DNA from: Diplonema papillatum | Lineage: Eukaryota; Euglenozoa; Diplonemea; Diplonemida; Diplonemidae | Reading direction: 5' to 3' | NCBI GenBank assembly: GCA_030068145.1 | Contig: JAPJBO010000316.1 | Span: 62,001 to 126,000, forward strand | DNA: 64,000 bases | Shown: in pieces, positions 1 through 64,000 of the stretch | How the letters are laid out: each line of letters opens with the position of its first letter | How positions within the stretch are numbered: the stretch's first letter is position 1 | Translations under genes and position numbers: made by a program | The notes under the pieces: generated by a model | Databases searched by the model: none | Seen by the model: the letters and a program-made list of their open reading frames with translations, nothing else | Told to the model about the DNA's origin: nothing

Positions 1-45
1 ACGCTGCAAACCAGGAAGTTCTCGTCTCGAAACTGACTGCAGAGC

Positions 46-130
46 AGGCTGTCGGCGTGGGACAGGGCGTACACCGACTGGTGGGACGCGTACGGGCACC
101 AGATCGGCAGGGGCGCAGGCCGCGTGGCAG
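46..130 (+). pseudogene. truncated upstream copy of the Q/P-rich gene
   Basis: This stretch is nearly identical to 699-790 inside the gene that starts at 387, covering the part that encodes WDRAYADWWNAYGHQIGR. The match stops after about 85 bases and the flanks are unrelated. It is a partial duplicate lying upstream of the intact copy, the arrangement also seen at the transporter and kinase genes in this window. It is too short to encode anything on its own. Confidence 0.7.
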
Positions 131-386
131 CAGCAAGACAAGCCAAAACGTCGAAAACCACCAAAATATCTGTACACCCCCCACCCAAGCATCAAAGAAA
201 TGTTTTCCTTGCCTAAACTGTTTGTTGTTTAGGCTGAACATTAGGCTAAGACTTTCCTCGTTCATCCATTAAAAACCCCGACTTTCACTCTAAAAAAAGA
301 TTCTCCCCCCACGGGAGGAAACACGGAAAAAGAAGAAGGGGGGACCCTCTCCGACAAACGCGCACGGAACACATTCCCCCCTGGCG

Positions 387-936
387 ATGACTGCCCGCCT
401 GGTGGCGGCGGCCTTGGGGTCTACGGAGCGGGCCGCGGGTCGGGTAGTGAGGCAGAAGCGCGCGTACTACGACCAGAGCGCGAACCACCCGAGCGCGCGG
501 GCGGGGCAAGGGGGAAAGGCGCCGGCGGACTACGGGGCCGGCGGTGGCGGCGGCGGCGGTGGCGACGAGCGGCACGTGAGCGCCGCGGCCCAGTCGCTGG
601 GCGTCGCGAAGCCCGGCAGGGGCGGCGACGCGCGCCAGCAGTGGGAGCGGGCGTACCGGGAGTGGTACCAGGCGTACGAGGCGCACAGCACCGCGACCCG
701 GCAGTCGGCCTGGGACAGGGCGTACGCCGACTGGTGGAACGCGTACGGGCACCAGATCGGCAGGGCCGCCGCGCGGCCGCAGCAGGGCGCGTGGCACCCG
801 GCCGGCTGGAGCCCCGGCGACGCGAGCATGTCGCAGCCCGCCGACCCGCGGTCCTCGCCGCCGTTCACGATGCAGTCTCCGCAGGCCCAGTTGCAGGGCG
901 GCGCCCAGCCCCCGCCGCCAGCGTCCTCCGGCTTCT

Positions 937-970
<34 letters not shown>

Positions 971-1079
971 CCAGCATCAGTACCCTCCCCCGCCGCCGCC
1001 CGCGGGCATCCCGCAGGCCCCTTACTCGGGGCGCAAGTATGCACTCTTTTCAGCTTTGTGCTCATTCAAGAGAAGCTAA
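387..1079 (+). CDS. hypothetical Q/P/G-rich protein, probably first exon only
   Basis: I do not recognise this gene. The frame is open for 230 codons and strongly GC-rich, like the other host exons. The predicted protein is low complexity: a basic N-terminus, a polyglycine run near residue 55, then two aromatic motifs (QQWERAYREWYQAYEAHST and WDRAYADWWNAYGHQ), a polyglutamine run encoded by ten CAG codons (939-968), and a polyproline run. Paired W/Y motifs followed by Q/P-rich tracts occur in RNA-binding proteins such as the FUBP C-terminus, but that comparison is only suggestive. Base composition changes abruptly near 1036, where a possible donor (gtatgc) follows the codons for SGRK. The real exon may therefore end near 1036 and the last residues may be intronic. 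No later exon was identified. The ATG at 387 is the first in the open frame. Confidence 0.55.
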
Positions 1080-1082
1080 AGT

Positions 1083-1140
1083 CTTTTGTACAAGCACCTG
1101 CTTTTGTAGGAAACACTTGAGGAGGCTACCAGTTGCGAAA
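1083..1140 (+). repeat. dispersed repeat A, copy 1
   Basis: About 58 bp with the core GTAGGAAAYACTTGAGGAGG. Near-identical copies occur at 12721-12782 and 14735-14800, always after a T-rich stretch and a tataagc/tacaagc motif. Function unknown; it could be the end of a transposable element. Confidence 0.7.
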
Positions 1141-1765
1141 TATCATAAGTGTGGTACCTATCGCAACAATATTCCAAGACAAAAGAGCTGCGTAAGCCCC
1201 TGGCAAGAACGATGAAGGATAAATGATTATTGTCACAGGATCGGTGAAATAAAGGCGCGATGAAAATCATTCGGTAGGCACTGCGAATTAGGTCCGCGGC
1301 TAAAGGAAGCTAGTGCATAAGTTTGCCCTGATCTCGGACACAACAAGGCAGCCAGACTGGCGCACCGCGTCGGAAGCATAAAAAGTCCTACGCCGGCAGA
1401 AAGCCCGCAAGAATCAACGTCCACCGTTTCACTCTCGGGCAGGCTTCCTACGGTCCCCGCTGGGGTACGAGCTGGAAAGGCGGGATCTATCCAACTGTGA
1501 AACAAGTCCTTGTTCCGAGCCTTGCGACCCGTGCTGCCAAGGAACCCCCCCGTTCAAGGCGAACCGCAGGCTGTCCCTACGGTCCCCGCACATATTCTGC
1601 GACTCGCACAAACCCTCTCCACAGCACGCTGATTGAGCAAGTCTTATGGGCACTCGCCGGCTTCATCCTGATGCTGATTGTATTGGTATGCGCCCTTTCT
1701 GTTCCACGGCAAACCCCCACTTAGCATCGAACATGCACGAGAGGCGTAGTCCTGCTTCAAACATT
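1141..1765. other. non-coding stretch with a dispersed repeat
   Basis: I see no gene here. The part from about 1215 to 1345 (tgtcacaggatcggtgaaa... gaagctagtgcataagtttgccctg) is repeated in diverged form at 4875-4985. The remainder shows nothing I can name. Confidence 0.4.
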
Positions 1766-1882
1766 CAACTAAAGTTCCCCCGGACTTGTGCGAAGTACCG
1801 CAAACCACACACAAACAGGAGTGGGCGGCGCAGTACGTGTGATGGCGGCTGCGACCTACTCTCTTAGGATCTAGCTGCCCAT
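1766..1882 (+). repeat. 117-bp direct repeat, left copy
   Basis: This copy differs from 2439-2555 at only one or two positions. The two copies are in direct orientation around 556 bp of unrelated sequence, which is the layout of a miniature LTR element (TRIM) or of a segmental duplication. I saw no convincing primer-binding site or target duplication, so the class is open. A related sequence (catttgagtccgt... aagcgagcaa) lies both in the internal part (about 2101) and just after the right copy. Confidence 0.75.
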
Positions 1883-2438
1883 GTCTGATGCGGTGCGACG
1901 ACACCCCCAGCTCCTCTTGTAGGAAACTGTTGTAGGCCTGTCGTGACAGGTTGGGGAACAGGGGCGCCTTGGTGCCCAGGGCCGGCCGATGGATCGTGAT
2001 CCATTCCCAGAAAGGCGTCAGAAAAGGACCGCTTCGCGGTAGCAAGAGACCCTGGCCTCGTGAGGTAGGGTCGGTCTTCCCGCCGACGAACAGGATCATG
2101 ACATTTGAGTCCGTCCAAGCGAGCAAAATAATTCTCACGCGCAACAACTGCCAGCGCTGCAACTCCGGGCCAACACCCCTGCCCGACGAACGCCGCCCAA
2201 TGCGCAGCCCCCGGCTGCGTCCATCCGACGCGCGAACCGACGCAAACGCGAAGAAACGAGCGAAGGGTCGTCCAACGATGGCTCCGGCCGGGAAGCCACA
2301 ACGACACCCACTCGTAGGCCGCCTCCGCGGCGACGTAACAGACGCGTTCCATCTGCTGTGACGTAGACACGGAGTGTGCATATTGCGTTGCTCAGGGTAG
2401 TCGAAAGGCCTGACAATCACACTAATGCAACAAATTTA

Positions 2439-2555
2439 CAACTAAAGTTCCCCCGGACTTGTGCGGAGTACCGCAAACCACACACAAACAGGAGTGGGCG
2501 GCGCAGTACGTGTGATGGCGGCTGCGACCTACTCTCTTAGGATCTAGCTGCCCAT
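2439..2555 (+). repeat. 117-bp direct repeat, right copy
   Basis: Right partner of 1766-1882. Their near identity, compared with the degenerate surroundings, suggests a recent duplication or gene conversion. Confidence 0.75.
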
Positions 2556-3039
2556 TTGAGTCCGTCAAAGCGAGCAATAATTCTTACGCGTGGCTGCCTT
2601 GCGAAGTGGTTTGCTCGCCATGCACGGCTCTTGAAGGATCCACAACTCGTGGCTGTCCATCCGAATCCGAGTCCGTTAAAGCGCACAGCGATTCTTGCGC
2701 GTGGCTCCTCAGTGCGCTACGCCCGCCGGTCTTTTCGGACTCGTATGGACCCGGTTGGAGACACGGGATCTGGAGGTGAATTTTTGAAGTTGCCGTTCGC
2801 CAAAGCTCGATAAATCCGATGTGCCCTGAGTAACTCCCGCATTCCTCGAGACTGGGTTCTCGGCTCTTGAAGGATCCGTAAAAGTTTTGTCCCACAGTTT
2901 TTCGGGGGGTTTCTGATAGAACTGGTCCAAAGCACAGCGGAGGAACCCCAGCGTCTGCGTCGGGTCATCATTTTCTTGCGCAAAGAGCAGGGTAGCTACC
3001 TTGCAACTGACTTGGTACGCGGCTGGGTGTGAGGATAGA

Positions 3040-3260
3040 CTGCATCACCACTTCACCTTCGCGACGCGGCACCGGCACCGCTGCGAGGGCCTGCGCGACG
3101 TCGCCGCCGCCCTTCTGCTGGAGGAGGACGACGGCCGCCCAGTGGCTGCGCACGTGGGCTCGGAGGACCGGCCAGCCGTACTGTGCGGCCCCCAGCAGCG
3201 GGTCCGTGCCGTGTTCGAGGAGGGCGGTCGCCAGGGCGAGGCAGCACAGGTCTTTTCTTG
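3040..3260 (-). pseudogene. ankyrin-repeat gene fragment
   Basis: Translated on the minus strand, the segment reads LATALLEHGTDPLLGAAQ followed by SHWAAVVLLQQKGGGDVAQAL, which has the spacing of the helix-turn-helix ankyrin repeat (ALLEHGADPL). It has no start codon, no clear end and GC-rich codon use unlike the flanks. A second copy of the same region lies at 3380-3570. Both look like fragments of one ankyrin gene rather than working genes. Confidence 0.55.
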
Positions 3261-3379
3261 CGCATGGTACCTGCGAAGGTCGTCAACGGCCGAATTAGCA
3301 ATCAGCTTGGTGAACATGACTGCACTGCTTCTGGTGCGCGGGTGTTCAGGGTTGGCTGTTGAGGGTTGAGATGGAGTCT

Positions 3380-3570
3380 TCTCGCCAAGTGCTTCGTACT
3401 CTCAGGGAAGGCAACAGGGTAGCTATCTTGCAACTGACTTGGCACGCGGCTGGTTTGAGGATCGACTGAATCGCTGCTTCCCCTTGTGCGGCCCTCAGCA
3501 GTGGGTCCGCGCCTTGTTCGAGGAGGGCGGTCGCCAGGGCGAGGCAGCACAGGTCTTTTCTTGCGCATGG
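3380..3570 (-). pseudogene. ankyrin-repeat gene fragment, second copy
   Basis: The minus-strand frame gives LALATALLEQGADPLLRAAQ and then GEAAIQSILKPA. About 100 bases (3490-3590) are nearly identical to 3190-3300, so the two fragments are a tandem duplication that includes the flank. The open frame runs into non-ankyrin sequence on both sides. Confidence 0.55.
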
Positions 3571-3654
3571 TACCTGCGAAGGTCGTCGACGGCCGGTGAC
3601 CACAATTTTCGACGTGGCCACGATGGACGGCCGGCAATGCAGTGGTCCTAGCTG

Positions 3655-3790
3655 TGGCGAGCCACGAGCAGCCGCCTGACAAACCAGGCTGACACCGCTG
3701 TCCGTGGACACTCAGGTTCCGCGCTGGTGATGGTCCGCCTTGTGTGCCCGTGGCTTCAAGGACCGAAACATCGCGCAGACAGGACCCGTG
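3655..3790 (+). repeat. dispersed repeat I, copy 1
   Basis: Matches 28030-28165 over about 135 bp, including the shared core tgatggtccgcct. It contains no gene. Confidence 0.6.
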
Positions 3791-4084
3791 CGTGTGTTGA
3801 GCTATCCATTCCAAGCACGTTCTTGCAATCCCCCATCACGGCGCGAATCGGACAACGCGGCTTCCCGCTTGTTCTTCTGCCTGCGGGAGGGGGACGGCCG
3901 CATGCACTTTTCCAATCGCGGGACTGGAGCTTGCCGTCAAATTCTATATTCTGGACATTTTCGACTTTCTGAATCAATGCCAAACATTCCCCGTACTATC
4001 CGCCAGGTGTCACACACCAGCCTGAGATACGCTCTGCGTTTCCTCGCCAGGCTGCCCTGCGCATCGAGTTCCACTGACGAGTGC

Positions 4085-4470
4085 CCCGCGGCGCGGTACC
4101 CTCCGTCCTGCCGCTGCTCTGCACCCCCGTGGCCGTGGGCCGCCGGTCCAAGAGAGGGTGGACCGCGCTCCACGTTGCCGCGTCCAACCTGTCGCCGGCT
4201 GCCGTCACGATCCTGTTGCAGCACGGCGCCGACGCTGCGCCGCTCTGCACCCCCGTTGGCGTGGGCCGCCGGTCCAAGAGAGGTGGACCGCGCTCCACGG
4301 TGCCGCGTACAACCTGTCGCCGGCTGCCGTCACTATCCTGTTGCAGCACGGCGCGCCCCGTGCGGTTCCTGAGTGCCAGCAGCCAAGTGCGAAGGCGGCA
4401 GGGCCCTTGGCGCACCCCACGCCGCTTCAGCTGGCCCGCACGCATTGCGGCAATTGCAGAGAAACGACGA
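4085..4470 (+). pseudogene. ankyrin-repeat gene fragment, frameshifted
   Basis: Two ankyrin repeats are readable on the plus strand but in different frames: GWTALHVAASNLSPAAVTIL, then LLQHGADA; and WTALHGAAYNLSPAAVTILL, then QHGAP. The nucleotide repeat is about 125 bp long. The frame change between the two units and the lack of a start codon make this a broken copy. It is in the opposite orientation to the ankyrin fragments at 3.0-3.6 kb, so the locus has been rearranged. Confidence 0.6.
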
Positions 4471-4479
4471 ATCGGCCGC

Positions 4480-5260
4480 CAGTAGCGATCTGTTCAGAGA
4501 ATGTGCAGACAGCTCTCGTCCCGTGTCCGGCGCGGTACAAAAAAGTCATGGCAGTCTGGGTTCCACGCGCCGGTTCACGCTGTGAGTGGCCATTCCGCTC
4601 CGAGGCGAACTTCAAGCCGGCCCCAGCGCGCCGCCTAGTTCGCCGCCCGCTGTCACATTGTTCTCCGTGCGCGTCCTAACTTGTGGTGGAATCCGGGCCC
4701 CGTTTGCTTTTGGTTGCTGCGTGTGGACCGCGCGGAGTGAGGGTCGCTCAGTGGTGGAAATAGCTTGGCCATTAACCACGCCCATCAGCCATGGGGGCAG
4801 GGCTTTCCGTTTTCGGTCGCAAAGAAAATACGTGTGGACATAGTGTGGAGGCGTACAGGTCGCGTTGGCAGAAACGGTTAAGATGATAACTGTCACAGGG
4901 TTGGTGAAAAATGAAAGCGAGAATGTGCCCTGATTATTAGATTCACGGTTAAACGAAGCCAGTGCACAAGGTTTGCCTGCCCTCGCACCTACTTTCCGAT
5001 ACCAAATAGGTGCCTATTCAAACTCTCTCTCTCTCCGCATGTGATACGAAGAAGCTAGGTTCGTCACGGCAGCCCCCCTCCCAGAGAATGGAAATAAAAC
5101 GTGGCTTCCGCAAGTTGCGTACTAGTAGGATTTTGCTGCACCGATTCCCAAGCATGAATAACACGAAAAAGCCTCCTAAACCTAAACCCCGTGCAAGGGC
5201 GACCAACATCCCCCAACAACAGGCAGGGCTTCGTTCGCTACACGTGCACTCCCCCCTTTC
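4480..5260. other. non-coding, no gene seen
   Basis: No convincing coding sequence. It holds the second copy of a dispersed repeat (about 4875-4985, partner at 1215-1345) and a short CT run at 5021-5035 upstream of the RRM gene. Confidence 0.4.
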
Positions 5261-5275
5261 CCGGGCACTCGCAGA
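5250..5275 (+). promoter_or_regulatory. candidate 3' splice acceptor in the 5' leader of the RRM gene
   Basis: A pyrimidine tract (cactcccccctttcccgggc) is followed by gcag at 5271-5274, 55 bases before the start codon. A similar tract plus AG lies upstream of the acyl-CoA oxidase, transporter and PPR start codons. This fits a 5'-UTR intron or spliced-leader trans-splicing; the sequence alone cannot decide. Confidence 0.4.
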
Positions 5276-5329
5276 AAAAAAGAAGGAAACAAAGGTATCG
5301 AAAAAAAAAGCAGCAAACCAACCGGAAAC

Positions 5330-6124
5330 ATGCAAAGTCCGATGCCGACGATAGCCGCGGAGGCGCTGAACGGCGGGATGATGGACGACGGGCAGCGGCC
5401 GAAGGTGACGAAGAAGGACCGGCGGCGGCAGGAGAAGAAGGAGGAGCGGGACCGGTGGCTGCAGGAGATGGCGCAGCAAGACGACCTGCGGATGGCGAAG
5501 TGCAAGCGGGTGTATTACCAGAGCCTGCTCAAGAACCTGCCGCTGCAGCCGTCGTGCCTGTACCCGGTCCACGTCGACAACCGCGACGGAGTCTTCGTGC
5601 CGCGGCCGCCGGTGGAGGACATCATGGTCAACAACGACACGCCGGCGTCTTTTCCCGAGAAGGAAGAGCTCTTCCGGGTGATGATCACGCGCGGCGAAGG
5701 AACCGCGCTGACCGTCCTCGCCGACGAGATCAACCTCATCCAGAAGATGTCGTACGTCACCGACGCCACCGGCCGCTCCGCCTTAGAGACCGCCATCATC
5801 GCGCAGAAGGCGAAGTACAACGCGGTCGCAGCCTGCGTCGCCCTCCTCGCCGCGACCGCCGCGTCCGGCGCGTCGCCCGACCGCCAGCCGCACGCCCCCA
5901 AGCCTGTGGGGTTCCCCGTCAGAATCTCCGGCCTGCGCGCCGGGACGTCGCTCGACACCGTCGAGCTCGCGTTCTTCAGCCACGGCCCGCTCGTCAAAAC
6001 CACCGCCACCGGCGACGACTTCGTCTGCTTCTACGAGGAGCTGGACGACGCGCAGACCGCGGTGCGCAAGATGAACGGCCGGAAGTGGAAGGCGGACACT
6101 CTCAAAGTCACGCTCGTCGCGTGA
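5330..6124 (+). CDS. RRM-like RNA-binding protein (hypothetical)
   Basis: Intronless frame of 264 codons with the GC-rich codon use of the other host genes. Residues about 25-60 are highly charged (KVTKKDRRRQEKKEERDRW) and probably form a basic coiled coil. A middle region (115-165) is predicted helical. Residues about 195-264 look like an RNA recognition motif: a first strand VRISGLRAGTS, an RNP1-like DDFVCFYEELDDAQTAV with two aromatics, and a final strand ADTLKVTLVA. The RRM is at the extreme C-terminus and the frame stops right after it, so the protein looks complete. The ATG at 5330 is preceded by a candidate splice acceptor; a second in-frame ATG five codons on is an alternative start. 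The role is presumably in RNA metabolism. I cannot assign an ortholog. Confidence 0.7.
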   Translation: MQSPMPTIAAEALNGGMMDDGQRPKVTKKDRRRQEKKEERDRWLQEMAQQDDLRMAKCKRVYYQSLLKNLPLQPSCLYPVHVDNRDGVFVPRPPVEDIMVNNDTPASFPEKEELFRVMITRGEGTALTVLADEINLIQKMSYVTDATGRSALETAIIAQKAKYNAVAACVALLAATAASGASPDRQPHAPKPVGFPVRISGLRAGTSLDTVELAFFSHGPLVKTTATGDDFVCFYEELDDAQTAVRKMNGRKWKADTLKVTLVA

Positions 6125-6269
6125 AAGCCCGCTGTGCATGCAAGCAAGGCAGGGCGGGCAGGAGGTGAGTGTGCTGATATTCACTATCTCTAACGCCTTA
6201 TCGGACGACAAAGTCACTTAGTCATATGACATGATGTGCTTAACGGAAAGCACAACCAGGGTTTAGTCA

Positions 6270-6312
6270 CACCCCGGACTCCCACTCCGGATTGCGGAGT
6301 GGGTTTTGCGGG
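6270..6312 (+). mobile_element. left-end fragment of the TA-flanked inverted-repeat element (MITE A)
   Basis: Starts with CACCCCGGACTCCCACTCCG, the same terminus as the complete elements at 19961 and 42182, and breaks off after about 43 bases. No right end is nearby. Confidence 0.65.
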
Positions 6313-6406
6313 TTGGAACGACCAAGAAGTAGAAAAAGTTCGCATCGGGACAAGAGTGTAGCGGTCAGCAGCATGCAAAGCCTGGTGTCGAAGTTGGCAC
6401 AGTGCG

Positions 6407-6519
6407 TATAAGTCGATCTTTGAGTGCGTGAACCCCTCCGAAGAAAGGTCCATCACACTAGTTCCAAGCTACTTAGCCCGGGTCTCTGGGTCGCGTCCCC
6501 CTCCTTCTCTTGGTCGCCT
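6407..6519 (+). mobile_element. SINE-like element, copy 1, with 16-bp target duplication
   Basis: This 113-bp sequence is repeated at 18852-18964 with only a few differences. It is flanked by aagttggcacagtgcg (6391-6406) and aagttgacacagtgcg (6520-6535), a 16-bp direct repeat with one mismatch. That is the mark of target-primed reverse transcription, so a short non-autonomous retroposon is likely. I did not find convincing RNA polymerase III A and B boxes and there is no A tail. Confidence 0.65.
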
Positions 6520-7082
6520 AAGTTGACACAGTGCGACAATTGTATGTCCGCGCGGCCCTGTGTCCGTCTCTGCGGGCTTGTACCATGCTTTGTTGCTTTC
6601 GTTTTAGGAAATGGGTAACCACGTGACCCGCGGAGGGAAAATCAGAAGAAGAATTCGACTCGACCAACACCCGCCGCGAGAACCTGCCAGCCAAGGCGGG
6701 AGGGTGCAGTCCGACCCTTGCTGTCTTTACGGGCAGAGGATTATTCCCCGTGTCTCAGTCCTGTTTCCATTTTCAAGGCTGTGAGGGGGTCGGGCTGGAG
6801 GCTAGCTTTGCGGAGAGATCGCAGATCGCCAGAGACGAAGGGAAAGGCACCGGGATCTTCCTGACGAGCACGCAACCCGGTGAACTTAATCAAGAGTCGA
6901 AGATTAGCGTCGAAACTTCCTGGCTTTTCACGCCGCAGCAGAACGACCACACCCTACCCAAACCCAAGCACCCTCTAAACGCGTTAGGGGACTTCACAAG
7001 GTTTCACAACGGAGTGACACAACACCCGAAACGAGTCGCACTCTTTTACTTTTCTCAACCCCCCGCCATACCCAAGCCTCTA

Positions 7083-7191
7083 CGGTCAACCGGAGACTTT
7101 AAAATACCGACCTTCTAATCCACAAATAACGCTAGACAATAGTCACCCGGAGACTTTAAAATACCGACCTTCTAATCCACAAATAACGCTG
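7083..7191 (+). repeat. tandem pair of dispersed repeat D
   Basis: Two units of about 55 bp share CCGGAGACTTTAAAATACCG followed by accttctaatccacaaataacgct. The second part recurs at 35050-35085 and 35660-35690. The CCCGGAGACTTTAAAACCCC part recurs at about 9450, 26320, 38935, 39180 and 40830. The family is common through the window; its nature is unknown. Confidence 0.65.
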
Positions 7192-7200
7192 GAAACCAAT

Positions 7201-7492
7201 CAGTGTTCGCGCTAAGGAAAAAAGCGGCTGATTATTCAGCCAAAAAAAAAAAATTCTTCTAGGAAAAACTGACCGGCTGAGAATCAGCCGGCTGATATTT
7301 GGAAGGTCTGCCGATCAGAAGGGTTTTACGACAACATCTTGCCGGTGCATCAAGCTGATTCCGCTCCATGGGCGGCATAGCCAAAGCTTACACTGTTGAA
7401 AATCGGCTGATTTTGTGCGAGTCCGCCGGTAAAAAAAGGGCCTTTAAAAGGAATTTAATCAGCCGGCAAGCCGGCTGATCGCGCGCACACTG
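7201..7492. mobile_element. hAT-like miniature inverted-repeat element
   Basis: The 292-bp element begins CAGTGTTCGCGC and ends GCGCGCACACTG, a 12-bp inverted repeat with one mismatch and the CAGTG start typical of hAT transposons. The flanks aaaccaat and aaaataat agree at six of eight positions, as an aged 8-bp hAT target duplication would. Inside are many copies of CGGCTGATT/AATCAGCCG in both orientations (about 7230, 7276-7297, 7401, 7459-7478), like the subterminal binding repeats of hAT elements. There is no coding capacity, so it would depend on an autonomous relative. Confidence 0.7.
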
Positions 7493-9337
7493 AAAATAAT
7501 AGCAAAAAAAAAAAAAAGAGTGAGGGCGAACCCCACCAGTCTGTACACCCGAACGGGATCGTCGGAAACACAAAATAAAACGCAAAGGAAATGTCCCAGA
7601 GAAAGCCGACGAAAACAAAGGAGAATCGTCGGTCCGAGCGGCCTATCCCGCCGAAGCCACACATTAGCTGATGCTTGTTCGAGCACGTGCCATCGTTTTC
7701 CAGCTCACTCTAACCCTCTTCCCTTGCGGCCGAGCAGGGAGAAGCGCTGGGCATCGTCGTCTTAGGAGGAACTAAACATAACGAGGGGGAGGCGGAGAAA
7801 AAAGTGCCGTTTTCCATTTCCCCCCCCAGTCTTTTTTTTTTTTAGCGCCAGCTTGGAAGGAAATGCTCGACAATAGCTGCCAGACAAAGAACCGAGGGAT
7901 CCCAAGTGCTGTATCTACCGAACCACGTGTTGAACGGACGTGAGGTCATGCGGGTCCACCCCAACACGACAAATCACCCAAACACAACAGGTCAAAAGTC
8001 CTGAGTGAGAAAACAACAGTGTAAGTAAAGAACAAATAACCTCTAAATTTCCCCCCTTCCATTCGGAGTCAAAACAGCTACGCCGAGTATTTTTCTCTGT
8101 TTATCGTTTCTCCTTTTCTTTTGCTTTCGTCTTTCATTCTGTTTCAAAAGATTGTCGTTTTCCGCGGCACCTGTTTCCTTTTTCTTTGATGCTCATTTTG
8201 CAGTTTCTCCTGCGAGCACGAAGTTAAAAAGGAGTCTCGAGAGAAGGAAGGAAGGAAGGAAGGACGTGCGCAAAAGGGATTGAAAGGTCAATTACAGAAC
8301 CCTAAACACACTGATTAACCATGCATGGATAGGGCGAACCTGACGGGACCTTGCACTTTTCACACCGCACAGTGCACGGCACCACCTTGCGTCGCAGGCA
8401 ACGTCTTGACCGAGTCTCGGCTCAACATAAGGTATCGTCCTGCGCCGGAGGCACAGCGCGCCTCAAGCGAGCTGCAAAGGAAACACGCTCTCTGCCTCCC
8501 GAAAAGCCCAGGTTGCACGTGCGCGCAGGACCAACCAGAGCTGGCATCCACAAGCAAGCCACAGGGCTAGTTACCCAAGCACTCAAGCACGAGAGGTTTC
8601 AACCCTTCCCCATCGTCTCAGTCGACCAATTTGCTGACCTCAATGGGTACGACGGCTCGCATCGTTGGCCAACAACCCTACCTGACCCAACCCGAGGCAG
8701 CAATCAAGTATCCCTCCAGTACACAAGACCTCGAGGGTGTTATGCTTGTAGGCGGTTCGGCGAGGTCTGCGCCAACGCATGCGCCAACGCCTGCGTCATT
8801 CTTCGTTTTGTCGAAGAACGCTTTGTTTGTGCACATTATCGAAAATCGCCTGCTTTGATAAGTTGCGTGGTAGGAATCTGTCGCCCCTTCCTTCTCTCGG
8901 TTTCTGTGGCGTTACGCTCTATTTTTGAGGCTGGATCCTTCCCCCTGCGTTCTCCTAGCGTCCTGTGCTTCTCCCTGGCCTTCCCCTTCCCCACCCACTG
9001 CTCCCGTTTCCTGGGTTTCTTGCCTCCCATTCTTTGCTTTCTGACAACCTCAAAACTTCGGACGATGCATTCTCTTTCGAACAAACACCTGCTCGTAGCA
9101 TCCACCCATTTGCGATTGGGCCGCCGGTTGAATTAAGGGTATACACCTAGTAGGGGCACATGTAATGCACACCAGGTAAGGGTAGGGCACATGGCACCAG
9201 AGTAAGCCAAAAACATGCCGCATGCTCGAAAGAGTGTGCGAATGCAAAACGAGTCGCGGTGAATCCGGAAATGAACCTGAGGATTTGAAACGAAATTGGG
9301 GGATGCATGCATACGTAATCGGGGGATTTCAAACAAA
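7493..9337. other. long non-coding interval
   Basis: I see no supported gene. Frames that stay open here (for example about 8351-9136) lack any recognisable domain and carry average composition. Simple sequences include a T run near 7832, a GGAA run at 8243-8264, and a pyrimidine-rich stretch at 8890-9040. The segment around 7535-7580 (gtctgtacacccgaacggga) recurs in diverged form near 44250 and 45870. Confidence 0.4.
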
Positions 9338-9497
9338 AAACAGCCCCGGACATGGCTAGCCACAACCCATAACGAAAGCGTGCACCAAATATACAACCCG
9401 TAACCATATAACCCTTTCTTGCTCTAAGAGAACCCATTCGTCAACGGCCACACGGAGACCCTAAACCCCCGGAATTTCAAGCGAACTTTAACTCTGA
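9338..9497 (+). repeat. dispersed repeat E, copy 1
   Basis: About 160 bp from cggacatggctagccacaac to gaactttaactctgaaaaa. A near-identical copy lies at 38822-38983 and a partial one at 39284-39330. It ends in the CGGAGACCCTAAACCCCCGG motif shared with repeat D, so D and E may be parts of one element family. Confidence 0.7.
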
Positions 9498-9699
9498 AAA
9501 ACTGAATTGGGATGAACGCAAATCTAATTGGAAGGTTTCAAGAACCGGATCGACCATGCGCCAATGAAAAATGCAGCATCACCAACAGCACCGTTCCCCG
9601 TTTCTCGTCTGATATCTACGGTAGTGGAACCAGACGGAACCGTTGCTTGCTATCGGTCGAAGCCAATAAGCCAGCCAGGCCATGAGTTACACTGGGAGA

Positions 9700-9862
9700 C
9701 TTACGAGCCACGGCCGCTTCTGGAGAACGGCCGCTTCATTCCGACAGCAACACGGGGTAGTACGAGAGGAACTCCCGTTTCTAGTCCTGCTATCTACGGT
9801 TGTTCGATCGGACAGTGCCGTGACAAACAATAAAAGCCTCTAACGACCAGTCCCTTCAGAAA
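9700..9862 (+). rRNA. large-subunit rRNA fragment with the sarcin-ricin loop
   Basis: The 14 bases AGTACGAGAGGAAC at 9759-9772 are the universally conserved sarcin-ricin loop of 23S-28S rRNA. About 50 bases further on, cagtgccgtgac and aaaagcctctaacgaccag fit the conserved sequence near the LSU 3' end (TGCCGCGAAGCTAC, ACGCCTCTAAGTCAG). The upstream 9590-9700 resembles part of this region (cccgtttct... atctacggt twice), suggesting internal duplication. The adjoining rRNA domains are missing, so this is a stray fragment and not a working gene. Confidence 0.55.
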
Positions 9863-9924
9863 CGTTGCCTCCGGGGACTCTTGAGGGACGGCGCCAGCCC
9901 TATTTGAGGAGCTGTACCCAGGCC

Positions 9925-10050
9925 TTGCGTTCCGCATGCGGAACGTACGGAATTCCGCACGTGAATAAAATTGTGATTTTCCGTACGTGCGGAATTCCGT
10001 ACGTGTTTCCGCACGTGTTTTCCGCATGTGTTTCCGCATGTATTAAAATT
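9925..10050. repeat. palindromic TTCCGCACGT repeat cluster
   Basis: At least seven copies of a TTCCGCAYGT/ACGTGCGGAA motif in both orientations, including the palindrome cgtgcggaattccgtacg. Related short pieces lie at 10908-10932 and 25800-25815, each next to an attaaaattt/aattttat segment. It looks like a foldback element whose termini I could not define. Confidence 0.6.
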
Positions 10051-11060
10051 GGCACTCACATGTGTGCCAGGTCAGCCACCTACTATCATTGGTTTGTCAC
10101 AGTCAGGATATTCCGTCCAGACCTTGGACCGAAGGGTGGGTCCGTCCTACATCCGAGTCGGGCAACAATCCATCGACTGATTGCGTGGACCATTAGCACA
10201 CACAAAAGCAAAAGTGGACGTTCTTGAGGTTCTTGTACGAAATCTTGCTCTCATTTCGCCTTGTAGACCACTGTGTCCCGCCAAACCAACACATATGTTT
10301 GTTCCTGCACCGGTCCCAGCTTGCGATCATGGACTGTGAGCAGGGCTTATGTAAATGTCAACCTGCCCCGATTCTTTTCTCCTGAGATGTGTCTTTTGGC
10401 TTGGCTAATCAACCTGTGAGGCAATACTAATATGCCTGGCCGCGGACGCCTTCAATAAGCTGACAGCCAAGGAGGATGAGCAGGTTGATGTGCGGCAGTG
10501 TGAAGCGACCATCGAGCAGTGTGATATTAACTTACTTACGAACTTTCACTCTAATCAAGATCGTCCCACCTACTATTTTCTAAGAAGCATTCATGTGCTT
10601 TGTTCCTCTTTTCCCCCTTTGAAACGTCCTGCCCACTCCTTACCGGAAAACAAGTATGCATTGTAAACAACTACGCACTTTTTCCTTCGTGTTCTTGCAG
10701 GAGGTCCGCAACAAGCGGATAGATCCCGTGGCACCAAGCCAACTGCACAAAACCACGAAGCCCGCAACGTGATGCTGATGTGTACTTGGCGACCCAAATA
10801 TGGCAAGTTGGGGGCAGCCTCCCTACCAGACTACACCCTGAACCCTTTTCTGGAGCTTGTACCCCTCCTGCATGAAACTCGGAAAAGTTTTTTTTTTTGG
10901 ATCTTTTCCGCACGTTCCGCATGTGAATTAAATTTGAGCCCAAAATCATCGGAAGCCATGGCTGTACCCTCCCTTTCCTATTTTTTTTGCGTTCCTTATC
11001 TATACACCATCTTCTTCGGCATGCACGAGAGGCAGTGTTCTATCTATTTTTCACACTAAG
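10051..11060. other. non-coding upstream interval
   Basis: No supported gene. It contains the end of a TTCCGCAYGT family member at 10908-10932 and several T/C runs leading to the acyl-CoA oxidase leader. Confidence 0.4.
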
Positions 11061-11061
11061 A

Positions 11062-11078
11062 TCTTTTCCCCTTAGACC
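11062..11078 (+). promoter_or_regulatory. candidate 3' splice acceptor before the acyl-CoA oxidase start
   Basis: The tract gatcttttccccttag ends in AG at 11076-11077, 38 bases before the start codon. It has the shape of a 5'-UTR intron acceptor or a spliced-leader acceptor. Confidence 0.45.
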
Positions 11079-11115
11079 AAGAAAGCCCTCCCCCTCTAAA
11101 AGTATCCAGCCAACG

Positions 11116-12567
11116 ATGCTCCGCCGGTTCTGTACGACGCGAGGCGCGCGCACGGCACTCGCCGGGAGCGCTCGGTGGATGTCTACCGAAGAGTGGGCAG
11201 CGGCGTTCAAAGCCGCGACGAAGGACGTGGCGTCGATCGACGTCAACTCGACGCAGTACGAGGCCGGCGCCGTGATTCTGCGGAAGCTGCTGCGCACCGG
11301 GCTGCTGAAGCACACGGACCTGGTGGACAAACCGGAGCGCTTTTTCCTCGCCCACCGTCTCCTCGCCGCCTACGCCACGAAGGCCGGCCCTGGCTTCTGG
11401 ATTCGCTTCACGGTCCACTACAACCTGTGCGTGGGCACCGTGCTGGGCATCGGCAGCGACGAGCAGATCCAGGAAGCCGTCGACATGCAGAGACAGGGCC
11501 TTCTCGGCTGCTTCGCGCTGACGGAAAAGCTCGCGGGCGTCAGCTCAGGGCTCGTCGTCAACACCGAGGCGACGTGGGACCCGCAAACGGACACCTTCGT
11601 GCTCAACACGGTGCACCCCGATACACCGGAGCTGACGGCTGGGTCGACCAAGAACTGGATCTCGCAGGGGTTGGTCGCCGACAAAGCGGTCGTGATCGCA
11701 GACCTGTGGGTCAACGGGAAGTCGCACGGGCCGCACGGGTTCTTCACGGACCTGCGGAAGGACGGGGAGACTGTCCCGGGCGTCGTTTTGGGCGACATGG
11801 GGCGGAAGACGGTGGGGAACGACCTCGACAACGCGTGGATCGCGTTCGACGGGGTCCGGGTGCCGAAGGCCACAATGCTCTCGCGGTTCGCTGCTATCGA
11901 AGGCGGCGAGTACAAGCAGAAGGTGCAGGGGGTCCCGGTGTTCCACATGATCGGGCAGCGGCTGTTCACTGGCCGGGTTGCAGTCGCGCAGGCGGCGCTC
12001 GAGTTCCGGCGTAGCATCTTCGCGCAGACGAAGGCGTTCGCCGACGGGAAGACGTGCTGGGACCCCCGCGGGCCGAAGCCGCTGAGCAGCCTGCCGCAAC
12101 TCTCGCGCCTCTTCGCCGAGAACGAGAAGGGCCAAGCCGAGCTCGACGCGTTCGTCTCGAAATGCGAGGCGCAGCTGTGCAAAGCACTCACCACCAAGGA
12201 GCTGCCGTCCCTCCAGTTGGTCGAAGCCATCGCCGTCGCGAAGGTGGTCGCCGTGGAACGGTCCATCGAGATCGTGCACAGGCTGCAGAACGAGGTCGGA
12301 TCCTACGCCCTGATGCAGGGGACGGGGTTCGACCAACGGGACTTCCTCACCTGCTGCAAGTTCGCGGAGGGCGACAGCCGCATCCTGATGCAGAAGATGG
12401 CGCGCGACAGGGTCCGCGTCTTCAAGAAAAAGGAGGCGGGCGCCGCCGAGTCTGAGCTCACCGAAGAGCAGGTGCTCTGCAAGCGGCTCTCCGAGCAGGA
12501 CGACGACTACGACGCCCTGTACGCGCTTGCGTACAAGATCATCGACAGGATCCTCACCACGTTCTGA
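11116..12567 (+). CDS. acyl-CoA oxidase/dehydrogenase family flavoprotein
   Basis: Intronless, 483 codons, GC-rich. The family oxidises acyl-CoA to trans-2-enoyl-CoA with FAD; oxidases pass the electrons to oxygen. Residues about 140-300 match the central beta domain of acyl-CoA oxidases: CFALTEKLAGVSSGL (the flavin-contacting CFAxTE motif), STKNWISQGLVADKAVVIAD, NGKSHGPHGFFTDLR, and GDMGRKTVGNDLDNAWIAFD followed by GVRVPKATML. Residues about 300-450 are the C-terminal helical domain. At 483 aa it is shorter than classical peroxisomal oxidases (about 650 aa) and lacks the second C-terminal oxidase domain. The N-terminus (MLRRFCTTRGARTALAGSAR) is Arg/Ser/Ala-rich without acids, like a mitochondrial presequence, and the C-terminus (ILTTF) is not a PTS1 signal. 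Location is therefore probably mitochondrial, by inference. The start at 11116 was chosen because it opens this presequence just after the candidate splice acceptor; the frame is also open upstream. Confidence 0.85.
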   Translation: MLRRFCTTRGARTALAGSARWMSTEEWAAAFKAATKDVASIDVNSTQYEAGAVILRKLLRTGLLKHTDLVDKPERFFLAHRLLAAYATKAGPGFWIRFTVHYNLCVGTVLGIGSDEQIQEAVDMQRQGLLGCFALTEKLAGVSSGLVVNTEATWDPQTDTFVLNTVHPDTPELTAGSTKNWISQGLVADKAVVIADLWVNGKSHGPHGFFTDLRKDGETVPGVVLGDMGRKTVGNDLDNAWIAFDGVRVPKATMLSRFAAIEGGEYKQKVQGVPVFHMIGQRLFTGRVAVAQAALEFRRSIFAQTKAFADGKTCWDPRGPKPLSSLPQLSRLFAENEKGQAELDAFVSKCEAQLCKALTTKELPSLQLVEAIAVAKVVAVERSIEIVHRLQNEVGSYALMQGTGFDQRDFLTCCKFAEGDSRILMQKMARDRVRVFKKKEAGAAESELTEEQVLCKRLSEQDDDYDALYALAYKIIDRILTTF

Positions 12568-12720
12568 GGGAGGGAGGCAAGTGTTGTTCTCGACGCTTCG
12601 GGCCGTACGTGACAAGCTGTGCGCGCTGCGTAAGGCTTCTTTCTGTTGCGCACGAGCTTGCCGGACTGGAGTCTCACGATGTTCTGAGGTCGATGCACTC
12701 ACGCATCCACGGCATCAGCA

Positions 12721-12782
12721 TTTCTTTTTTGTATAAGCACCTGCTTTGTAGGAAATTCTTGAGGAGGCTGCCAGCTGCAAAA
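12721..12782 (+). repeat. dispersed repeat A, copy 2
   Basis: Matches 1083-1140 and 14735-14800 (core aggaaattcttgaggaggct), preceded by ggcatcagcatttctttttt. It lies about 150 bases after the acyl-CoA oxidase stop and could be part of its 3' UTR or terminator region. Confidence 0.7.
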
Positions 12783-13984
12783 GATCAAAGGAGGCAAATG
12801 TGCTGTAGCCCACACGAAACACAGGTGAATCTGGGTTCAGTGGCGGGCGTAAGCGTTCAACAAAAAAAGACCCACTTTGTAGCTGTACTCTAGCCTTCTT
12901 CGAAATAAGGCAGCCCCTCGAGTATTTTGTTTCTCTTTTGCCTTCTCGAGTTAACGCGCGTGGTGTCGTTTACTTACTTAACTTCTGCAGCCTCTTCGGC
13001 TCAGACTCCCTGCCCACCCACGTGCCATTCGCCACCGCCTGTTGAGAATTGGCCGTCTTGTTTGTGTAAAAGTCGAACCATTGGCCCGCTTTCAAGCAAG
13101 TCTTTTTATCCGCCATTGTTTAGCAAATGTTCCGGCCAAGAAGTCTCAGCTTCCACATCCGCCGAGTTTCTAGTTTTTGAGGAGGCAACACATTCGTGTT
13201 GCGTCGGGAATACGGACACTGCACCGTGTGAAAGCGACTCGGCTGAACCTGTTCGCATGCAGATGCTTGGAAGTAACCAAAACGTTTGGGGGAGGTTTTC
13301 ATCTTCTTGTTGGACGCAGCATATCCCGTGGCCGATATGGCCTCTCTCTTCCGACCGCGATGGCACCATTTTTGTTCGGCCATCAGTTTCCTGCGACGGT
13401 GGCAGGTGTGGGTGTGAATATGTGCAAAACCCCCAAACATGCTTTTGAACGATTACCGAACAAGCCTCGTTTGTCCACCCTCTCTGAGAAAGAGCGTTTT
13501 CTAATGCAACGAATCTATTGTCTCGGATCCCTCTCCCCCTTACCGTTCGTGCCTGGCACAAAGCTCTGCTACGGCGACGATCAGTCTTGCCTCACATGTA
13601 TCGTGAAGCTTGCGCACGTGTTCGCTTCCCATTTCCTGTCTGAAGGAATCTTTAATTAGAAGACGAGGCATTTGGCCACCTTAAGAGAGTCATAGCTACT
13701 CCCGCCATGTACCCGCGCTTGACCTGATCTCTCAGCGTTGACATTCAGGGCACTGGGAAGAAGTCACATTCCACACGCAACCGCTGCGATGAAGCGAAAT
13801 GCTGTGGTTTAATAAGCCAGTTGGATTCCTCTTGTTCGTAACAGTTCCAAGCTGACACTTCATTGCGGGCACAACATGCAGGCCTGGAAGGTCCACTCAG
13901 GATTAAGCGTTGGACTTGAACCCTGCAATCGACTTTGGATCTTGGTCACCCGAATTCTCAGGGTCCCTGGAATCTCTATCGGCT
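12783..13984. other. non-coding interval
   Basis: I found no domain in any frame and no clear repeat. Composition is near 50% GC, unlike the GC-rich exons. Confidence 0.35.
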
Positions 13985-14150
13985 ATCTTCGGTGTTGGGC
14001 ATTGCAGTCAGCATTGCTGCTGTGCATTTCAGTCAGCACTGCTGCTGTGCATTGCAGTGAGCATTGCAGTGAGCATTGCTGCTGTGCATTGCAGTCAGCA
14101 TTGCTGCTGTGCATTGCAGTCAGCATTGCTGCTGTGCATTGCAGCAGCGG
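13985..14150 (+). repeat. 25-bp tandem repeat
   Basis: About six to seven units of GCATTGCTGCTGTGCATTGC plus agtca, with one shortened unit (gcattgcagtgagcattgcagtgagc). No coding role is apparent. Confidence 0.85.
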
Positions 14151-14212
14151 GTTTTGTTCAAAGAGAGGAAAGGAATGAGAAGAAGAAAGAAAAAGAAAAA
14201 AAAGAAAAAAGC

Positions 14213-14450
14213 CGCTCCTGGTCCAGGAACGGTCGGAGGCAGCACAGTGCCACAACCCCGTCCGCTCTGCCCTGCTGACCGTCTCGACGAGCTTGTGTTC
14301 AGCGCGAGCGCCAAGCCCCAAGGCGCGCCAAGCCTTGATGCTTTAGTTTGGGAATGCGGTAGCAACTTGACCCGTAGGCCCGTGGCTCTGCAGTACCGCC
14401 CGAACACGTGAAGCTTGGATCCCGTGTAGCAGGCCTTCCCTGGTACCTGG
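14213..14450 (+). repeat. dispersed repeat F, copy 1
   Basis: About 235 bp shared with 43983-44222 at high identity (for example cgagcttgtgttcagcgcga and gaagcttggmtcccgtgtag). Small insertions and deletions distinguish the copies. The GC-rich composition suggests it may come from a gene, but no frame is conserved clearly enough to name one. Confidence 0.75.
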
Positions 14451-14734
14451 AAAGGGATGAAGAAACCCAATAGCAGCTTACGATGGGGTGGTACCCCAAG
14501 GGTACTTTGGTCACCCCGACGCAGGGTCACTCAAAACAAAATATGTTTCCCCCGACCCTGTGTGTAGATTCGTCGAGCCTCGCAGATTCCCCCGTGAGCA
14601 TTCGGGTTACCAAAACCCAGGGCTTTGGACAGCACAACCGACAAACTCCTCGTTACATACAGTAATCGGATTAATGTTGAACCGGGTAAAACCAGGGACA
14701 CCCCCCAAAATGGGGCCGGGTGTCCCAGGGTTCG

Positions 14735-14800
14735 GCATTTCTTTTTTTATATAAGCGTTTGCTTTGTAGGAAATACTTGAGGAGGCTGCCAGCTGCAAAG
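14735..14800 (+). repeat. dispersed repeat A, copy 3
   Basis: Same family as 1083-1140 and 12721-12782, again after ggcatttctttttt. This copy is intergenic. Confidence 0.7.
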
Positions 14801-15630
14801 CCAGTTTGCCGACTTCCCTTACCTACGTTGTTCTGTCGGCCAGAGGCTTTTAGCCTAGGAGACCCTGGGATCAGCGGGGTTTCAGCTCGTGTACCTTGTA
14901 GTCAGTGCTTAGCCTGCAAAAGAACGTCCGGCAAGCCTGACACTAGTGCTCACCTTCGCATTTTCTCATGCTACGAAACAACGACACCTCAGACAGACCT
15001 CTCAAGAGACCTGCTCTGAGGAAGATTGACTCCCTTTTCAATATCGAAAGAGCAGCTTTCGCTACCCTGGATGCCATGTAAGGGGAGGACACCTTTCGCG
15101 ACAACACGCATGGCATGATTGAGCCGGTCCATCCCCTCTTGATGGACCGTGATAGACCGAAGAATACAGCACCGGGCAATTCGATGCAGCTCCAGGGACT
15201 AAGGGATGGACCTGATAGACCGTGGTGGACCGTGATTCACTGTGATTAACAGCGGCAGGCTCTTCGATGCAGTTTCAAGAGATAGGGACGGACCGGCTCA
15301 ATGATACCCTGTACGGACGGGGGTCAGAAAAATACGAACAAGACACCGGCGCTCACTGGAGGCAGCATGCACGGCTCAAATTCTATGGGAAGGAGGTATC
15401 AGGCACTTCACGTTACGAAGGCTCTTTACACGCACACGCAGATTCCGCGGAGCTGTTGCCTTTCCCCTTCCAACAAAAAATAAAAATAAAATACGCGTTT
15501 CTTCTTCGCCTCGTCTTCCCTCTTTTCGGGTTCCTTGCCTGGACTGGCCATACTAATATGCCTGCGCGAATGTGCTCCCGTTCTCTTCCTCTTTGACCTT
15601 CTGTTTTCCGGCAGCGCCGTCGTCACAACG
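14801..15630. other. non-coding interval
   Basis: No supported gene. Short internal repeats of gatagaccgtg/ggaccgtgatt occur at 15145-15250. Confidence 0.35.
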
Positions 15631-15634
15631 CAGT

Positions 15635-17904
15635 AAAACACTGACACTGCGAACTCGTGCCCCCTGCTCTGTTGCAGTCCCCACTGTCTTCGTCACAAAC
15701 CTGGTGCAGCACAGCACTTCCCGACTCCGCTTTTCGCATCAGGCGTGCCTGTGAGGGAAGAGGGGGTGGGAGTTTCTGCTCTTCGCATTGTCTGACGAGA
15801 ACTGCCACCATGGTGAAGAAAGGCAGAAGTAAGAACACGTCTTTGTAACTGATATCACCAGCGCAAGGGAATGTCGGGTGACTGCCTTAACCCGGGGAAA
15901 CGAGCTTGGAGGTCACCGGGGGGTTAGGGAGGCGGGAAAACTGGACCTTTTCTTCGAACCAACCACACCCTGAAGGCCGTGTGAAGTTGATTTCCGTGGT
16001 GCAGCAACTCCCTCAGAAACTGTGAGAGCGGCGGGAGGGGGGGGCACCGACGAGTCCCAAGCAGATGGCGCAAACCGATTGCGAGAAAGAGGCGCTGGTC
16101 GGCGGCGCCGCTGGCGGCGGCGGCGGCGGCGAAAAGGGCGGCCGGGGCGGGTGCTGGAGCAGCGTGTTCACCGCCTTCAACAGCACCGTCGGACCGGCAT
16201 CCTGACGCGGCCGTTCTCGTTCCGCATGCATGGCGGGGTTGGACTCTACTGGGTGACATCTGTAGCGACAGACACCGTAGGCACAGTGTACAGTAGAAGA
16301 ACTCGTACCTCTGCTCTGCTGCAGCACCCACTATCCGTGCGCCCATCAGCGTCCGTGCGCGACAACACAACCTGATGCAACTTACCACACTTCCGACCCC
16401 ACCTTTTTTCGTATCAGGCGCGCCCATGGGAGGGAGGGGGGGTAAGATGGCGCAAATCGATTGCGAGAAAGACGCGCTGGTCGGCGGCGGCGGCGGCGGC
16501 GAAAAGGGCGGCCGGGGCGGGTTCTGGAGCAGCGTGTTTACCGTCTTCAACAGCACCGTCGGCACCGGCATCCTGACGCTGCCCTTCTCGTTCCGCATGC
16601 ATGGCGTGGTTGGACTCTACTGGGTGACACCGTAGGCACAGTGTACAGTAAAAGAACTCGCTCCTCTTCTCTGCTGCAGCACCCACTATCCGTGCGCCCA
16701 TCAGCGTCCGTGCGCGACAACACAACCTGATGCAACTTACCACACTTTCCGACCCCACCTTTTTTCGTATCAGGCGCGCCCGTGGGAGGGAAGAGGGGGA
16801 GGGAGGGGGGGTAAGATGGCGCAAATCGATTGCGAGAAAGACGCGCTGGTCGGCGGCGCCGCCGGCGGCGGCGGCGGCGGCGAAAAGGGCGGCCGGGGCG
16901 GGTTCTGGAGCAGCGTGTTTACCGTCTTCAACAGCACCGTCGGCACCGGCATCCTGACGCTGCCCTTCTCGTTCCGCATGCATGGCGTGGTTGGACTCTA
17001 CTGGGTGACACCGTAGGCACAGTGTACAGTAAAAGAACTCGCTCCTCTTCTCTGCTGCAGCACCCACTATCCGTGCGCCCATCAGCGTCCGTGCGCGACA
17101 ACACAACCTGATGCAACTTACCACACTTTCCGACCCCACCTTTTTTCGTATCAGGCGCGCCCGTGGGAGGGAAGAGGGGGAGGGAGGGGGTAAGATGGCG
17201 CAAATCGATTGCGAGAAAGACGCGCTGGTCGGCGGCGGCGGCGGCGGCGGCGAAAAGGGCGGCCGGGGCGGGTTCTGGAGCAGCGTGTTTACCGTCTTCA
17301 ACAGCACCGTCGGCACCGGCATCCTGACGCTGCCCTTCTCGTTCCGCATGCATGGCGTGGTTGGACTCTACTGGGTGACATCGTAGGCACAGTGTACAGT
17401 AATAGAACTCGCTCCTCTTCTCTGCTGCAGCACCCACTATCCGTGCGCCCATCAGCGTCCGTGCGCGACAACACAACCTGATGCAACTTACCACACTTTC
17501 CGACCCCACCTTTTTTCGTATCAGGCGCGCCCGTGGGAGGGAAGAGGGGGAGGGAGGGGGGGTAAGATGGCGCAAATCGATTGCGAGAAAGACGCGCTGG
17601 TCGGCGGCGCCGCCGGCGGCGGCGGCGGCGGCGAAAAGGGCGGCCGCCGGCGGGTTCTGGAGCAGCGTGTTTACCGTCTTCAACAGCACCGTCGGCACCG
17701 GCATCCTGACGCTGCCCTTCTCGTTCCGCATGCATGGCGTGGTTGGACTCTACTGGGTGACACCGTAGGCACAGTGTACAGTAAAAGAACTCGCTCCTCT
17801 TCTCTGCTGCAGCACCCACTATCCGTGCGCCCATCAGCGTCCGTGCGCGACAACACAACCTGATGCAACTTACCACACTTCCGACCCCACCTTTTTTCGT
17901 ATCA
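15635..17904 (+). pseudogene. array of truncated first-exon copies of the amino-acid transporter
   Basis: Five tandem copies of the transporter 5' end have start codons at 16065, 16447, 16816, 17195 and 17567 (spacing 369-382 bp); the intact gene starts at 17948. An older sixth copy (15640-15790) keeps only the promoter-proximal part. Each unit carries the pyrimidine tract and AG acceptor (ccttttttcgtatcag), the leader, the ATG, a variable-length GGC (glycine) run, and codons up to FSFRM. The frame then leaves the gene at the same point and ends within about ten codons (HGVVGLYWVT, stop). Copies 2-5 are nearly identical; the copy at 16065 carries more changes, including a frameshift. Each could encode only a 60-95 residue peptide with the first part of transmembrane helix 1. 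Confidence 0.85.
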
Positions 17905-17905
17905 G
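17890..17905 (+). promoter_or_regulatory. candidate 3' splice acceptor of the transporter leader
   Basis: The tract ccttttttcgtatcag ends in AG at 17904-17905, 42 bases before the start codon. The same tract is kept in each truncated upstream copy, so a transcript has several competing acceptors. Confidence 0.45.
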
Positions 17906-17947
17906 GCGCGCCCGTGGGAGGGAAGAGGGGGAGGGAGGGGGGGTAAG

Positions 17948-20900
17948 ATGGCGCAAATCGATTGCGAGAAAGACGCGCTGGTCGGCGGCGGCGGCGGCGG
18001 CGAAAAGGGCGGCCGGGGCGGGTTCTGGAGCAGCGTGTTTACCGTCTTCAACAGCACCGTCGGCACCGGCATCCTGACGCTGCCCTTCTCGTTCCGGATG
18101 GCGGGAGCCGGGCTCGGGTTCTCGTTCCTGGTCCTGTACTGCGTCATCATGGGCAGCACGGCCTACGCTGTCGCGCGGGTGACGTGGGCCACGCGGTGCA
18201 GCTCGTTCCAAGAAATTGTGCGCACCGTGCTCGGGAAGACGGCCGGCACGGCCATGAGCGTCACGATCGCGTTCTACTGCTACCTCGTCTGCATCGGGTG
18301 CCTCGTCATCGTCGCCGACGTCTCCGGGCCGATGATCAAACACTTCGCCGACGACTCCGGCAGCGGCTCTGGCAGCGACAAATGGTTCGAAAGCCGGCAG
18401 GTTCCCTTGCTTACCTCCTCTCCTCCTTTTTTTCACAGAGAGAGCTTGCCATCTCCTCGGGTGAGATGTGCCGCCTGTGTAAAGACACTCAGCTGTTGCA
18501 CGGGGCCGAAACCCCCGTGCAGCAAACACCGCAAGATGAAAACAGAAGTCTTGAGCCCGAGTGCCGGAAGGAGAAGACAGCCTACCACGCTCTACCCGTC
18601 CCCCGAAGGATCCTGCCCCACCCACCCTTCGCAGGACCCAAAAGCAGCGTGTCGGAAACTCAAAGCCGACAGGTGAAAGTGACAAGTGGGCTATACTTCG
18701 ATTCAGCCGTTACCCACTCAAAGCCCTGAACTTAATCACGACCACACCCACGGCCGAACGAAGGCCCTCATCCGCTCACCGAGTATCCTAGCCGCTTCAA
18801 GCAACCGGGCACGGTCCGCAAGTCGGAAAACGTATTCGATGTACCTCTGCGTGTAAGTCGATCTTTGAGTGCGTGAGCCCCTCCGAAGAAAGGTCCATCA
18901 CACTAGTTCCAAGCTACTTAGCCCGGGTCTCTGGGTCGCGTCCCCCTCCTTCTTTTGGTCGCCTGGTCCTGCGTCTTGTTGGTCCGTCCGGGCTGGGGGC
19001 TTCGCGCTTCCCCTTCGTCTTGCATCACCTCGTCTCCACTCCCTGCCGCACGGGCTCCTACGTTCGATGTACCCTGCGGAACAACCGTCGCCGAAGCTGG
19101 TGCACCATTCGTGCGAGAAATATGTCTAATAATCCCAAAACCCAAACCTGAAATGGCAACGTATCCAGTTTCACTGGAGTGCCGCTTTACACGCAATACT
19201 TTTATTTTAGTAAGGGATGGCATTGGTACTATCGTCCCTTGGGACTACTGACAGGCCTTCAAACACCCTGAGCAGCGCACTGTGCACGTGTTGCCATTAG
19301 CCGTTCTTGCGCACATAGACGACCACCGCGAGGAGGTTGAACTCCAATTTAGTATTAGATCCCCTCACAATAGTTATTTCACAAAAGTCGTTTGAATGCA
19401 AACGCGATTCCGCTTTGCCGCCGTTCTTACGGGGGGGGCGGGTAGTGAAACGAGTACTATTTGGCCCGCGGACTTGTCGGTGCACCCTTTTCCTATCCCA
19501 GCTGATAACAATGCACCACCCGAACAGATCGCTATCGTAGCCGGGGCGATTCTGGCGCTGCCGCCGATGCTACTGCGCGACTTCACGTCGCTGGCCTTCA
19601 CGGCTTTTCTCTCGTTCGCCGCTGTCGTGTTCGTCGTCATCGTCGTCATCGACAAGGGGCACAACCTTACTTCCGGCTCTCTCCCCGATTCCGCTCCTCA
19701 GGTGTGTGCTCTTCGGACCGACACGGAATTTTTGATGGCCCACATGTGGGAGGCTTCTTCCCGAGTGTACTGGGGTTCCTGCCACATCCCCAGCATCTGG
19801 TATACACTACACTCACTCCCAAATCGTCGATACTGGTGTGCTATGGTGGACGTACTGTCTAGCTGCGAGACTCGCCTACTTCTCCTTCGGACGTATACTG
19901 AGCTGTGCAAGTGTACGCAGCGCATCATAGCTCGCGGGGGGGCCGCTTGCACGGCAGCTACACCCCGGACTCCCACTCCGCATTGCGGGAGTGACTTTGC
20001 GGTCGTTTGTGCGGTCGGCCTCACTCCCTCAATGCGGGAGTGGGACTCTCCCTATGCGGGAGTGGGGCTCCCTCAATGAGGGAGTGGGACTCTCTCTATG
20101 CGGGAGTGGGAGTCTCTCTATGCGGGAGTGGGACTCCCTCAATGAGGGAGTGGGACTCTCTCAATGAGGGAGTGGGACTCTCTCTATGCGGGAGTGGGAC
20201 TCCCTCAATGAGGGAGTGGGACTCTCTCAATGAGGGAGTGGGACTCTCTCTATGCCGGAGTGGGACTCCCTCAATGAGGGAGTGGGACTCTCTCTATGCG
20301 GGAGTGGGACTCCCTCAATGAGGGAGTGGGACTCTCTCTATGCGGGAGTGGGACTCCCTCAATGAGGGAGTGGGACTCTCTCAATGAGGGAGTGGGACTC
20401 TCTCTATGCCGGAGTGGGACTCCCTCAATGAGGGAGTGGGACTCTCTCTATGCGGGAGTGGGACTCCCTCAATGAGGGAGTGGGACTCTCTCTATGCGGG
20501 AGTGGGACTCCCTCAATGAGGGAGTGGGACTCTCTCAATGAGGGAGTGGGACTCTCTCTATGCCGGAGTGGGACTCCCTCAATGAGGGAGTGGGACTCTC
20601 TCTATGCGGGAGTGGGACTCCCTCAATGAGGGAGTGGGACTCTCTCTATGCGGGAGTGGGACTCCCTCAATGAGGGAGTGGGACTCTCTCTATGCGGGAG
20701 TGGGACTCCCTCAATGAGGGAGTGGGACTCTCTCAATGAGGGAGTGGGACTCTCTCTATGCCGGAGTGGGACTCCCTCAATGAGGGAGTGGGACTCTCTC
20801 TATGCGGGAGTGGGACTCTCTCTATGCGGGAGTGGGACTCCCTCAATGAGGGAGTGGGACTCTCTCTATGCGGGAGTGGGACTCTCTCTATGCGGGAGTG

Positions 20901-23900
20901 GGACTCCCTCAATGAGGGAGTGGGACTCTCTCTATGCCGGAGTGGGACTCCCTCAATGAGGGAGTGGGACTCTCTCTATGCGGGAGTGGGACTCCCTCAA
21001 TGAGGGAGTGGGACTCTCTCTATGCGGGAGTGGGACTCCCTCAATGAGGGAGTGGGACTCTCTCAATGAGGGAGTGGGACTCTCTCTATGCGGGAGTGGG
21101 ACTCCCTCAATGAGGGAGTGGGACTCTCTCTATGCGGGAGTGGGACTCCCTCAATGAGGGAGTGGGACTCTCTCAATGAGGGAGTGGGACTCTCTCAATG
21201 AGGGAGTGGGACTCTCTCAATGAGGGAGTGGGACTCCCTCAATGAGGGAGTGGGACTCTCTCAATGAGGGAGTGGGACTCTCTCAATGAGGGAGTGGGAC
21301 TCCCTCAATGAGGGAGTGGGACTCTCTCAATGAGGGAGTGGGACTCCCTCATTGAGGGAGTGGGACTCCCTCAATGAGGGAGTGGGACTCTCTCAATGAG
21401 GGAGTGGGACTCTCTCTATGCCGGAGTGGGACTCCCTCAATGAGGGAGTGGGACTCTCTCTATGCGGGAGTGGGACTCCCTCAATGAGGGAGTGGGACTC
21501 TCTCTATGCGGGAGTGGGACTCCCTCAATGAGGGAGTGGGACTCTCTCTATGCGGGAGTGGGACTCTCTCTATGCCGGAGTGGGACTCCCTCAATGAGGG
21601 AGTGGGACTCTCTCAATGAGGGAGTGGGACTCTCTCTATGCGGGAGTGGGACTCCCTCAATGAGGGAGTGGGACTCTCTCAATGAGGGAGTGGGACTCTC
21701 TCAATGAGGGAGTGGGACTCTCTCTATGCGGGAGTGGGACTCCCTCAATGAGGGAGTGGGACTCTCTCAATGAGGGAGTGGGACTCTCTCTATGCGGGAG
21801 TGGGACTCCCTCAATGAGGGAGTGGGACTCTCTCAATGAGGGAGTGGGACTCTCTCTATGCCGGAGTGGGACTCCCTCAATGAGGGAGTGGGACTCTCTC
21901 TATGCGGGAGTGGGACTCCCTCAATGAGGGAGTGGGACTCTCTCTATGCGGGAGTGGGACTCCCTCAATGAGGGAGTGGGACTCTCTCAATGAGGGAGTG
22001 GGACTCTCTCTATGCCGGAGTGGGACTCCCTCAATGAGGGAGTGGGACTCTCTCTATGCGGGAGTGGGACTCCCTCAATGAGGGAGTGGGACTCTCTCTA
22101 TGCGGGAGTGGGACTCCCTCAATGAGGGAGTGGGACTCTCTCTATGCGGGAGTGGGACTCCCTCATGAGGGAGTGGGACTCCCTCAATGAGGGAGTGGGA
22201 CTCTCTCAATGAGGGAGTGGGACTCTCTCTATGCCGGAGTGGGACTCCCTCAATGAGGGAGTGGGACTCTCTCTATGCGGGAGTGGGACTCCCTCAATGA
22301 GGGAGTGGGACTCTCTCTATGCCGGAGTGGGACTCCCTCAATGAGGGAGTGGGACTCTCTCTATGCGGGAGTGGGACTCTCTCAATGAGGGAGTGGGACT
22401 CTCTCTATGCCGGAGTGGGACTCCCTCAATGAGGGAGTGGGACTCTCTCTATGCGGGAGTGGGACTCCCTCAATGAGGGAGTGGGACTCTCTCTATGCGG
22501 GAGTGGGACTCCCTCAATGAGGGAGTGGGACTCTCTCTATGCGGGAGTGGGACTCTCTCTATGCGGGAGTGGGACTCCCTCAATGAGGGAGTGGGACTCT
22601 CTCTATGCGGGAGTGGGAGTCTCTCTATGCGGGAGTGGGACTCCCTCAATGAGGGAGTGGGACTCTCTCTATGCCGGAGTGGGACTCTCTCTATGCCGGA
22701 GTGGGACTCCCTCAATGAGGGAGTGGGACTCTCTCTATGCGGGAGTGGGACTCCCTCAATGAGGGAGTGGGACTCTCTCAATGAGGGAGTGGGACTCTCT
22801 CTATGCCGGAGTGGGACTCCCTCAATGAGGGAGTGGGACTCTCTCTATGCGGGAGTGGGACTCCCTCAATGAGGGAGTGGGACTCTCTCAATGAGGGAGT
22901 GGGACTCCCTCAATGAGGGAGTGGGACTCTCTCAATGAGGGAGTGGGACTCCCTCAATGAGGGAGTGGGACTCTCTCAATGAGGGAGTGGGACTCCCTCA
23001 ATGAGGGAGTGGGACTCTCTCAATGAGGGACTCTCTCTATGCCGGAGTGGGACTCCCTCAATGAGGGAGTGGGACTCTCTCTATGCGGGAGTGGGACTCC
23101 CTCAATGAGGGAGTGGGACTCTCTCAATGAGGGAGTGGGACTCTCTCTATGCCGGAGTGGGACTCCCTCAATGAGGGAGTGGGACTCTCTCTATGCGGGA
23201 GTGGGACTCCCTCAATGAGGGAGTGGGACTCTCTCTATGCGGGAGTGGGACTCTCTCTATGCGGGAGTGGGACTCCCTCAATGAGGGAGTGGGACTCTCT
23301 CTATGCGGGAGTGGGACTCTCTCTATGCCGGAGTGGGACTCCCTCAATGAGGGAGTGGGACTCTCTCTATGCGGGAGTGGGACTCCCTCAATGAGGGAGT
23401 GGGACTCCCTCAATGAGGGAGTGGGACTCTCTCTATGCGGGAGTGGGACTCCCTCAATGAGGGAGTGGGACTCCCTCAATGAGGGAGTGGGACTCTCTCT
23501 ATGCGGGAGTGGGACTCTCTCTATGCGGGAGTGGGACTCTCTCTATGCGGGAGTGGGACTCTCTCTATGCGGGAGTGGGACTCCCTCAATGAGGGAGTGG
23601 GACTCTCTCAATGAGGGAGTGGGACTCTCTCTATGCGGGAGTGGGACTCCCTCAATGAGGGAGTGGGACTCTCTCAATGAGGGAGTGGGACTCTCTCTAT
23701 GCGGGAGTGGGACTCTCTCTATGCGGGAGTGGGACTCCCTCAATGAGGGAGTGGGACTCTCTCTATGCGGGAGTGGGACTCCCTCAATGAGGGAGTGGGA
23801 CTCTCTCTATGCGGGAGTGGGACTCCCTCAATGAGGGAGTGGGACTCTCTCTATGAGGGAGTGGGACTCTCTCTATGCGGGAGTGGGACTCCCTCAATGA

Positions 23901-26900
23901 GGGAGTGGGACTCTCTCTATGCGGGAGTGGGACTCTCTCTATGCGGGAGTGGGACTCTCTCAATGAGGGAGTGGGACTCTCTCTATGCCGGAGTGGGACT
24001 CCCTCAATGAGGGAGTGGGACTCTCTCTATGCGGGAGTGGGACTCCCTCAATGAGGGAGTGGGACTCTCTCAATGAGGGAGTGGGACTCTCTCAATGAGG
24101 GAGTGGGACTCTCTCAATGAGGGAGTGGGACTCTCTCTATGCGGGAGTGGGACTCTCTCTATGCGGGAGTGGGACTCTCTCTATGCGGGAGTGGGACTCT
24201 CTCTATGCGGGAGTGGGACTCCCTCAATGAGGGAGTGGGACTCTCTCTATGCGGGAGTGGGACTCTCTCTATGCGGGAGTGGGACTCCCTCAATGAGGGA
24301 GTGGGACTCTCTCAATGAGGGAGTGGGACTCTCTCTATGCCGGAGTGGGACTCCCTCAATGAGGGAGTGGGACTCTCTCTATGCGGGAGTGGGACTCCCT
24401 CAATGAGGGAGTGGGACTCTCTCTATGCGGGAGTGGGACTCCCTCAATGAGGGAGTGGGACTCTCTCAATGAGGGAGTGGGACTCTCTCTATGCGGGAGT
24501 GGGACTCTCTCAATGAGGGAGTGGGACTCTCTCAATGAGGGAGTGGGACTCCCTCAATGAGGGAGTGGGACTCTCTCTATGAGGGAGTGGGACTCCCTCA
24601 ATGAGGGAGTGGGACTCTCTCTATGCGGGAGTGGGACTCTCTCTATGCGGGAGTGGGACTCTCTCAATGAGGGAGTGGGACTCTCTCTATGCCGGAGTGG
24701 GACTCCCTCAATGAGGGAGTGGGACTCTCTCTATGCGGGAGTGGGACTCCCTCAATGAGGGAGTGGGACTCCCTCAATGAGGGAGTGGGACTCTCTCTAT
24801 GCGGGAGTGGGACTCCCTCAATGAGGGAGTGGGACTCTCTCAATGAGGGAGTGGGACTCTCTCTATGCGGGAGTGGGACTCCCTCAATGAGGGAGTGGGA
24901 CTCTCTCTATGCGGGAGTGGGACTCCCTCAATGAGGGAGTGGGACTCCCTCAATGAGGGAGTGGGACTCTCTCTATGCGGGAGTGGGACTCCCTCAATGA
25001 GGGAGTGGGACTCCCTCAATGAGGGAGTGGGACTCTCTCTATGCGGGAGTGGGACTCCCTCAATGAGGGAGTGGGACTCTCTCTATGCGGGAGTGGGACC
25101 CCCTCAATGCGGGAGTGGCACTCCCGCAATGCGGGAGTGGCCAGCCCCGCACTTTTTCACTCCCGCATTGACTTAGTAAAAGGCTGCCGAAGTCCGAAGT
25201 GTACTCTTCGCTGAACTGCGACATCGGTGGTGTCTGCCTCCCAGTTAGTCATTTGTTCCTCCTCCACCCAGTCACGTCTAAACGCAACAGATGGCCCCTT
25301 CCGACGGGCAAGGCGACGTCGACTGGAGTCCGGACAACGGATACAAGCTGCTGTACGCCATACCCAACATAGCGCTCTCGCTGCAGTGCCACGTGCAAGT
25401 TCCTGGCATTTTCAGCGAGCTCAAGGAGGAGAATCGCAACCCCGTGTTCTTCAGCAAAATTCTGATGGTATGTCGTTGTTGTCTCGGCCAGATCGTCCGA
25501 CCTGTTAGTCGCGAGCAGATGGGATCTGAACCTTCCGTTTGTTTGGATGTCATTTCACGATGGTCTGTACGATTTTGGCCAACTTCACGAAAGCCGCACC
25601 AGGTCGATGGTCCGTACGTTAGTCTACGCATTTGAATACGCAAGTTTAAACGAATATATGCGCGACAGTCAGGACAATAGTCTCTCCGACAGCCGAGTAC
25701 AGGCCTACTTTAGTCTGCGCGAAAATTGACCGTTAGTTCGTACGTAGAATGCACCGGTCTGTAAAGTTTTCCAGCTTAGTGTGAGTTTGATCAAATTTTA
25801 TTTCCGCACGTTTTGGCACTTGCAGAGAAAGAGCACCAAGAGAAATAGTTGGGCTATCCATCAGAGGAAGAACTAAACAATCAGACTGCCGCCAAGGCAA
25901 CAACTACCAGGACACTAGACCGATACGGGCTACATGGCAACCCCTGCTAAACATGCAGCACCGCACCGCGAAAGCGAGCGGGAATTGAACTTGACTTGGA
26001 AATGGCTAGTTTGACCACATCCTCATCATCGTTGACTCTCCCGACGGACGACGTCATAAAGTAACGCTAGCCCGTGAACAGTGCTCGCCTGCCTTGATGG
26101 CACTTGCACCTTAAAGAACTCAATGCTAAACATGTATGCACGTCGGGCGCTTTCCTCGCAAACGTGAACTCAGTGTCGGTCACAAGAGCCATGGACTTGG
26201 CACAGCACATAGGAAAAAAGAGCGCGCGCTGAAATAACAAGTCGAATAGTCGGCAACAGGCAGCAAATATATACACACAAACATACTATACCTTAAAGGA
26301 ACCTTTACGACTACGGTCACCCGGAGACTATAAAACCCCGGATCCCTATGCGAACTTGCACTCTGAAAAAAGCAGTTCAGGGTTTGGAATATTGGGGAGA
26401 CACGCTTGTGTCGATCCTGTGATGTGTGTGTGCACGGGATCACCCCCCCTCCCATAGCGGTCAGCAGCACAGCGGCCTGCTTGCGATGTTGTAGCACTGC
26501 GGGCTGCCTTCTCAGCACTGCGGGGAGGTTCACAGCACTGCGGGCTGTCTTCTCAGCTCAGCGGGCTGAGGTTGTTCGGGTTACCTGCACTGCGGGCAGG
26601 AGCATTCTCATGCACTACCTGTGCTAACACAGCAGTTCTCGCTGCGCGACCGGGTGGGATTGGAGGGTTCTTTGCGTGAGAAAATAAAATGAGAGCGCAG
26701 GCCTGGTTGTTGGGACAATCTCAGGAGCATTCAAGGCAGCCCATCCAAAGACCAGCCACCGTCAACGCCGCGTGGGGCGCGGGCTTTAAATATCAACCAT
26801 CATGTTTCAAACAGCTAAAATCCCGGGTTTCCAAGCGAACCGTAACTCTCTCCAACAGCTGTCGTACTCGCTCTGCGGCTTGTTGTACTCGGCGTGCGCG

Positions 26901-27566
26901 TTCTTCGGCTACGTCACCTTCCGCGACCACACGCCGCCGAACATCATGTCTGCTGGGTACGACGAGTCGAGCGGCGCCATCATCGCCGCGAGGTTCTGCC
27001 TGCTGGTCACCGCGATTTGCGCGCTTCCGATCAACCACCACCCGTGCAGAGCAGCCTTGCGGGACTTGATCATGGGCACCACAGAGCAGGTCATCCCAGA
27101 CGCCAACGGGTACGGTACAGTCCAAGTGGGACACGGCAGGAGCAACACGCTGGAGTCAGACAGCAGAGCCGGGATGAATCCGAGTGAGCGAAGGAGCCTA
27201 CTGACTCGGAGTTCCATCGCGTCTGTCAGCGTCGCGCCGCACGAAGCGGCTGCAGGCGGGATTCCCGCCGACCGGTTCTTCTTCGCTGAAGTCGCTGTCG
27301 TGTGGGTCACCATGACGGGCTTCGCTATGGTCGTGCCCAACTTGTCGGTCCTGAACGACGTCATCGGTTTCACCGCCGGCGTGTCGATCATGTTCATCTT
27401 CCCCGGCCTCTTCCTCGTCAACCTCAGCCCGGCCGACGACCCCGCGCGGGCGTCCTTCCCTCAGCTTTTCCGGAACCTGGGCTACTTTTTCGTAGTCTTC
27501 GGCGTCGTGACGGGTGTCATCGCCGTCTTCTCGTTCGTTGGTGGCTTCATCGACGGCACGAGCTGA
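17948..27566 (+). CDS. amino-acid/auxin permease family transporter (SLC38/AVT-like), four exons
   Basis: Secondary transporter that moves neutral amino acids across the plasma or vacuolar membrane. Proposed exons are 17948-18400, 19528-19701, 25291-25467 and 26859-27566. All three introns are GT-AG and phase 0, and the joined frame encodes 503 aa. The exon 1 motif NSTVGTGILTLPFSFRMAG is the AAAP-family signature in transmembrane helix 1, followed by helices 2-3. Exon 2 encodes a helix (IAIVAGAILALPPMLLRDFT) and the next one. Exon 3 encodes the conserved NIALSLQCHVQVPGIFSELK. Exon 4 encodes helices about 7-11 (LLYSACAFFGYVTF, VVWVTMTGFAMVVPNLSVLN, GYFFVVFGVVTGVIAVFSFV). Eleven helices in about 500 residues fit the family. 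The N-terminus has a glycine run whose length varies among the upstream truncated copies. Intron 2 (5.6 kb) is almost entirely a satellite; intron 1 contains a SINE-like copy. Exon joins were chosen by the family alignment and phase; transcript data are not available here. Confidence 0.85.
18444..18585 (+). repeat. dispersed repeat G, copy 1 (transporter intron 1)
   Basis: About 140 bp around ggtgagatgtgccgcctgtg is repeated in diverged form at 53878-54013 in COPB2 intron 2. Both copies are in the sense strand of the host intron. Confidence 0.65.
18852..18964 (+). mobile_element. SINE-like element, copy 2 (transporter intron 1)
   Basis: Nearly identical to 6407-6519. Here I see no clear target duplication. 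It lies in the sense orientation within intron 1. Confidence 0.65.
19961..25201. mobile_element. MITE A whose interior is a 5-kb array of about 22-bp units
   Basis: The ends are CACCCCGGACTCC at the left and the imperfect inverse (aagtccgaagtg) at the right, flanked on both sides by TA (19959-19960 and 25202-25203), as for Tc1/mariner-like insertions. A compact 182-bp relative at 42182-42363 has the same left 70 bases (actcccactccg.attgcgg... gcggtcggcct) and the same right 55 bases (gcactttttcactcccgcat, tgacttagta). Between these ends the long element holds roughly 230 units of GGGAGTGGGACTCYCTCWAT plus gm; variants end in tgc, tga or tgcc. The unit is itself nearly palindromic (CACTCCCTCAATGAGGGAGTG). 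Open frames across the array are by-products of the periodicity. The array makes up about 94% of transporter intron 2. Confidence 0.85.
25895..26130 (+). mobile_element. degenerate copy of the DDVIK-ended element family (transporter intron 3)
   Basis: Contains gggctacatggcaacccctg, then a short frame ending TDDVIK-stop (gacgacgtcataaagtaa at 26048-26065), then a shared tail (cttaaagaactcaatgctaa). The same order recurs at 27890-27970, 37975-38260 and 53205-53305, the last being the 3' end of a retrotransposon reading frame. This is probably a 5'-truncated relic of that family. Confidence 0.5.
26455..26605 (+). repeat. GCACTGCGGGCTG interspersed repeat
   Basis: Five to six spaced copies of cactgcgggctg or variants, separated by ccttctcag-like spacers. 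No coding role seen. It lies within transporter intron 3. Confidence 0.6.
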
Positions 27567-27614
27567 AATTGGTGGCACTCGCCTCGTAGATAGGTAGCTC
27601 TGCAGTGTGTTGGT

Positions 27615-27634
27615 GTGTGTGTGTGTGTGTGTGC
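27615..27634. repeat. short (GT)n run
   Basis: About ten GT dinucleotides just downstream of the transporter stop codon, near the probable 3' UTR. Much shorter than the (CA)n tracts at the retrotransposon junctions. Confidence 0.8.
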
Positions 27635-27887
27635 CGAAGGGGGAGTGCAAAAAACGGGGGGCAAACGGTGGGGCCCGCGTTTGTCAGTTTTTGCTTTACC
27701 CCTCCAAACCTCGCTTCTGGCGAGTGGATATGAGGAGTTCGCTCAGAAACGTAAGGATTCCAACTTGACGCGCCGAAGGCGCTCAAGCAAGCTTGCTAGG
27801 TGTGTGTGTTTGTGTAGATAAAAAAGATTGCCTACCTGCCTGGTCCGTCCTGGAGTATCATTCCCCCAGTTTTTTCCAACTGATTGC

Positions 27888-27975
27888 TCAGATGGCAGGT
27901 GACGACGTCATAAAGTAAGCTGACCTACGATGCTAATCCCTGTGATTCATGTACTCAAAAGAACTCAATGCTCAG
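27888..27975 (+). mobile_element. DDVIK-ended element family, 3'-end fragment
   Basis: The frame ends MAGDDVIK-stop (atggcaggtgacgacgtcat at 27893-27912), then a tail with gattcatgtactcaaaagaac. It matches 53215-53305, the 3' end of the retrotransposon in COPB2 intron 1, so this is a severely 5'-truncated copy. Confidence 0.6.
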
Positions 27976-28029
27976 GCACTGTCTTGGCCTTTTGCCCGCG
28001 ACAAGATTTGCCTGTGCTCTGGTGGCATT

Positions 28030-28165
28030 GGTGGCCCTGGCTTGACAAGTCAGACTCACACCGCCGCCCTGTCTCAGACACTCTGGTCCCGCGCTGATGA
28101 TGGTCCGCCTCATGTGCCCGTGGCTGAAAGGACCGCAGCATGGTGCAGATGGACCAGCGGTGTTG
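28030..28165 (+). repeat. dispersed repeat I, copy 2
   Basis: Diverged copy of 3655-3790 (shared ctcatgtgcccgtggct-like core). Nothing coding. Confidence 0.6.
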
Positions 28166-31015
28166 TGCACATAATCATTGCCGCCGCCCGTCCCTTCGCA
28201 CTTACGAGAAAGCAGCTGACGTCATTTCCCCGACCAGCCTGTTCGTACCATGGGTTCGTTGCAATCGGGGGTCCTTACGTAGTGATTATGCGCGGCATGT
28301 GCGGATAGCTGCGCCGAAGGGATATTGACCAGCTGCATCTGTGCATCGCACATACAAGCTTGCGCCGGTAGTTTAGCCCAATGCCAGCTGTTGGTATCCA
28401 CCATGCAGCCTCGTGCGGTGTGGCTACCGTGGCCGCCTTTCGCCCCTGCTTCGGAAGGATTGCACCGTTCAAAATAACACGAAAAGCCTCTAGGCAAAAC
28501 CCCGTTTTCACAGTTCTTCTTCCCCACTTGCACCCGAACTAGAACGACACCCACTCCAGCACTTGGCCGTTTGTGTGCGCTACCAGCGTCTTGGCCTCAC
28601 CGTCACGAGCATTTGGCACGTCCTGCGACAGAGGCGAAAGAGACACGACGAAGTAGTTGCAGTACATTCGTTCGCAGCGAAATGTGCAGCACCCCTCGAT
28701 CATGCTCGATCAGCGTCCAGAAGAGGTGAAAACATGACGCATCACGTGCGAAGAGGTGAGCGACGATGCAGATTATCGCCATAGATTCTTTGACATTATA
28801 TTCAAAACGCTCATGCTCGATCAGCGTCCACAGACGACACGAGCACCGTCCAATTGGCGAATAGAGCAGGCCATCGTGACAAAGACCGTGCAGCCGGTCA
28901 ACCCCTATCCCCAGCCTTTCGACAACCACAGATTTTTGGTGTGCAGTCGGCAGCCCAAGGAGCGCCTTTTTCACGTGGAAGAAATTCGCTTGAGAATCTA
29001 CGCTACGTGTCCCGTGTTTGGCGTCGCCGTGTCATGCGACTGTGCCAGACACAGTGCTCCAACCTCGAGAGGCCACCCTCTTGTGCCAAAGTGGGGAAAC
29101 GAGTGAAGAAACACCACCAAAACGTAGTCCCGATCTCTCTCCGTCTAGTCCAGGGAGGTCGTGCATCAAGTATACTTCCCGAGTGACCGAGAAATAAAGA
29201 GTAGTAAATTTAGTAGTAGTTGATATGCAGCAAGATTCTGCGATAGACTGCACAACGAAGTAGTAGTAAGTGTCGAACTTCCGAAGCTGGAGACAACAGG
29301 CGCAGGGGGCAGGTCAGTTGCCTTGCCTTTTCTTCTGATTAGAAAGAAAACAAAGAAAATGAATCTCGCCGGAAAGTCTCGGCGGAAACACAAAAAAAAA
29401 AAAAAAAAAAAACGTTTACTTTTTCTTTTTGGGATAGTACCCGCCTCAGTCTGTTAGTTGCTACACACACAATCTCGTAAGCCGGCTTCCGTGGCCAAGA
29501 TGAACCGACACCCTATGCGGTATCTGATGAGCGATCGTTCGGACACTTTCGGTTCAACCCGCGTCGCCAGTCCTGCGACTACTAGAGGCTGCTCATTTCG
29601 ATCATACATCAGGGTTCAACGAAGGACCGGGCTTAGGATTCGCACCCACATCCCTGAAAGAACAATGCCAAAATCTTGCCGCTTGTATTGTCGGTAGCAC
29701 ACCCGAAAATAGATTCAGCGGTTCAGGTAAGATACTGTGGGTGCGGGGTATGTGATATATGCCCTCCCGGCGAGCCTTCTTTGTGCACAAAACACCCCCT
29801 GTTCTTCTAGGGCTCGAAGCCCTGGTTGGTTGCGACCATACAACCGTACTCTGTCTCCGTTATTACGAATCTCGCCGTAAAGTTTGCCCAGGTCACCTTC
29901 ACTCCCTTGTGTGTTCGCTTTACCCGGCGTACCTCCTCTTTTGGTTCTAGCTATCTCGCGACATCTCGGGGGTGGGGAGCGCTGCACGAATACCCCTGTG
30001 CCAAATGCTCTCCTCCCGGGACCGTTTTGTTTGTTTCCACATCGCGGCGCAGGAAATCCTCAAGGAGGCCGTCGCAAAGGAAGAAGGTGTGCTGCAACCC
30101 GCGCGAATCCCAGGTACACCCCTGGGTTCATAGATGAAAACCGGTGCCTGGGAACCAATTCTCTGCCCAGAACGTGCCCAATACAATACGTGGCCGGAAA
30201 TTGCCCAGTTCATGCCCGTACTTTGCGCTATTCCACGGCGATTCCTTGGAGAGAAGGCTCCTGAGTACGTCCTGAGGGCGCCGTGTGGCCCGTCTGGATA
30301 TACGTCGTCATGGTATGTGTATGCATAGCATGTACATGGGTATACACGTACATAGCAGGTGTAACGTTTACTACATGCAGTGCTGCACGGTGGTACGGCG
30401 CACTAGCACGTAGCTCCGAAGTTCCGTACCCCGGGGTCGGCCAGAAAGCCTTACCAGGACAGAGCACCTTCAGCGGCTCCTGAAAACCTGGTGGCATCGC
30501 CCGCTTGACCGGGATGGCTTCGCTGTATGTATACAATCACGGGTCGGGGTCTACCAACCGCCCCCATCGGGGGACCAGTGATCAATCACGTTTTTGGCGT
30601 CAGTTTCCCGCTTTGACCGTGTCTGCGTGGGACGCCGGACGCATAGCGCTCTCTTGCCCTGTTGTTTTGTTGCTTTGTGCTTTTCTTGCGTTGTCATGTC
30701 GTTTTTGTACAGCTGCTCCGTTTTGCGCACCCGTACACGAAGCGTCCCACTCAAACGTTTTGCAGGCCGTCGGAGATCGCGTGCAAGAGCGAAGCCCAGC
30801 CGGACTCGTCTTACTGCAAGGCTCGGCACCTCTTTTTTTTTTTGTGATAACAATTAAGTGTACAACCTTTACTCGAAAGAGAACGCTGGCAGCGTGTTTG
30901 AGAGGAGAATAACCTAAGGATTGTGTTCACTCCCTAACAGGCTAACTTCCCCCCGGCATCGGTACAAACAAATAGTAGTTGATCACAAAACCTGGACGAG
31001 TATTTGTTGCGGGTT
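28166..31015. other. long non-coding interval with few recognisable parts
   Basis: No supported gene. Recognisable parts are a direct repeat catgctcgatcagcgtcca (28701 and 28811), an inverted copy (29215-29260) of the 173-bp repeat at 47.4-47.7 kb, and an A run at 29391-29411. The minus strand at about 29602-29650 reads RDVGANPKPGPS, which loosely recalls a 2A peptide. Confidence 0.35.
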
Positions 31016-31024
31016 GGCGGGTTG

Positions 31025-31290
31025 CACGGCAGAAACGTGTGCACAATGTCTCCCCTCACCGAAGGCAAGCCATCGCGCACAATCTTTGTGCTATTTAGAG
31101 ACTCGGTGCCATTTGCCATCCTGTACCTCGGCTAGCGCCGGAGCCTGGACCAGAGCGTGTTCCTGTCCTAGTTGTAGTAGTAGTAGGGTTGCGGCTTGCG
31201 CAGAGGCCTGTGCGCAATGTCCCTCATCGAAGGCAAGGCATTGCGCACAACCCTCGGCGCGATCGCTTGTAAAACTCTGCTGCGCGTCCA
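31025..31290 (+). pseudogene. fragments of the Bud32 kinase first exon
   Basis: The part at 31216-31270 (atgtccctcatcgaaggcaa, then a frame reading ALRTTLGA) matches 36034-36080 of the intact kinase. A more diverged copy of the same piece (atgtctcccctcaccgaagg) sits at 31046-31080. Both are too short and too diverged to function. Confidence 0.6.
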
Positions 31291-31393
31291 TTGGATACGG
31301 GGCGACGTCTTGCGCAACGACACCCGAAAGGGCCTGGAAGTACGAGGTTCTCGTCTCATCAACAGCGAAATGGGGTTTGCTCGGTCGAGTGGC

Positions 31394-31515
31394 GAACTCA
31401 CTTCGTGGTAGCGTGCTCGATGTGTTTGGCCTGGCCAACCTGCGCTTGGTAGGTCCCTAGCACGCCCAGGTTGATAGGGCCGAACACGAGGAGCGCGCTG
31501 CCACGAAGTGAGTTC
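31394..31515. repeat. large imperfect inverted repeat (foldback)
   Basis: Left arm gaactcacttcgtggtagcg onward and right arm ending cgctgccacgaagtgagttc pair over about 60 bp each with roughly 80% identity and almost no loop. Read from either strand, the arms encode similar short peptides (NSLRGSVLDVFGLANL and NSLRGSALLVFGPINL), so the repeat is an inverted duplication of one sequence. Confidence 0.75.
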
Positions 31516-32029
31516 GACACCCAACCGGCGAGAGGACCACATAGTGTGACGCGATGCCGCGACAGGGAGGAACGCGCCTCTAAGACCACTTCCCAGCTGT
31601 CGCGGCACTGCGCACCCTGTACCGAAAGCTTCTAGCTTGTGCAATATCGTACATACGTCACGTTTCCTGTGTCAAAAGTGTCCCGGCACCTCTCGTCCAC
31701 CTTCTGATACGGCTCCGAGGGAGTAAAGGAGCTGAGAAGCTTCCCATTCCACATGAGGGCCAGTGCAGTCATGTCAAGTGGCGGCATACAGACTTACCAA
31801 TCCACAGTCATGCCCGTGCACAATGTCGGCAAGTAACGCTTGTTCCTTTGAACCATCTCTCATCGAAAAAGGTCGAAAAGGCAAGTTACACTTATTCCTT
31901 TGAACTGTCTCTCATCGAAATGGCAAGTTACGCTTGGTTCCTTTGAACCAATCACAGACCCAACACCGTTGCCACTGCCGACTGCTAGCGCACTCGCCTG
32001 CGCCACTACAAGCACCGGTCACCTGTTCT

Positions 32030-33340
32030 CTATGAACGTCAGGAATGGTGCCTTGCAAGTAATCTCTTCATCGGGATGAAAGCGCTTACGCGAACACCGT
32101 ACGCATACGGGTCGACCTCCGATGGTACTGGTAGCAAACCAGCAAAGCATGTAAAAACAAAGGATCGATTCACTCGACTCCTTTCACACGGACTTTCGAG
32201 CATCGAAGATGCTACCGTAAAAAGAAGACAAGTCCGCGCGAGTCGCAGTCACAGGTAGGCCCAGGCACAGTTCTAGGACCTTCATAACAAAGGATCGATT
32301 CTCTCGACTCTTTTCGTAAGGACTTTAGCGCATCGAAGATGCTACCGTAAAAAGAAGACAAGTCCGCGCGAGTCGCAGTCACAAGTAGGCACAGTTCTAG
32401 GACCTTCATAACAAAGGATCGATTCTCTCGACTCTTTCCGTAAGGACTTTAGAGCATCGAAGATGCTACCGTAAAAAGAAGACAAGTCCGCGCGAGTCGC
32501 AGTCACAAGTAGGCCCAGGCACGGTTTTAGGACCTTCATAACAAAGGATCGATTCTCTCGACTCTTTTCGTAAGGACTTTAGAGCATCGAAGATGCTACC
32601 GTAAAAAGAAGACAAGTCCGCGCGAGTCGCAGTCACAAGTAGGCCCAGGCACAGTTCTAGGACCTTCATAACAAAGGATCGATTCTCTCGACTCTTTTCG
32701 TAAGGACTTTAGAGCATCGAAGATGCTACCGTAAAAAGAAGACAAGTCCGCGCGAGTCGCAGTCACAAGTAGGCCCAGGCACGGTTTTAGGACCTTCATA
32801 ACAAAGGATCGATTCTCTCGACTCTTTTCGTAAGGACTTTAGAGCATCGAAGATGCTACCGTAAAAAGAAGACAAGTCCGCGCGAGTCGCAGTCACAAGT
32901 AGGCCCAGGCACAGTTCTAGGACCTTCATAACAAAGGATCGATTCTCTCGACTCTTTTCGTAAGGACTTTAGAGCATCGAAGATGCTACCGTAAAAAGAA
33001 GACAAGTCCGCGCGAGTCGCAGTCACAAGTAGGCCCAGGCACAGTTCTAGGACCTTCATAACAAAGGATCGATTCTCTCGACTCTTTTCGTAAGGACTTT
33101 AGAGCATCGAAGATGCTACCGTAAAAAGAAGACAAGTCCGCGCGAGTCGCAGTCACAAGTAGGCCCAGGCACGGTTTTAGGACCTTCATAACAAAGGATC
33201 GATTCTCTCGACTCTTTTCGTAAGGACTTTAGCGCATCGAAGATGCTACCGCAAAAAGAAGACAAGTCCGCGCGAGTCGCAGTCACAAGTAGGCACAGTT
33301 CTAGGACCTTCATAACAAAGGATCGATTCTCTCGACTCCT
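32030..33340 (+). repeat. 130-bp satellite array
   Basis: About nine units, period 130 bp (127 in shortened units), each containing GATCGATTCTCTCGACTCTT and gcatcgaagatgctaccgta. A single unit plus its upstream flank (ttctctatgaacattaggaa) lies at 37418-37680 in kinase intron 1, showing the unembellished ancestor. The frames open on the minus strand across each unit are artefacts of the repeat. Confidence 0.85.
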
Positions 33341-33485
33341 CGCCGTGTTGTGTTTGCCGGCGAAGGTTGCACCAAACGAATAACGCCAGCCAGGCGCGGG
33401 AGGGGCCCGCCGCGGGCGAACTGGGGCGGGGGGGACAAAGAGAACGAAAAAGGCAGCGGAGGGCCGCGACAGCCACACACGGCGC

Positions 33486-33731
33486 AGGGGTCGTACGTAC
33501 TCCTACGTCAGAGGTGAAATTCTTAGATTGTAGGAAGACGAACTTCTGCGAAAACATTCGACAAGAATGTCTTCATTAATCAAGAACGAGAGCGTGGGGA
33601 TCCAAGATGATCAGATACCGTCGTAGTCCTCTGCTGTAAACGATGCCGTCTCAGGATCGAGGGAAGTCATTTTGGCTCCCACGATTGTGACGATACTCCC
33701 CGAACGAGAAATCAAAGATTATGGGCAGCTG
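33486..33731 (+). rRNA. 18S rRNA central-domain fragment, copy 1
   Basis: Carries TCAGAGGTGAAATTCTTAGA, gcattaatcaagaacga-like sequence and GATCAGATACCGTCGTAGTC, and ends near GAGAAATCAAAGATTATGGG. These are conserved 18S segments running from the V4/V5 boundary towards helix 30. The rest of the gene is absent, so it is a pseudogene piece. Further copies follow at 33758-34002, 34028-34273 and 34300-34533. Confidence 0.8.
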
Positions 33732-33757
33732 AGGGCCGCGACAGCCACACACGGCGC

Positions 33758-34002
33758 GGGGTCGTACGTACTCCTACGTCAGAGGTGAAATTCTTAGATC
33801 GTAGGAAGACGAACTTCTGCGAAAACATTCGACAAGAATGTCTTCATTAATCAAGAACGAGAGCGTGGGGATCCAAGATGATCAGATACCGTCGTAGTCC
33901 ACTGCTGTAAACGATGCCGTCTCAGGATCGAGGGAAGTCATTTGGCTCCCACGATTATGACGATACTCCCCGAACGAGAAATCAAAGATTATGGGCAGCT
34001 GA
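33758..34002 (+). rRNA. 18S rRNA central-domain fragment, copy 2
   Basis: Same extent as copy 1 with a handful of substitutions (cttagatcgtaggaagacga; cactgctgtaaacgatgccg). Confidence 0.8.
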
Positions 34003-34027
34003 GGGCCGCGACAGCCACACACGGCGC

Positions 34028-34273
34028 GGGGGTCGTACGTACTCCTACGTCAGAGGTGAAATTCTTAGATCGTAGGAAGACGAACTTCTGCGAAAGCATT
34101 CGACAAGAATGTCTTCATTAATCAAGAACGAGAGCGTGGGGATCCAAGATGATCAGATACCGTCGTAGTCCACTGCTGTAAACGATGCCGTCTCAGGATC
34201 GAGGGAAGTCATTTTGGCTCCCACGATTATGACGATACTCCCCGAACGAGAAATCAAAGATTATGGGCAGCTG
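34028..34273 (+). rRNA. 18S rRNA central-domain fragment, copy 3
   Basis: Same extent. It has ctgcgaaagcattcgacaag, the form closest to the universal sequence GCGAAAGCATT, where other copies have gcgaaaacatt. Confidence 0.8.
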
Positions 34274-34299
34274 AGGGCCGCGACAGCCACACACGGCGC

Positions 34300-34533
34300 G
34301 GGGGTCGTACGTACTCCTACGTCAGAGGTGAAATTCTTAGATCGTAGGAAGACGAACTTCTGCGAAAACATTCGACAAGAATGTCTTCATTAATCAAGAA
34401 CGAGAGCGTGGGGATCCAAGATGATCAGATACCGTCGTAGTCCTCTGCTGTAAACGATGCCGTCTCAGGATCGAGGGAAGTCATTTTGGCTTCCACGATA
34501 CTCCCCGAACGAGAAATCAAAGATTATGGGCAG
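34300..34533 (+). rRNA. 18S rRNA central-domain fragment, copy 4
   Basis: Same 5' end as the others, but a short deletion near 34490 (ttggcttccacgatactccc) removes about ten bases present in copies 1-3. It joins directly to the first truncated kinase copy. Confidence 0.8.
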
Positions 34534-34534
34534 C

Positions 34535-35786
34535 GGAGGGCCGCGACAGCCACACACGGCGCGAGCGAAAATGACCTCGGTCGCCGTCGACAACCTGCTG
34601 TTCAGCGGAGCAGAGGCGCGGGTGTACGAAGGCGAGTTCTTCGGGAAGCGGGCCGCGTTCAAGGAGCGGTTAGCGAAGGGGTACCGGCACCCTGACATGG
34701 ACCTCGCGATTCGGAGCCGGCGCACTGTCGCCGAGGCGAAGGCGCTGGCGAAGTGCAGGAAGTGGTCGTGCACAGCGTCGACCCCACGACGATGACCATC
34801 GCGATGTCCCTCATCGAAGGCAAGACGCTGCGCGAAACTAAGTTGGGGTCGAATGAAACTACGTGTGTTATTCGATTGTCGAATGCTAAAAAAAAGGTTC
34901 CGGGTAGCCGAACCGTAGCGGGATCAAATCGTGGTGGTGTTTTTAGACGACCAGACGCGTGTCAAACAACTATTATTACTGGACCCTCCCCCATCAATCA
35001 TTCATGGGAGGCAGCGCTCTGCCTAAACATGAATCTAAGATTCCCCCCCCCATTACTTTCCGACCTTCTAATCCACAAGTAACGCTAGGGCCCGCCGCAG
35101 ACGGACTGGGCCGGGGGTGGACAAAGAGAACGAAAAAGGCAGCGGAGGGCCGCGACAGCCACACGGCGCGAGCGAAAATGACGGCGGTCGCCGTCGACAA
35201 CCTGCTGTTCAGCGGAGCGGAGGCGCGGGTGTACGAAGGCGAGTTCTTCGGGAAGCGGGCCGCGTTCAAGGAGCGGTTAGCGAAGGGGTACCGGCACCCT
35301 GACATGGACCTCGCGATTCGGAGCCGGCGCACTGTCGCCGAGGCGAAGGCGCTGGCGAAGTGCAGGAAGTGGTCGTGCACAGCGTCGACCCCACGACGAT
35401 GACCATCGCGATGTCCCTCATCGAAGGCAAGACGCTGCGCGAAACTAAGTTGGGGTCGAATGAAACTACGTGTGTTATTCGATTGTCGAATGCTAAAAAA
35501 AAGGTTCCGGGTAGCCGAACCGTAGCGGGATCAAATCGTGGTGGTGTTTTTAGACGACCAGACGCGTGTCAAACAACTATTATTACTGGACCCTCCCCCA
35601 TCAATCATTCATGGGAGGCAGCGCTCTGCCTAAACATGAATCTAAGATTCCCCCCCCCATTACTTTCCGACCTTCTAATCCACAAGTAACGCTAGGGCCC
35701 GCCGCAGACGGACTGGGCCGGGGGTGGACAAAGAGAACGAAAAAGGCAGCGGAGGGCCGCGACAGCCACACACGGCGCGAGCGAAA
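34535..35786 (+). pseudogene. two truncated tandem copies of Bud32 exon 1
   Basis: Start codons at 34571 and 35178, periods 607 and 609 bp to the intact copy at 35787. Both copies read like the kinase through KALAKCRK, then a deletion of about a dozen bases shifts the frame and it stops at 34795 and 35402. The kinase sequence continues in the wrong frame up to ctgcgcgaaac and is then replaced by about 270 bp of unrelated sequence ending in repeat D (ccgaccttctaatccacaag). The same deletion and breakpoint in both copies show they derive from one defective copy. Confidence 0.85.
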
Positions 35787-38700
35787 ATGACGGCGGTCGC
35801 CGTCGACAACCTGCTGTTCAGCGGAGCGGAGGCGCGGGTGTACGAAGGCGAGTTCTTCGGGAAGCGGGCCGTGTTCAAGGAGCGGTTCGCGAAGGGGTAC
35901 CGGCACCCTGACATGGACCTCGCGATTCGGAGCCGGCGCACTGTCGCCGAGGCGAAGGCGCTGGCGAAGTGCAGGAAGTGCGGCATACGGACGCCCGTAG
36001 TATACAGCGTCGACCTCACGACGATGACCATCGCGATGTCCCTCATCGAAGGCAAGACGCTGCGCGAAACCCTCGGCGCGTCGGCCGACGGCGCCTTCAA
36101 ATCGCAGCTGGCCGGCAAGGTCGGCGAAGTCCTGGCAGCCCTGCACAACGCAGAACTCGTCCACGGCGATCTGACCACATCCAATCTGCTGCTCTCAAAC
36201 ACGAATGAGGTCCGGGTTTCGAAGTTGTTTTTGGGCGGCTTTAGATCTACATCTGAATATCACAACATGTTGTCGACAAGTAACATAATAAAGCAAAGCT
36301 ACGCATTTTGTTCTTCAAGTGCACGAGGGGAGTATGCTGCTGTTGAAAAGCTCGTAATTTTAATTGGTGATCCAGAGCTCAGGCTTGCTTCCTTTCGAGA
36401 TGTCTTCCTTCGTGAAGTGAACGGATTCATCCCTTCCTTCAGCACCAAAAGTCCAGGAATACCGGTATTCCCAGCAATAGAGAGCAAAAGACGCATAAAA
36501 GGAGAGAATAGCCGTAAAAGGAACAAAAAGAAAGTTTACCACGATTACCATTTCTTCGTCCAGTCTACCACATGGGTCTCGCCAGAGCTACCAGTGGAGG
36601 ATTCGGCAAAGGCGCAGTGCTTTTTTCGGAACGCAACTGACGTCACAATAAAGTCACGCAGAAGTGGTGAAAACACTGACTGCGCGCCATATCCTTCAGC
36701 CTTGGGGTATGAAAAGCGTCTGGTAGCAATACTACCATCATACGGCAACTAAAAGAAAACACTGGTTGGAACCACAGAAAAAGGAAAAAGAAGCAAACAA
36801 CACAACAACAGAGGAAAAGAAAGCGAGGAGCCCAACCCTCATCCCCTCAGCCGCCAGCTCTCACACGATAGAAATGAGCCTGACTGCAGCATCGTCTTGT
36901 ATGACGATGACTGCAGGAAAGCTCTTACCAAAATACGAGCCCAACCTATAGCACTGCTAAATCAGTGATTGTAGGCACGCTCCAAAAGGCCATACACAAT
37001 TCCATCTCGATGGAATGCTGACCCGGCGAGCTACGAGGGTAATGAAGACAACAGTATTTATTACTATGTTTACTTCACAGAAGGACGGTGCCACGGTGCG
37101 ACTCGGCAGCCCCTGCTAAACGAGCGCCACGTGGGGGGTGAAGTGAACGGATTCATCCCTTCCTTCAGCACCCAAAGTCCAGGAATACCGGTATTCCCAG
37201 CAATAGAGAGCAAAAGACGCATAAAAGGAGAGAATAGCCGTAAAAGGAACAAAAAGAAAGTTTACCACGATTACCATTTCTTCAAGTGCACAAGGGAGGG
37301 GAGTATGCCGCTGTTGAAAAGCCCGTACTCTTAGTTGGTGATCCAGAGCTCAGGTTTGCAAGGTGGAGTTTGCTGGGCATCAGTGCACTGCTGGTATTCA
37401 GAAGGCTGCGGTAAAGCCTGTTCTCTATGAACATTAGGAATGGTGCCTTGCAAGTAGTCCCTTCATCGGAATGAAAGCGCTTACGCGTACACCACACGCA
37501 TACGGGTCGATCACCGATGGTACTGGAACAAATCAGCAAAGCATAAAGTAACAAAGGATCGATTCTCCTGACTCTTTTCGTACGGAGTTTAGGGCATCGA
37601 AGAGTGCTACCGTAAAAAGATGAAGTCCGCGCGAGTAGCAGTCACAAGTAGGCTCAGGCACGGTTGTAGGACCTTCACTTGAGACGGGTATTCTGGGGTA
37701 ACTACAAGCAACTGCCTGGCGAACCAAACTCACATCGTCTGTAGCAATTACCTGGTAGCGAAAGTTACTAGTATGCAGCATTCCCGCAGTGAAATCTGTA
37801 AAATCCCCCCCCTGAGCTCAGCGCAGCCCCCCCCCCCCCCGGCCAGTTTTCGCGCAGTGAGGCAACCTCTACCTACCCGCACACCAGGTATACCTCATCG
37901 ACTTCGGCTTGACCACCGCCAGCGCCTTGCCCGAGGACTACGCCGTGAATATCCCATGAAAGTAACAGTGTTAGCTCAGGCCGATGCGGGCTACATGGCA
38001 ACCCCTGCTCAACATTTCGAGAATGGAGCTGGATATCACCAGCCCTGCCACCTCGACTTCATCCTCATCCATGTCAGGATCGCCCCCTCGAGCGACTGCT
38101 TCGGCAGGACAGCCGAGCTGGATATCACCAGCCTATTATCACCGTCCTCGTCCGCTTTGAGATCGTCCTCGGACGACGTATTCAAATAACCCTAGCCCAT
38201 GACAAATGCAAGCTTACCCCTGTGGTACCTGCATTTCAAGTTCACACTGCTCAACATGCATGCACGTGGGTGGCCCAGGGCCGCATTCATTGCGAATGTG
38301 TTCGTGGTGTCGGTCGCAGGAGTCATTTTTGCTAGCCAAAGAGAGTAAAAGAATGAAAGAGTACGTACAGTAGTGAGTAGAGAAGTGTACGAGTGTAGAG
38401 AACGGAGGTAGCACACGACTACCAGACCAGCGGAGGCCACCGCAAAAAGATTTCTTACCTTTTCCTTATCCCTCAACACCAGCACCAATGGCAACGACCC
38501 CCCGGCCAGTTTTCGCGCAGTGAGGTCACCTCTACCTACCCGCCCACCAGGTGTACCTCATCGACTTCGGCTTGACTACCGCCAGCGCCTTGCCCGAGGA
38601 CTACGCCGTCGACCTTTACGTCCTCGAACGCGCTATTCAGGTGTGCACTGTATTTATTCAAGACGCGTGGTACAATCACGTAGACTCGCCCTGTCACTCG

Positions 38701-41020
38701 CCCCCACTCGCCCTGGGTCCAATTTCTGAAAAGTTTTTTCAAAACTTCTCTCAACTTGTAGAACGTGGGGGGCCCAAGACTACACTCCACGAAGGAATGT
38801 ACTTGGTGTCGGTCACAAACAGTCCCGGACATGGCTAGCCGTAACCCATAACGAAAGCGTGCACTAAATATACAACCCGTAACCACATAGCCCTTTCTGC
38901 TCTAAGAGAACCCATTCATGAACGGTCACACGGAGACCCTGAACCCCCGGAATTTCAAGCGAACTTTAACTCTAAAAAGTGCCTCTCCAACCTACTCAGG
39001 TGCGGGGTTTATCCACCAAAAATATACTGAGGAGGGCCTACCGTAAGTAAGGTATGTGGACAATGGCCGAATCCACCAATGACCAACGACCAAGGTACCC
39101 ACCGATCCTCTTACCTCGTGTAACCACCACTCTTACGACACTCAGAGCACAAAGAATATCTTCCCTTAACGACGAAGGTCACCCGGAGACTTTAAAACCC
39201 CGGAGTTTCAAGCGAACTTTCACACGTGGGGGGCCCAAGACTACACTCCACGAAGGAATGTACTTGGTGTCGATCACAAACAGTCCCGAACATGGCTAGC
39301 CATAACCCATAACGAAAGCGTGCACTAAAAATCACGGCAAATACCCCGTCGCCAATGAAAACCCCCATTATGGTGGAGGGACGTGTTGGGGGGGAAAGGC
39401 AGCAGAGAAGTTTCCCGCGCTGTCGACCCACATCACGGCGGTGCTGGCCGCGCCGCGAAGCGTGGCAGGGTCGACAGCGTGTTCTCGGTGACGAACGCCA
39501 CGGAGAAGATATGCTGCGCCACCATGGATCCGCAGACATTCGTCAACCGACTGTTTCTGCGGATGCACGGTAATGACGCAATGGTCGCTGACAACGACGA
39601 CAACGACGTCGGCGTGACGACCTGGAAGCTCCCGACATGTGCATTGTGTGAGGGCAGACCTTCAGCACGCTAGGCAGTATTCTGCCCAAAACATCAACCT
39701 AATATTTTCTCACCTACCCCTTCTCCTGCACTTGTGTTCATGCGCCGTAACAGGATCGACAGCCCCTCGGACTTCATGAGCACGGTGGCAGCGACAAAAC
39801 AGGTCGGAATCGAAGCGGATTGCGCTCTTCGACGTGTGTCACCATGGTCCACGGGGGCCAGTCTGGGGCGAGTGAGGCGAGTTGGAGGGCGAGGTGGGCG
39901 AGTCAAAAGGCGAGTTTGGGGGCTCGAGGTAGTGGTCAAACGATTCGCATGCGATAATATTTATCGCATTATCGCACAAGATTATCGCATATAATCGGCA
40001 TGCGACAATATGCGATAGTCCATAGCACTGTATGCCCGGGGTTTTCATCGTGCGATAATGCGAATGAAAATGCGAAAATTGGCGCCAGTCCCCCAAATGC
40101 GATAATATGCGACAATGCGAATCGTTTGACCACTATGCCTAGGGCGAGTCTAGGGCGAGATATAGTATCATCGCGTACGTACACTACACCATGCTACGTT
40201 GGTGTAGATAAGTGGTCCCGATCCCCAGGTTGGGTCACGTTATCACCCACACCCTGTAGCACCTCTGGAAAAATGGTGGTATCACCCTATACATCCACCC
40301 TGTGGAACTCTGCGCCTCTCCCCGACAACCGCGTCGCCGTTCGGGTGCAACCATCGCCTGCCCCGGAGGCACTCCCGAAGAGAGCCCCAACCCCGGAGCC
40401 GCTCCCGAACGAGAAAGCCCCAGCCCCGGAGTCGCTCCCAAAGAAAGCCCCAACGCCGGAGCCGCAGGTTCAACCGGTACCTGCCCCGGAGACGCTCCCA
40501 AAGAAGGCCCCAGCCCCGGAGCCGCTCCCAACGAGAGCCCCAGCCCCGGAGCCGAAGAAAGCCCCAACGCCGGAGCCGCAACCGGTTCAACCACCCCGGG
40601 GACGCTCCCAAAGAAAAGCCGTATCGATCCGCTCGTATAGCCGCCGTTTGTGAATGTACAAAAGCGCGCGGACCGTGTTGAAAATGCATGCACATGGACA
40701 ATGGCCGAAACCACCAACGATCAGCAACAAGGATACACACCGATCCTCTTACCTCGTGTAACTAGCACCCTTAACTACACGCCGCAGAGCACAAATGATA
40801 TCTTCCCATATTGCATAGAGGCACCCCGAGACTTTAAAGCCCGGAGTTTGAAGCGGATTTTCACGCCAAACAACACCCGCAGAGCACGCACGCCGACGAG
40901 ACAGCTTTCGCACCCACGCTGCTGGCGACGTACAAGAAGAAGGCGAGCAAAGGAGCGCAGACGCTGGAACGCTTGCAAAAGGTTCGCAGCAGGGGGAGAA
41001 AGAGGAGCATGGTCGGGTGA
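35787..41020 (+). CDS. BUD32: Bud32/TP53RK atypical kinase of the KEOPS complex, three exons
   Basis: KEOPS makes the universal t6A37 modification of ANN-decoding tRNAs; Bud32 is its small kinase/ATPase and acts with Kae1. Proposed exons are 35787-36209, 38551-38640 and 40883-41020. Both introns are GT-AG and phase 0, and the joined protein is 216 aa, normal for the family. Visible motifs: a glycine-poor nucleotide loop (FSGAEARVYEGEFFG), the ATP lysine in AVFKERF, the RHPDMDLAIRSRRTVAEAK segment with the helix-C glutamate, the catalytic loop HGDLTTSNLLL, the metal-binding DFG in VYLIDFGLTTAS on exon 2, AVDLYVLERAI, and the diagnostic C-terminal RGRKRSMVG that ends the protein. All key residues are present. 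The ATG at 35787 starts the conserved region directly. Upstream are two truncated copies; inside intron 1 is a truncated extra exon 2. Splice sites are inferred from the family alignment. Confidence 0.9.
36413..36557 (+). repeat. 145-bp repeat in kinase intron 1, first copy
   Basis: Near-identical to 37138-37282 (gaagtgaacggattcatccc to accattacc). The neighbouring part 36300-36395 is also repeated, but after the second copy (37285-37360), so the two blocks are in swapped order. The open frame here continues from kinase exon 1 by chance and I do not regard it as coding. Confidence 0.75.
37138..37282 (+). repeat. 145-bp repeat in kinase intron 1, second copy
   Basis: Partner of 36413-36557. 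The sequence just before it (37020-37125, cggcgagctacgagggtaat to cccctgctaaacg) matches 49376-49490 in COPB2 intron 1. Confidence 0.75.
37418..37680 (+). repeat. single unit of the 130-bp satellite with its flank
   Basis: Matches 32030-32260, comprising the upstream flank and one satellite unit. It shows the dispersed element from which the array at 32.2-33.3 kb expanded. Confidence 0.75.
37843..37960 (+). pseudogene. truncated copy of Bud32 exon 2 with its acceptor
   Basis: The 3' end of intron 1 (ccggccagttttcgcgcagt) and the first 19 codons of exon 2 (VYLIDFGLTTASALPEDYA) are duplicated 660 bp upstream of the real exon 2. The frame ends at tga after V N I P. The copy keeps a plausible splice acceptor, so it could be spliced in and would then give a kinase truncated after the DFG motif. 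Confidence 0.8.
37970..38260 (+). mobile_element. degenerate DDVIK-ended element (kinase intron 1)
   Basis: gggctacatggcaacccctg at 37988, a Ser/Asp-rich frame ending SSDDVFK-stop at 38189, then the shared tail with acctgcatttcaagttcac and a catgcatgcacgtgg segment as at 26130. Relic of the family seen at 25895, 27888 and 53205. Confidence 0.5.
38338..38506 (+). repeat. dispersed repeat J, copy 1
   Basis: About 170 bp shared at high identity with 44472-44640 (gaaagagtacgtacagtagt; agaccagcggaggccaccgc). Here it lies just upstream of real kinase exon 2. Confidence 0.75.
38822..38983 (+). repeat. dispersed repeat E, copy 2 (kinase intron 2)
   Basis: Nearly identical to 9338-9497. A partial third copy follows at 39284-39330, each preceded by cacgtggggggcccaagact and a tgtacttggtgtcg segment. 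Confidence 0.7.
39400..39840 (+). other. possible exon remnants inside kinase intron 2
   Basis: Two short GC-rich stretches have coding-like character: 39460-39570 (frame with VFSVTNATEKICCATMDPQ, then TFVNRLFLRMHG) and 39738-39830 (MRRNRIDSPSDFMSTVAATK). A pyrimidine-rich stretch separates them as an intron would. I recognise no family. They may be fragments of a gene carried in by duplication. Confidence 0.25.
39932..40133. mobile_element. MITE B, TA-flanked, built of tgcgataat motifs
   Basis: A 19-bp inverted repeat, GTGGTCAAACGATTCGCAT at 39932-39950 with its inverse at the right end (39951 side mirrored at 40115-40133), flanked by TA on both sides. The 202-bp interior is a patchwork of tgcgataat, tgcgacaat and tgcgaaaat in both orientations, far more AT-rich than its surroundings. 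There is no coding capacity. It lies in kinase intron 2. Confidence 0.8.
40340..40620 (+). repeat. proline/glutamate-coding minisatellite
   Basis: Imperfect 24-30-bp units around gccccagccccggagccgct. The plus-strand frame stays open to 40653 and would read APxPExLPKKAPAPEPLP repeats. It is within kinase intron 2, has no recognisable start region and no domain, so I treat it as a repeat and not as a gene. Confidence 0.6.
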
Positions 41021-42039
41021 CGAGCGCGCCACCTTCTCGGTTCCCTGTCCGGCGCGCCCGAGCCAGTATGTGCACATGCCCTGGTACGTGTGTCTTCGGC
41101 AGTCCACATTGCAGCATCTCCCCAAGTGCTGGTAAGTGGTGGTACCGCCCAAACACCTGACCCAGCCCGGGGCTCCGGAGTGCAACGGAGAGCTCCAGCC
41201 CGGAATTCTCCGCCGGCTACTCACTCAGGCATGGGCACATGCTTCTGTCTTTCCAGCTCACAAACGGACAAAGGGGGAAATGGGAGTAAAATTACTTCCG
41301 TTGGGGTAACCCCCCCGAGATAGCGACGGTTTGATGAGAGAACAGGCTAGCCCAGGAGGTCGGTAATTCCTACCCGGCCAACCGATATATGCCTGGAGAG
41401 CGTTTGTTTGCCTTTGTGGAATCCCCCGCGATGGATCGTAAGACTTCCGGGCCACGCTGTCTCGAGTGGTTGGGGTCTTCAACTTTCGCGCTCTTCGACT
41501 GGCTTAGCCTGTTTGGCTTCGCTTCATGAAACCGTCGTGACTCTGGTGCCCCCCAAGGACCCCGGCATCAACGCACCTGTTCCGCGCATGTGCAAACGTG
41601 TATACGCGTATCAGTGCACTGTGTACACACACCCTGCTCTCAAAACGCATCGTTCAATGCGCCGCGTTGACGCATCTTCAATGTATTGCGCAGGCTAAAA
41701 AGACGTAGGCAGTGTGCTTTGGTGGTTGATCAGCCTTGCCTGAAAATGACACCAGGTACATACAAGTGGGACTTCAGACCGGGCCCGCTTGGACCGAACC
41801 TGACCCAAAACTTGGACCAAACCTGGATCTACCGGCACGCACGACAAAAACGAAGCGCCTGTCTTTTGGGGATGCACCCTTGTTAGGGAAGCACCAACAG
41901 ATAGCAAGATGTTTCACATGTTCTGCTGACAACAGAACATGGGATCAGGTGAATTTTAACTGGGGGACACACTGGCATGTCTTTTCACATGTGGACCACC
42001 TTTACAAAGTGGGCGCCGCCACCCCCCCAGCCGCTTAGG
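41021..42039. other. non-coding interval downstream of the kinase
   Basis: No supported gene and no repeat that I could pair within the window. Confidence 0.35.
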
Positions 42040-42775
42040 CAGTGATTGCAGTAAACGGTAAACGTTTACCGTTTACTCATTTTCTAGTAAACGCTGGTGA
42101 ACGATAAGGTGGCTCAAAATCACCGCCCTCGCTAGGCTTCCAGCCTAGCGAGACATTCACGTTATTTCTGTCGGTTGCGTACACCCCGGACTCCCACTCC
42201 GGATTGCGGGAGTGGTCTTACGGTCGTATGTGCGGTCGGCCTCATTCCCTCAATGCGGGAGTGGCACTCCCTCAATGAGGGAGTGGCACCCCCGCGGGAG
42301 CGGCACTCCCGCACTTTTTCACTCCCGCATTGACTTAGTATACGGCTGCTGAAGTCCGGGGTGTATTGGGTCTTTTCAAAGGTTTTGCATGATTTGGCGT
42401 AGTCAGCGCTGACTGCGTGCGGGCATCATGACACTCAAAGGGCTGGCAATCCCGCGGTGAGACGTCTTGGTTAACCACCAGTTTCATCTGTGGCCTGCCC
42501 GTCTGCCAGCAGCGCTCTCTGTCAAAAGGGAGCAGTAAGTTCGTCGGACTCACCATGAGTGGCTGTACCCCAGGGTGAGGAAACTGAGACGGTGGCATAC
42601 GCGGCTACGCTGAAGATCATTGAAGTGCAGGATGCTGCGAAAGCAAAGCAGAAACCAGCAAAAGCCTTGACCCCCAGGGGGCTAGACTAAGTAAACGCGA
42701 ACGTTTGCCGCTAATAAACGTTTGCGTTACTCTTTTAGGGGTAACACGTTTGCTAAGCGTTTACTGCAGTCACTG
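42040..42775. mobile_element. MITE C (gtaaacg family) split by MITE A
   Basis: Left terminus CAGTGATTGCAGTAAACG and right terminus CGTTTACTGCAGTCACTG form an 18-bp inverted repeat with one mismatch. Subterminal copies of gtaaacg/cgtttac fill both ends. CAGTG termini suggest a hAT relative; the flanking 8 bases (cgcttagg and ccctaggg) agree only partly, so the target duplication is uncertain. A complete MITE A (42182-42363) lies inside. A further gtaaacg cluster follows at 42800-42838. Confidence 0.6.
42182..42363. mobile_element. MITE A, compact complete copy
   Basis: 182 bp with perfect CACCCCGGACT termini, flanked by TA on both sides, nested in MITE C. The interior has only two of the GGGAGTGG units that make up the 5-kb array at 19961-25201, so it shows the element before expansion. 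Confidence 0.8.
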
Positions 42776-43020
42776 CCCTAGGGCAGTATTTCTGGCAGAC
42801 GGTAAACGTTCACCGTTTGTAAACGGGTACGTTTACCCAAATGCTTACTACTAGCTACACTGCCGGGAGTCCCCACCCCCACTTTTTTCTTTTCCGCACC
42901 AACACTTGCCGCGCTGCGCCACGATCGCTTGCCATCTCAAGCACGAACCGCCCATTCGTTTGGCTTCTCCCTTTTCATTCAGCTGGTCCGCAGTCCTGCC
43001 TGCCGCTTGCTCCTTTTGAA

Positions 43021-43795
43021 GAGCAAGCATCGTACGCAGGTATTCGGGGCACAAATTTGGGCTGTCATGAATTTGGAAAAGCCGGCGGGGAGAATGAAGA
43101 AAAAGGTGGCACTACACCATCACCCCAGGGCCCCGGCAAAGGTGGCCAAGAGCAAGCATCGTACGCAGATATTTCAGGGGGATTAGCTTCTGTACACACA
43201 TTTCTTTTCCAAATTTGGACTGTCAGTCCATATTTCGAAAAGCCGGCGGGGAGAATGAAGAAAAAGGTGGCACTACACCATCACCCCAGGGCCCCGGCAA
43301 AGGTGGCCAAGAGCAAGCATCGTACGCAGGTATTCAGGGGGATTAGCTTCTGTACACACATTTCTTTTCCAAATTTGAACTGTCAGTCCATATTTCGAAA
43401 AGCCGGCGGGGAGAATGAAGAAAAAGGTGGCACTACACCATCACCCCAGGGCCCCGGCAAAGGTGGCCAAGAGCAAGCATCGTACGCAGGTATTCAGGGG
43501 GATTAGCTTCTGTACACACATTTCTTTTACAAATTTGGACTGTCAGTCCATATTTCGAAAAGCCGGCGGGGAGAATGAAGAAAAAGGTGGCACTACACCA
43601 TCACCCCAGGGCCCCGGCAAAGGTGGCCAAGAGCAAGCATCGTACGCAGGTATTCAGGGGGATTAGCTTCTGTACACACATTTCTTTTCCAAATTTGGAC
43701 TGTCAGTCCATATTTCGAAAAGCCGGCGGGGAGAATGAAGAAAAAGGTGGTGGCTCTACACCATCACCCCAGGGCCCCGGCAAAGGTGGCCAATG
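43021..43795 (+). repeat. 160-bp tandem repeat
   Basis: Units begin gagcaagcatcgtacgcagg at 43021, 43150, 43310, 43470 and 43630. The first is shorter (129 bp) and the last carries a 3-base insertion. Each unit contains the near-palindrome ttggactgtcagtccatatt. A plus-strand frame (MKKKVALHHHPRAPAKVAKS, then KHRTQVFRG) recurs because of the repeat, with no sign of selection. Confidence 0.85.
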
Positions 43796-43982
43796 TGCAA
43801 TCCAAGGCACTCAGGGTCCAGCATTGTCGTGAAGATACATCGTATCGTGCTGTGACGAGCCCATTCATGAGTGAGGACGCAAAAAGCCGTTGGCGGTCCA
43901 AATTTGGAAAATGTGCCGGAGACCAAGCTAATGCCCTGAAATAATGCAAAAATAAATGAACCTCACGAGGAAAAAAGGAAAA

Positions 43983-44222
43983 AGGCCGCTCCGGGTACAG
44001 GAACGTGAGGGTCAATTTCAGCTTGCAAAGCTTGAGTCGGAGCTACAACCCCGTCCGCTCTGCCCTGCGGCTGACCGTCTCGGCGAGCTTGTGTTCAGCG
44101 CGAGCGCCAAGCCCCAAGGTGCGCCACGCCTTGATGCTTTAATTTGGGAAATCGGTAGCCCTGCAGTACCGCCGAACGCGTGAAGCTTGGCTCCCGTGTA
44201 GCAGGCTTTCCCTGGTACTTGG
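43983..44222 (+). repeat. dispersed repeat F, copy 2
   Basis: Partner of 14213-14450. Confidence 0.75.
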
Positions 44223-44294
44223 TGAACCTCACAAAACAAACAAAAGGTCGAAAGACACCGTCTGTACGTCCCACGGGATCGTCGGGAACACTAA

Positions 44295-44370
44295 CAGCGC
44301 AGCATGCGGCGCTACCGAAAGGAACACCGTGAAGTGATCAGCAACTATCGGGCTGGAAGGCATCCTGGGT
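44295..44370 (+). pseudogene. fragment of the PPR gene
   Basis: gaagtgatcagcaactatcg and the next dozen bases match 46135-46165 in the intact PPR gene (EVISHYRAEGIL). Lies 1.6 kb upstream of it. Another case of a partial copy upstream of the complete gene. Confidence 0.6.
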
Positions 44371-44471
44371 AAGGGGCCGTACGCTATGCAAAGACTGACC
44401 CCCTATGGGCAAATTCTGGAATTAGCCTTGGTTTCCTTGGGAAACCTTGGCCTTCTCCCCACCCCGCCCCG

Positions 44472-44640
44472 CATCGAATGCTAGTGAAAGAGTACGTACA
44501 GTAGTGAGTAGAGAAGAGAACGAGTGTAGAAGAATGGAGGTAGCACAAACTACCAGACCAGCGGAGGCCACCGCAAAAAGATTTCTTACGTTTTCCTTAT
44601 CCCTCAAAACCAGCACCAATAACAACCACCCCGCCCCGCA
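44472..44640 (+). repeat. dispersed repeat J, copy 2
   Basis: Partner of 38338-38506. Confidence 0.75.
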
Positions 44641-44723
44641 TCGAAGGCGAGTCACTCGCCATCAACATCATCATCACCGACGGCATCGTCATCAGCATCA
44701 TTAGCTGCCTGGGTGCGCCGGCA

Positions 44724-45083
44724 ATGCCGGGATTCACACACCGTCCACGTTTTGCGGCTGGACGGAGGACAGAGGCGATGTTAAACGGCATAGTAGCAGT
44801 TTGCTCCAAAGACAGCTGGAATGACGCCAAACCCGTGTACCCTCAGGACGTAGCCTTCGCTCAATGGAAGCTGAAGTTTCCCATCAAGGTGTTAGCCGCC
44901 GCCGTAGGCCGCGCAGTCGCGAGGAAGAAGAGGGCCCGCAGCGTTACAAGGCGGCGATCCCCCGCGAGACGAGCTCGCCCGCCGGCCAGAGCGCCCGCTG
45001 CAGCACCAACTCCGGTGCCGCCACTCACTGTAGCAGAGCCGCAACCTGCAGCGCGCCTCCGGAGCGACTTACGCCCGCCGTAG
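44724..45083 (+). other. open frame of unknown status
   Basis: A 119-codon frame with GC-rich composition and an Ala/Pro/Arg-rich second half (ARPPARAPAAAPTPVPP). The middle (VYPQDVAFAQWKLKFPIKVL) looks less random. No family recognised and no support beyond the open frame; it may be another gene fragment. Confidence 0.25.
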
Positions 45084-45199
45084 CAGTGCGAAGAGAAGTG
45101 AGGAGACCGGAAACTCCCCGGAGAGATGGTCCCTGCACTCTAACTCGTCTCTCTCTCTCTCATTAATATGGTATACGATGCCAAACCCCCCCCAGGCAT

Positions 45200-45534
45200 C
45201 TTGTTAAGAACCATCCATCCATCCATCAGCCGGCTGACCCCCCCCCCCCCCCCCTCAGGCTATTTTCACTGTGGAGGGGGGAGACGCTACCTGTCACACT
45301 CTAAGGTGGTCACCACGGTGGGCGGTCAGAAAAAAAAATTTTTTTTTTGCCCCAAATACCCCAAATACCACACTTTGGAAAATTTTTGTGGGCCCACTTT
45401 TGGCAGGGAATTTTGACCATTTCACCTTAGAGAATTTGACCACCCAGCCTCCAAGGCAACTGCACTGTAGAGGGGGGGGGGGGGGGGGGGGGGGTTATCC
45501 GGCCATCCGGCCAAAGTGGCTGATCCTTAACAAG
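45200..45534. repeat. foldback element with long C and G homopolymers
   Basis: Arms start cttgttaag and end cttaacaag, followed inwards by CATCAGCCGGCTG-type and CAGC..GGCTGAT sequences. Inside are a C run of about 20 (45238-45254), an A/T run (aaaaaaaaattttttttt, 45330-45349) and a G run of about 24 (45472-45494). The C and G runs sit in mirrored positions, so the strand could fold into a long hairpin. Confidence 0.6.
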
Positions 45535-45986
45535 AGCGCTGCCCCCCCCCCCTTTGCACTAATAAAAAAAATTTTGATGTCACCCCATACTGGCCCCGAA
45601 ACCCCACTTGTGTGGCCCAAAACGGTTCCCAAACGGTTTTTGGGGGGCTGAGTCGAGGTAAAGGGGTCTCTGAAGGCCCACGAATAGGCCCAGGTGGGCC
45701 CAGGTGGGCCCCGGAGCGGGCACTCAGTGCGAGGGGGTGCCTCCAAAATGGGGTCATTTTCAAAGCCTCGCCTATCAAATAAGCAAGAAAATCAGCGAAC
45801 GGAAGCGGAAAAGAGACCGGATTGACAGCAGAACCACCCCCCGAAGGAAGGACAACAAGAAACGTCGAAAGACACCAGACCGTACATCAACCCCCGGTTG
45901 ATTGTCGGCAACACAGAAAGAGAAACGGAGGTACCTTATTCTCAGCATGACAGAGGACGCCTCGAACTGATATCTCTTGCCCTTCG
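45535..45986. other. leader region of the PPR gene
   Basis: No gene. It contains short direct repeats of caggtgggcc (45690-45710) and the motif gtcgaaagacacc... gtacatc also seen near 44250. A candidate splice acceptor (ggtaccttattctcag) ends at 45945, 41 bases before the PPR start. Confidence 0.4.
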
Positions 45987-46658
45987 ATGCTCGTCCGCCT
46001 GCCCGTTGGGGCGCTGGCAGGGCAGCGGCGGCGTGTGCTGTCGGTGCCGGCGCACATTATGAGGAACAAACAACGAATGCAAGAGTACAAAATTGCGCGC
46101 ATGCGATGCTGCACGTCGCTGAAGGAGCAGCGCGAAGTGATCAGCCACTACCGGGCCGAAGGCATATTGGACTACGCCGAGTGCAACGTGATGGTTCACG
46201 GCGCCGCCCTCGAGAGGAACATCGACCACGGCAGCTGGATTGTCGCTGTCATGCGCCGTTCCCTGGGCCGCTTCAGCGTGTTTGAGTACAACAATCTCAT
46301 ATATCTGTACCACTCCTGCGGCAAACCGGATCTCGCACTCAAAGCGTACGTCGAGATGATCAAAGACGGTGTGCAGCCTACCAGCGACACGTACACACTT
46401 ATCCTCCGGATGTGCTCGGCTTGTGTGAGGCACGCGGCGGCCGAGGGAAGCCACCGCAATTACTACCGCATCGCGGCAGCTGTCATCGACATCATCACCA
46501 CCTACGACTTGGTGGACGGTCGGTGGCACCTCATCAAAGGCTTGCGGGAGTGGTACGTCACCACCGGCGACAAGGAGCGGGCCTCCAAGTGCACGGCTAT
46601 GCTGGCGAACACGTCTTCCATCTCGTTGAACAGCACGTTTCCCATGTCGATGTTCTGA
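45987..46658 (+). CDS. pentatricopeptide-repeat (PPR) protein
   Basis: Intronless frame of 223 codons plus stop. PPR proteins bind RNA, usually in mitochondria or plastids, for processing, editing or translation. The N-terminus (MLVRLPVGALAGQRRRVLSV) is rich in Arg, Leu and Val without acids until residue 30, consistent with organelle import. One good PPR unit is visible at residues about 93-127: FEYNNLIYLYHSCGKPDLAL followed by KAYVEMIKDGVQPTSDTYT, with the next unit starting LILRMCSACV. Other helices before and after are weaker repeats. At 223 aa it is short for the family and may contain only three to five units. The start at 45987 gives the presequence and follows a candidate acceptor by 41 bases. 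Degenerate copies lie upstream (44295) and downstream (46690-46820 and 47165-47290). The stop follows a short Ser-rich tail (SLNSTFPMSMF). Confidence 0.75.
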   Translation: MLVRLPVGALAGQRRRVLSVPAHIMRNKQRMQEYKIARMRCCTSLKEQREVISHYRAEGILDYAECNVMVHGAALERNIDHGSWIVAVMRRSLGRFSVFEYNNLIYLYHSCGKPDLALKAYVEMIKDGVQPTSDTYTLILRMCSACVRHAAAEGSHRNYYRIAAAVIDIITTYDLVDGRWHLIKGLREWYVTTGDKERASKCTAMLANTSSISLNSTFPMSMF

Positions 46659-46689
46659 CGGGTCAGTGGATAGGAGGGCCATCCACTGA

Positions 46690-47310
46690 CCATGTGCAAC
46701 AACCCCATATATACCAGATCCGCGTTCAAAGCATAAGTCGCGTTGACCAAATCCGACATGAAGCCGACCAGCAACTCATACACGCTCATCCTCCGGATGT
46801 GCTCAGCCTACGTGGGGGTATGCGGCAGTCGAGTGCCGGCAGCGTAATTACTACTGCATTGCTCCCCGGGTGTGAGCAGAAAGCCTGAGAATCAACCTAT
46901 CCTATCCAAAACAACGAGGAGGGGGTGAACACATCAGGCCAAGTCAAAGGGCGTGGGCCTCCACCGTCAGGTGGCCCAGGCTAGATCTGGCGTGGCGTCC
47001 TGGGAGACAGATGCGGGGGTAGCCACGCCTCAGCAGTCCCAGGGCCTCTCCCCACCTGCATCGCCACCGTGCTGGTCTTTTCCCGATTGTAAGAACGCGC
47101 AAGTAATGCCACGTGTTCACAACATTGTGTCTACGCTGCTCAAATTCACGGACACGCCGCGCGCACCCTCTGCAGCCAGATCCCGCGTTCAAAGCATAAG
47201 TCGCGATGGCCAAATACGGCATGAAGCCGACCAGCGACTCATACACGCTCATCCTCCGATGTGCTCAGCCTACGCAGGGGTATGCGGCAGTTGAGTGCCG
47301 GCAGCGTAAG
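46690..47310 (+). pseudogene. two degenerate PPR gene fragments
   Basis: Segments 46718-46815 and 47168-47285 both match the stretch of the PPR gene encoding PDLALKAYVEMIKDGVQPTS and DTYTLILRMCS, but with frameshifts and stops. Both are followed by the same sequence (gagtgccggcagcgtaa, attgctccccgggtgtgagc), so they are duplicates of one damaged copy. Confidence 0.65.
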
Positions 47311-47386
47311 TACTACTACATTGCTCCCCGGGTGTGAGCAGACAGCAACGTGTGCCTGGTTCATCGGAGAGCTCGTCGTTCAGTTC

Positions 47387-47745
47387 TCATGCTACGAGTT
47401 CATCTGGTGATTCCTCGAGCGGACGTGAAGCGCGCACTGGAGACAAACAGTACGCGGGGCAAGAAGCAGCCGAAGCATGACACGACGCATGCAAAGAGGT
47501 AGTCAGTAGCGGCTTGTGCAGTCTATCGTCGCAGATTGTTGCTGCATATCAAGTTCAAACTCATGCTACGAGTTCATCTGGCGATTCCTCGAGCGGGCGT
47601 GAAGCGCGCACCGGAGACAAACAGTACGCGGGGCAAGAAGCAACCGAAGCATGACACGACGTGTGCAAAGAGGTAGTCTGTGGCGGCTTGTGCAGTCTAT
47701 CGCAGATTGTTGCTGCATACCAAGTTCAAACTCATACTACGAGTT
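47387..47745 (+). repeat. 173-bp tandem repeat, two and a fraction units
   Basis: Units starting tcatgctacgagttcatctg at 47388 and 47560, with a partial third at 47730. Each holds gcggcttgtgcagtctatcg. Shorter relatives lie at 48219-48345, and one in inverted orientation at 29215-29260. Confidence 0.75.
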
Positions 47746-48218
47746 CACGATGCCGAAGCCTGCGGGTTCGCGACTCCGACGACTTGCTAGAAGCTTGAAC
47801 GAGTGGTACGGGAATCACCGCCGCATCCCCTCCTAGATGGCAACGCCGCATCTCTTTGTGCCCGTCCAAAGCTGCGGCGCAACTCCTCTCACCTTTGCGG
47901 CTTGTCTCGCAAAACGATCGGACCGCAGCACAGTTCGTGCGTGGCAACACAGAGCACCGTTTCTCTCGCCCGCTATGGTTGCCGCTCTTCTCTCTTCTCT
48001 CTGAACAAACTGGAATCTGCACTAGGAACACGTTTAGGGGGTTAACAGTGCGCTGGCACAGAGTTCGCTTCGCGTAGTCTTGCGCTCATGTCGACGATCG
48101 CTGAGGTACTGGCCATGGCAGCCCAAAAGAAGCCAGTTCGTTGAGCAGTCGTACGGCTCGTGCCTCCAGTGATGTGTTGGAAGACAAGGCGGCCGAAGAG
48201 GTTCGTGAGGTGTGGGGC

Positions 48219-48345
48219 TGCTTGTGCAGTCTATCGTCGCAGATTGTTGCTGCACATCAACTTCAATCCTACTTCTACTGCTACTAGTAGCGGCTTGTGC
48301 AGTTTATCGTCGCAGGTTGTTGCTGCATATCAAGTTCAAACCACC
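48219..48345 (+). repeat. short tandem relatives of the 173-bp repeat
   Basis: Two copies of gcttgtgcagtytatcgtcg followed by cagrttgttgctgca, about 73 bp apart, upstream of COPB2. Confidence 0.65.
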
Positions 48346-48647
48346 CACTACTAATTGTCACGCTTTGCTGTTAGCAGAAAGACGACTCGCTCCGCAAGTA
48401 GCCACGTATCTTGAGAAACCAAACACTACGCAGGGTGGGTGGACACAGGAAGGACTCCAACACAAGGAGAGATCCCACATCGGCCCGACTACGAGGAAGG
48501 GGTAACACCACAGCCACACAAAAGGGGCGTGGACGACCGGAATACCGCCGCGTGGGTGCCGAGAGACCGCTCTTTGTTGAGAAAAGGGCCACCAGCTCTT
48601 TTTGTTTGCTGCTCTTTCCTTCCCTCCTCCTTTCTCCGCCGCCAAAA

Positions 48648-51600
48648 ATGACGTCGAAGCAGCTGGACATAAAGAAGAAGATCGTCGCGAAGACGGCGAG
48701 GGTGAAGAGCGTCGACTTGCACCCGAGGGAGCCATGGGTGATCTGCTCGTTGTACACGGGGCAGGTGCAAATCCGGAACTTCGAGAACAACACAATGGTG
48801 AAGTCCTTCAACCTGACGGAGCACCCGGTTCGTTGCGTTAAGTTCGTTCCCCGAATGAATTGGTTCATCTGCGGCGCCGATGATCTGCTGATCCGCGTGT
48901 ACAACTACCACACGATGGAGAAGGTGACCGAATTCGAAGCACACCAGGATTTCATGCGTGCGGTAGCGGTGCACGATTCGCTCCCCTATCTCCTCACCAG
49001 CAGCGACGACATGACGCTGAAGCTCTGGGACTGGGACAAGGGCTGGTCGAATACGATGATGTACGAAGGTCACGCGCACTACGTCATGGCCGTCACTTTC
49101 AACCCCAAGGACCCCAACACCTTCGCCAGCGCGTCCCTTGACCGCACCGTCAAAGTCTGGAACCGAACATCCTCCGTCTGCAACTTCACTCTCGAAGGCC
49201 ACACGCAGGGCGTCAACTGCGTCGAATACTACCACGGCGGCGACAAGCCGTACCTCATATCAGGGTCCGATGACAGCACCGTCAGAATCTGGGACTACCA
49301 GACCAAAGCTTGCGTCCAAACCCTGTCGGAGCACAAGCACAACGGTATCCCCTTTTGTTTCCTCGGTGGAGTGCTTCACCCGGCGAGCTACGAGGGTGTA
49401 ACCACGTATTCTGTATCAGAAAAAAGCCAAAAAAAAACGCGAAAGGACGGTGCTACGGCATGATTCGGCAACCGCTGCTAAACGTGCATGCTAATCCATG
49501 TGGTTCATGTACTTAAAAGAACTCGACAACTCTATGGCACCATAAAGTCCAGAAAATCCATGGTAAAGAAAGAAAACCAAAAATACCGTCACTAAAAGGC
49601 ATGAAAAGATGCTGCAAGTAAATAATGTTGTCGACAACGAAAAGCAAAATAATAAACCAAAACTACGCATTTCCTTTTTATCGAAGCGATACGAGATCTG
49701 CTGCTCGCGATTGCAGGAGTCGGAGAACCCAGCACAACTTAAAGCAGGAACGACCCCATTTCTTCGCAGGAAAAGCGAAGAATGAATCCACCTTTTCCAT
49801 CCGTTGCCAAGAGCTGCGACTCCACTTTTCATTCAGCCGCGTGCAATGTGTTCAAGGAAACTGAACCGCCCGAGTAGGACCCTCCGGTCATGATCAGCTG
49901 CCACCTGGAGCCGCGTCCGGGGTTTGAGTTCAGGGGAGTGGAATCATCGAAAAGCTGCGGGTTTCGAGTTTAGCATTTCTGCAAAACTCGTCGCGTGAAG
50001 CTCCTCAAGCTTCAGCTGCCGCCAATTGCGCACTACAACCGTGGTGCCCAAGTGACGCAAACAAACGAGAAGCCTCTTGGCAAATCCCGTTTCGCATTTA
50101 CCCGTCACATCCGCCGTGTACCGCTTATGGGCCTGCCGCAGGCTGGCGGACATAGTTCTGTGGCAAGGGGAATGGATCGAAGAAGGACAGAAAGGCTTTC
50201 GACCGGGTCACCGGATCGAGGACGTCTTGATGGAAATTGGGCTCGAGATGGAGGACGCCTTGTTAGACGGGGAGCCGCTCTACGGTGTGGCGCTGGACTT
50301 CCGAAAATGCTTCGACATGGTCCCGCGAGAGATAGTACTGCGCTTAGCCGAGGACTTAGGATTGCACAATCGGGTTCTCAAGCCGCTGAGGGCCATCTAC
50401 AGACTGCTCGCGAGACGCTTCAAGCTACCAATAGGGGTGGGCAGGGAGTTCAGTGTGACCAACGGTATCCTTCAAGGGTGCCCTGTATCCGTCATACTCA
50501 TCAATGCCCTGCTGTCGGTAGTGATGAAAGCGGTCAAGAAAGAAGCGGAGGGTGTGAGTCCAAAGTCATACGCGGACGACGCCACACTGCTGTCCAGGCT
50601 GTCGGAGGCCGCCCTGCAAAAGGGAGTGGACGTAGTAGACGAGTTCTGCACACTCACCGGGATGGAGCTAAACCTCCAGAAGACGGTCGCGTTCTCGACG
50701 AGACGTAGGCATCAGTCGACTCTCAAACTCCGCAGCGTGGATGCGCTGCTGCGGTTTAGCAAATCCGTCAAGTGCCTCGGGGTCCTAGTCTCGACGGCGA
50801 AGAATAGGACGGAAAGGTCCGACTCGGAGAGGGTGGAGAAGGCGGCTGCCCTGGCGGAAGGCCTCCGCCATGCGCCGTTCCGGTACGAAAAGCGGGTCCG
50901 GATTGTGCAGTCGAATGTGCTACCGGCGGCGCTGTCAGGCTGCTCTTTCGCGCCGGTATCGAAGGTGGCGATGAAACGGCTGACGACGTCGGTGATGGGA
51001 CTGATCTGGGGTGGATCCAACCCGAAGCGCGCGAGGGAGATGGTCCTAAACTTTCAGGAGAAGGGCCACCTGACGGATCCCGGTACATGCCTAGCATATA
51101 GGGTGACGACAGCGTTTTACGCGGCGTGCGAGAGGTTGCCACGACTGCTGCCTCTGATGGAGAGCATCCGGGGAAGATACGCCGAGGGGGACCTACCCCT
51201 GGGGCCAGTTGGACTGGCGATGAGGAGCATGGAGGAGTGTGGACACGTATGGGGACCCGGGCCCCTGTCTCGCACGCTGAGGAATGGTGCAACATTTGAC
51301 CCGTTAGCCTCGGCACCTTCGAAGAGGGGACATGAAGTTAGGGCGGACTTGAGGGCGAAGACGTGGTCCCGACTGGTGGCGAGGCGGCCGGGATTTGAGG
51401 GCATACAGAGAGCCGACCTGGAGCGGACGAACACCTTCTGGAGGATGCGTGAATGTCCCGCGCACACCGCGAGGCTTATACGTGTAGCGTTGGCGGGGGG
51501 GGTGAACACGGCTGAGTACACGTCGCGGATGAGGCAGGCCGGAGCTGAGCCGCAGGCGCCCAGCTGCAAGCACTGTGGAAGCGGCGACACCGAGGACGAG

Positions 51601-53712
51601 AAACACGTATTCTGGGACTGCGGAGCGTACTCGCACATACGGCGACGAGAGGCACATGCCGAGCTGATGGCAGCCAACCGGGCCGACTGGCCCAGATGCA
51701 CGCTGGAACACGGTGTGGTAGTACCCGAGAATGCCCAATTCTCGAGGCGGCTCCAGGAGATGATGGCTGAAATCCTTGCGGAACGGGCTGGGCTCGAAGC
51801 ACGTGGCTGGGTGGCCAGGAACCCCACGACCCCCTGGTCGAGAGCGAATGCGATGCCTGCCGAGAAATTTGACCACCCCTTCGCGCGGATTGCCCCGGCA
51901 TGGACGTGGGAGCGGAACAAGACCTGGGGACTACCGACGTTTTATGCGTTGGTAGCGTGGCTGTCGGACATGCAATGGACCGAGAACGGGCAGGCGTCAA
52001 TGCTGGAGCTTGCGATCGACTTTGAACTCTTCTCGGGCCTCAGCATGCCGCTGCACGGGAATGCGCCGAAGGGGGTGAGAGAACGGGGAAACGTCCTGCG
52101 CTGCATGATGAGCGCGTTGGACAAGCTGGCGGCACAGCAAGGGCTGGGAAGCTGCATGAGAGGAGAGAGGGTGTGCCCGACGACGTCGCTGTCGTTCATG
52201 GGCATCACGGGGATATCGGGTATACGGCCCAGGCCACGCTTTCGCGAGGCACACACGGGGACGATACTTGAGGAACAAGTGAAAGGAAGCGATGTAGGGA
52301 CGCAGTGCCCGACGTACCCTGACTGGACGATCGGGAGAGCGGCGAGGTGGGCCCTGCCTGCCCCACCACAACTGCACCCAGACCCCGTGCATATGCCGGG
52401 TGTCGGTATAGAGAAGGCACTCGTCACGTGCGCGACCCATCACAAAGGGAAGTGTGAGGCGTGCAGAGCACTCGTCCGAAGGGACGTTCCCACGGTAGAG
52501 ATGTGCTGCCGGCACCATCACCACGCGAACGATGGGCAGCCGATCGCGGTGTGCACAGAGCACAGCACGACGAAGTGCGGCGAGTGCAAGACGGCGGCGG
52601 CGTGTTGCCGCAGCGGGCATCATGCCTGCCGCACGCATGGCAGAGGAACCTGCCAAGAGTGCAAAAGGCTCCCTACGCTGACGCAGAGGCGACCGGCGGC
52701 ATGTTGCAGCCGCGGCCACCACCAGTCCAACAAGCCGAACGTCCAGTCAACCCCCGGACGCAACAAGAAGAAGAGGCCCTCCTCACCCACCCAGGTGGGT
52801 GTACAGCGGGAAACGCCATTAGGAAAGCGAGCGGCGCGAGCGCCGCTCGCGGCAACGAAAAAGGAGACGGCGGCAACCGGACGGGCGACCAAGAGGCCGC
52901 CACCAACGCCAGGAACCAGCGAACGACCAGCGCTGAAGAAGAGGGTGCTTGGCACCCCGAAGGAAGGCCCGATCGCCGGCCGCAAGCGGAAGAAGACGAA
53001 GGCGACCACCCCCGACTCAGGGGTGCATCGAAGGAAGAAGAAGGTACCGAGGGCAAGCAGCTCTCAGAAACGACCGGGGACCACGGGCACACCAACGCCC
53101 TCGAAAGTGAAAAACGGACACACGTGCCCGCCCTCGTACTCGCCGACTCAGTCTCTGGAATCGCAAGAAAGCCAAACCCCGCTAGCTCCACAAATGCTCG
53201 ACCTTGACGACGCAATGGCAGGTGACGACGTCATCCGATAACCTGACTTTTCAAGGCAGTGCATGTTAATCCACGTGGTTCATGTACTTAAAAGAACTCA
53301 ATGCTTATCAAATTTTGACGTGGGCGGCTTTGGTTTTCCATCTGAATGACACCTCAATACAAAAAAAGTTGTCGACAACTAACAAGTAGTTGACGGAATG
53401 TCAGCACGAGCAAGCATCGCAACTGCGATGCTGCCAGACTGAAGTCGGACTAAAGTCATGCCGAGTCTGTCCGTCGGTTTCTCCGCAAGTCTGTGTCAGA
53501 AATTTGTTCTGCGTATGACCGAGTACCAGAGGATGGAACACGAGATAGACCTTCGGAATGAAAATTGATTACACAATACAAGCTCATATCTTTCGCCACG
53601 GAAACACCCACACCATCACAGTCTCGTCCGTCCTCTTCTTCCCCGACCGTCCATTCATTCTCAGTGGTTCTGAGGATGAAACACTGAAGATCTGGCACCT
53701 TCAAACGTACAG
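48648..53712 (+). CDS. COPB2: coatomer subunit beta' (COPB2), first two exons, 3' part outside the window
   Basis: COPB2 is a core subunit of the COPI coat and recognises KKXX-type retrieval signals for Golgi-to-ER traffic. Exon 1 (48648-49344) encodes residues 1-232: LDIKKKIVAKTARVKSVDLH, CSLYTGQVQIRNFENNTMVK, VRCVKFVPRMNWFICGADDL, LTSSDDMTLKLWDWDKGWSN, FASASLDRTVKVWNRTSSVC and ISGSDDSTVRIWDYQTKACV. These are WD40 blades in the order and wording of eukaryotic COPB2. Exon 2 (53622-53712) encodes SSVLFFPDRPFILSGSEDET and LKIWHLQTYR. The donor (gtatcc, 49345) and acceptor (catcacag, 53621) join in phase 1 to give HKHNVSSVLF, exactly the expected sequence. The next donor (gtatgg, 53713) is phase 2. 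Intron 1 is 4.3 kb and hosts a retrotransposon; intron 2 runs to the right edge. About two thirds of the protein, including the C-terminal alpha-solenoid, lies beyond the window. Confidence 0.9.
49376..49530 (+). repeat. tail fragment of the DDVIK-ended element at the left side of COPB2 intron 1
   Basis: Contains gattcggcaaccgctgctaa and gtggttcatgtacttaaaag. The second part is repeated at 53268-53305, just after the retrotransposon frame. The element in this intron is thus bracketed by two copies of the same tail, as expected if a second copy was inserted behind the tail of an earlier one. Confidence 0.55.
49990..53305 (+). mobile_element. 5'-truncated non-LTR retrotransposon in COPB2 intron 1
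   Basis: Carries one long frame (50077-53241) with RT and Cys/His motifs, and a 3' tail to about 53305. Upstream domains expected from the related complete element (OTU protease, APE endonuclease) are absent, and the reading frame enters partway into the RT. It is in the sense orientation of the host gene and wholly inside the intron. There is no (CA)n tail, unlike the elements at 55.6 and 63.7 kb. Confidence 0.75.
50077..53241 (+). CDS. non-LTR retrotransposon ORF2 remnant: reverse transcriptase plus Cys/His-rich tail
   Basis: 1054 codons. The N-terminus begins within the RT: PVTSAVYRLWACRRLADIVL, then GFRPGHRIEDVL, GVALDFRKCFDMVPREIVLR with the first catalytic Asp, NGILQGCPVSVILINAL, and the active-site YADD at about residues 165-168. 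Residues about 497-515 hold a zinc-finger motif (CKHCGSGDTEDEKHVFWDC). A conserved segment follows (MLELAIDFELFSG, near 645-660), shared with the complete element. No RNase H is present, unlike the 7.9-kb element. Residues about 785-885 contain three C-x2-H-x4-C-x2-C...CC-x3-HH units, then a Lys/Arg/Pro/Thr-rich tail of about 165 residues ending AGDDVIR. The frame is intact over 3.1 kb, implying recent insertion. Its true start lies upstream of the truncation. Confidence 0.8.
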   Translation: MANPVSHLPVTSAVYRLWACRRLADIVLWQGEWIEEGQKGFRPGHRIEDVLMEIGLEMEDALLDGEPLYGVALDFRKCFDMVPREIVLRLAEDLGLHNRVLKPLRAIYRLLARRFKLPIGVGREFSVTNGILQGCPVSVILINALLSVVMKAVKKEAEGVSPKSYADDATLLSRLSEAALQKGVDVVDEFCTLTGMELNLQKTVAFSTRRRHQSTLKLRSVDALLRFSKSVKCLGVLVSTAKNRTERSDSERVEKAAALAEGLRHAPFRYEKRVRIVQSNVLPAALSGCSFAPVSKVAMKRLTTSVMGLIWGGSNPKRAREMVLNFQEKGHLTDPGTCLAYRVTTAFYAACERLPRLLPLMESIRGRYAEGDLPLGPVGLAMRSMEECGHVWGPGPLSRTLRNGATFDPLASAPSKRGHEVRADLRAKTWSRLVARRPGFEGIQRADLERTNTFWRMRECPAHTARLIRVALAGGVNTAEYTSRMRQAGAEPQAPSCKHCGSGDTEDEKHVFWDCGAYSHIRRREAHAELMAANRADWPRCTLEHGVVVPENAQFSRRLQEMMAEILAERAGLEARGWVARNPTTPWSRANAMPAEKFDHPFARIAPAWTWERNKTWGLPTFYALVAWLSDMQWTENGQASMLELAIDFELFSGLSMPLHGNAPKGVRERGNVLRCMMSALDKLAAQQGLGSCMRGERVCPTTSLSFMGITGISGIRPRPRFREAHTGTILEEQVKGSDVGTQCPTYPDWTIGRAARWALPAPPQLHPDPVHMPGVGIEKALVTCATHHKGKCEACRALVRRDVPTVEMCCRHHHHANDGQPIAVCTEHSTTKCGECKTAAACCRSGHHACRTHGRGTCQECKRLPTLTQRRPAACCSRGHHQSNKPNVQSTPGRNKKKRPSSPTQVGVQRETPLGKRAARAPLAATKKETAATGRATKRPPPTPGTSERPALKKRVLGTPKEGPIAGRKRKKTKATTPDSGVHRRKKKVPRASSSQKRPGTTGTPTPSKVKNGHTCPPSYSPTQSLESQESQTPLAPQMLDLDDAMAGDDVIR

Positions 53713-53877
53713 GTATGGCTTGCTTTGTCTCCTGTTCGTCTTCTAGTGGGGTGAACGTATGCACTGGATGACAGGCACTTCCCCGCGCGAGCGAGTCTCG
53801 GAACAGGACTCAAAACTGTGACGGGGGCTTGCACCAGGAGGTTGAAACAACCAGTCAGGCAAAACTTAGTACACAGC

Positions 53878-54013
53878 TTGCCGCATCTTCGGGTGAGATG
53901 TGCCTCCTATGTACAGACATTCAGTTGCGAACCGAAGATTCCCCGTGCGGCGAGCGCACCCCATGTCGAAAAAAGGCAGAACCCGAGCTGGAGGAAGGAC
54001 ACTGCGCCTACTG
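53878..54013 (+). repeat. dispersed repeat G, copy 2 (COPB2 intron 2)
   Basis: Diverged partner of 18444-18585 (gggtgagatgtgcctcctat). Confidence 0.6.
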
Positions 54014-54069
54014 AAGCCAAAAAAGGGTCAAAAACGATCAACGCTGGCTGTCCAATAGACTTGCTACCT

Positions 54070-54275
54070 CGGGTGACGTGTGTGTGTAGTTGTCACCCCC
54101 CCAAAATGGCGAATGTCAAACGTGGTGACAATTACACACGCCACCGTGTCTGCACAGTAATGATACAGTCTTTTGTTATCCCGTGTGTATACACGGTGCC
54201 GTTTGAAATTGTCACCCCCTTCATTCCAGGGGTGAGTAATTGTCATCTGGGGGTGACAATTACTCACGCCGGTTT
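54070..54275. repeat. foldback element of GTGACAATTAC motifs
   Basis: Two nested inverted pairs: ggtgacgtgtgtgtgtagttgtcacc-type (54074) against gtggtgacaattacacacgc (54122), and ggggtgagtaattgtcatc (54229) against gggtgacaattactcacgcc (54250). The second forms an almost perfect hairpin with a short loop. No terminal target duplication was found. Confidence 0.6.
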
Positions 54276-54434
54276 GGAATCATGAAGCCGACCTGGGAAG
54301 CGACATAACAACACGGACCCTCATAACTCGCAAACAGTCTGTGAAGGCTCTTGCGTTCGAACATCCCGAACAATCGGAAGGGCAAAACAGCTGTTCCCCT
54401 CGGATCAACTGCGGTTGATCGAGGGTGACATCAA

Positions 54435-54545
54435 TTGCATTTATCGGTGGATGTCTTGGCTCTTGGAACGATGCAGACCGCGGCCACGCGATAGTCAATG
54501 GGAAGTGCAGTAGCATGAGTCGAAAGCATTAGCGGGCTGGGTTTA
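54435..54545 (+). rRNA. 5.8S rRNA fragment in COPB2 intron 2
   Basis: atcggtggatgtcttggctc, ggaacgatgcagaccgcgg and gcgatagtcaatgggaagtgcag, then catgagtcgaa, follow the order of conserved 5.8S motifs (CGGTGGATGTCTTGGCTC, CGATGAAGAACGC, GCGATA...GTGAATTGCAG, TGAATCATCGAA). Some conserved positions are changed (atgcagacc for ATGAAGAAC), so it is a decayed fragment. The flanking ITS-like sequence could not be verified. Confidence 0.55.
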
Positions 54546-54869
54546 CGCACACCGACTCCATGAACTGGCTGGGGCAGCGCCGAGAAAGTTAAAACGTTGA
54601 CACGGAAACCTTCTCAATGTTCTCCATTGAATATTCGCTACTACAACCAAGATCTGCACTCATCCACGCTCCATCGAGGCTCACGCCAACGACTTCGCGG
54701 CGTGGTCCATGCACCTCCTCCTACGCACGCCTGGCTTTGTGATACCAGCACGCGGCCAACTATGGGTGGATCGCTTGAGCATAAGGGGCTGTGCAGCTTC
54801 AGGCGTCACCTGGGCAGAAGATACCAGGCCCCCACCAGCAGCCGTAACCTAGAAGGGAAACATGCGTGG

Positions 54870-55600
54870 GCACACTCTCGCTAAGGGGGGCGCCGCGTTA
54901 AAACGAGTCCGCGACACACCCACATGGAAAAGCGGTGAGTCTGGTCGAGCTGGGAAACGCCTACAAAAAGGTGACAGGACGGCGGTGGCTCCACGGCCAC
55001 GAATGTGCGACGACGGTCTTGACCTCCGTCGGGGGAACAGTAGTGAGGGGTGCTTCGCGGCGAGTGCAACTCTCGGAGGCGACCGAGACGGTCATCCTCG
55101 GCATCCGGGAGCACGTAAGAATGCTGAGGCCGGGACTGTCGGAGACCGCCTTATTTCCCCGAGACCTGGAATGGGCGGCAACCTTTGTCCCGGAGGAAGC
55201 CTACCCGCAGGATGGGCGCAAGGAAAGGCCGACTGGAAGGCGAGGGTGGAGATGGTGAACAAGGTTTCAGGTGCAGGAGCGAGCAGATGGTCGCACCCGA
55301 AGAAGGCCCGCCGTGAACACATCACGCCCCGGCGAGATATGCACGATACACAGGAAGCCCCGGTGCAAGGAATGTGCGAAGAAGCGCTTACCAGCAGAGA
55401 CGTGTTGCCGGTATAAACAACACCACCATGAAGGAGACGGCTTAAGGCCGCGGATGCAATACTGCTCGGCCCACAGACTGGGGCGCTGCGACGAGTGCGA
55501 AGCTGACAACGAAGGGATCGCGAGGTGCTGTACAAGACATCACCCTCAGTTGGATACGGACCCTTACTCGCAACCTGCGGGAGCATCAGCGGTGACTTGA
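54870..55600 (+). mobile_element. 5'-truncated relic of a (CA)n-bounded non-LTR retrotransposon
   Basis: Only the C-terminal region of ORF2 remains, with frameshifts. The part at 54935-55100 (YKKVTGRRWLHGHECATTVL) aligns with the region after RNase H in the complete element (ARICGVKWHHGRVANVTSVT). The part at 55330-55600 contains two Cys/His units (CTIHRKPRCKECAKKRLPAE, then TCC; CSAHRLGRCDECEADNEGIA, then RCC) and ends GASAVT-stop, exactly as the complete element does. About 58 bases later comes the (CA)n tract. Confidence 0.75.
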
Positions 55601-55658
55601 AACGGAAGGACACGTGGACGCCTCTCGCACAGGAAGGCACCACGTAAAAACAGGTCTA

Positions 55659-55775
<117 letters not shown>

Positions 55776-55813
55776 GGCTGGAAGAGAATATCAAAAACAT
55801 TGAACAATATCAA

Positions 55814-57877
55814 ATGTCTGCACCTCCATGTGGTGGCCCTGGGCAACGCGACTGCCAAAAGGAAGCAGCGCGGCAAACGCAGACCGGAGACGAGGTACCT
55901 TGGGTGCCAGCGAAGCAGAAGAGAAGGCCGCAACCGCACCTCCGTGGCGGCGACTGGAGTGTTCCCGTGGTCGACGTGGGGTCGCTTGCGACGGCGGACG
56001 GCGTGGCGCTGGCCAGTCTCGAGGAAGCCGAACGCGTCATCGCAGCGAGCGAGGAATGGACAGGCGCAAAGGCGGTAGTCGTCGACATTGTGCAAGAAAC
56101 CATTGGCGGGAAAAAGGGGCACGTCACCACGGTCGTGACCACCAGAGGAGGGAGGACGGAGGCAGTGAAGGCCACAATCATCCAACTGGGTGATGACTTG
56201 GTCAACACCACGCTGGTGAAGCGCACAGCCGCCATGCCAGCCGACATGCCAGCCGCCGTATCCGGCCGAGACGCTGATGACAAGACGAAGCTCTCGGTTC
56301 GCATCCCCCGGCGATACACAACGGCGGAACAGTGGCAGGCGGCTGCCGGAAATCTGAAGGCGTACATACGGAAGTACGCAAGCGACGCGGGGGTGGCAGT
56401 CGACCTGGTCATCACCGGGGAAGAGACGTGCGGGAAACCGGAAGACGAGCGGCGGTACTTCGGTGCGCTGGTGAGGGCACCGGAAGGAGCAGTGAGTGCA
56501 CTCGAGGCCGCCTCTGGGAAGCTGGGGGTGTTTGTCGCGCGGAAGGCAGACCGCGGTCCCGTCATCTGGTTGAAGCCGGGGACACCCCTCGAAGAGGCGA
56601 TGCAACTGGCGCCGGGAGACGTGATCCGAGTGTGCGCGAACCGACGCGGACTTGGACTGCGGGTTGAAGCCGCCGGCGAAGAAAAGGTGAGGCGAGAAGT
56701 CGGCGAAAGAGCTGGCCCCGTGCTGAGGGGCAGAGTGTGGGATGTGAACGGATTCCATCCACGCACAACGGCGGCGCAAGCGGAGACATTTCTGCGGAAT
56801 GCGGGATGGGCTGATGTCACAGCCATTAGAACTCTCCCGAAGCGCGGTAAGGTATTGGCGGTAGTCAGAGGGGGCGAGCCGCCCGCGTGGGTCTTCGAGA
56901 TAGAGGGAACAGGCACGCAGGTCCTGGTCTCGATGGCAAGACACGTGGGAGAGACGGAGCAGCGGTGGGTACAAGCAGCGCCGCGGGTGAGAAGAAAAGA
57001 CCCGAGCGAGCGCGGAACAGAAAGGGAGCAGCACACGTACACCAGGCCGGAGTTTGTACGGTGCTACGGACCAAAGCACGGAGGGAAGCTGTGGAAGGAG
57101 GCCGGTACCGAAGGGGCTGACCCTGTTTTGACAACACAAGGAGCCGCAACCGCCGGGGGGGACAATGACATGGGAGTCAAGGTCGACGACCCCGGCGACC
57201 AGGCGAAGGCGCGCTCGTACGCTGACGCCGTCAAAGGTTCGAAAGGAAACAAAAAAGGCAAGCAGGGCAAACCGCCAGCCGTCAACCCGCAGGCGCGAGA
57301 AGAGGGGGTCGGAACAGAGTGTCAGCGGCTCCGCGGGGACAACGACCGCCTGACTGCAAGACTCGTCGAGCGGGAGAAGAAGTTGGAAGAGGGCAGGGAA
57401 TCGCAGAGGGTGGTGGAAGAACTGCGCGGGGACAAAAGCTGCCTGACTGCAAGACTCGCCGAGCGGGAGAAGGAATTGGAAGAGAGCAGGAAATCGCAGA
57501 GGGTGGTGGAAGAACTGCGCGGGGACAATAACCGCCTGACTGCAAGACTCGTCGAGCGGGAGAAAGAGTTGGAAGAGAGCAGGAAATCGCAGAGGGTGGT
57601 AGAAGAACTGCAGGCAGAGAACACGAGGCTAGCGAGGAAGGTGGAAGAACTCACCACCCTGTTACAAAGCTTGAGGGAACAGGTAGAGAACGCCAGACCC
57701 GGGACGAGCGAGAGCCGGTCAGCGTCGCCGCCGTGTGCACCAACGGCATCATTCGCCGGCAAACGGAGAAGGGGTACCACCCAGTCCCTGTCGAAATCAC
57801 GAGAATCTACGCAGCAGAGCAAGAGGCAGGCCGGGGCAACTAAGATCACGGATTACATGAAACCTCGTAATAAGTGA
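55814..57877 (+). CDS. retrotransposon ORF1 (gag-like, coiled coil)
   Basis: 687 codons, start MSAPPCGGPGQR, shared with the next copy (MSAPPSGGPGQR at 63864). ORF1 proteins of non-LTR elements bind their RNA and act as chaperones. Residues about 300-370 (RGRVWDVNGFHPRTTAAQAE, then TFLRNAGWADVTAIRTLP) could be an RRM-like fold, but this is a guess from pattern only. Residues about 506-630 form a long coiled coil with three tandem 31-residue repeats (LRGDNDRLTARLVEREKKLE; 93-nt units at 57329, 57422 and 57515). The C-terminus is basic and ends ATKITDYMKPRNK. There is no CCHC knuckle. ORF2 starts 102 bases after the stop, so it must be translated by reinitiation or from another RNA. Confidence 0.8.
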   Translation: MSAPPCGGPGQRDCQKEAARQTQTGDEVPWVPAKQKRRPQPHLRGGDWSVPVVDVGSLATADGVALASLEEAERVIAASEEWTGAKAVVVDIVQETIGGKKGHVTTVVTTRGGRTEAVKATIIQLGDDLVNTTLVKRTAAMPADMPAAVSGRDADDKTKLSVRIPRRYTTAEQWQAAAGNLKAYIRKYASDAGVAVDLVITGEETCGKPEDERRYFGALVRAPEGAVSALEAASGKLGVFVARKADRGPVIWLKPGTPLEEAMQLAPGDVIRVCANRRGLGLRVEAAGEEKVRREVGERAGPVLRGRVWDVNGFHPRTTAAQAETFLRNAGWADVTAIRTLPKRGKVLAVVRGGEPPAWVFEIEGTGTQVLVSMARHVGETEQRWVQAAPRVRRKDPSERGTEREQHTYTRPEFVRCYGPKHGGKLWKEAGTEGADPVLTTQGAATAGGDNDMGVKVDDPGDQAKARSYADAVKGSKGNKKGKQGKPPAVNPQAREEGVGTECQRLRGDNDRLTARLVEREKKLEEGRESQRVVEELRGDKSCLTARLAEREKELEESRKSQRVVEELRGDNNRLTARLVEREKELEESRKSQRVVEELQAENTRLARKVEELTTLLQSLREQVENARPGTSESRSASPPCAPTASFAGKRRRGTTQSLSKSRESTQQSKRQAGATKITDYMKPRNK

Positions 57878-57979
57878 CTGCCATCCGGGGCAGCAAACCT
57901 GGTCGGAGGGGGAAGAGAGGAGGAAGAAGCGAGGGATTTTACCCAGAATTTCCGGTGGATTGAGCAGACCACGCGCAGT

Positions 57980-60900
57980 ATGTGCGGGAGACTAGTGCAG
58001 GTGCCAGGCGATGGTAACTGCCAGTTTTCGGCTATAGCGACAGGGTTCGGAGGAATTGACGCGGCAACCCTGAGAGATAGGGTGGTAGCGAGCATAGAGG
58101 CAAGCACCTCTCGATACTGGGACGCCATGGCCGGCGAGGAGCTGGGAACGTACCTGGCGAGAATGAGGCGACACGGGACATACGGAGATGAGGTGACGCT
58201 GTGCGCGGCAGCAGAGGTGTTAAAAGCCAACATATGGATTCTGAACGCGAGCCGGCGCGACGTCGTACGACGATACAGCAGCGAAGGAGCGGACAGAACG
58301 GTCGTTGTAACGTACTTGCCACAGCACTACGACAGTCTGCTGCTCCCGCTGGCATCCATGCGGAAACTAGAGGAGGCGACACAGGATTCGGTGCCAATCG
58401 CGGAACTATGCATCCGTCAAGAGGCGGCACGACGGATTGAAAGAGCGCCGATGCCTCGCGGAGCCCAAGAAAGCAGGCGCGAACAGGTGCGACCCCGGCC
58501 GCAACAACGGACAGTGCACAGAAAGCCCGCGCAAGCGGACAGAGTTTCTACGGGACTGCCTGGCAGAACAAGTGGGATACCACACCAACAAAACGACGAA
58601 GTTGTAGTAGTCACCATCAACGTCACGTCTTTGGACACTGAAAAGTTGCTGGTGGTGGCGCTACTAGAAGCCGATGTCGTCGTACTGCAGGAGACACGCG
58701 TGACGAAGGTAGAGAAGGCGTACATGAGCTCACTCCTCATGGCGTATGGATGGAATGTGCACTGGGGTGAAGACGTGGCGATGGTGGAAGGAAAAGACGG
58801 GAGAATGCAGAGGAAGCCCGGTGGGGTGGCAGTTATGACCAGACCACACCTTGTAGCACAGCGCATACCGCCGGTGGAACAATCGGTGGTTGATTCAACC
58901 CGTCTCGTACATGTAGCCATAGCCCTGCGTGACGGAAAGACGGCCTTGCATGTGTTTTCACTGTACGGGCAAAGCGGAAGTAGTATGCAGGTGCAACGGG
59001 AAAGAGAGGTGCTGCTATCAGAGGTGCTGGGCATAGCGGCGGGGCTCGGACAAGTACCAACGCTGGTAATTGGTGACTATAACTGCAACACAGAGACAAG
59101 TCCCGTGCTAGCCGCGGCGTGTCGATCTGGGAGATGGGCAGATGCGGCAGCCGCTTATGCGGTAGGCCGAGGTGAAGAACCGCCGTGCACTTGCTGGGCG
59201 CCGAACGCGACGCGCGGTAGTAGAATTGATCTGTGCCTCGCGAACGTCTGTGCGGCACCAGCCATTTGCAAAGTTTTCACGGTAGCAAAAGAAGACAGCC
59301 AGTTCTACACACATGCACCGATGTATGTGACACTGCGACAGCAAGCGTTCCGAGAGCGCCACAAGCGCGCTATCCTCCCGGCCGCGTTCCCCCGGGAATG
59401 CCCCAAGCTCAGCTTGGAGAAGAAGAGCGAGTTGGAAAAATTCGCCACGGATGCGCGAGAGGCCCGTAGAGGAGGGGCAAGCTTAAGACAGCTGTCGCAG
59501 CAAGCAGAGGAATACCTCATGATGGTGCACAGAGACGGGTTAGCTTTCCCAACTAAATCATACACGGGACGCGGAGACGAAGTTGGCAGCTACTCGCGGT
59601 TGACGACTAGATATCAACACATGTCAACGAGGGGCGCGTCCACCAGGCAAACGCGAGCACGGGACGAGCTGTTGGGGCATCTGCGGATGCTGGTACAAGC
59701 GGGACAAGAGCGTTTAAGTGCAGAAGTGCCGTATCCCCTAACAAGACAGGAGGAGAGGGCGAGAGAAGCCGCACGAAGGAGAGTCAAGAAGGGCCACATC
59801 CCGGCAGCAGTTGTCGACATCGTTATGTCGGATGATCTAGCCGAGTTGCAGGCGCTCCAGAGTGCCTTGTCGTACTTGGAGGGGTCCCAGAAAGCTGCAT
59901 TCGCCGCTATTAGACGGCACAGAAAGGCGCAGTGGGCCCACAAAATGCAGGAAGCTTGGGCGCATGGAAAGGGCCTGGTCTTTGACTACATCGCGGACAG
60001 GTATTCGTCGCCGCTGACCTTCATGCGGCGGGACGACAAATCCCTGACGGCGAACGCGACGGAAATAGACGAGATCCTGCGGAGCGAGGAGGCTTGGGGG
60101 GGTATTTTCCACCGGTACGCAACGCAAGAGGAGCCGTGTTGGGACCGATTTTTACGAATGTACGATCCGATCCTCCCGGAAAGGGCTGTGATGGAGTGCG
60201 CCCCGATTACCGCAGGTGACATGAGGGCGGTACTGGCGAAGATGAAGAAGTCGGCATCGGCTGGAATGCACGGGTGGAGAATCCACGAGTTACAACAACT
60301 GCCGGACCCAATACTAGAGGGTTTTGCGCAGGTGCTCAACAGAGTGGAGGAGGAGGGCGAATGGCCGGAGGAGCTGATGCACGCCCTCGTGTCGTTAATC
60401 CCCAAACCTAAAAGCACTGGGGACCCACTATCCCAGCGACCGATTTCGGTGACACCGGTCTTGTACAGGATATGGGCAGCAATCAGAGCCAAGGAGGCGC
60501 AACGCTGGATGGACGAGCTGGCGCCAGAGGGGCTCCATGGATGCCGACCTGGACACAGTACTGAGGACTTGTTCTGGCACCTGGCCGCCGAGATCGAGGA
60601 GGCCCAGCTCACCGGGAACCCTCTACATGGGATAGCATTCGATTTCAAAAAATGCTTCGACTCCGTCCCTATTAACATAACGTTGAGACTGGCGAAAAAG
60701 TTAGGATTTAACCGAAAGGTACTTCGGGCGTTGAAGGCCGCCTACCGACACATGAAGCGCCACTTCAAAGTGAATGGGACGGTCGGGGTGGGTTTCATAC
60801 CCACAAACGGCATAATGCAGGGATGTGCAATCAGCGTGGTTCTAATCGGACTGCTGATAAGCGTGTGGATGAGGCACGTGAGCCAGGAAGGCCGTCCTCG

Positions 60901-63601
60901 GTCGTACGTAGACGATATCACGGCCACAGCCGGAGAAGCGAGCCAGTTGCAGACCATCGCGAACAAAACTGTGGTTTTTGCGGCACTGACAGGCTTATGG
61001 ATTTGTCTCGTAAAGTCGCACTCGTTTGGAACGACGCGGAGCCAGCCGGCAGTCGAGATCATGACTTGGCAGGAGGGCGCAGATGCTTTCATACCCCACA
61101 ACCCTCCACGGTTTTATGAACGGACCGACAGTTTTGATTGTCTTGGAGTGATGTTGCACGCGTTAGGACCCGGGCGCCAGCTGTCGAGCAGGATTCAGAA
61201 GCGCAGGGAAGGGGCGATCCTGAACCTGCAACGAGTAAAAAGGATCCCAGTGCCTGCTTCGGCGCGAGAGGAGCTGACATCGATGACGGCGTGCGCGAAG
61301 ACGTTCTATGGGGTGTCAGTCATGCCGTTAAGCAACCGAACGTCCAACACATTGCGCCAGTCAATCATGACGGCGCTGTGGACCGGGCCAAGCCGACGGG
61401 CAGTTGAGATAGTGATGCAAGTGCTACACCACGGGCATCGGGTGGATCCCAGCACAGCGCCGGCTTACCTGCGAGTCAAAGCCTGGGTCAGGCAGATGCA
61501 GAAGTGGCGGTGGGTCAGGACGCTGGCAGAGACGGCCTGGGTGCAAAGAGAGTCCTTGCCAGCTGGGTCTCCGCACGGTCTAATGCAGGGCGCCCTGGAG
61601 CAAGCCGACTGGTTGTGGACGAGTTCGTCGACAATCGGGTACACAAACGAGATCGGGCAGCAGGTCGCTTACCGAGTAAGCGAAGCGACGGAAAAGCAGA
61701 CGGAGATAATGTTGCATGACCTGCGCCAGGCATTGCGACGCCAGCAGATGGCAAAGATGTGTATCCGAAGAGAAGATCTGAGGGGATGTGCACACGGGGT
61801 GGATGGAAGCGTCACTCGCCATCTCCTGGAAGAACCGGACAACAACCTCACAGGGTACCAGCGGGGCATCTTGCGGTCAATAATCGCAGGGGCAGTAGCA
61901 ACGACAGGTCGGACGGGGCGTACTGGGTCATGTCCATACTGTAACAAGGAAGAGAGAGAGACGGTCATGCATTTGTGGTGGGAGTGCGAAGCTTGGAAGG
62001 ATATCCGGAAAGAGCACAGTATGGATAGCGTCAATCGGACAGCATGGCCAAACTGTCTGAGCCTGTGCGGTGTTGCGCCTCTGTACAAACACGGCACAGA
62101 TCCGGCACAGCAGCCAGTACCGCTGGACTATCAACAAGCTTGTCTGTTCGTAGGTAAACTGCAGCGATTCTTCCTGGCAGTGTTGCGCGAAAGGCAGATA
62201 AGGGATGACAGAGAGCAAGAGACATCACGCCATCATCGCCTGTCCTTGTACCCATGGGGATGGAAGACGTCGAAACCGAGGAGAGTCAGCATCCCAGCAA
62301 TTGACGCAAAAATGGTTGGGAAGCAGTGGAAGCACGGCGAAGAATTGTGGAAGGCCGTGCACTGGTGGATGAGTAGGCTGCAGTGGGCGCACATCGGGTC
62401 AGAGCACACCGTGACGTTCATGGAATTAGCCGTCGATTTTGAACTCACAACAGGTGTTCGTCTGCCCGATGTACAAAGCCGACGCATTCAACCTCCAAAA
62501 ACCACAACCAGCAAAACAACCGCTGCCCGGGCTGTTCTCCCTCCCCAGCATGAAGCTTCCGCAGGCCTGTGGGTATACTTCGACGGCGGCTCGAGGCAGA
62601 ACGGAACCGCGTTGGCGGTAGCGGGAGCCGGAGCCGTCGTGTATCGAGATGGTGTGAAGGTAGCGGAGGCCGTCATCCCCTTGGGACGTACCACCAACAA
62701 TGTGGCCGAATACAACGGCCTAATTGCTGGACTACGATTACTCAGGGAGCAGCCGCAGGATGTGGAAGGGCCGGCAAAAGTCAGGGGCGACTCAAAAATT
62801 GTAATCGGTGCAGTGAACGGGACAGCAGTTTGCAAACCCCACCTGCGGCCGTATTATTTGCAAGCGACAGCGGGCATCGGTGGATTGACACCGCGGTTCG
62901 ACCTAGATATTGAGCACGTACCGAGGAAAAGGAATGTCGACGCCGACGCGTTAAGCAACGCGGCAATGGACATGGTCCAGGCAGAGATGGGCGTACAAGA
63001 GCAGACGGTAAGGGCGCAATATGAGGAGTATAAACTCAGCGCTCTGGCAAAGAGCCAATCCCTCCGAGAAGTCACCAGTGCAGTAGCGCGGATTTGTGGC
63101 GTGAAATGGCATCACGGGCGCGTCGCAAATGTCACTAGCGTCACAGCACTGGGCGGAGGGGTCATGCAGGGCATCACGTGCCGAGCCGAGCTCGCCCCGC
63201 GAACGGAAGTGGTGTTGCGGGCGATGAGCCAACGGAGCCCCGACTCGAACGCCACAGCCTCGAACCCGTTTGTTAAGGCGCATGAGCAGTGGGCGGGATG
63301 CGTACAGCCGGAGAGATACTACGAGGCGGCCTGGAAGGAGGCAGCAGAGTGGAGGGGAAGGGGGCAGAAAACGGCTGGCGCACGGCCAACAGTGAAGCGA
63401 ACATCAAATATGATAGCGAAGTGTTCCAAACACGACGCGGCTCGCTGCTCCGTGTGCACAAGAAGGCGCCTCCCCCCGGATACATGTTGCAGCCAGCAGC
63501 ACACGGGACACGAAGCGGGTAGCCATTGTCAAACAAAGCTACAGATCCGGACAGCGCGTGGTCATCACGAGCAGCAAGAAGGAGCGTCAGCTGTGACGTG
63601 A
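57980..63601 (+). CDS. retrotransposon ORF2: OTU protease, APE endonuclease, RT, zinc finger, RNase H, Cys/His tail
   Basis: 1873 codons. Residues about 6-122 match an OTU cysteine protease: PGDGNCQFSAI (Asp11, Cys14), YLARMRRHGTYGDEVTLCAA and LPQHYDSLLL (His116). Residues about 207-455 are an APE-type endonuclease: INVTS (Asn214), LQETR (Glu238), IGDYNCN (Asp366, Asn368), SRIDL (414-418) and a final His (HAP, 445). The RT spans about 780-1090: LIPKPKSTGDPLSQRPISVT, GCRPGHSTEDL, GIAFDFKKCFDSVPINITLR, NGIMQGCAISVVL and YVDD (976-979). A zinc finger (CPYCNKEERETVMHLWWEC) starts near 1318. FMELAVDFELTTGVRLP lies near 1480. RNase H is at about 1528-1660: VYFDGGS (Asp1535), NNVAEYNG (Glu1577), RGDSK (Asp1604) and NVDADALSN. 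The tail holds one Cys/His unit (CSKHDAARCSVCTRRRLPPD, then TCC). All catalytic residues are present. The start was set at the ATG just before the OTU domain. Confidence 0.85.
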   Translation: MCGRLVQVPGDGNCQFSAIATGFGGIDAATLRDRVVASIEASTSRYWDAMAGEELGTYLARMRRHGTYGDEVTLCAAAEVLKANIWILNASRRDVVRRYSSEGADRTVVVTYLPQHYDSLLLPLASMRKLEEATQDSVPIAELCIRQEAARRIERAPMPRGAQESRREQVRPRPQQRTVHRKPAQADRVSTGLPGRTSGIPHQQNDEVVVVTINVTSLDTEKLLVVALLEADVVVLQETRVTKVEKAYMSSLLMAYGWNVHWGEDVAMVEGKDGRMQRKPGGVAVMTRPHLVAQRIPPVEQSVVDSTRLVHVAIALRDGKTALHVFSLYGQSGSSMQVQREREVLLSEVLGIAAGLGQVPTLVIGDYNCNTETSPVLAAACRSGRWADAAAAYAVGRGEEPPCTCWAPNATRGSRIDLCLANVCAAPAICKVFTVAKEDSQFYTHAPMYVTLRQQAFRERHKRAILPAAFPRECPKLSLEKKSELEKFATDAREARRGGASLRQLSQQAEEYLMMVHRDGLAFPTKSYTGRGDEVGSYSRLTTRYQHMSTRGASTRQTRARDELLGHLRMLVQAGQERLSAEVPYPLTRQEERAREAARRRVKKGHIPAAVVDIVMSDDLAELQALQSALSYLEGSQKAAFAAIRRHRKAQWAHKMQEAWAHGKGLVFDYIADRYSSPLTFMRRDDKSLTANATEIDEILRSEEAWGGIFHRYATQEEPCWDRFLRMYDPILPERAVMECAPITAGDMRAVLAKMKKSASAGMHGWRIHELQQLPDPILEGFAQVLNRVEEEGEWPEELMHALVSLIPKPKSTGDPLSQRPISVTPVLYRIWAAIRAKEAQRWMDELAPEGLHGCRPGHSTEDLFWHLAAEIEEAQLTGNPLHGIAFDFKKCFDSVPINITLRLAKKLGFNRKVLRALKAAYRHMKRHFKVNGTVGVGFIPTNGIMQGCAISVVLIGLLISVWMRHVSQEGRPRSYVDDITATAGEASQLQTIANKTVVFAALTGLWICLVKSHSFGTTRSQPAVEIMTWQEGADAFIPHNPPRFYERTDSFDCLGVMLHALGPGRQLSSRIQKRREGAILNLQRVKRIPVPASAREELTSMTACAKTFYGVSVMPLSNRTSNTLRQSIMTALWTGPSRRAVEIVMQVLHHGHRVDPSTAPAYLRVKAWVRQMQKWRWVRTLAETAWVQRESLPAGSPHGLMQGALEQADWLWTSSSTIGYTNEIGQQVAYRVSEATEKQTEIMLHDLRQALRRQQMAKMCIRREDLRGCAHGVDGSVTRHLLEEPDNNLTGYQRGILRSIIAGAVATTGRTGRTGSCPYCNKEERETVMHLWWECEAWKDIRKEHSMDSVNRTAWPNCLSLCGVAPLYKHGTDPAQQPVPLDYQQACLFVGKLQRFFLAVLRERQIRDDREQETSRHHRLSLYPWGWKTSKPRRVSIPAIDAKMVGKQWKHGEELWKAVHWWMSRLQWAHIGSEHTVTFMELAVDFELTTGVRLPDVQSRRIQPPKTTTSKTTAARAVLPPQHEASAGLWVYFDGGSRQNGTALAVAGAGAVVYRDGVKVAEAVIPLGRTTNNVAEYNGLIAGLRLLREQPQDVEGPAKVRGDSKIVIGAVNGTAVCKPHLRPYYLQATAGIGGLTPRFDLDIEHVPRKRNVDADALSNAAMDMVQAEMGVQEQTVRAQYEEYKLSALAKSQSLREVTSAVARICGVKWHHGRVANVTSVTALGGGVMQGITCRAELAPRTEVVLRAMSQRSPDSNATASNPFVKAHEQWAGCVQPERYYEAAWKEAAEWRGRGQKTAGARPTVKRTSNMIAKCSKHDAARCSVCTRRRLPPDTCCSQQHTGHEAGSHCQTKLQIRTARGHHEQQEGASAVT

Positions 63602-63655
63602 GGAAGCCAAAGGCCTGGGCCATACTCCGCAACAGGGGTTACCCATACATGAATT

Positions 63656-63816
<161 letters not shown>

Positions 63817-63863
63817 GACTGGGAGAAAAAGTTTGAACCGATCACAAAATCATCATCAAATAC

Positions 63864-64000
63864 ATGTCTGCACCTCCAAGCGGTGGTCCTGGGCAACGTG
63901 TCCAGTCAAATGAGACACGGCCGACGCAGACCAGCACCGAGGCACCCTGGCAATGGGTGCCGGCTAGCGGCAACAAGAAAACAGCCCCAGCTAAACTGCG
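63864..64000 (+). CDS. ORF1 of the next tandem retrotransposon, cut by the window edge
   Basis: Begins MSAPPSGGPGQR, 49 bases after the (CA)n tract, and stays open to the edge. It shares the first residues with the ORF1 at 55814 but has diverged afterwards (QSNETRPTQTSTEAPW against QKEAARQTQTGDEVPW), so it is a related but different family member. Confidence 0.8.
   Translation, partial: MSAPPSGGPGQRVQSNETRPTQTSTEAPWQWVPASGNKKTAPAKL

Follow-up and report, generated by a model that had tools for sequence, protein, structure and literature searches.

Why certain transposons bear ubiquitin-cleaving proteases is an open question, and it is raised here by a non-LTR element of Diplonema papillatum. 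A sequence-only reading of this locus had proposed that an OTU-like cysteine protease is fused to the N-terminus of ORF2, directly ahead of the APE endonuclease, and that it might process the element's ORFs or strip ubiquitin from its ribonucleoprotein (RNP). We followed up this proposal in the window, that is, the whole stretch of 64,000 nucleotides that was analyzed (contig JAPJBO010000316.1, positions 62,001 to 126,000), and in the 271 Mb genome assembly. A search for the dinoflagellate spliced-leader sequence gave 0 matches, and a dinoflagellate host was rejected.

The ORF2 of the window (57980-63601) is a single open frame of 1873 aa whose N-terminal residues are MCGRLVQVPGDGNCQF...TYLPQHYDSLLLP. 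Its residues 9-112 match the OTU family PF02338 with an E-value of 1.1e-9 when the N-terminal 180 aa are submitted to hmmscan (39.4 bits against a cut-off of 23.3 bits) and of 2.5e-8 when the whole ORF2 is the query. The APE and RT domains lie in the same ORF, and the proposed fusion thus stands; the order OTU-APE-RT-zinc finger-RNase H-Cys/His was also recovered with Pfam and regular expressions (Table 1). The Pfam RNase_H match falls just below its cut-off. Because a single ORF carries an APE ahead of a non-LTR RT, the element belongs to the APE-type non-LTR elements, and its nearest solved RT among PDB sequences is LINE-1 ORF2p (E 1.6e-12). Ends typical of non-LTR elements were found as well, namely simple-repeat (AC)n 3' ends and, in the window, 3' remnants without 5' parts.

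The window contains part of a head-to-tail array of such elements, since a sister element follows the (AC)78 tract directly and a third family has left a 3' remnant ahead of the window element. Compared with the window element, this sister family (L010) is 71% identical in the DNA of its OTU and 73% identical in the amino acids of its ORF2. Further upstream lies the truncated RT ORF of a distant lineage; L053, whose RT ORF matches it at 88% identity, has an OTU in its upstream ORF.

Table 1. Features of the element and its neighbors (positions are those of the window).
Feature	Position	Strand	Evidence or remark
5'-truncated RT ORF of a second, distant (AlkB) lineage	50056..53238	+	
3' remnant of another family (L052/fam2130-like) with two Cys/His motifs	54926..55600	+	preceding element of the array
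(AC)56 tract, 5' flank of the element	55661..55772	.	behind another element's 3' end
Whole non-LTR element, from GGGGCTGG to the 3' (AC)n	55774..63657 (3' end about)	+	
ORF1, 687 aa	55814..57877	+	open frame; no Pfam match above cut-off
In-frame TGA, then CTG, between ORF1 and ORF2	57875..57877	+	
34-codon in-frame spacer before the first ORF2 ATG	57878..57979	+	protein-level selection in pooled pairs
LVGGG, candidate OTU self-cleavage site (LVGG↓G)	57899..57913	+	aligned column, 8/8 ORF2s
OTU protease domain	57980..58350	+	Pfam, catalytic residues, profile alignment to PDB sequences
Cys14 codon	58019-58021	+	OTU domain
His116 codon	58325-58327	+	OTU domain
Asp118 codon	58331-58333	+	OTU domain
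APE-like endonuclease PF03372 (Exo_endo_phos)	58649..59245	+	Pfam
Reverse transcriptase PF00078 (RVT_1)	60398..61123	+	Pfam
CCHC knuckle CPYCNKEERETVMHLWWEC	61931..61987	+	regular expression
RNase H PF13456 (RVT_3)	62621..62965	+	Pfam
C-terminal Cys/His motif CSKHDAARCSVC...CC	63422..63490	+	regular expression
(AC)78 tract at the element's 3' end	63658..63813	.	next element begins directly behind
5' end of the next head-to-tail element	63814..64000	+	continues in L010 outside the window

A search of PDB sequences with the window OTU as a single sequence returned a viral OTU (6dx3, E 1.4e-5) and OTU1 (4boq, E 0.0018), and a profile built from ten OTUs of these elements returned OTUD5 (5.5e-10), OTU1 (2.8e-9) and also viral OTUs. 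In this profile alignment, Cys14 and His116, numbered as in the sequence-only reading, align with their counterparts in the DGxC/DxxC and HY(N/D) motifs of OTUD5 and OTU1, and Asp118 follows. Nine residues (D11, G12, C14, G69, D70, W86, H116, Y117 and D118) are invariant across the ten element OTUs. Both a profile score above the curated cut-off and a catalytic Cys/His/Asp set place the domain among the OTU cysteine proteases, and the ORF2 protein starts with an OTU protease that is predicted to be working. The AlphaFold prediction of the OTU fold from the single sequence alone had a pLDDT of 35.8. Identical copies of the OTU stretch were found on ten separate contigs, the window's own counted.

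On codon comparisons, the OTU segment is under purifying selection. Omega was 0.08 for L047-L051 (Fisher p 7e-14), 0.13 for L048-L049 (p 5e-13), 0.11 for the window element and L010 (p 2e-19), a pair with dS saturated at 1.8, and 0.35 for the window element and L012 (p 0.007). The APE and RT domains gave values of 0.04-0.10 in the pairs where these domains share descent, and the linker was looser (0.35-0.92 in the close pairs where it was computable). The catalytic residues were read in 56 OTU stretches, several of whose source loci overlap: 49 have Cys-His-Asp, two from the AlkB lineage have Cys-His-Ile, one has Cys-His with the Asp unread, in three, of which two are host-like, the match or locus ends once the Cys has been read, and the last (L011) is degraded and contains stops. 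Among 20 further stretches with a DGNCQF motif, 12 are element OTUs that are unbroken through HYD, while four element copies (L074, L082, L084 and L085) break off before the His, L071 and L072 belong to another, partly broken family, and L079 and L083 look like host genes. The lack of an OTU profile match, or loss of Cys14 or His116 in full-length copies, had been named as observations that would speak against a protease. The profile does match, and in these copies, which were picked by similarity or by the Cys motif and are therefore not an unbiased survey, no unbroken OTU had lost either residue, and the losses are confined to broken ones.

The OTU is a widespread module in this genome. All 150 PF02338 matches that were scored, out of 656 candidates, exceeded the cut-off, which gives at least 150 matches, many of them in frames of 1500-2130 aa. 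The exact DGNCQF-coding pattern occurs at 367 genomic sites, a few of which are in host-like genes, and the reversed pattern at 0. Full or near-full ORF2s with the order OTU-APE-RT-RNH were read in L047, L048, L049, L052 and L054; L087, L088 and L089, read only up to the RT, have OTU-APE-RT, with the OTU under the Pfam cut-off in L088 and L089. The L052 family carries a tandem pair of OTUs, each with Cys, His and Asp. In the far lineage of L050 and L053, the OTU is located in an upstream ORF, and L050 has a 2OG-Fe(II) oxygenase (AlkB-like) domain ahead of the APE.

From the best RT matches, we also obtained six LINE families (L061-L066) that have APE and RT and no OTU in the stretches read. 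Against a profile of the OTU-clade RTs, these six scored 28-42 bits, the AlkB-lineage remnant of the window 254 bits and eight OTU-bearing ORF2s 525-680 bits, seven of the latter being themselves in the profile. In the RT tree, the OTU clade excludes L061-L066 with full support, but their branches are long. An RT phylogeny had been suggested as a way to see whether the fusion is specific to a clade, and it answers in part: among the sampled families, of which those with an OTU were found via that OTU and those without one are L061-L066 only, the OTU follows the RT, because the L061-L066 RTs are distant in both score and tree. The LINE OTUs share 21-36% identity with two host-like OTUs, and the corresponding tree is weak. 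In viral contigs, no relative was found with the RT profile; a single OTU-profile match there (L060) lies by eye in a phage capsid-like region and was rejected as a chance match. No relatives were found in phages.

Within the OTU-bearing families, the ORF1+OTU half has been exchanged as a block, as judged from the identities between domains. L049 is 89% identical to L048 in the OTU but 38-39% in APE and RT, whereas it is 53% identical to L010 in the OTU and 92-93% in APE and RT. The OTU data reject a clade of L010 and L049 (p-AU 1.8e-5) and the RT data reject a clade of L048 and L049 (p-AU 5.5e-5), with both clades chosen after the identity table had been seen. ORF1 moves with the OTU: the ORF1 of f1938 (L049) is 83-87% identical to that of f1966 and 35% to that of L010. 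L054 has a window-like APE and RT (76%) with a distant OTU (34%). The first OTU of L052 is 78-79% identical to that of the L047/L051 lineage and its ORF1 61-69%, but its RT only 40% and its APE (compared with L047) 37%; its second OTU is 63-73% identical to those of L087-L089 and the remainder 67-79%. It seems that L052 acquired another 5' half ahead of its original OTU, since its first OTU and ORF1 resemble L047/L051, and its second OTU and the rest resemble L087-L089. If a single breakpoint lies between OTU and APE, as template switching could produce, ORF1 and OTU would move together with no functional link needed.

The window element and its sister insert into (AC)n, and we count this targeting as established by the flanks of their genomic copies. 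All 12 genomic copies of the 5' end of the window family, with up to one mismatch allowed in that end, adjoin (AC)n. For the sister family, 24 of the 25 exact copies of its 5' end lie directly behind (AC)n, compared with 0 of 30 five-prime ends for f1966, an OTU family used as a control. The window and sister families thus occupy one simple repeat in a fixed orientation, as microsatellite-targeting LINEs do. It was also considered whether f1966 targets its own 3' end; this was seen in 1 of 30 copies and was rejected. The (AC)n-flanked families are those of the window, L010, f1938 (L049), f1972 (L054) and f2130 (L052), the flank having been read on the 5' side for the last, of which the window remnant has (AC)n on the 3' side. 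A C-terminal Cys/His motif is present in all five and was not found in L047, L051 or L048, and our guess is that it helps to choose (AC)n. A strict link between motif and repeat is weakened by the AlkB-lineage remnant, which has Cys/His motifs and yet no (AC)n within 460 bases past its stop. Mino/Waldo (R1 clade) and Kibi/Koshi (Tx1 clade) are microsatellite-targeting APE elements and resemble the window element as APE-type LINEs in simple repeats; we know of no OTU in either group.

ORF1 and ORF2 share one frame with a single stop between them (UGA in the window). In 10 of 10 elements read, with whole or half ORF1 frames seen at the junction for six families, this stop is TGA and ORF2 continues the frame of the preceding codons. 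Three further families (L067/L068, L069/L070 and L086) have TAG at this place, likewise in the frame of an ORF1-like end, and in the AlkB family the stop stands in TGA-CTA, a known read-through context. It should be noted that the shared frame is inherited and that the families are therefore not independent. The spacer from the stop to the first conserved Met spans 26-58 codons. Pooled over five pairs (L067-L069 left out), its pS is 0.321 against a pN of 0.106 (p 1.2e-7); tested over the whole spacer in six pairs, the difference was not significant in f1966-f1938 (p 0.2) or in the TAG pair L067-L069 (p 0.29). On the pooled pairs, the spacer is under protein-level selection and would therefore be translated. 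The true start of the protein is unlikely to be the ATG at 57980, as conservation and such selection extend to the in-frame codons ahead of it (57878-57979).

Within this spacer, just before the OTU, all 8 aligned ORF2s have the motif [LM]xGGG at the same alignment column. Its glycine codons vary synonymously, and only one other [LM]xGGG is present among these eight proteins. Seven of the eight have it at most about 40 codons past the stop, and f1972 has it at codon 92. The first codon of the motif is ATG in 5 of 10 sequences, CTG or TTG in 3 and CTC in 2 (f1966 and f1938). The motif also occurs in L074-L077, L082, L084 and L085, some copies of which are broken further on. It is missing from L067-L070, L086 and the AlkB lineage (L050, L053), all of which keep the OTU, and the OTU would accordingly have a use that is independent of the motif, because three families and the AlkB lineage retain it without one. 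A second recurrent LGGG lies between the RNase H and the C-terminus in 6 of the 8 ORF2s.

Protease-bearing elements as such are a known kind. Dualen/RandI of Chlamydomonas, from Kojima and Fujiwara in 2005, is a non-LTR element that, like the window element, reportedly combines APE, RT and RNase H with a cysteine protease, which is reported to be OTU-like; we know of no module swapping, [LM]xGGG or in-frame UGA there. Dualen/RandI is defined by an APE and an RLE together (PMC4640811), and no RLE was recognized among the Pfam matches of the window ORF2, general profiles being used. In nematodes, the non-LTR elements NeSL and Utopia-1_TSP carry a cysteine protease, Ulp1, at the N-terminus, and the NeSL-related Togen families are (TG)n-specific (PMC4640811). 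These share with the window element an N-terminal protease of the ubiquitin/SUMO-cleaving type on a LINE protein and target-specific insertion; they differ in having Ulp1 rather than OTU and RLE rather than APE. The window element has neither an N-terminal Ulp1 nor an RLE as its sole endonuclease: no Ulp1 is among the Pfam matches listed for its ORF2, and its protease matches PF02338 instead. OTU domains occur in Ginger1 transposases and some Helitrons (PMC2836005), which likewise have an OTU captured by a mobile-element protein, but these are DNA transposons, and the OTU of Ginger1 is C-terminal to an integrase-like transposase. The fusion that the sequence-only reading called unusual is real, but its rarity was overstated, since it is a module of many families here and protease-bearing LINEs (NeSL/Utopia) are known. 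Among the titles and abstracts that were listed from the open-access literature, no report of an OTU in a non-LTR element was found; to our knowledge, the APE OTU clade, its (AC)n target, the swapping and doubling of the OTU and the stop-LxGGG-OTU junction are new.

Among RNA viruses, the OTU-type PRO/DUB of marafiviruses cuts a polyprotein junction that mimics the ubiquitin tail LRGG, in the form LxG[G/A] (PMC8348309), and arterivirus PLP2 and TYMV PRO are further OTU-type proteases that process polyproteins (PMC8348309, PMC3968130). Like these tymovirus, marafivirus and arterivirus proteins, the window ORF2 has an OTU-type protease within what would be a replication polyprotein, and an LxGG-like junction lies beside the protease in all eight aligned ORF2s; unlike it, they are proteins of RNA viruses, with other replication enzymes and with cleavage sites C-terminal to the protease. 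This position is an observation that speaks against self-cleavage here: the motif is N-terminal to the OTU, and the viral PRO/HEL and nsp2/nsp3 sites are C-terminal to theirs.

We tentatively favor, ahead of the other readings though at less than even confidence, a target-specific LINE with read-through or restart at the UGA, whose OTU cleaves the element's own protein at LVGG↓G and may or may not act as a deubiquitinase as well. Some ribosomes would pass the UGA or restart right behind it, yielding an ORF1-ORF2 fusion or an extended ORF2. Deubiquitinases cleave behind the ubiquitin tail LRGG, and LVGG↓G would mimic this tail and be cut in cis by the OTU. The cut would free ORF2p (the endonuclease-RT) from ORF1p or trim the N-terminus of ORF2p, and the released OTU may additionally strip ubiquitin from the RNP. 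A self-cleavage site seems the best reading of LVGG↓G because the motif is kept directly before the OTU and behind the stop while the frame stays open, and the motif together with the in-frame stop favors processing as at least one role of the OTU. Selection, swapping and targeting are established by the comparisons above; the read-through or restart and the cleavage are what we infer. A broader, virus-like plan, in which a leaky-UGA polyprotein is cut by a captured OTU and a swappable ORF1-OTU cassette controls both RT release and shielding from host ubiquitin, is rather unlikely.

The main rival, itself a real possibility, holds that the OTU is purely a deubiquitinase, which frees ORF1p, ORF2p or host factors from ubiquitin or perhaps a ubiquitin-like modifier so that the RNP evades proteasome or DNA-repair control, with the glycines serving just as linker or N-terminal residues. 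The cellular deubiquitinases OTUD5 and OTU1 come closest to the OTU profile, the domain persists in the motif-less families, and a ubiquitin-linked role of OTU/Ulp1 in Ginger transposition was proposed earlier (PMC2836005); taken alone, this account leaves the [LM]xGGG with its synonymous changes and the translated in-frame spacer unexplained. Self-processing and deubiquitination may both be true. An improbable alternative leaves the function of the OTU aside and takes LVGGG/MVGGG as the start of ORF2 translation after restart at ATG, CTG or TTG behind the ORF1 stop. That the motif could mark a start, which also speaks against self-cleavage, fits eight of ten sequences, five with ATG and three with near-cognate CTG/TTG, and the short distance to the stop in seven of eight ORF2s; it does not fit the CTC of f1966 and f1938 or the spacers upstream of the motif, which are open and in frame with ORF1, and the conservation of three glycines needs another reason. 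A purely ubiquitin-binding or structural role of the OTU, without catalysis, is very improbable, as Cys and His are kept in unbroken OTUs across families down to about 30% mutual identity. Chance similarity or an assembly artefact we count as refuted by the Pfam E-value, the 367 DGNCQF sites against none reversed and the ten identical copies on separate contigs.

Many intact-frame families, whose OTU modules have been exchanged, doubled or are distinct, together with a candidate cleavage motif make the question of why transposons bear such proteases testable: assays can pair the OTU with its presumed substrate, and the motif-less families are natural controls. Retroviruses, LTR elements and RNA viruses process their own polyproteins, and LINEs would join them if the self-cleavage reading is true.

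In the LINE ORF2s, the OTU cysteine protease domain is not always single. One OTU-bearing family (L052) carries two OTU domains in tandem, and paired sites with the DGNCQF pattern surrounding the catalytic Cys, spaced 696 bp apart at C99 (locus L077) and C186, suggest a second tandem-OTU family. A second LGGG, conserved in six of the eight ORF2s, lies between RNase H and the C-terminus and is possibly an additional site of OTU cleavage. The 5' termini of the OTU-clade families open with a GGGRCTGGR-like motif in 6/7 of those compared, and families share it whether or not they are flanked by (AC)n.

In the distant AlkB lineage, represented by L050, OTU is carried by an upstream ORF of 1559 aa, which is followed in frame by TGA-CTA; downstream of it, a 2OG-Fe(II) oxygenase (AlkB-like) domain is fused to APE.

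Within the window, a truncated OTU-lineage LINE (50056-53238) would be intronic in a WD40 gene and in the same sense. The window also holds a minisatellite with about 232 register steps matching a 300-nt reference.

Features located in the window and in the AlkB lineage
Feature	Location	Strand	Description
Second-lineage element	L050:2-5701	-	OTU ORF, in-frame TGA-CTA, AlkB-like domain and APE
Second LGGG	column 2083 of the ORF2 alignment		window residue 1758 of stop-to-stop frame
WD40 gene region	window 48402-53700		coatomer beta'-like by eye
WD40 gene exon	window near 48402-49259
Further WD40 gene exon	window near 53610		by eye
Long minisatellite	window 19888 to about 25000		22-bp period

2A-like peptides mediate ribosome skipping and occur in other LINEs. 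Among six OTU-less LINE families sampled from the same genome, three (L061, L062, and L066) have the 2A-like sequence GDIHPNPGP immediately upstream of the APE domain; L063, a fourth family, carries the variant GDIHPHPGP. Judging from these motifs, 2A-like peptides would provide a second route to LINE polyprotein splitting within one genome.
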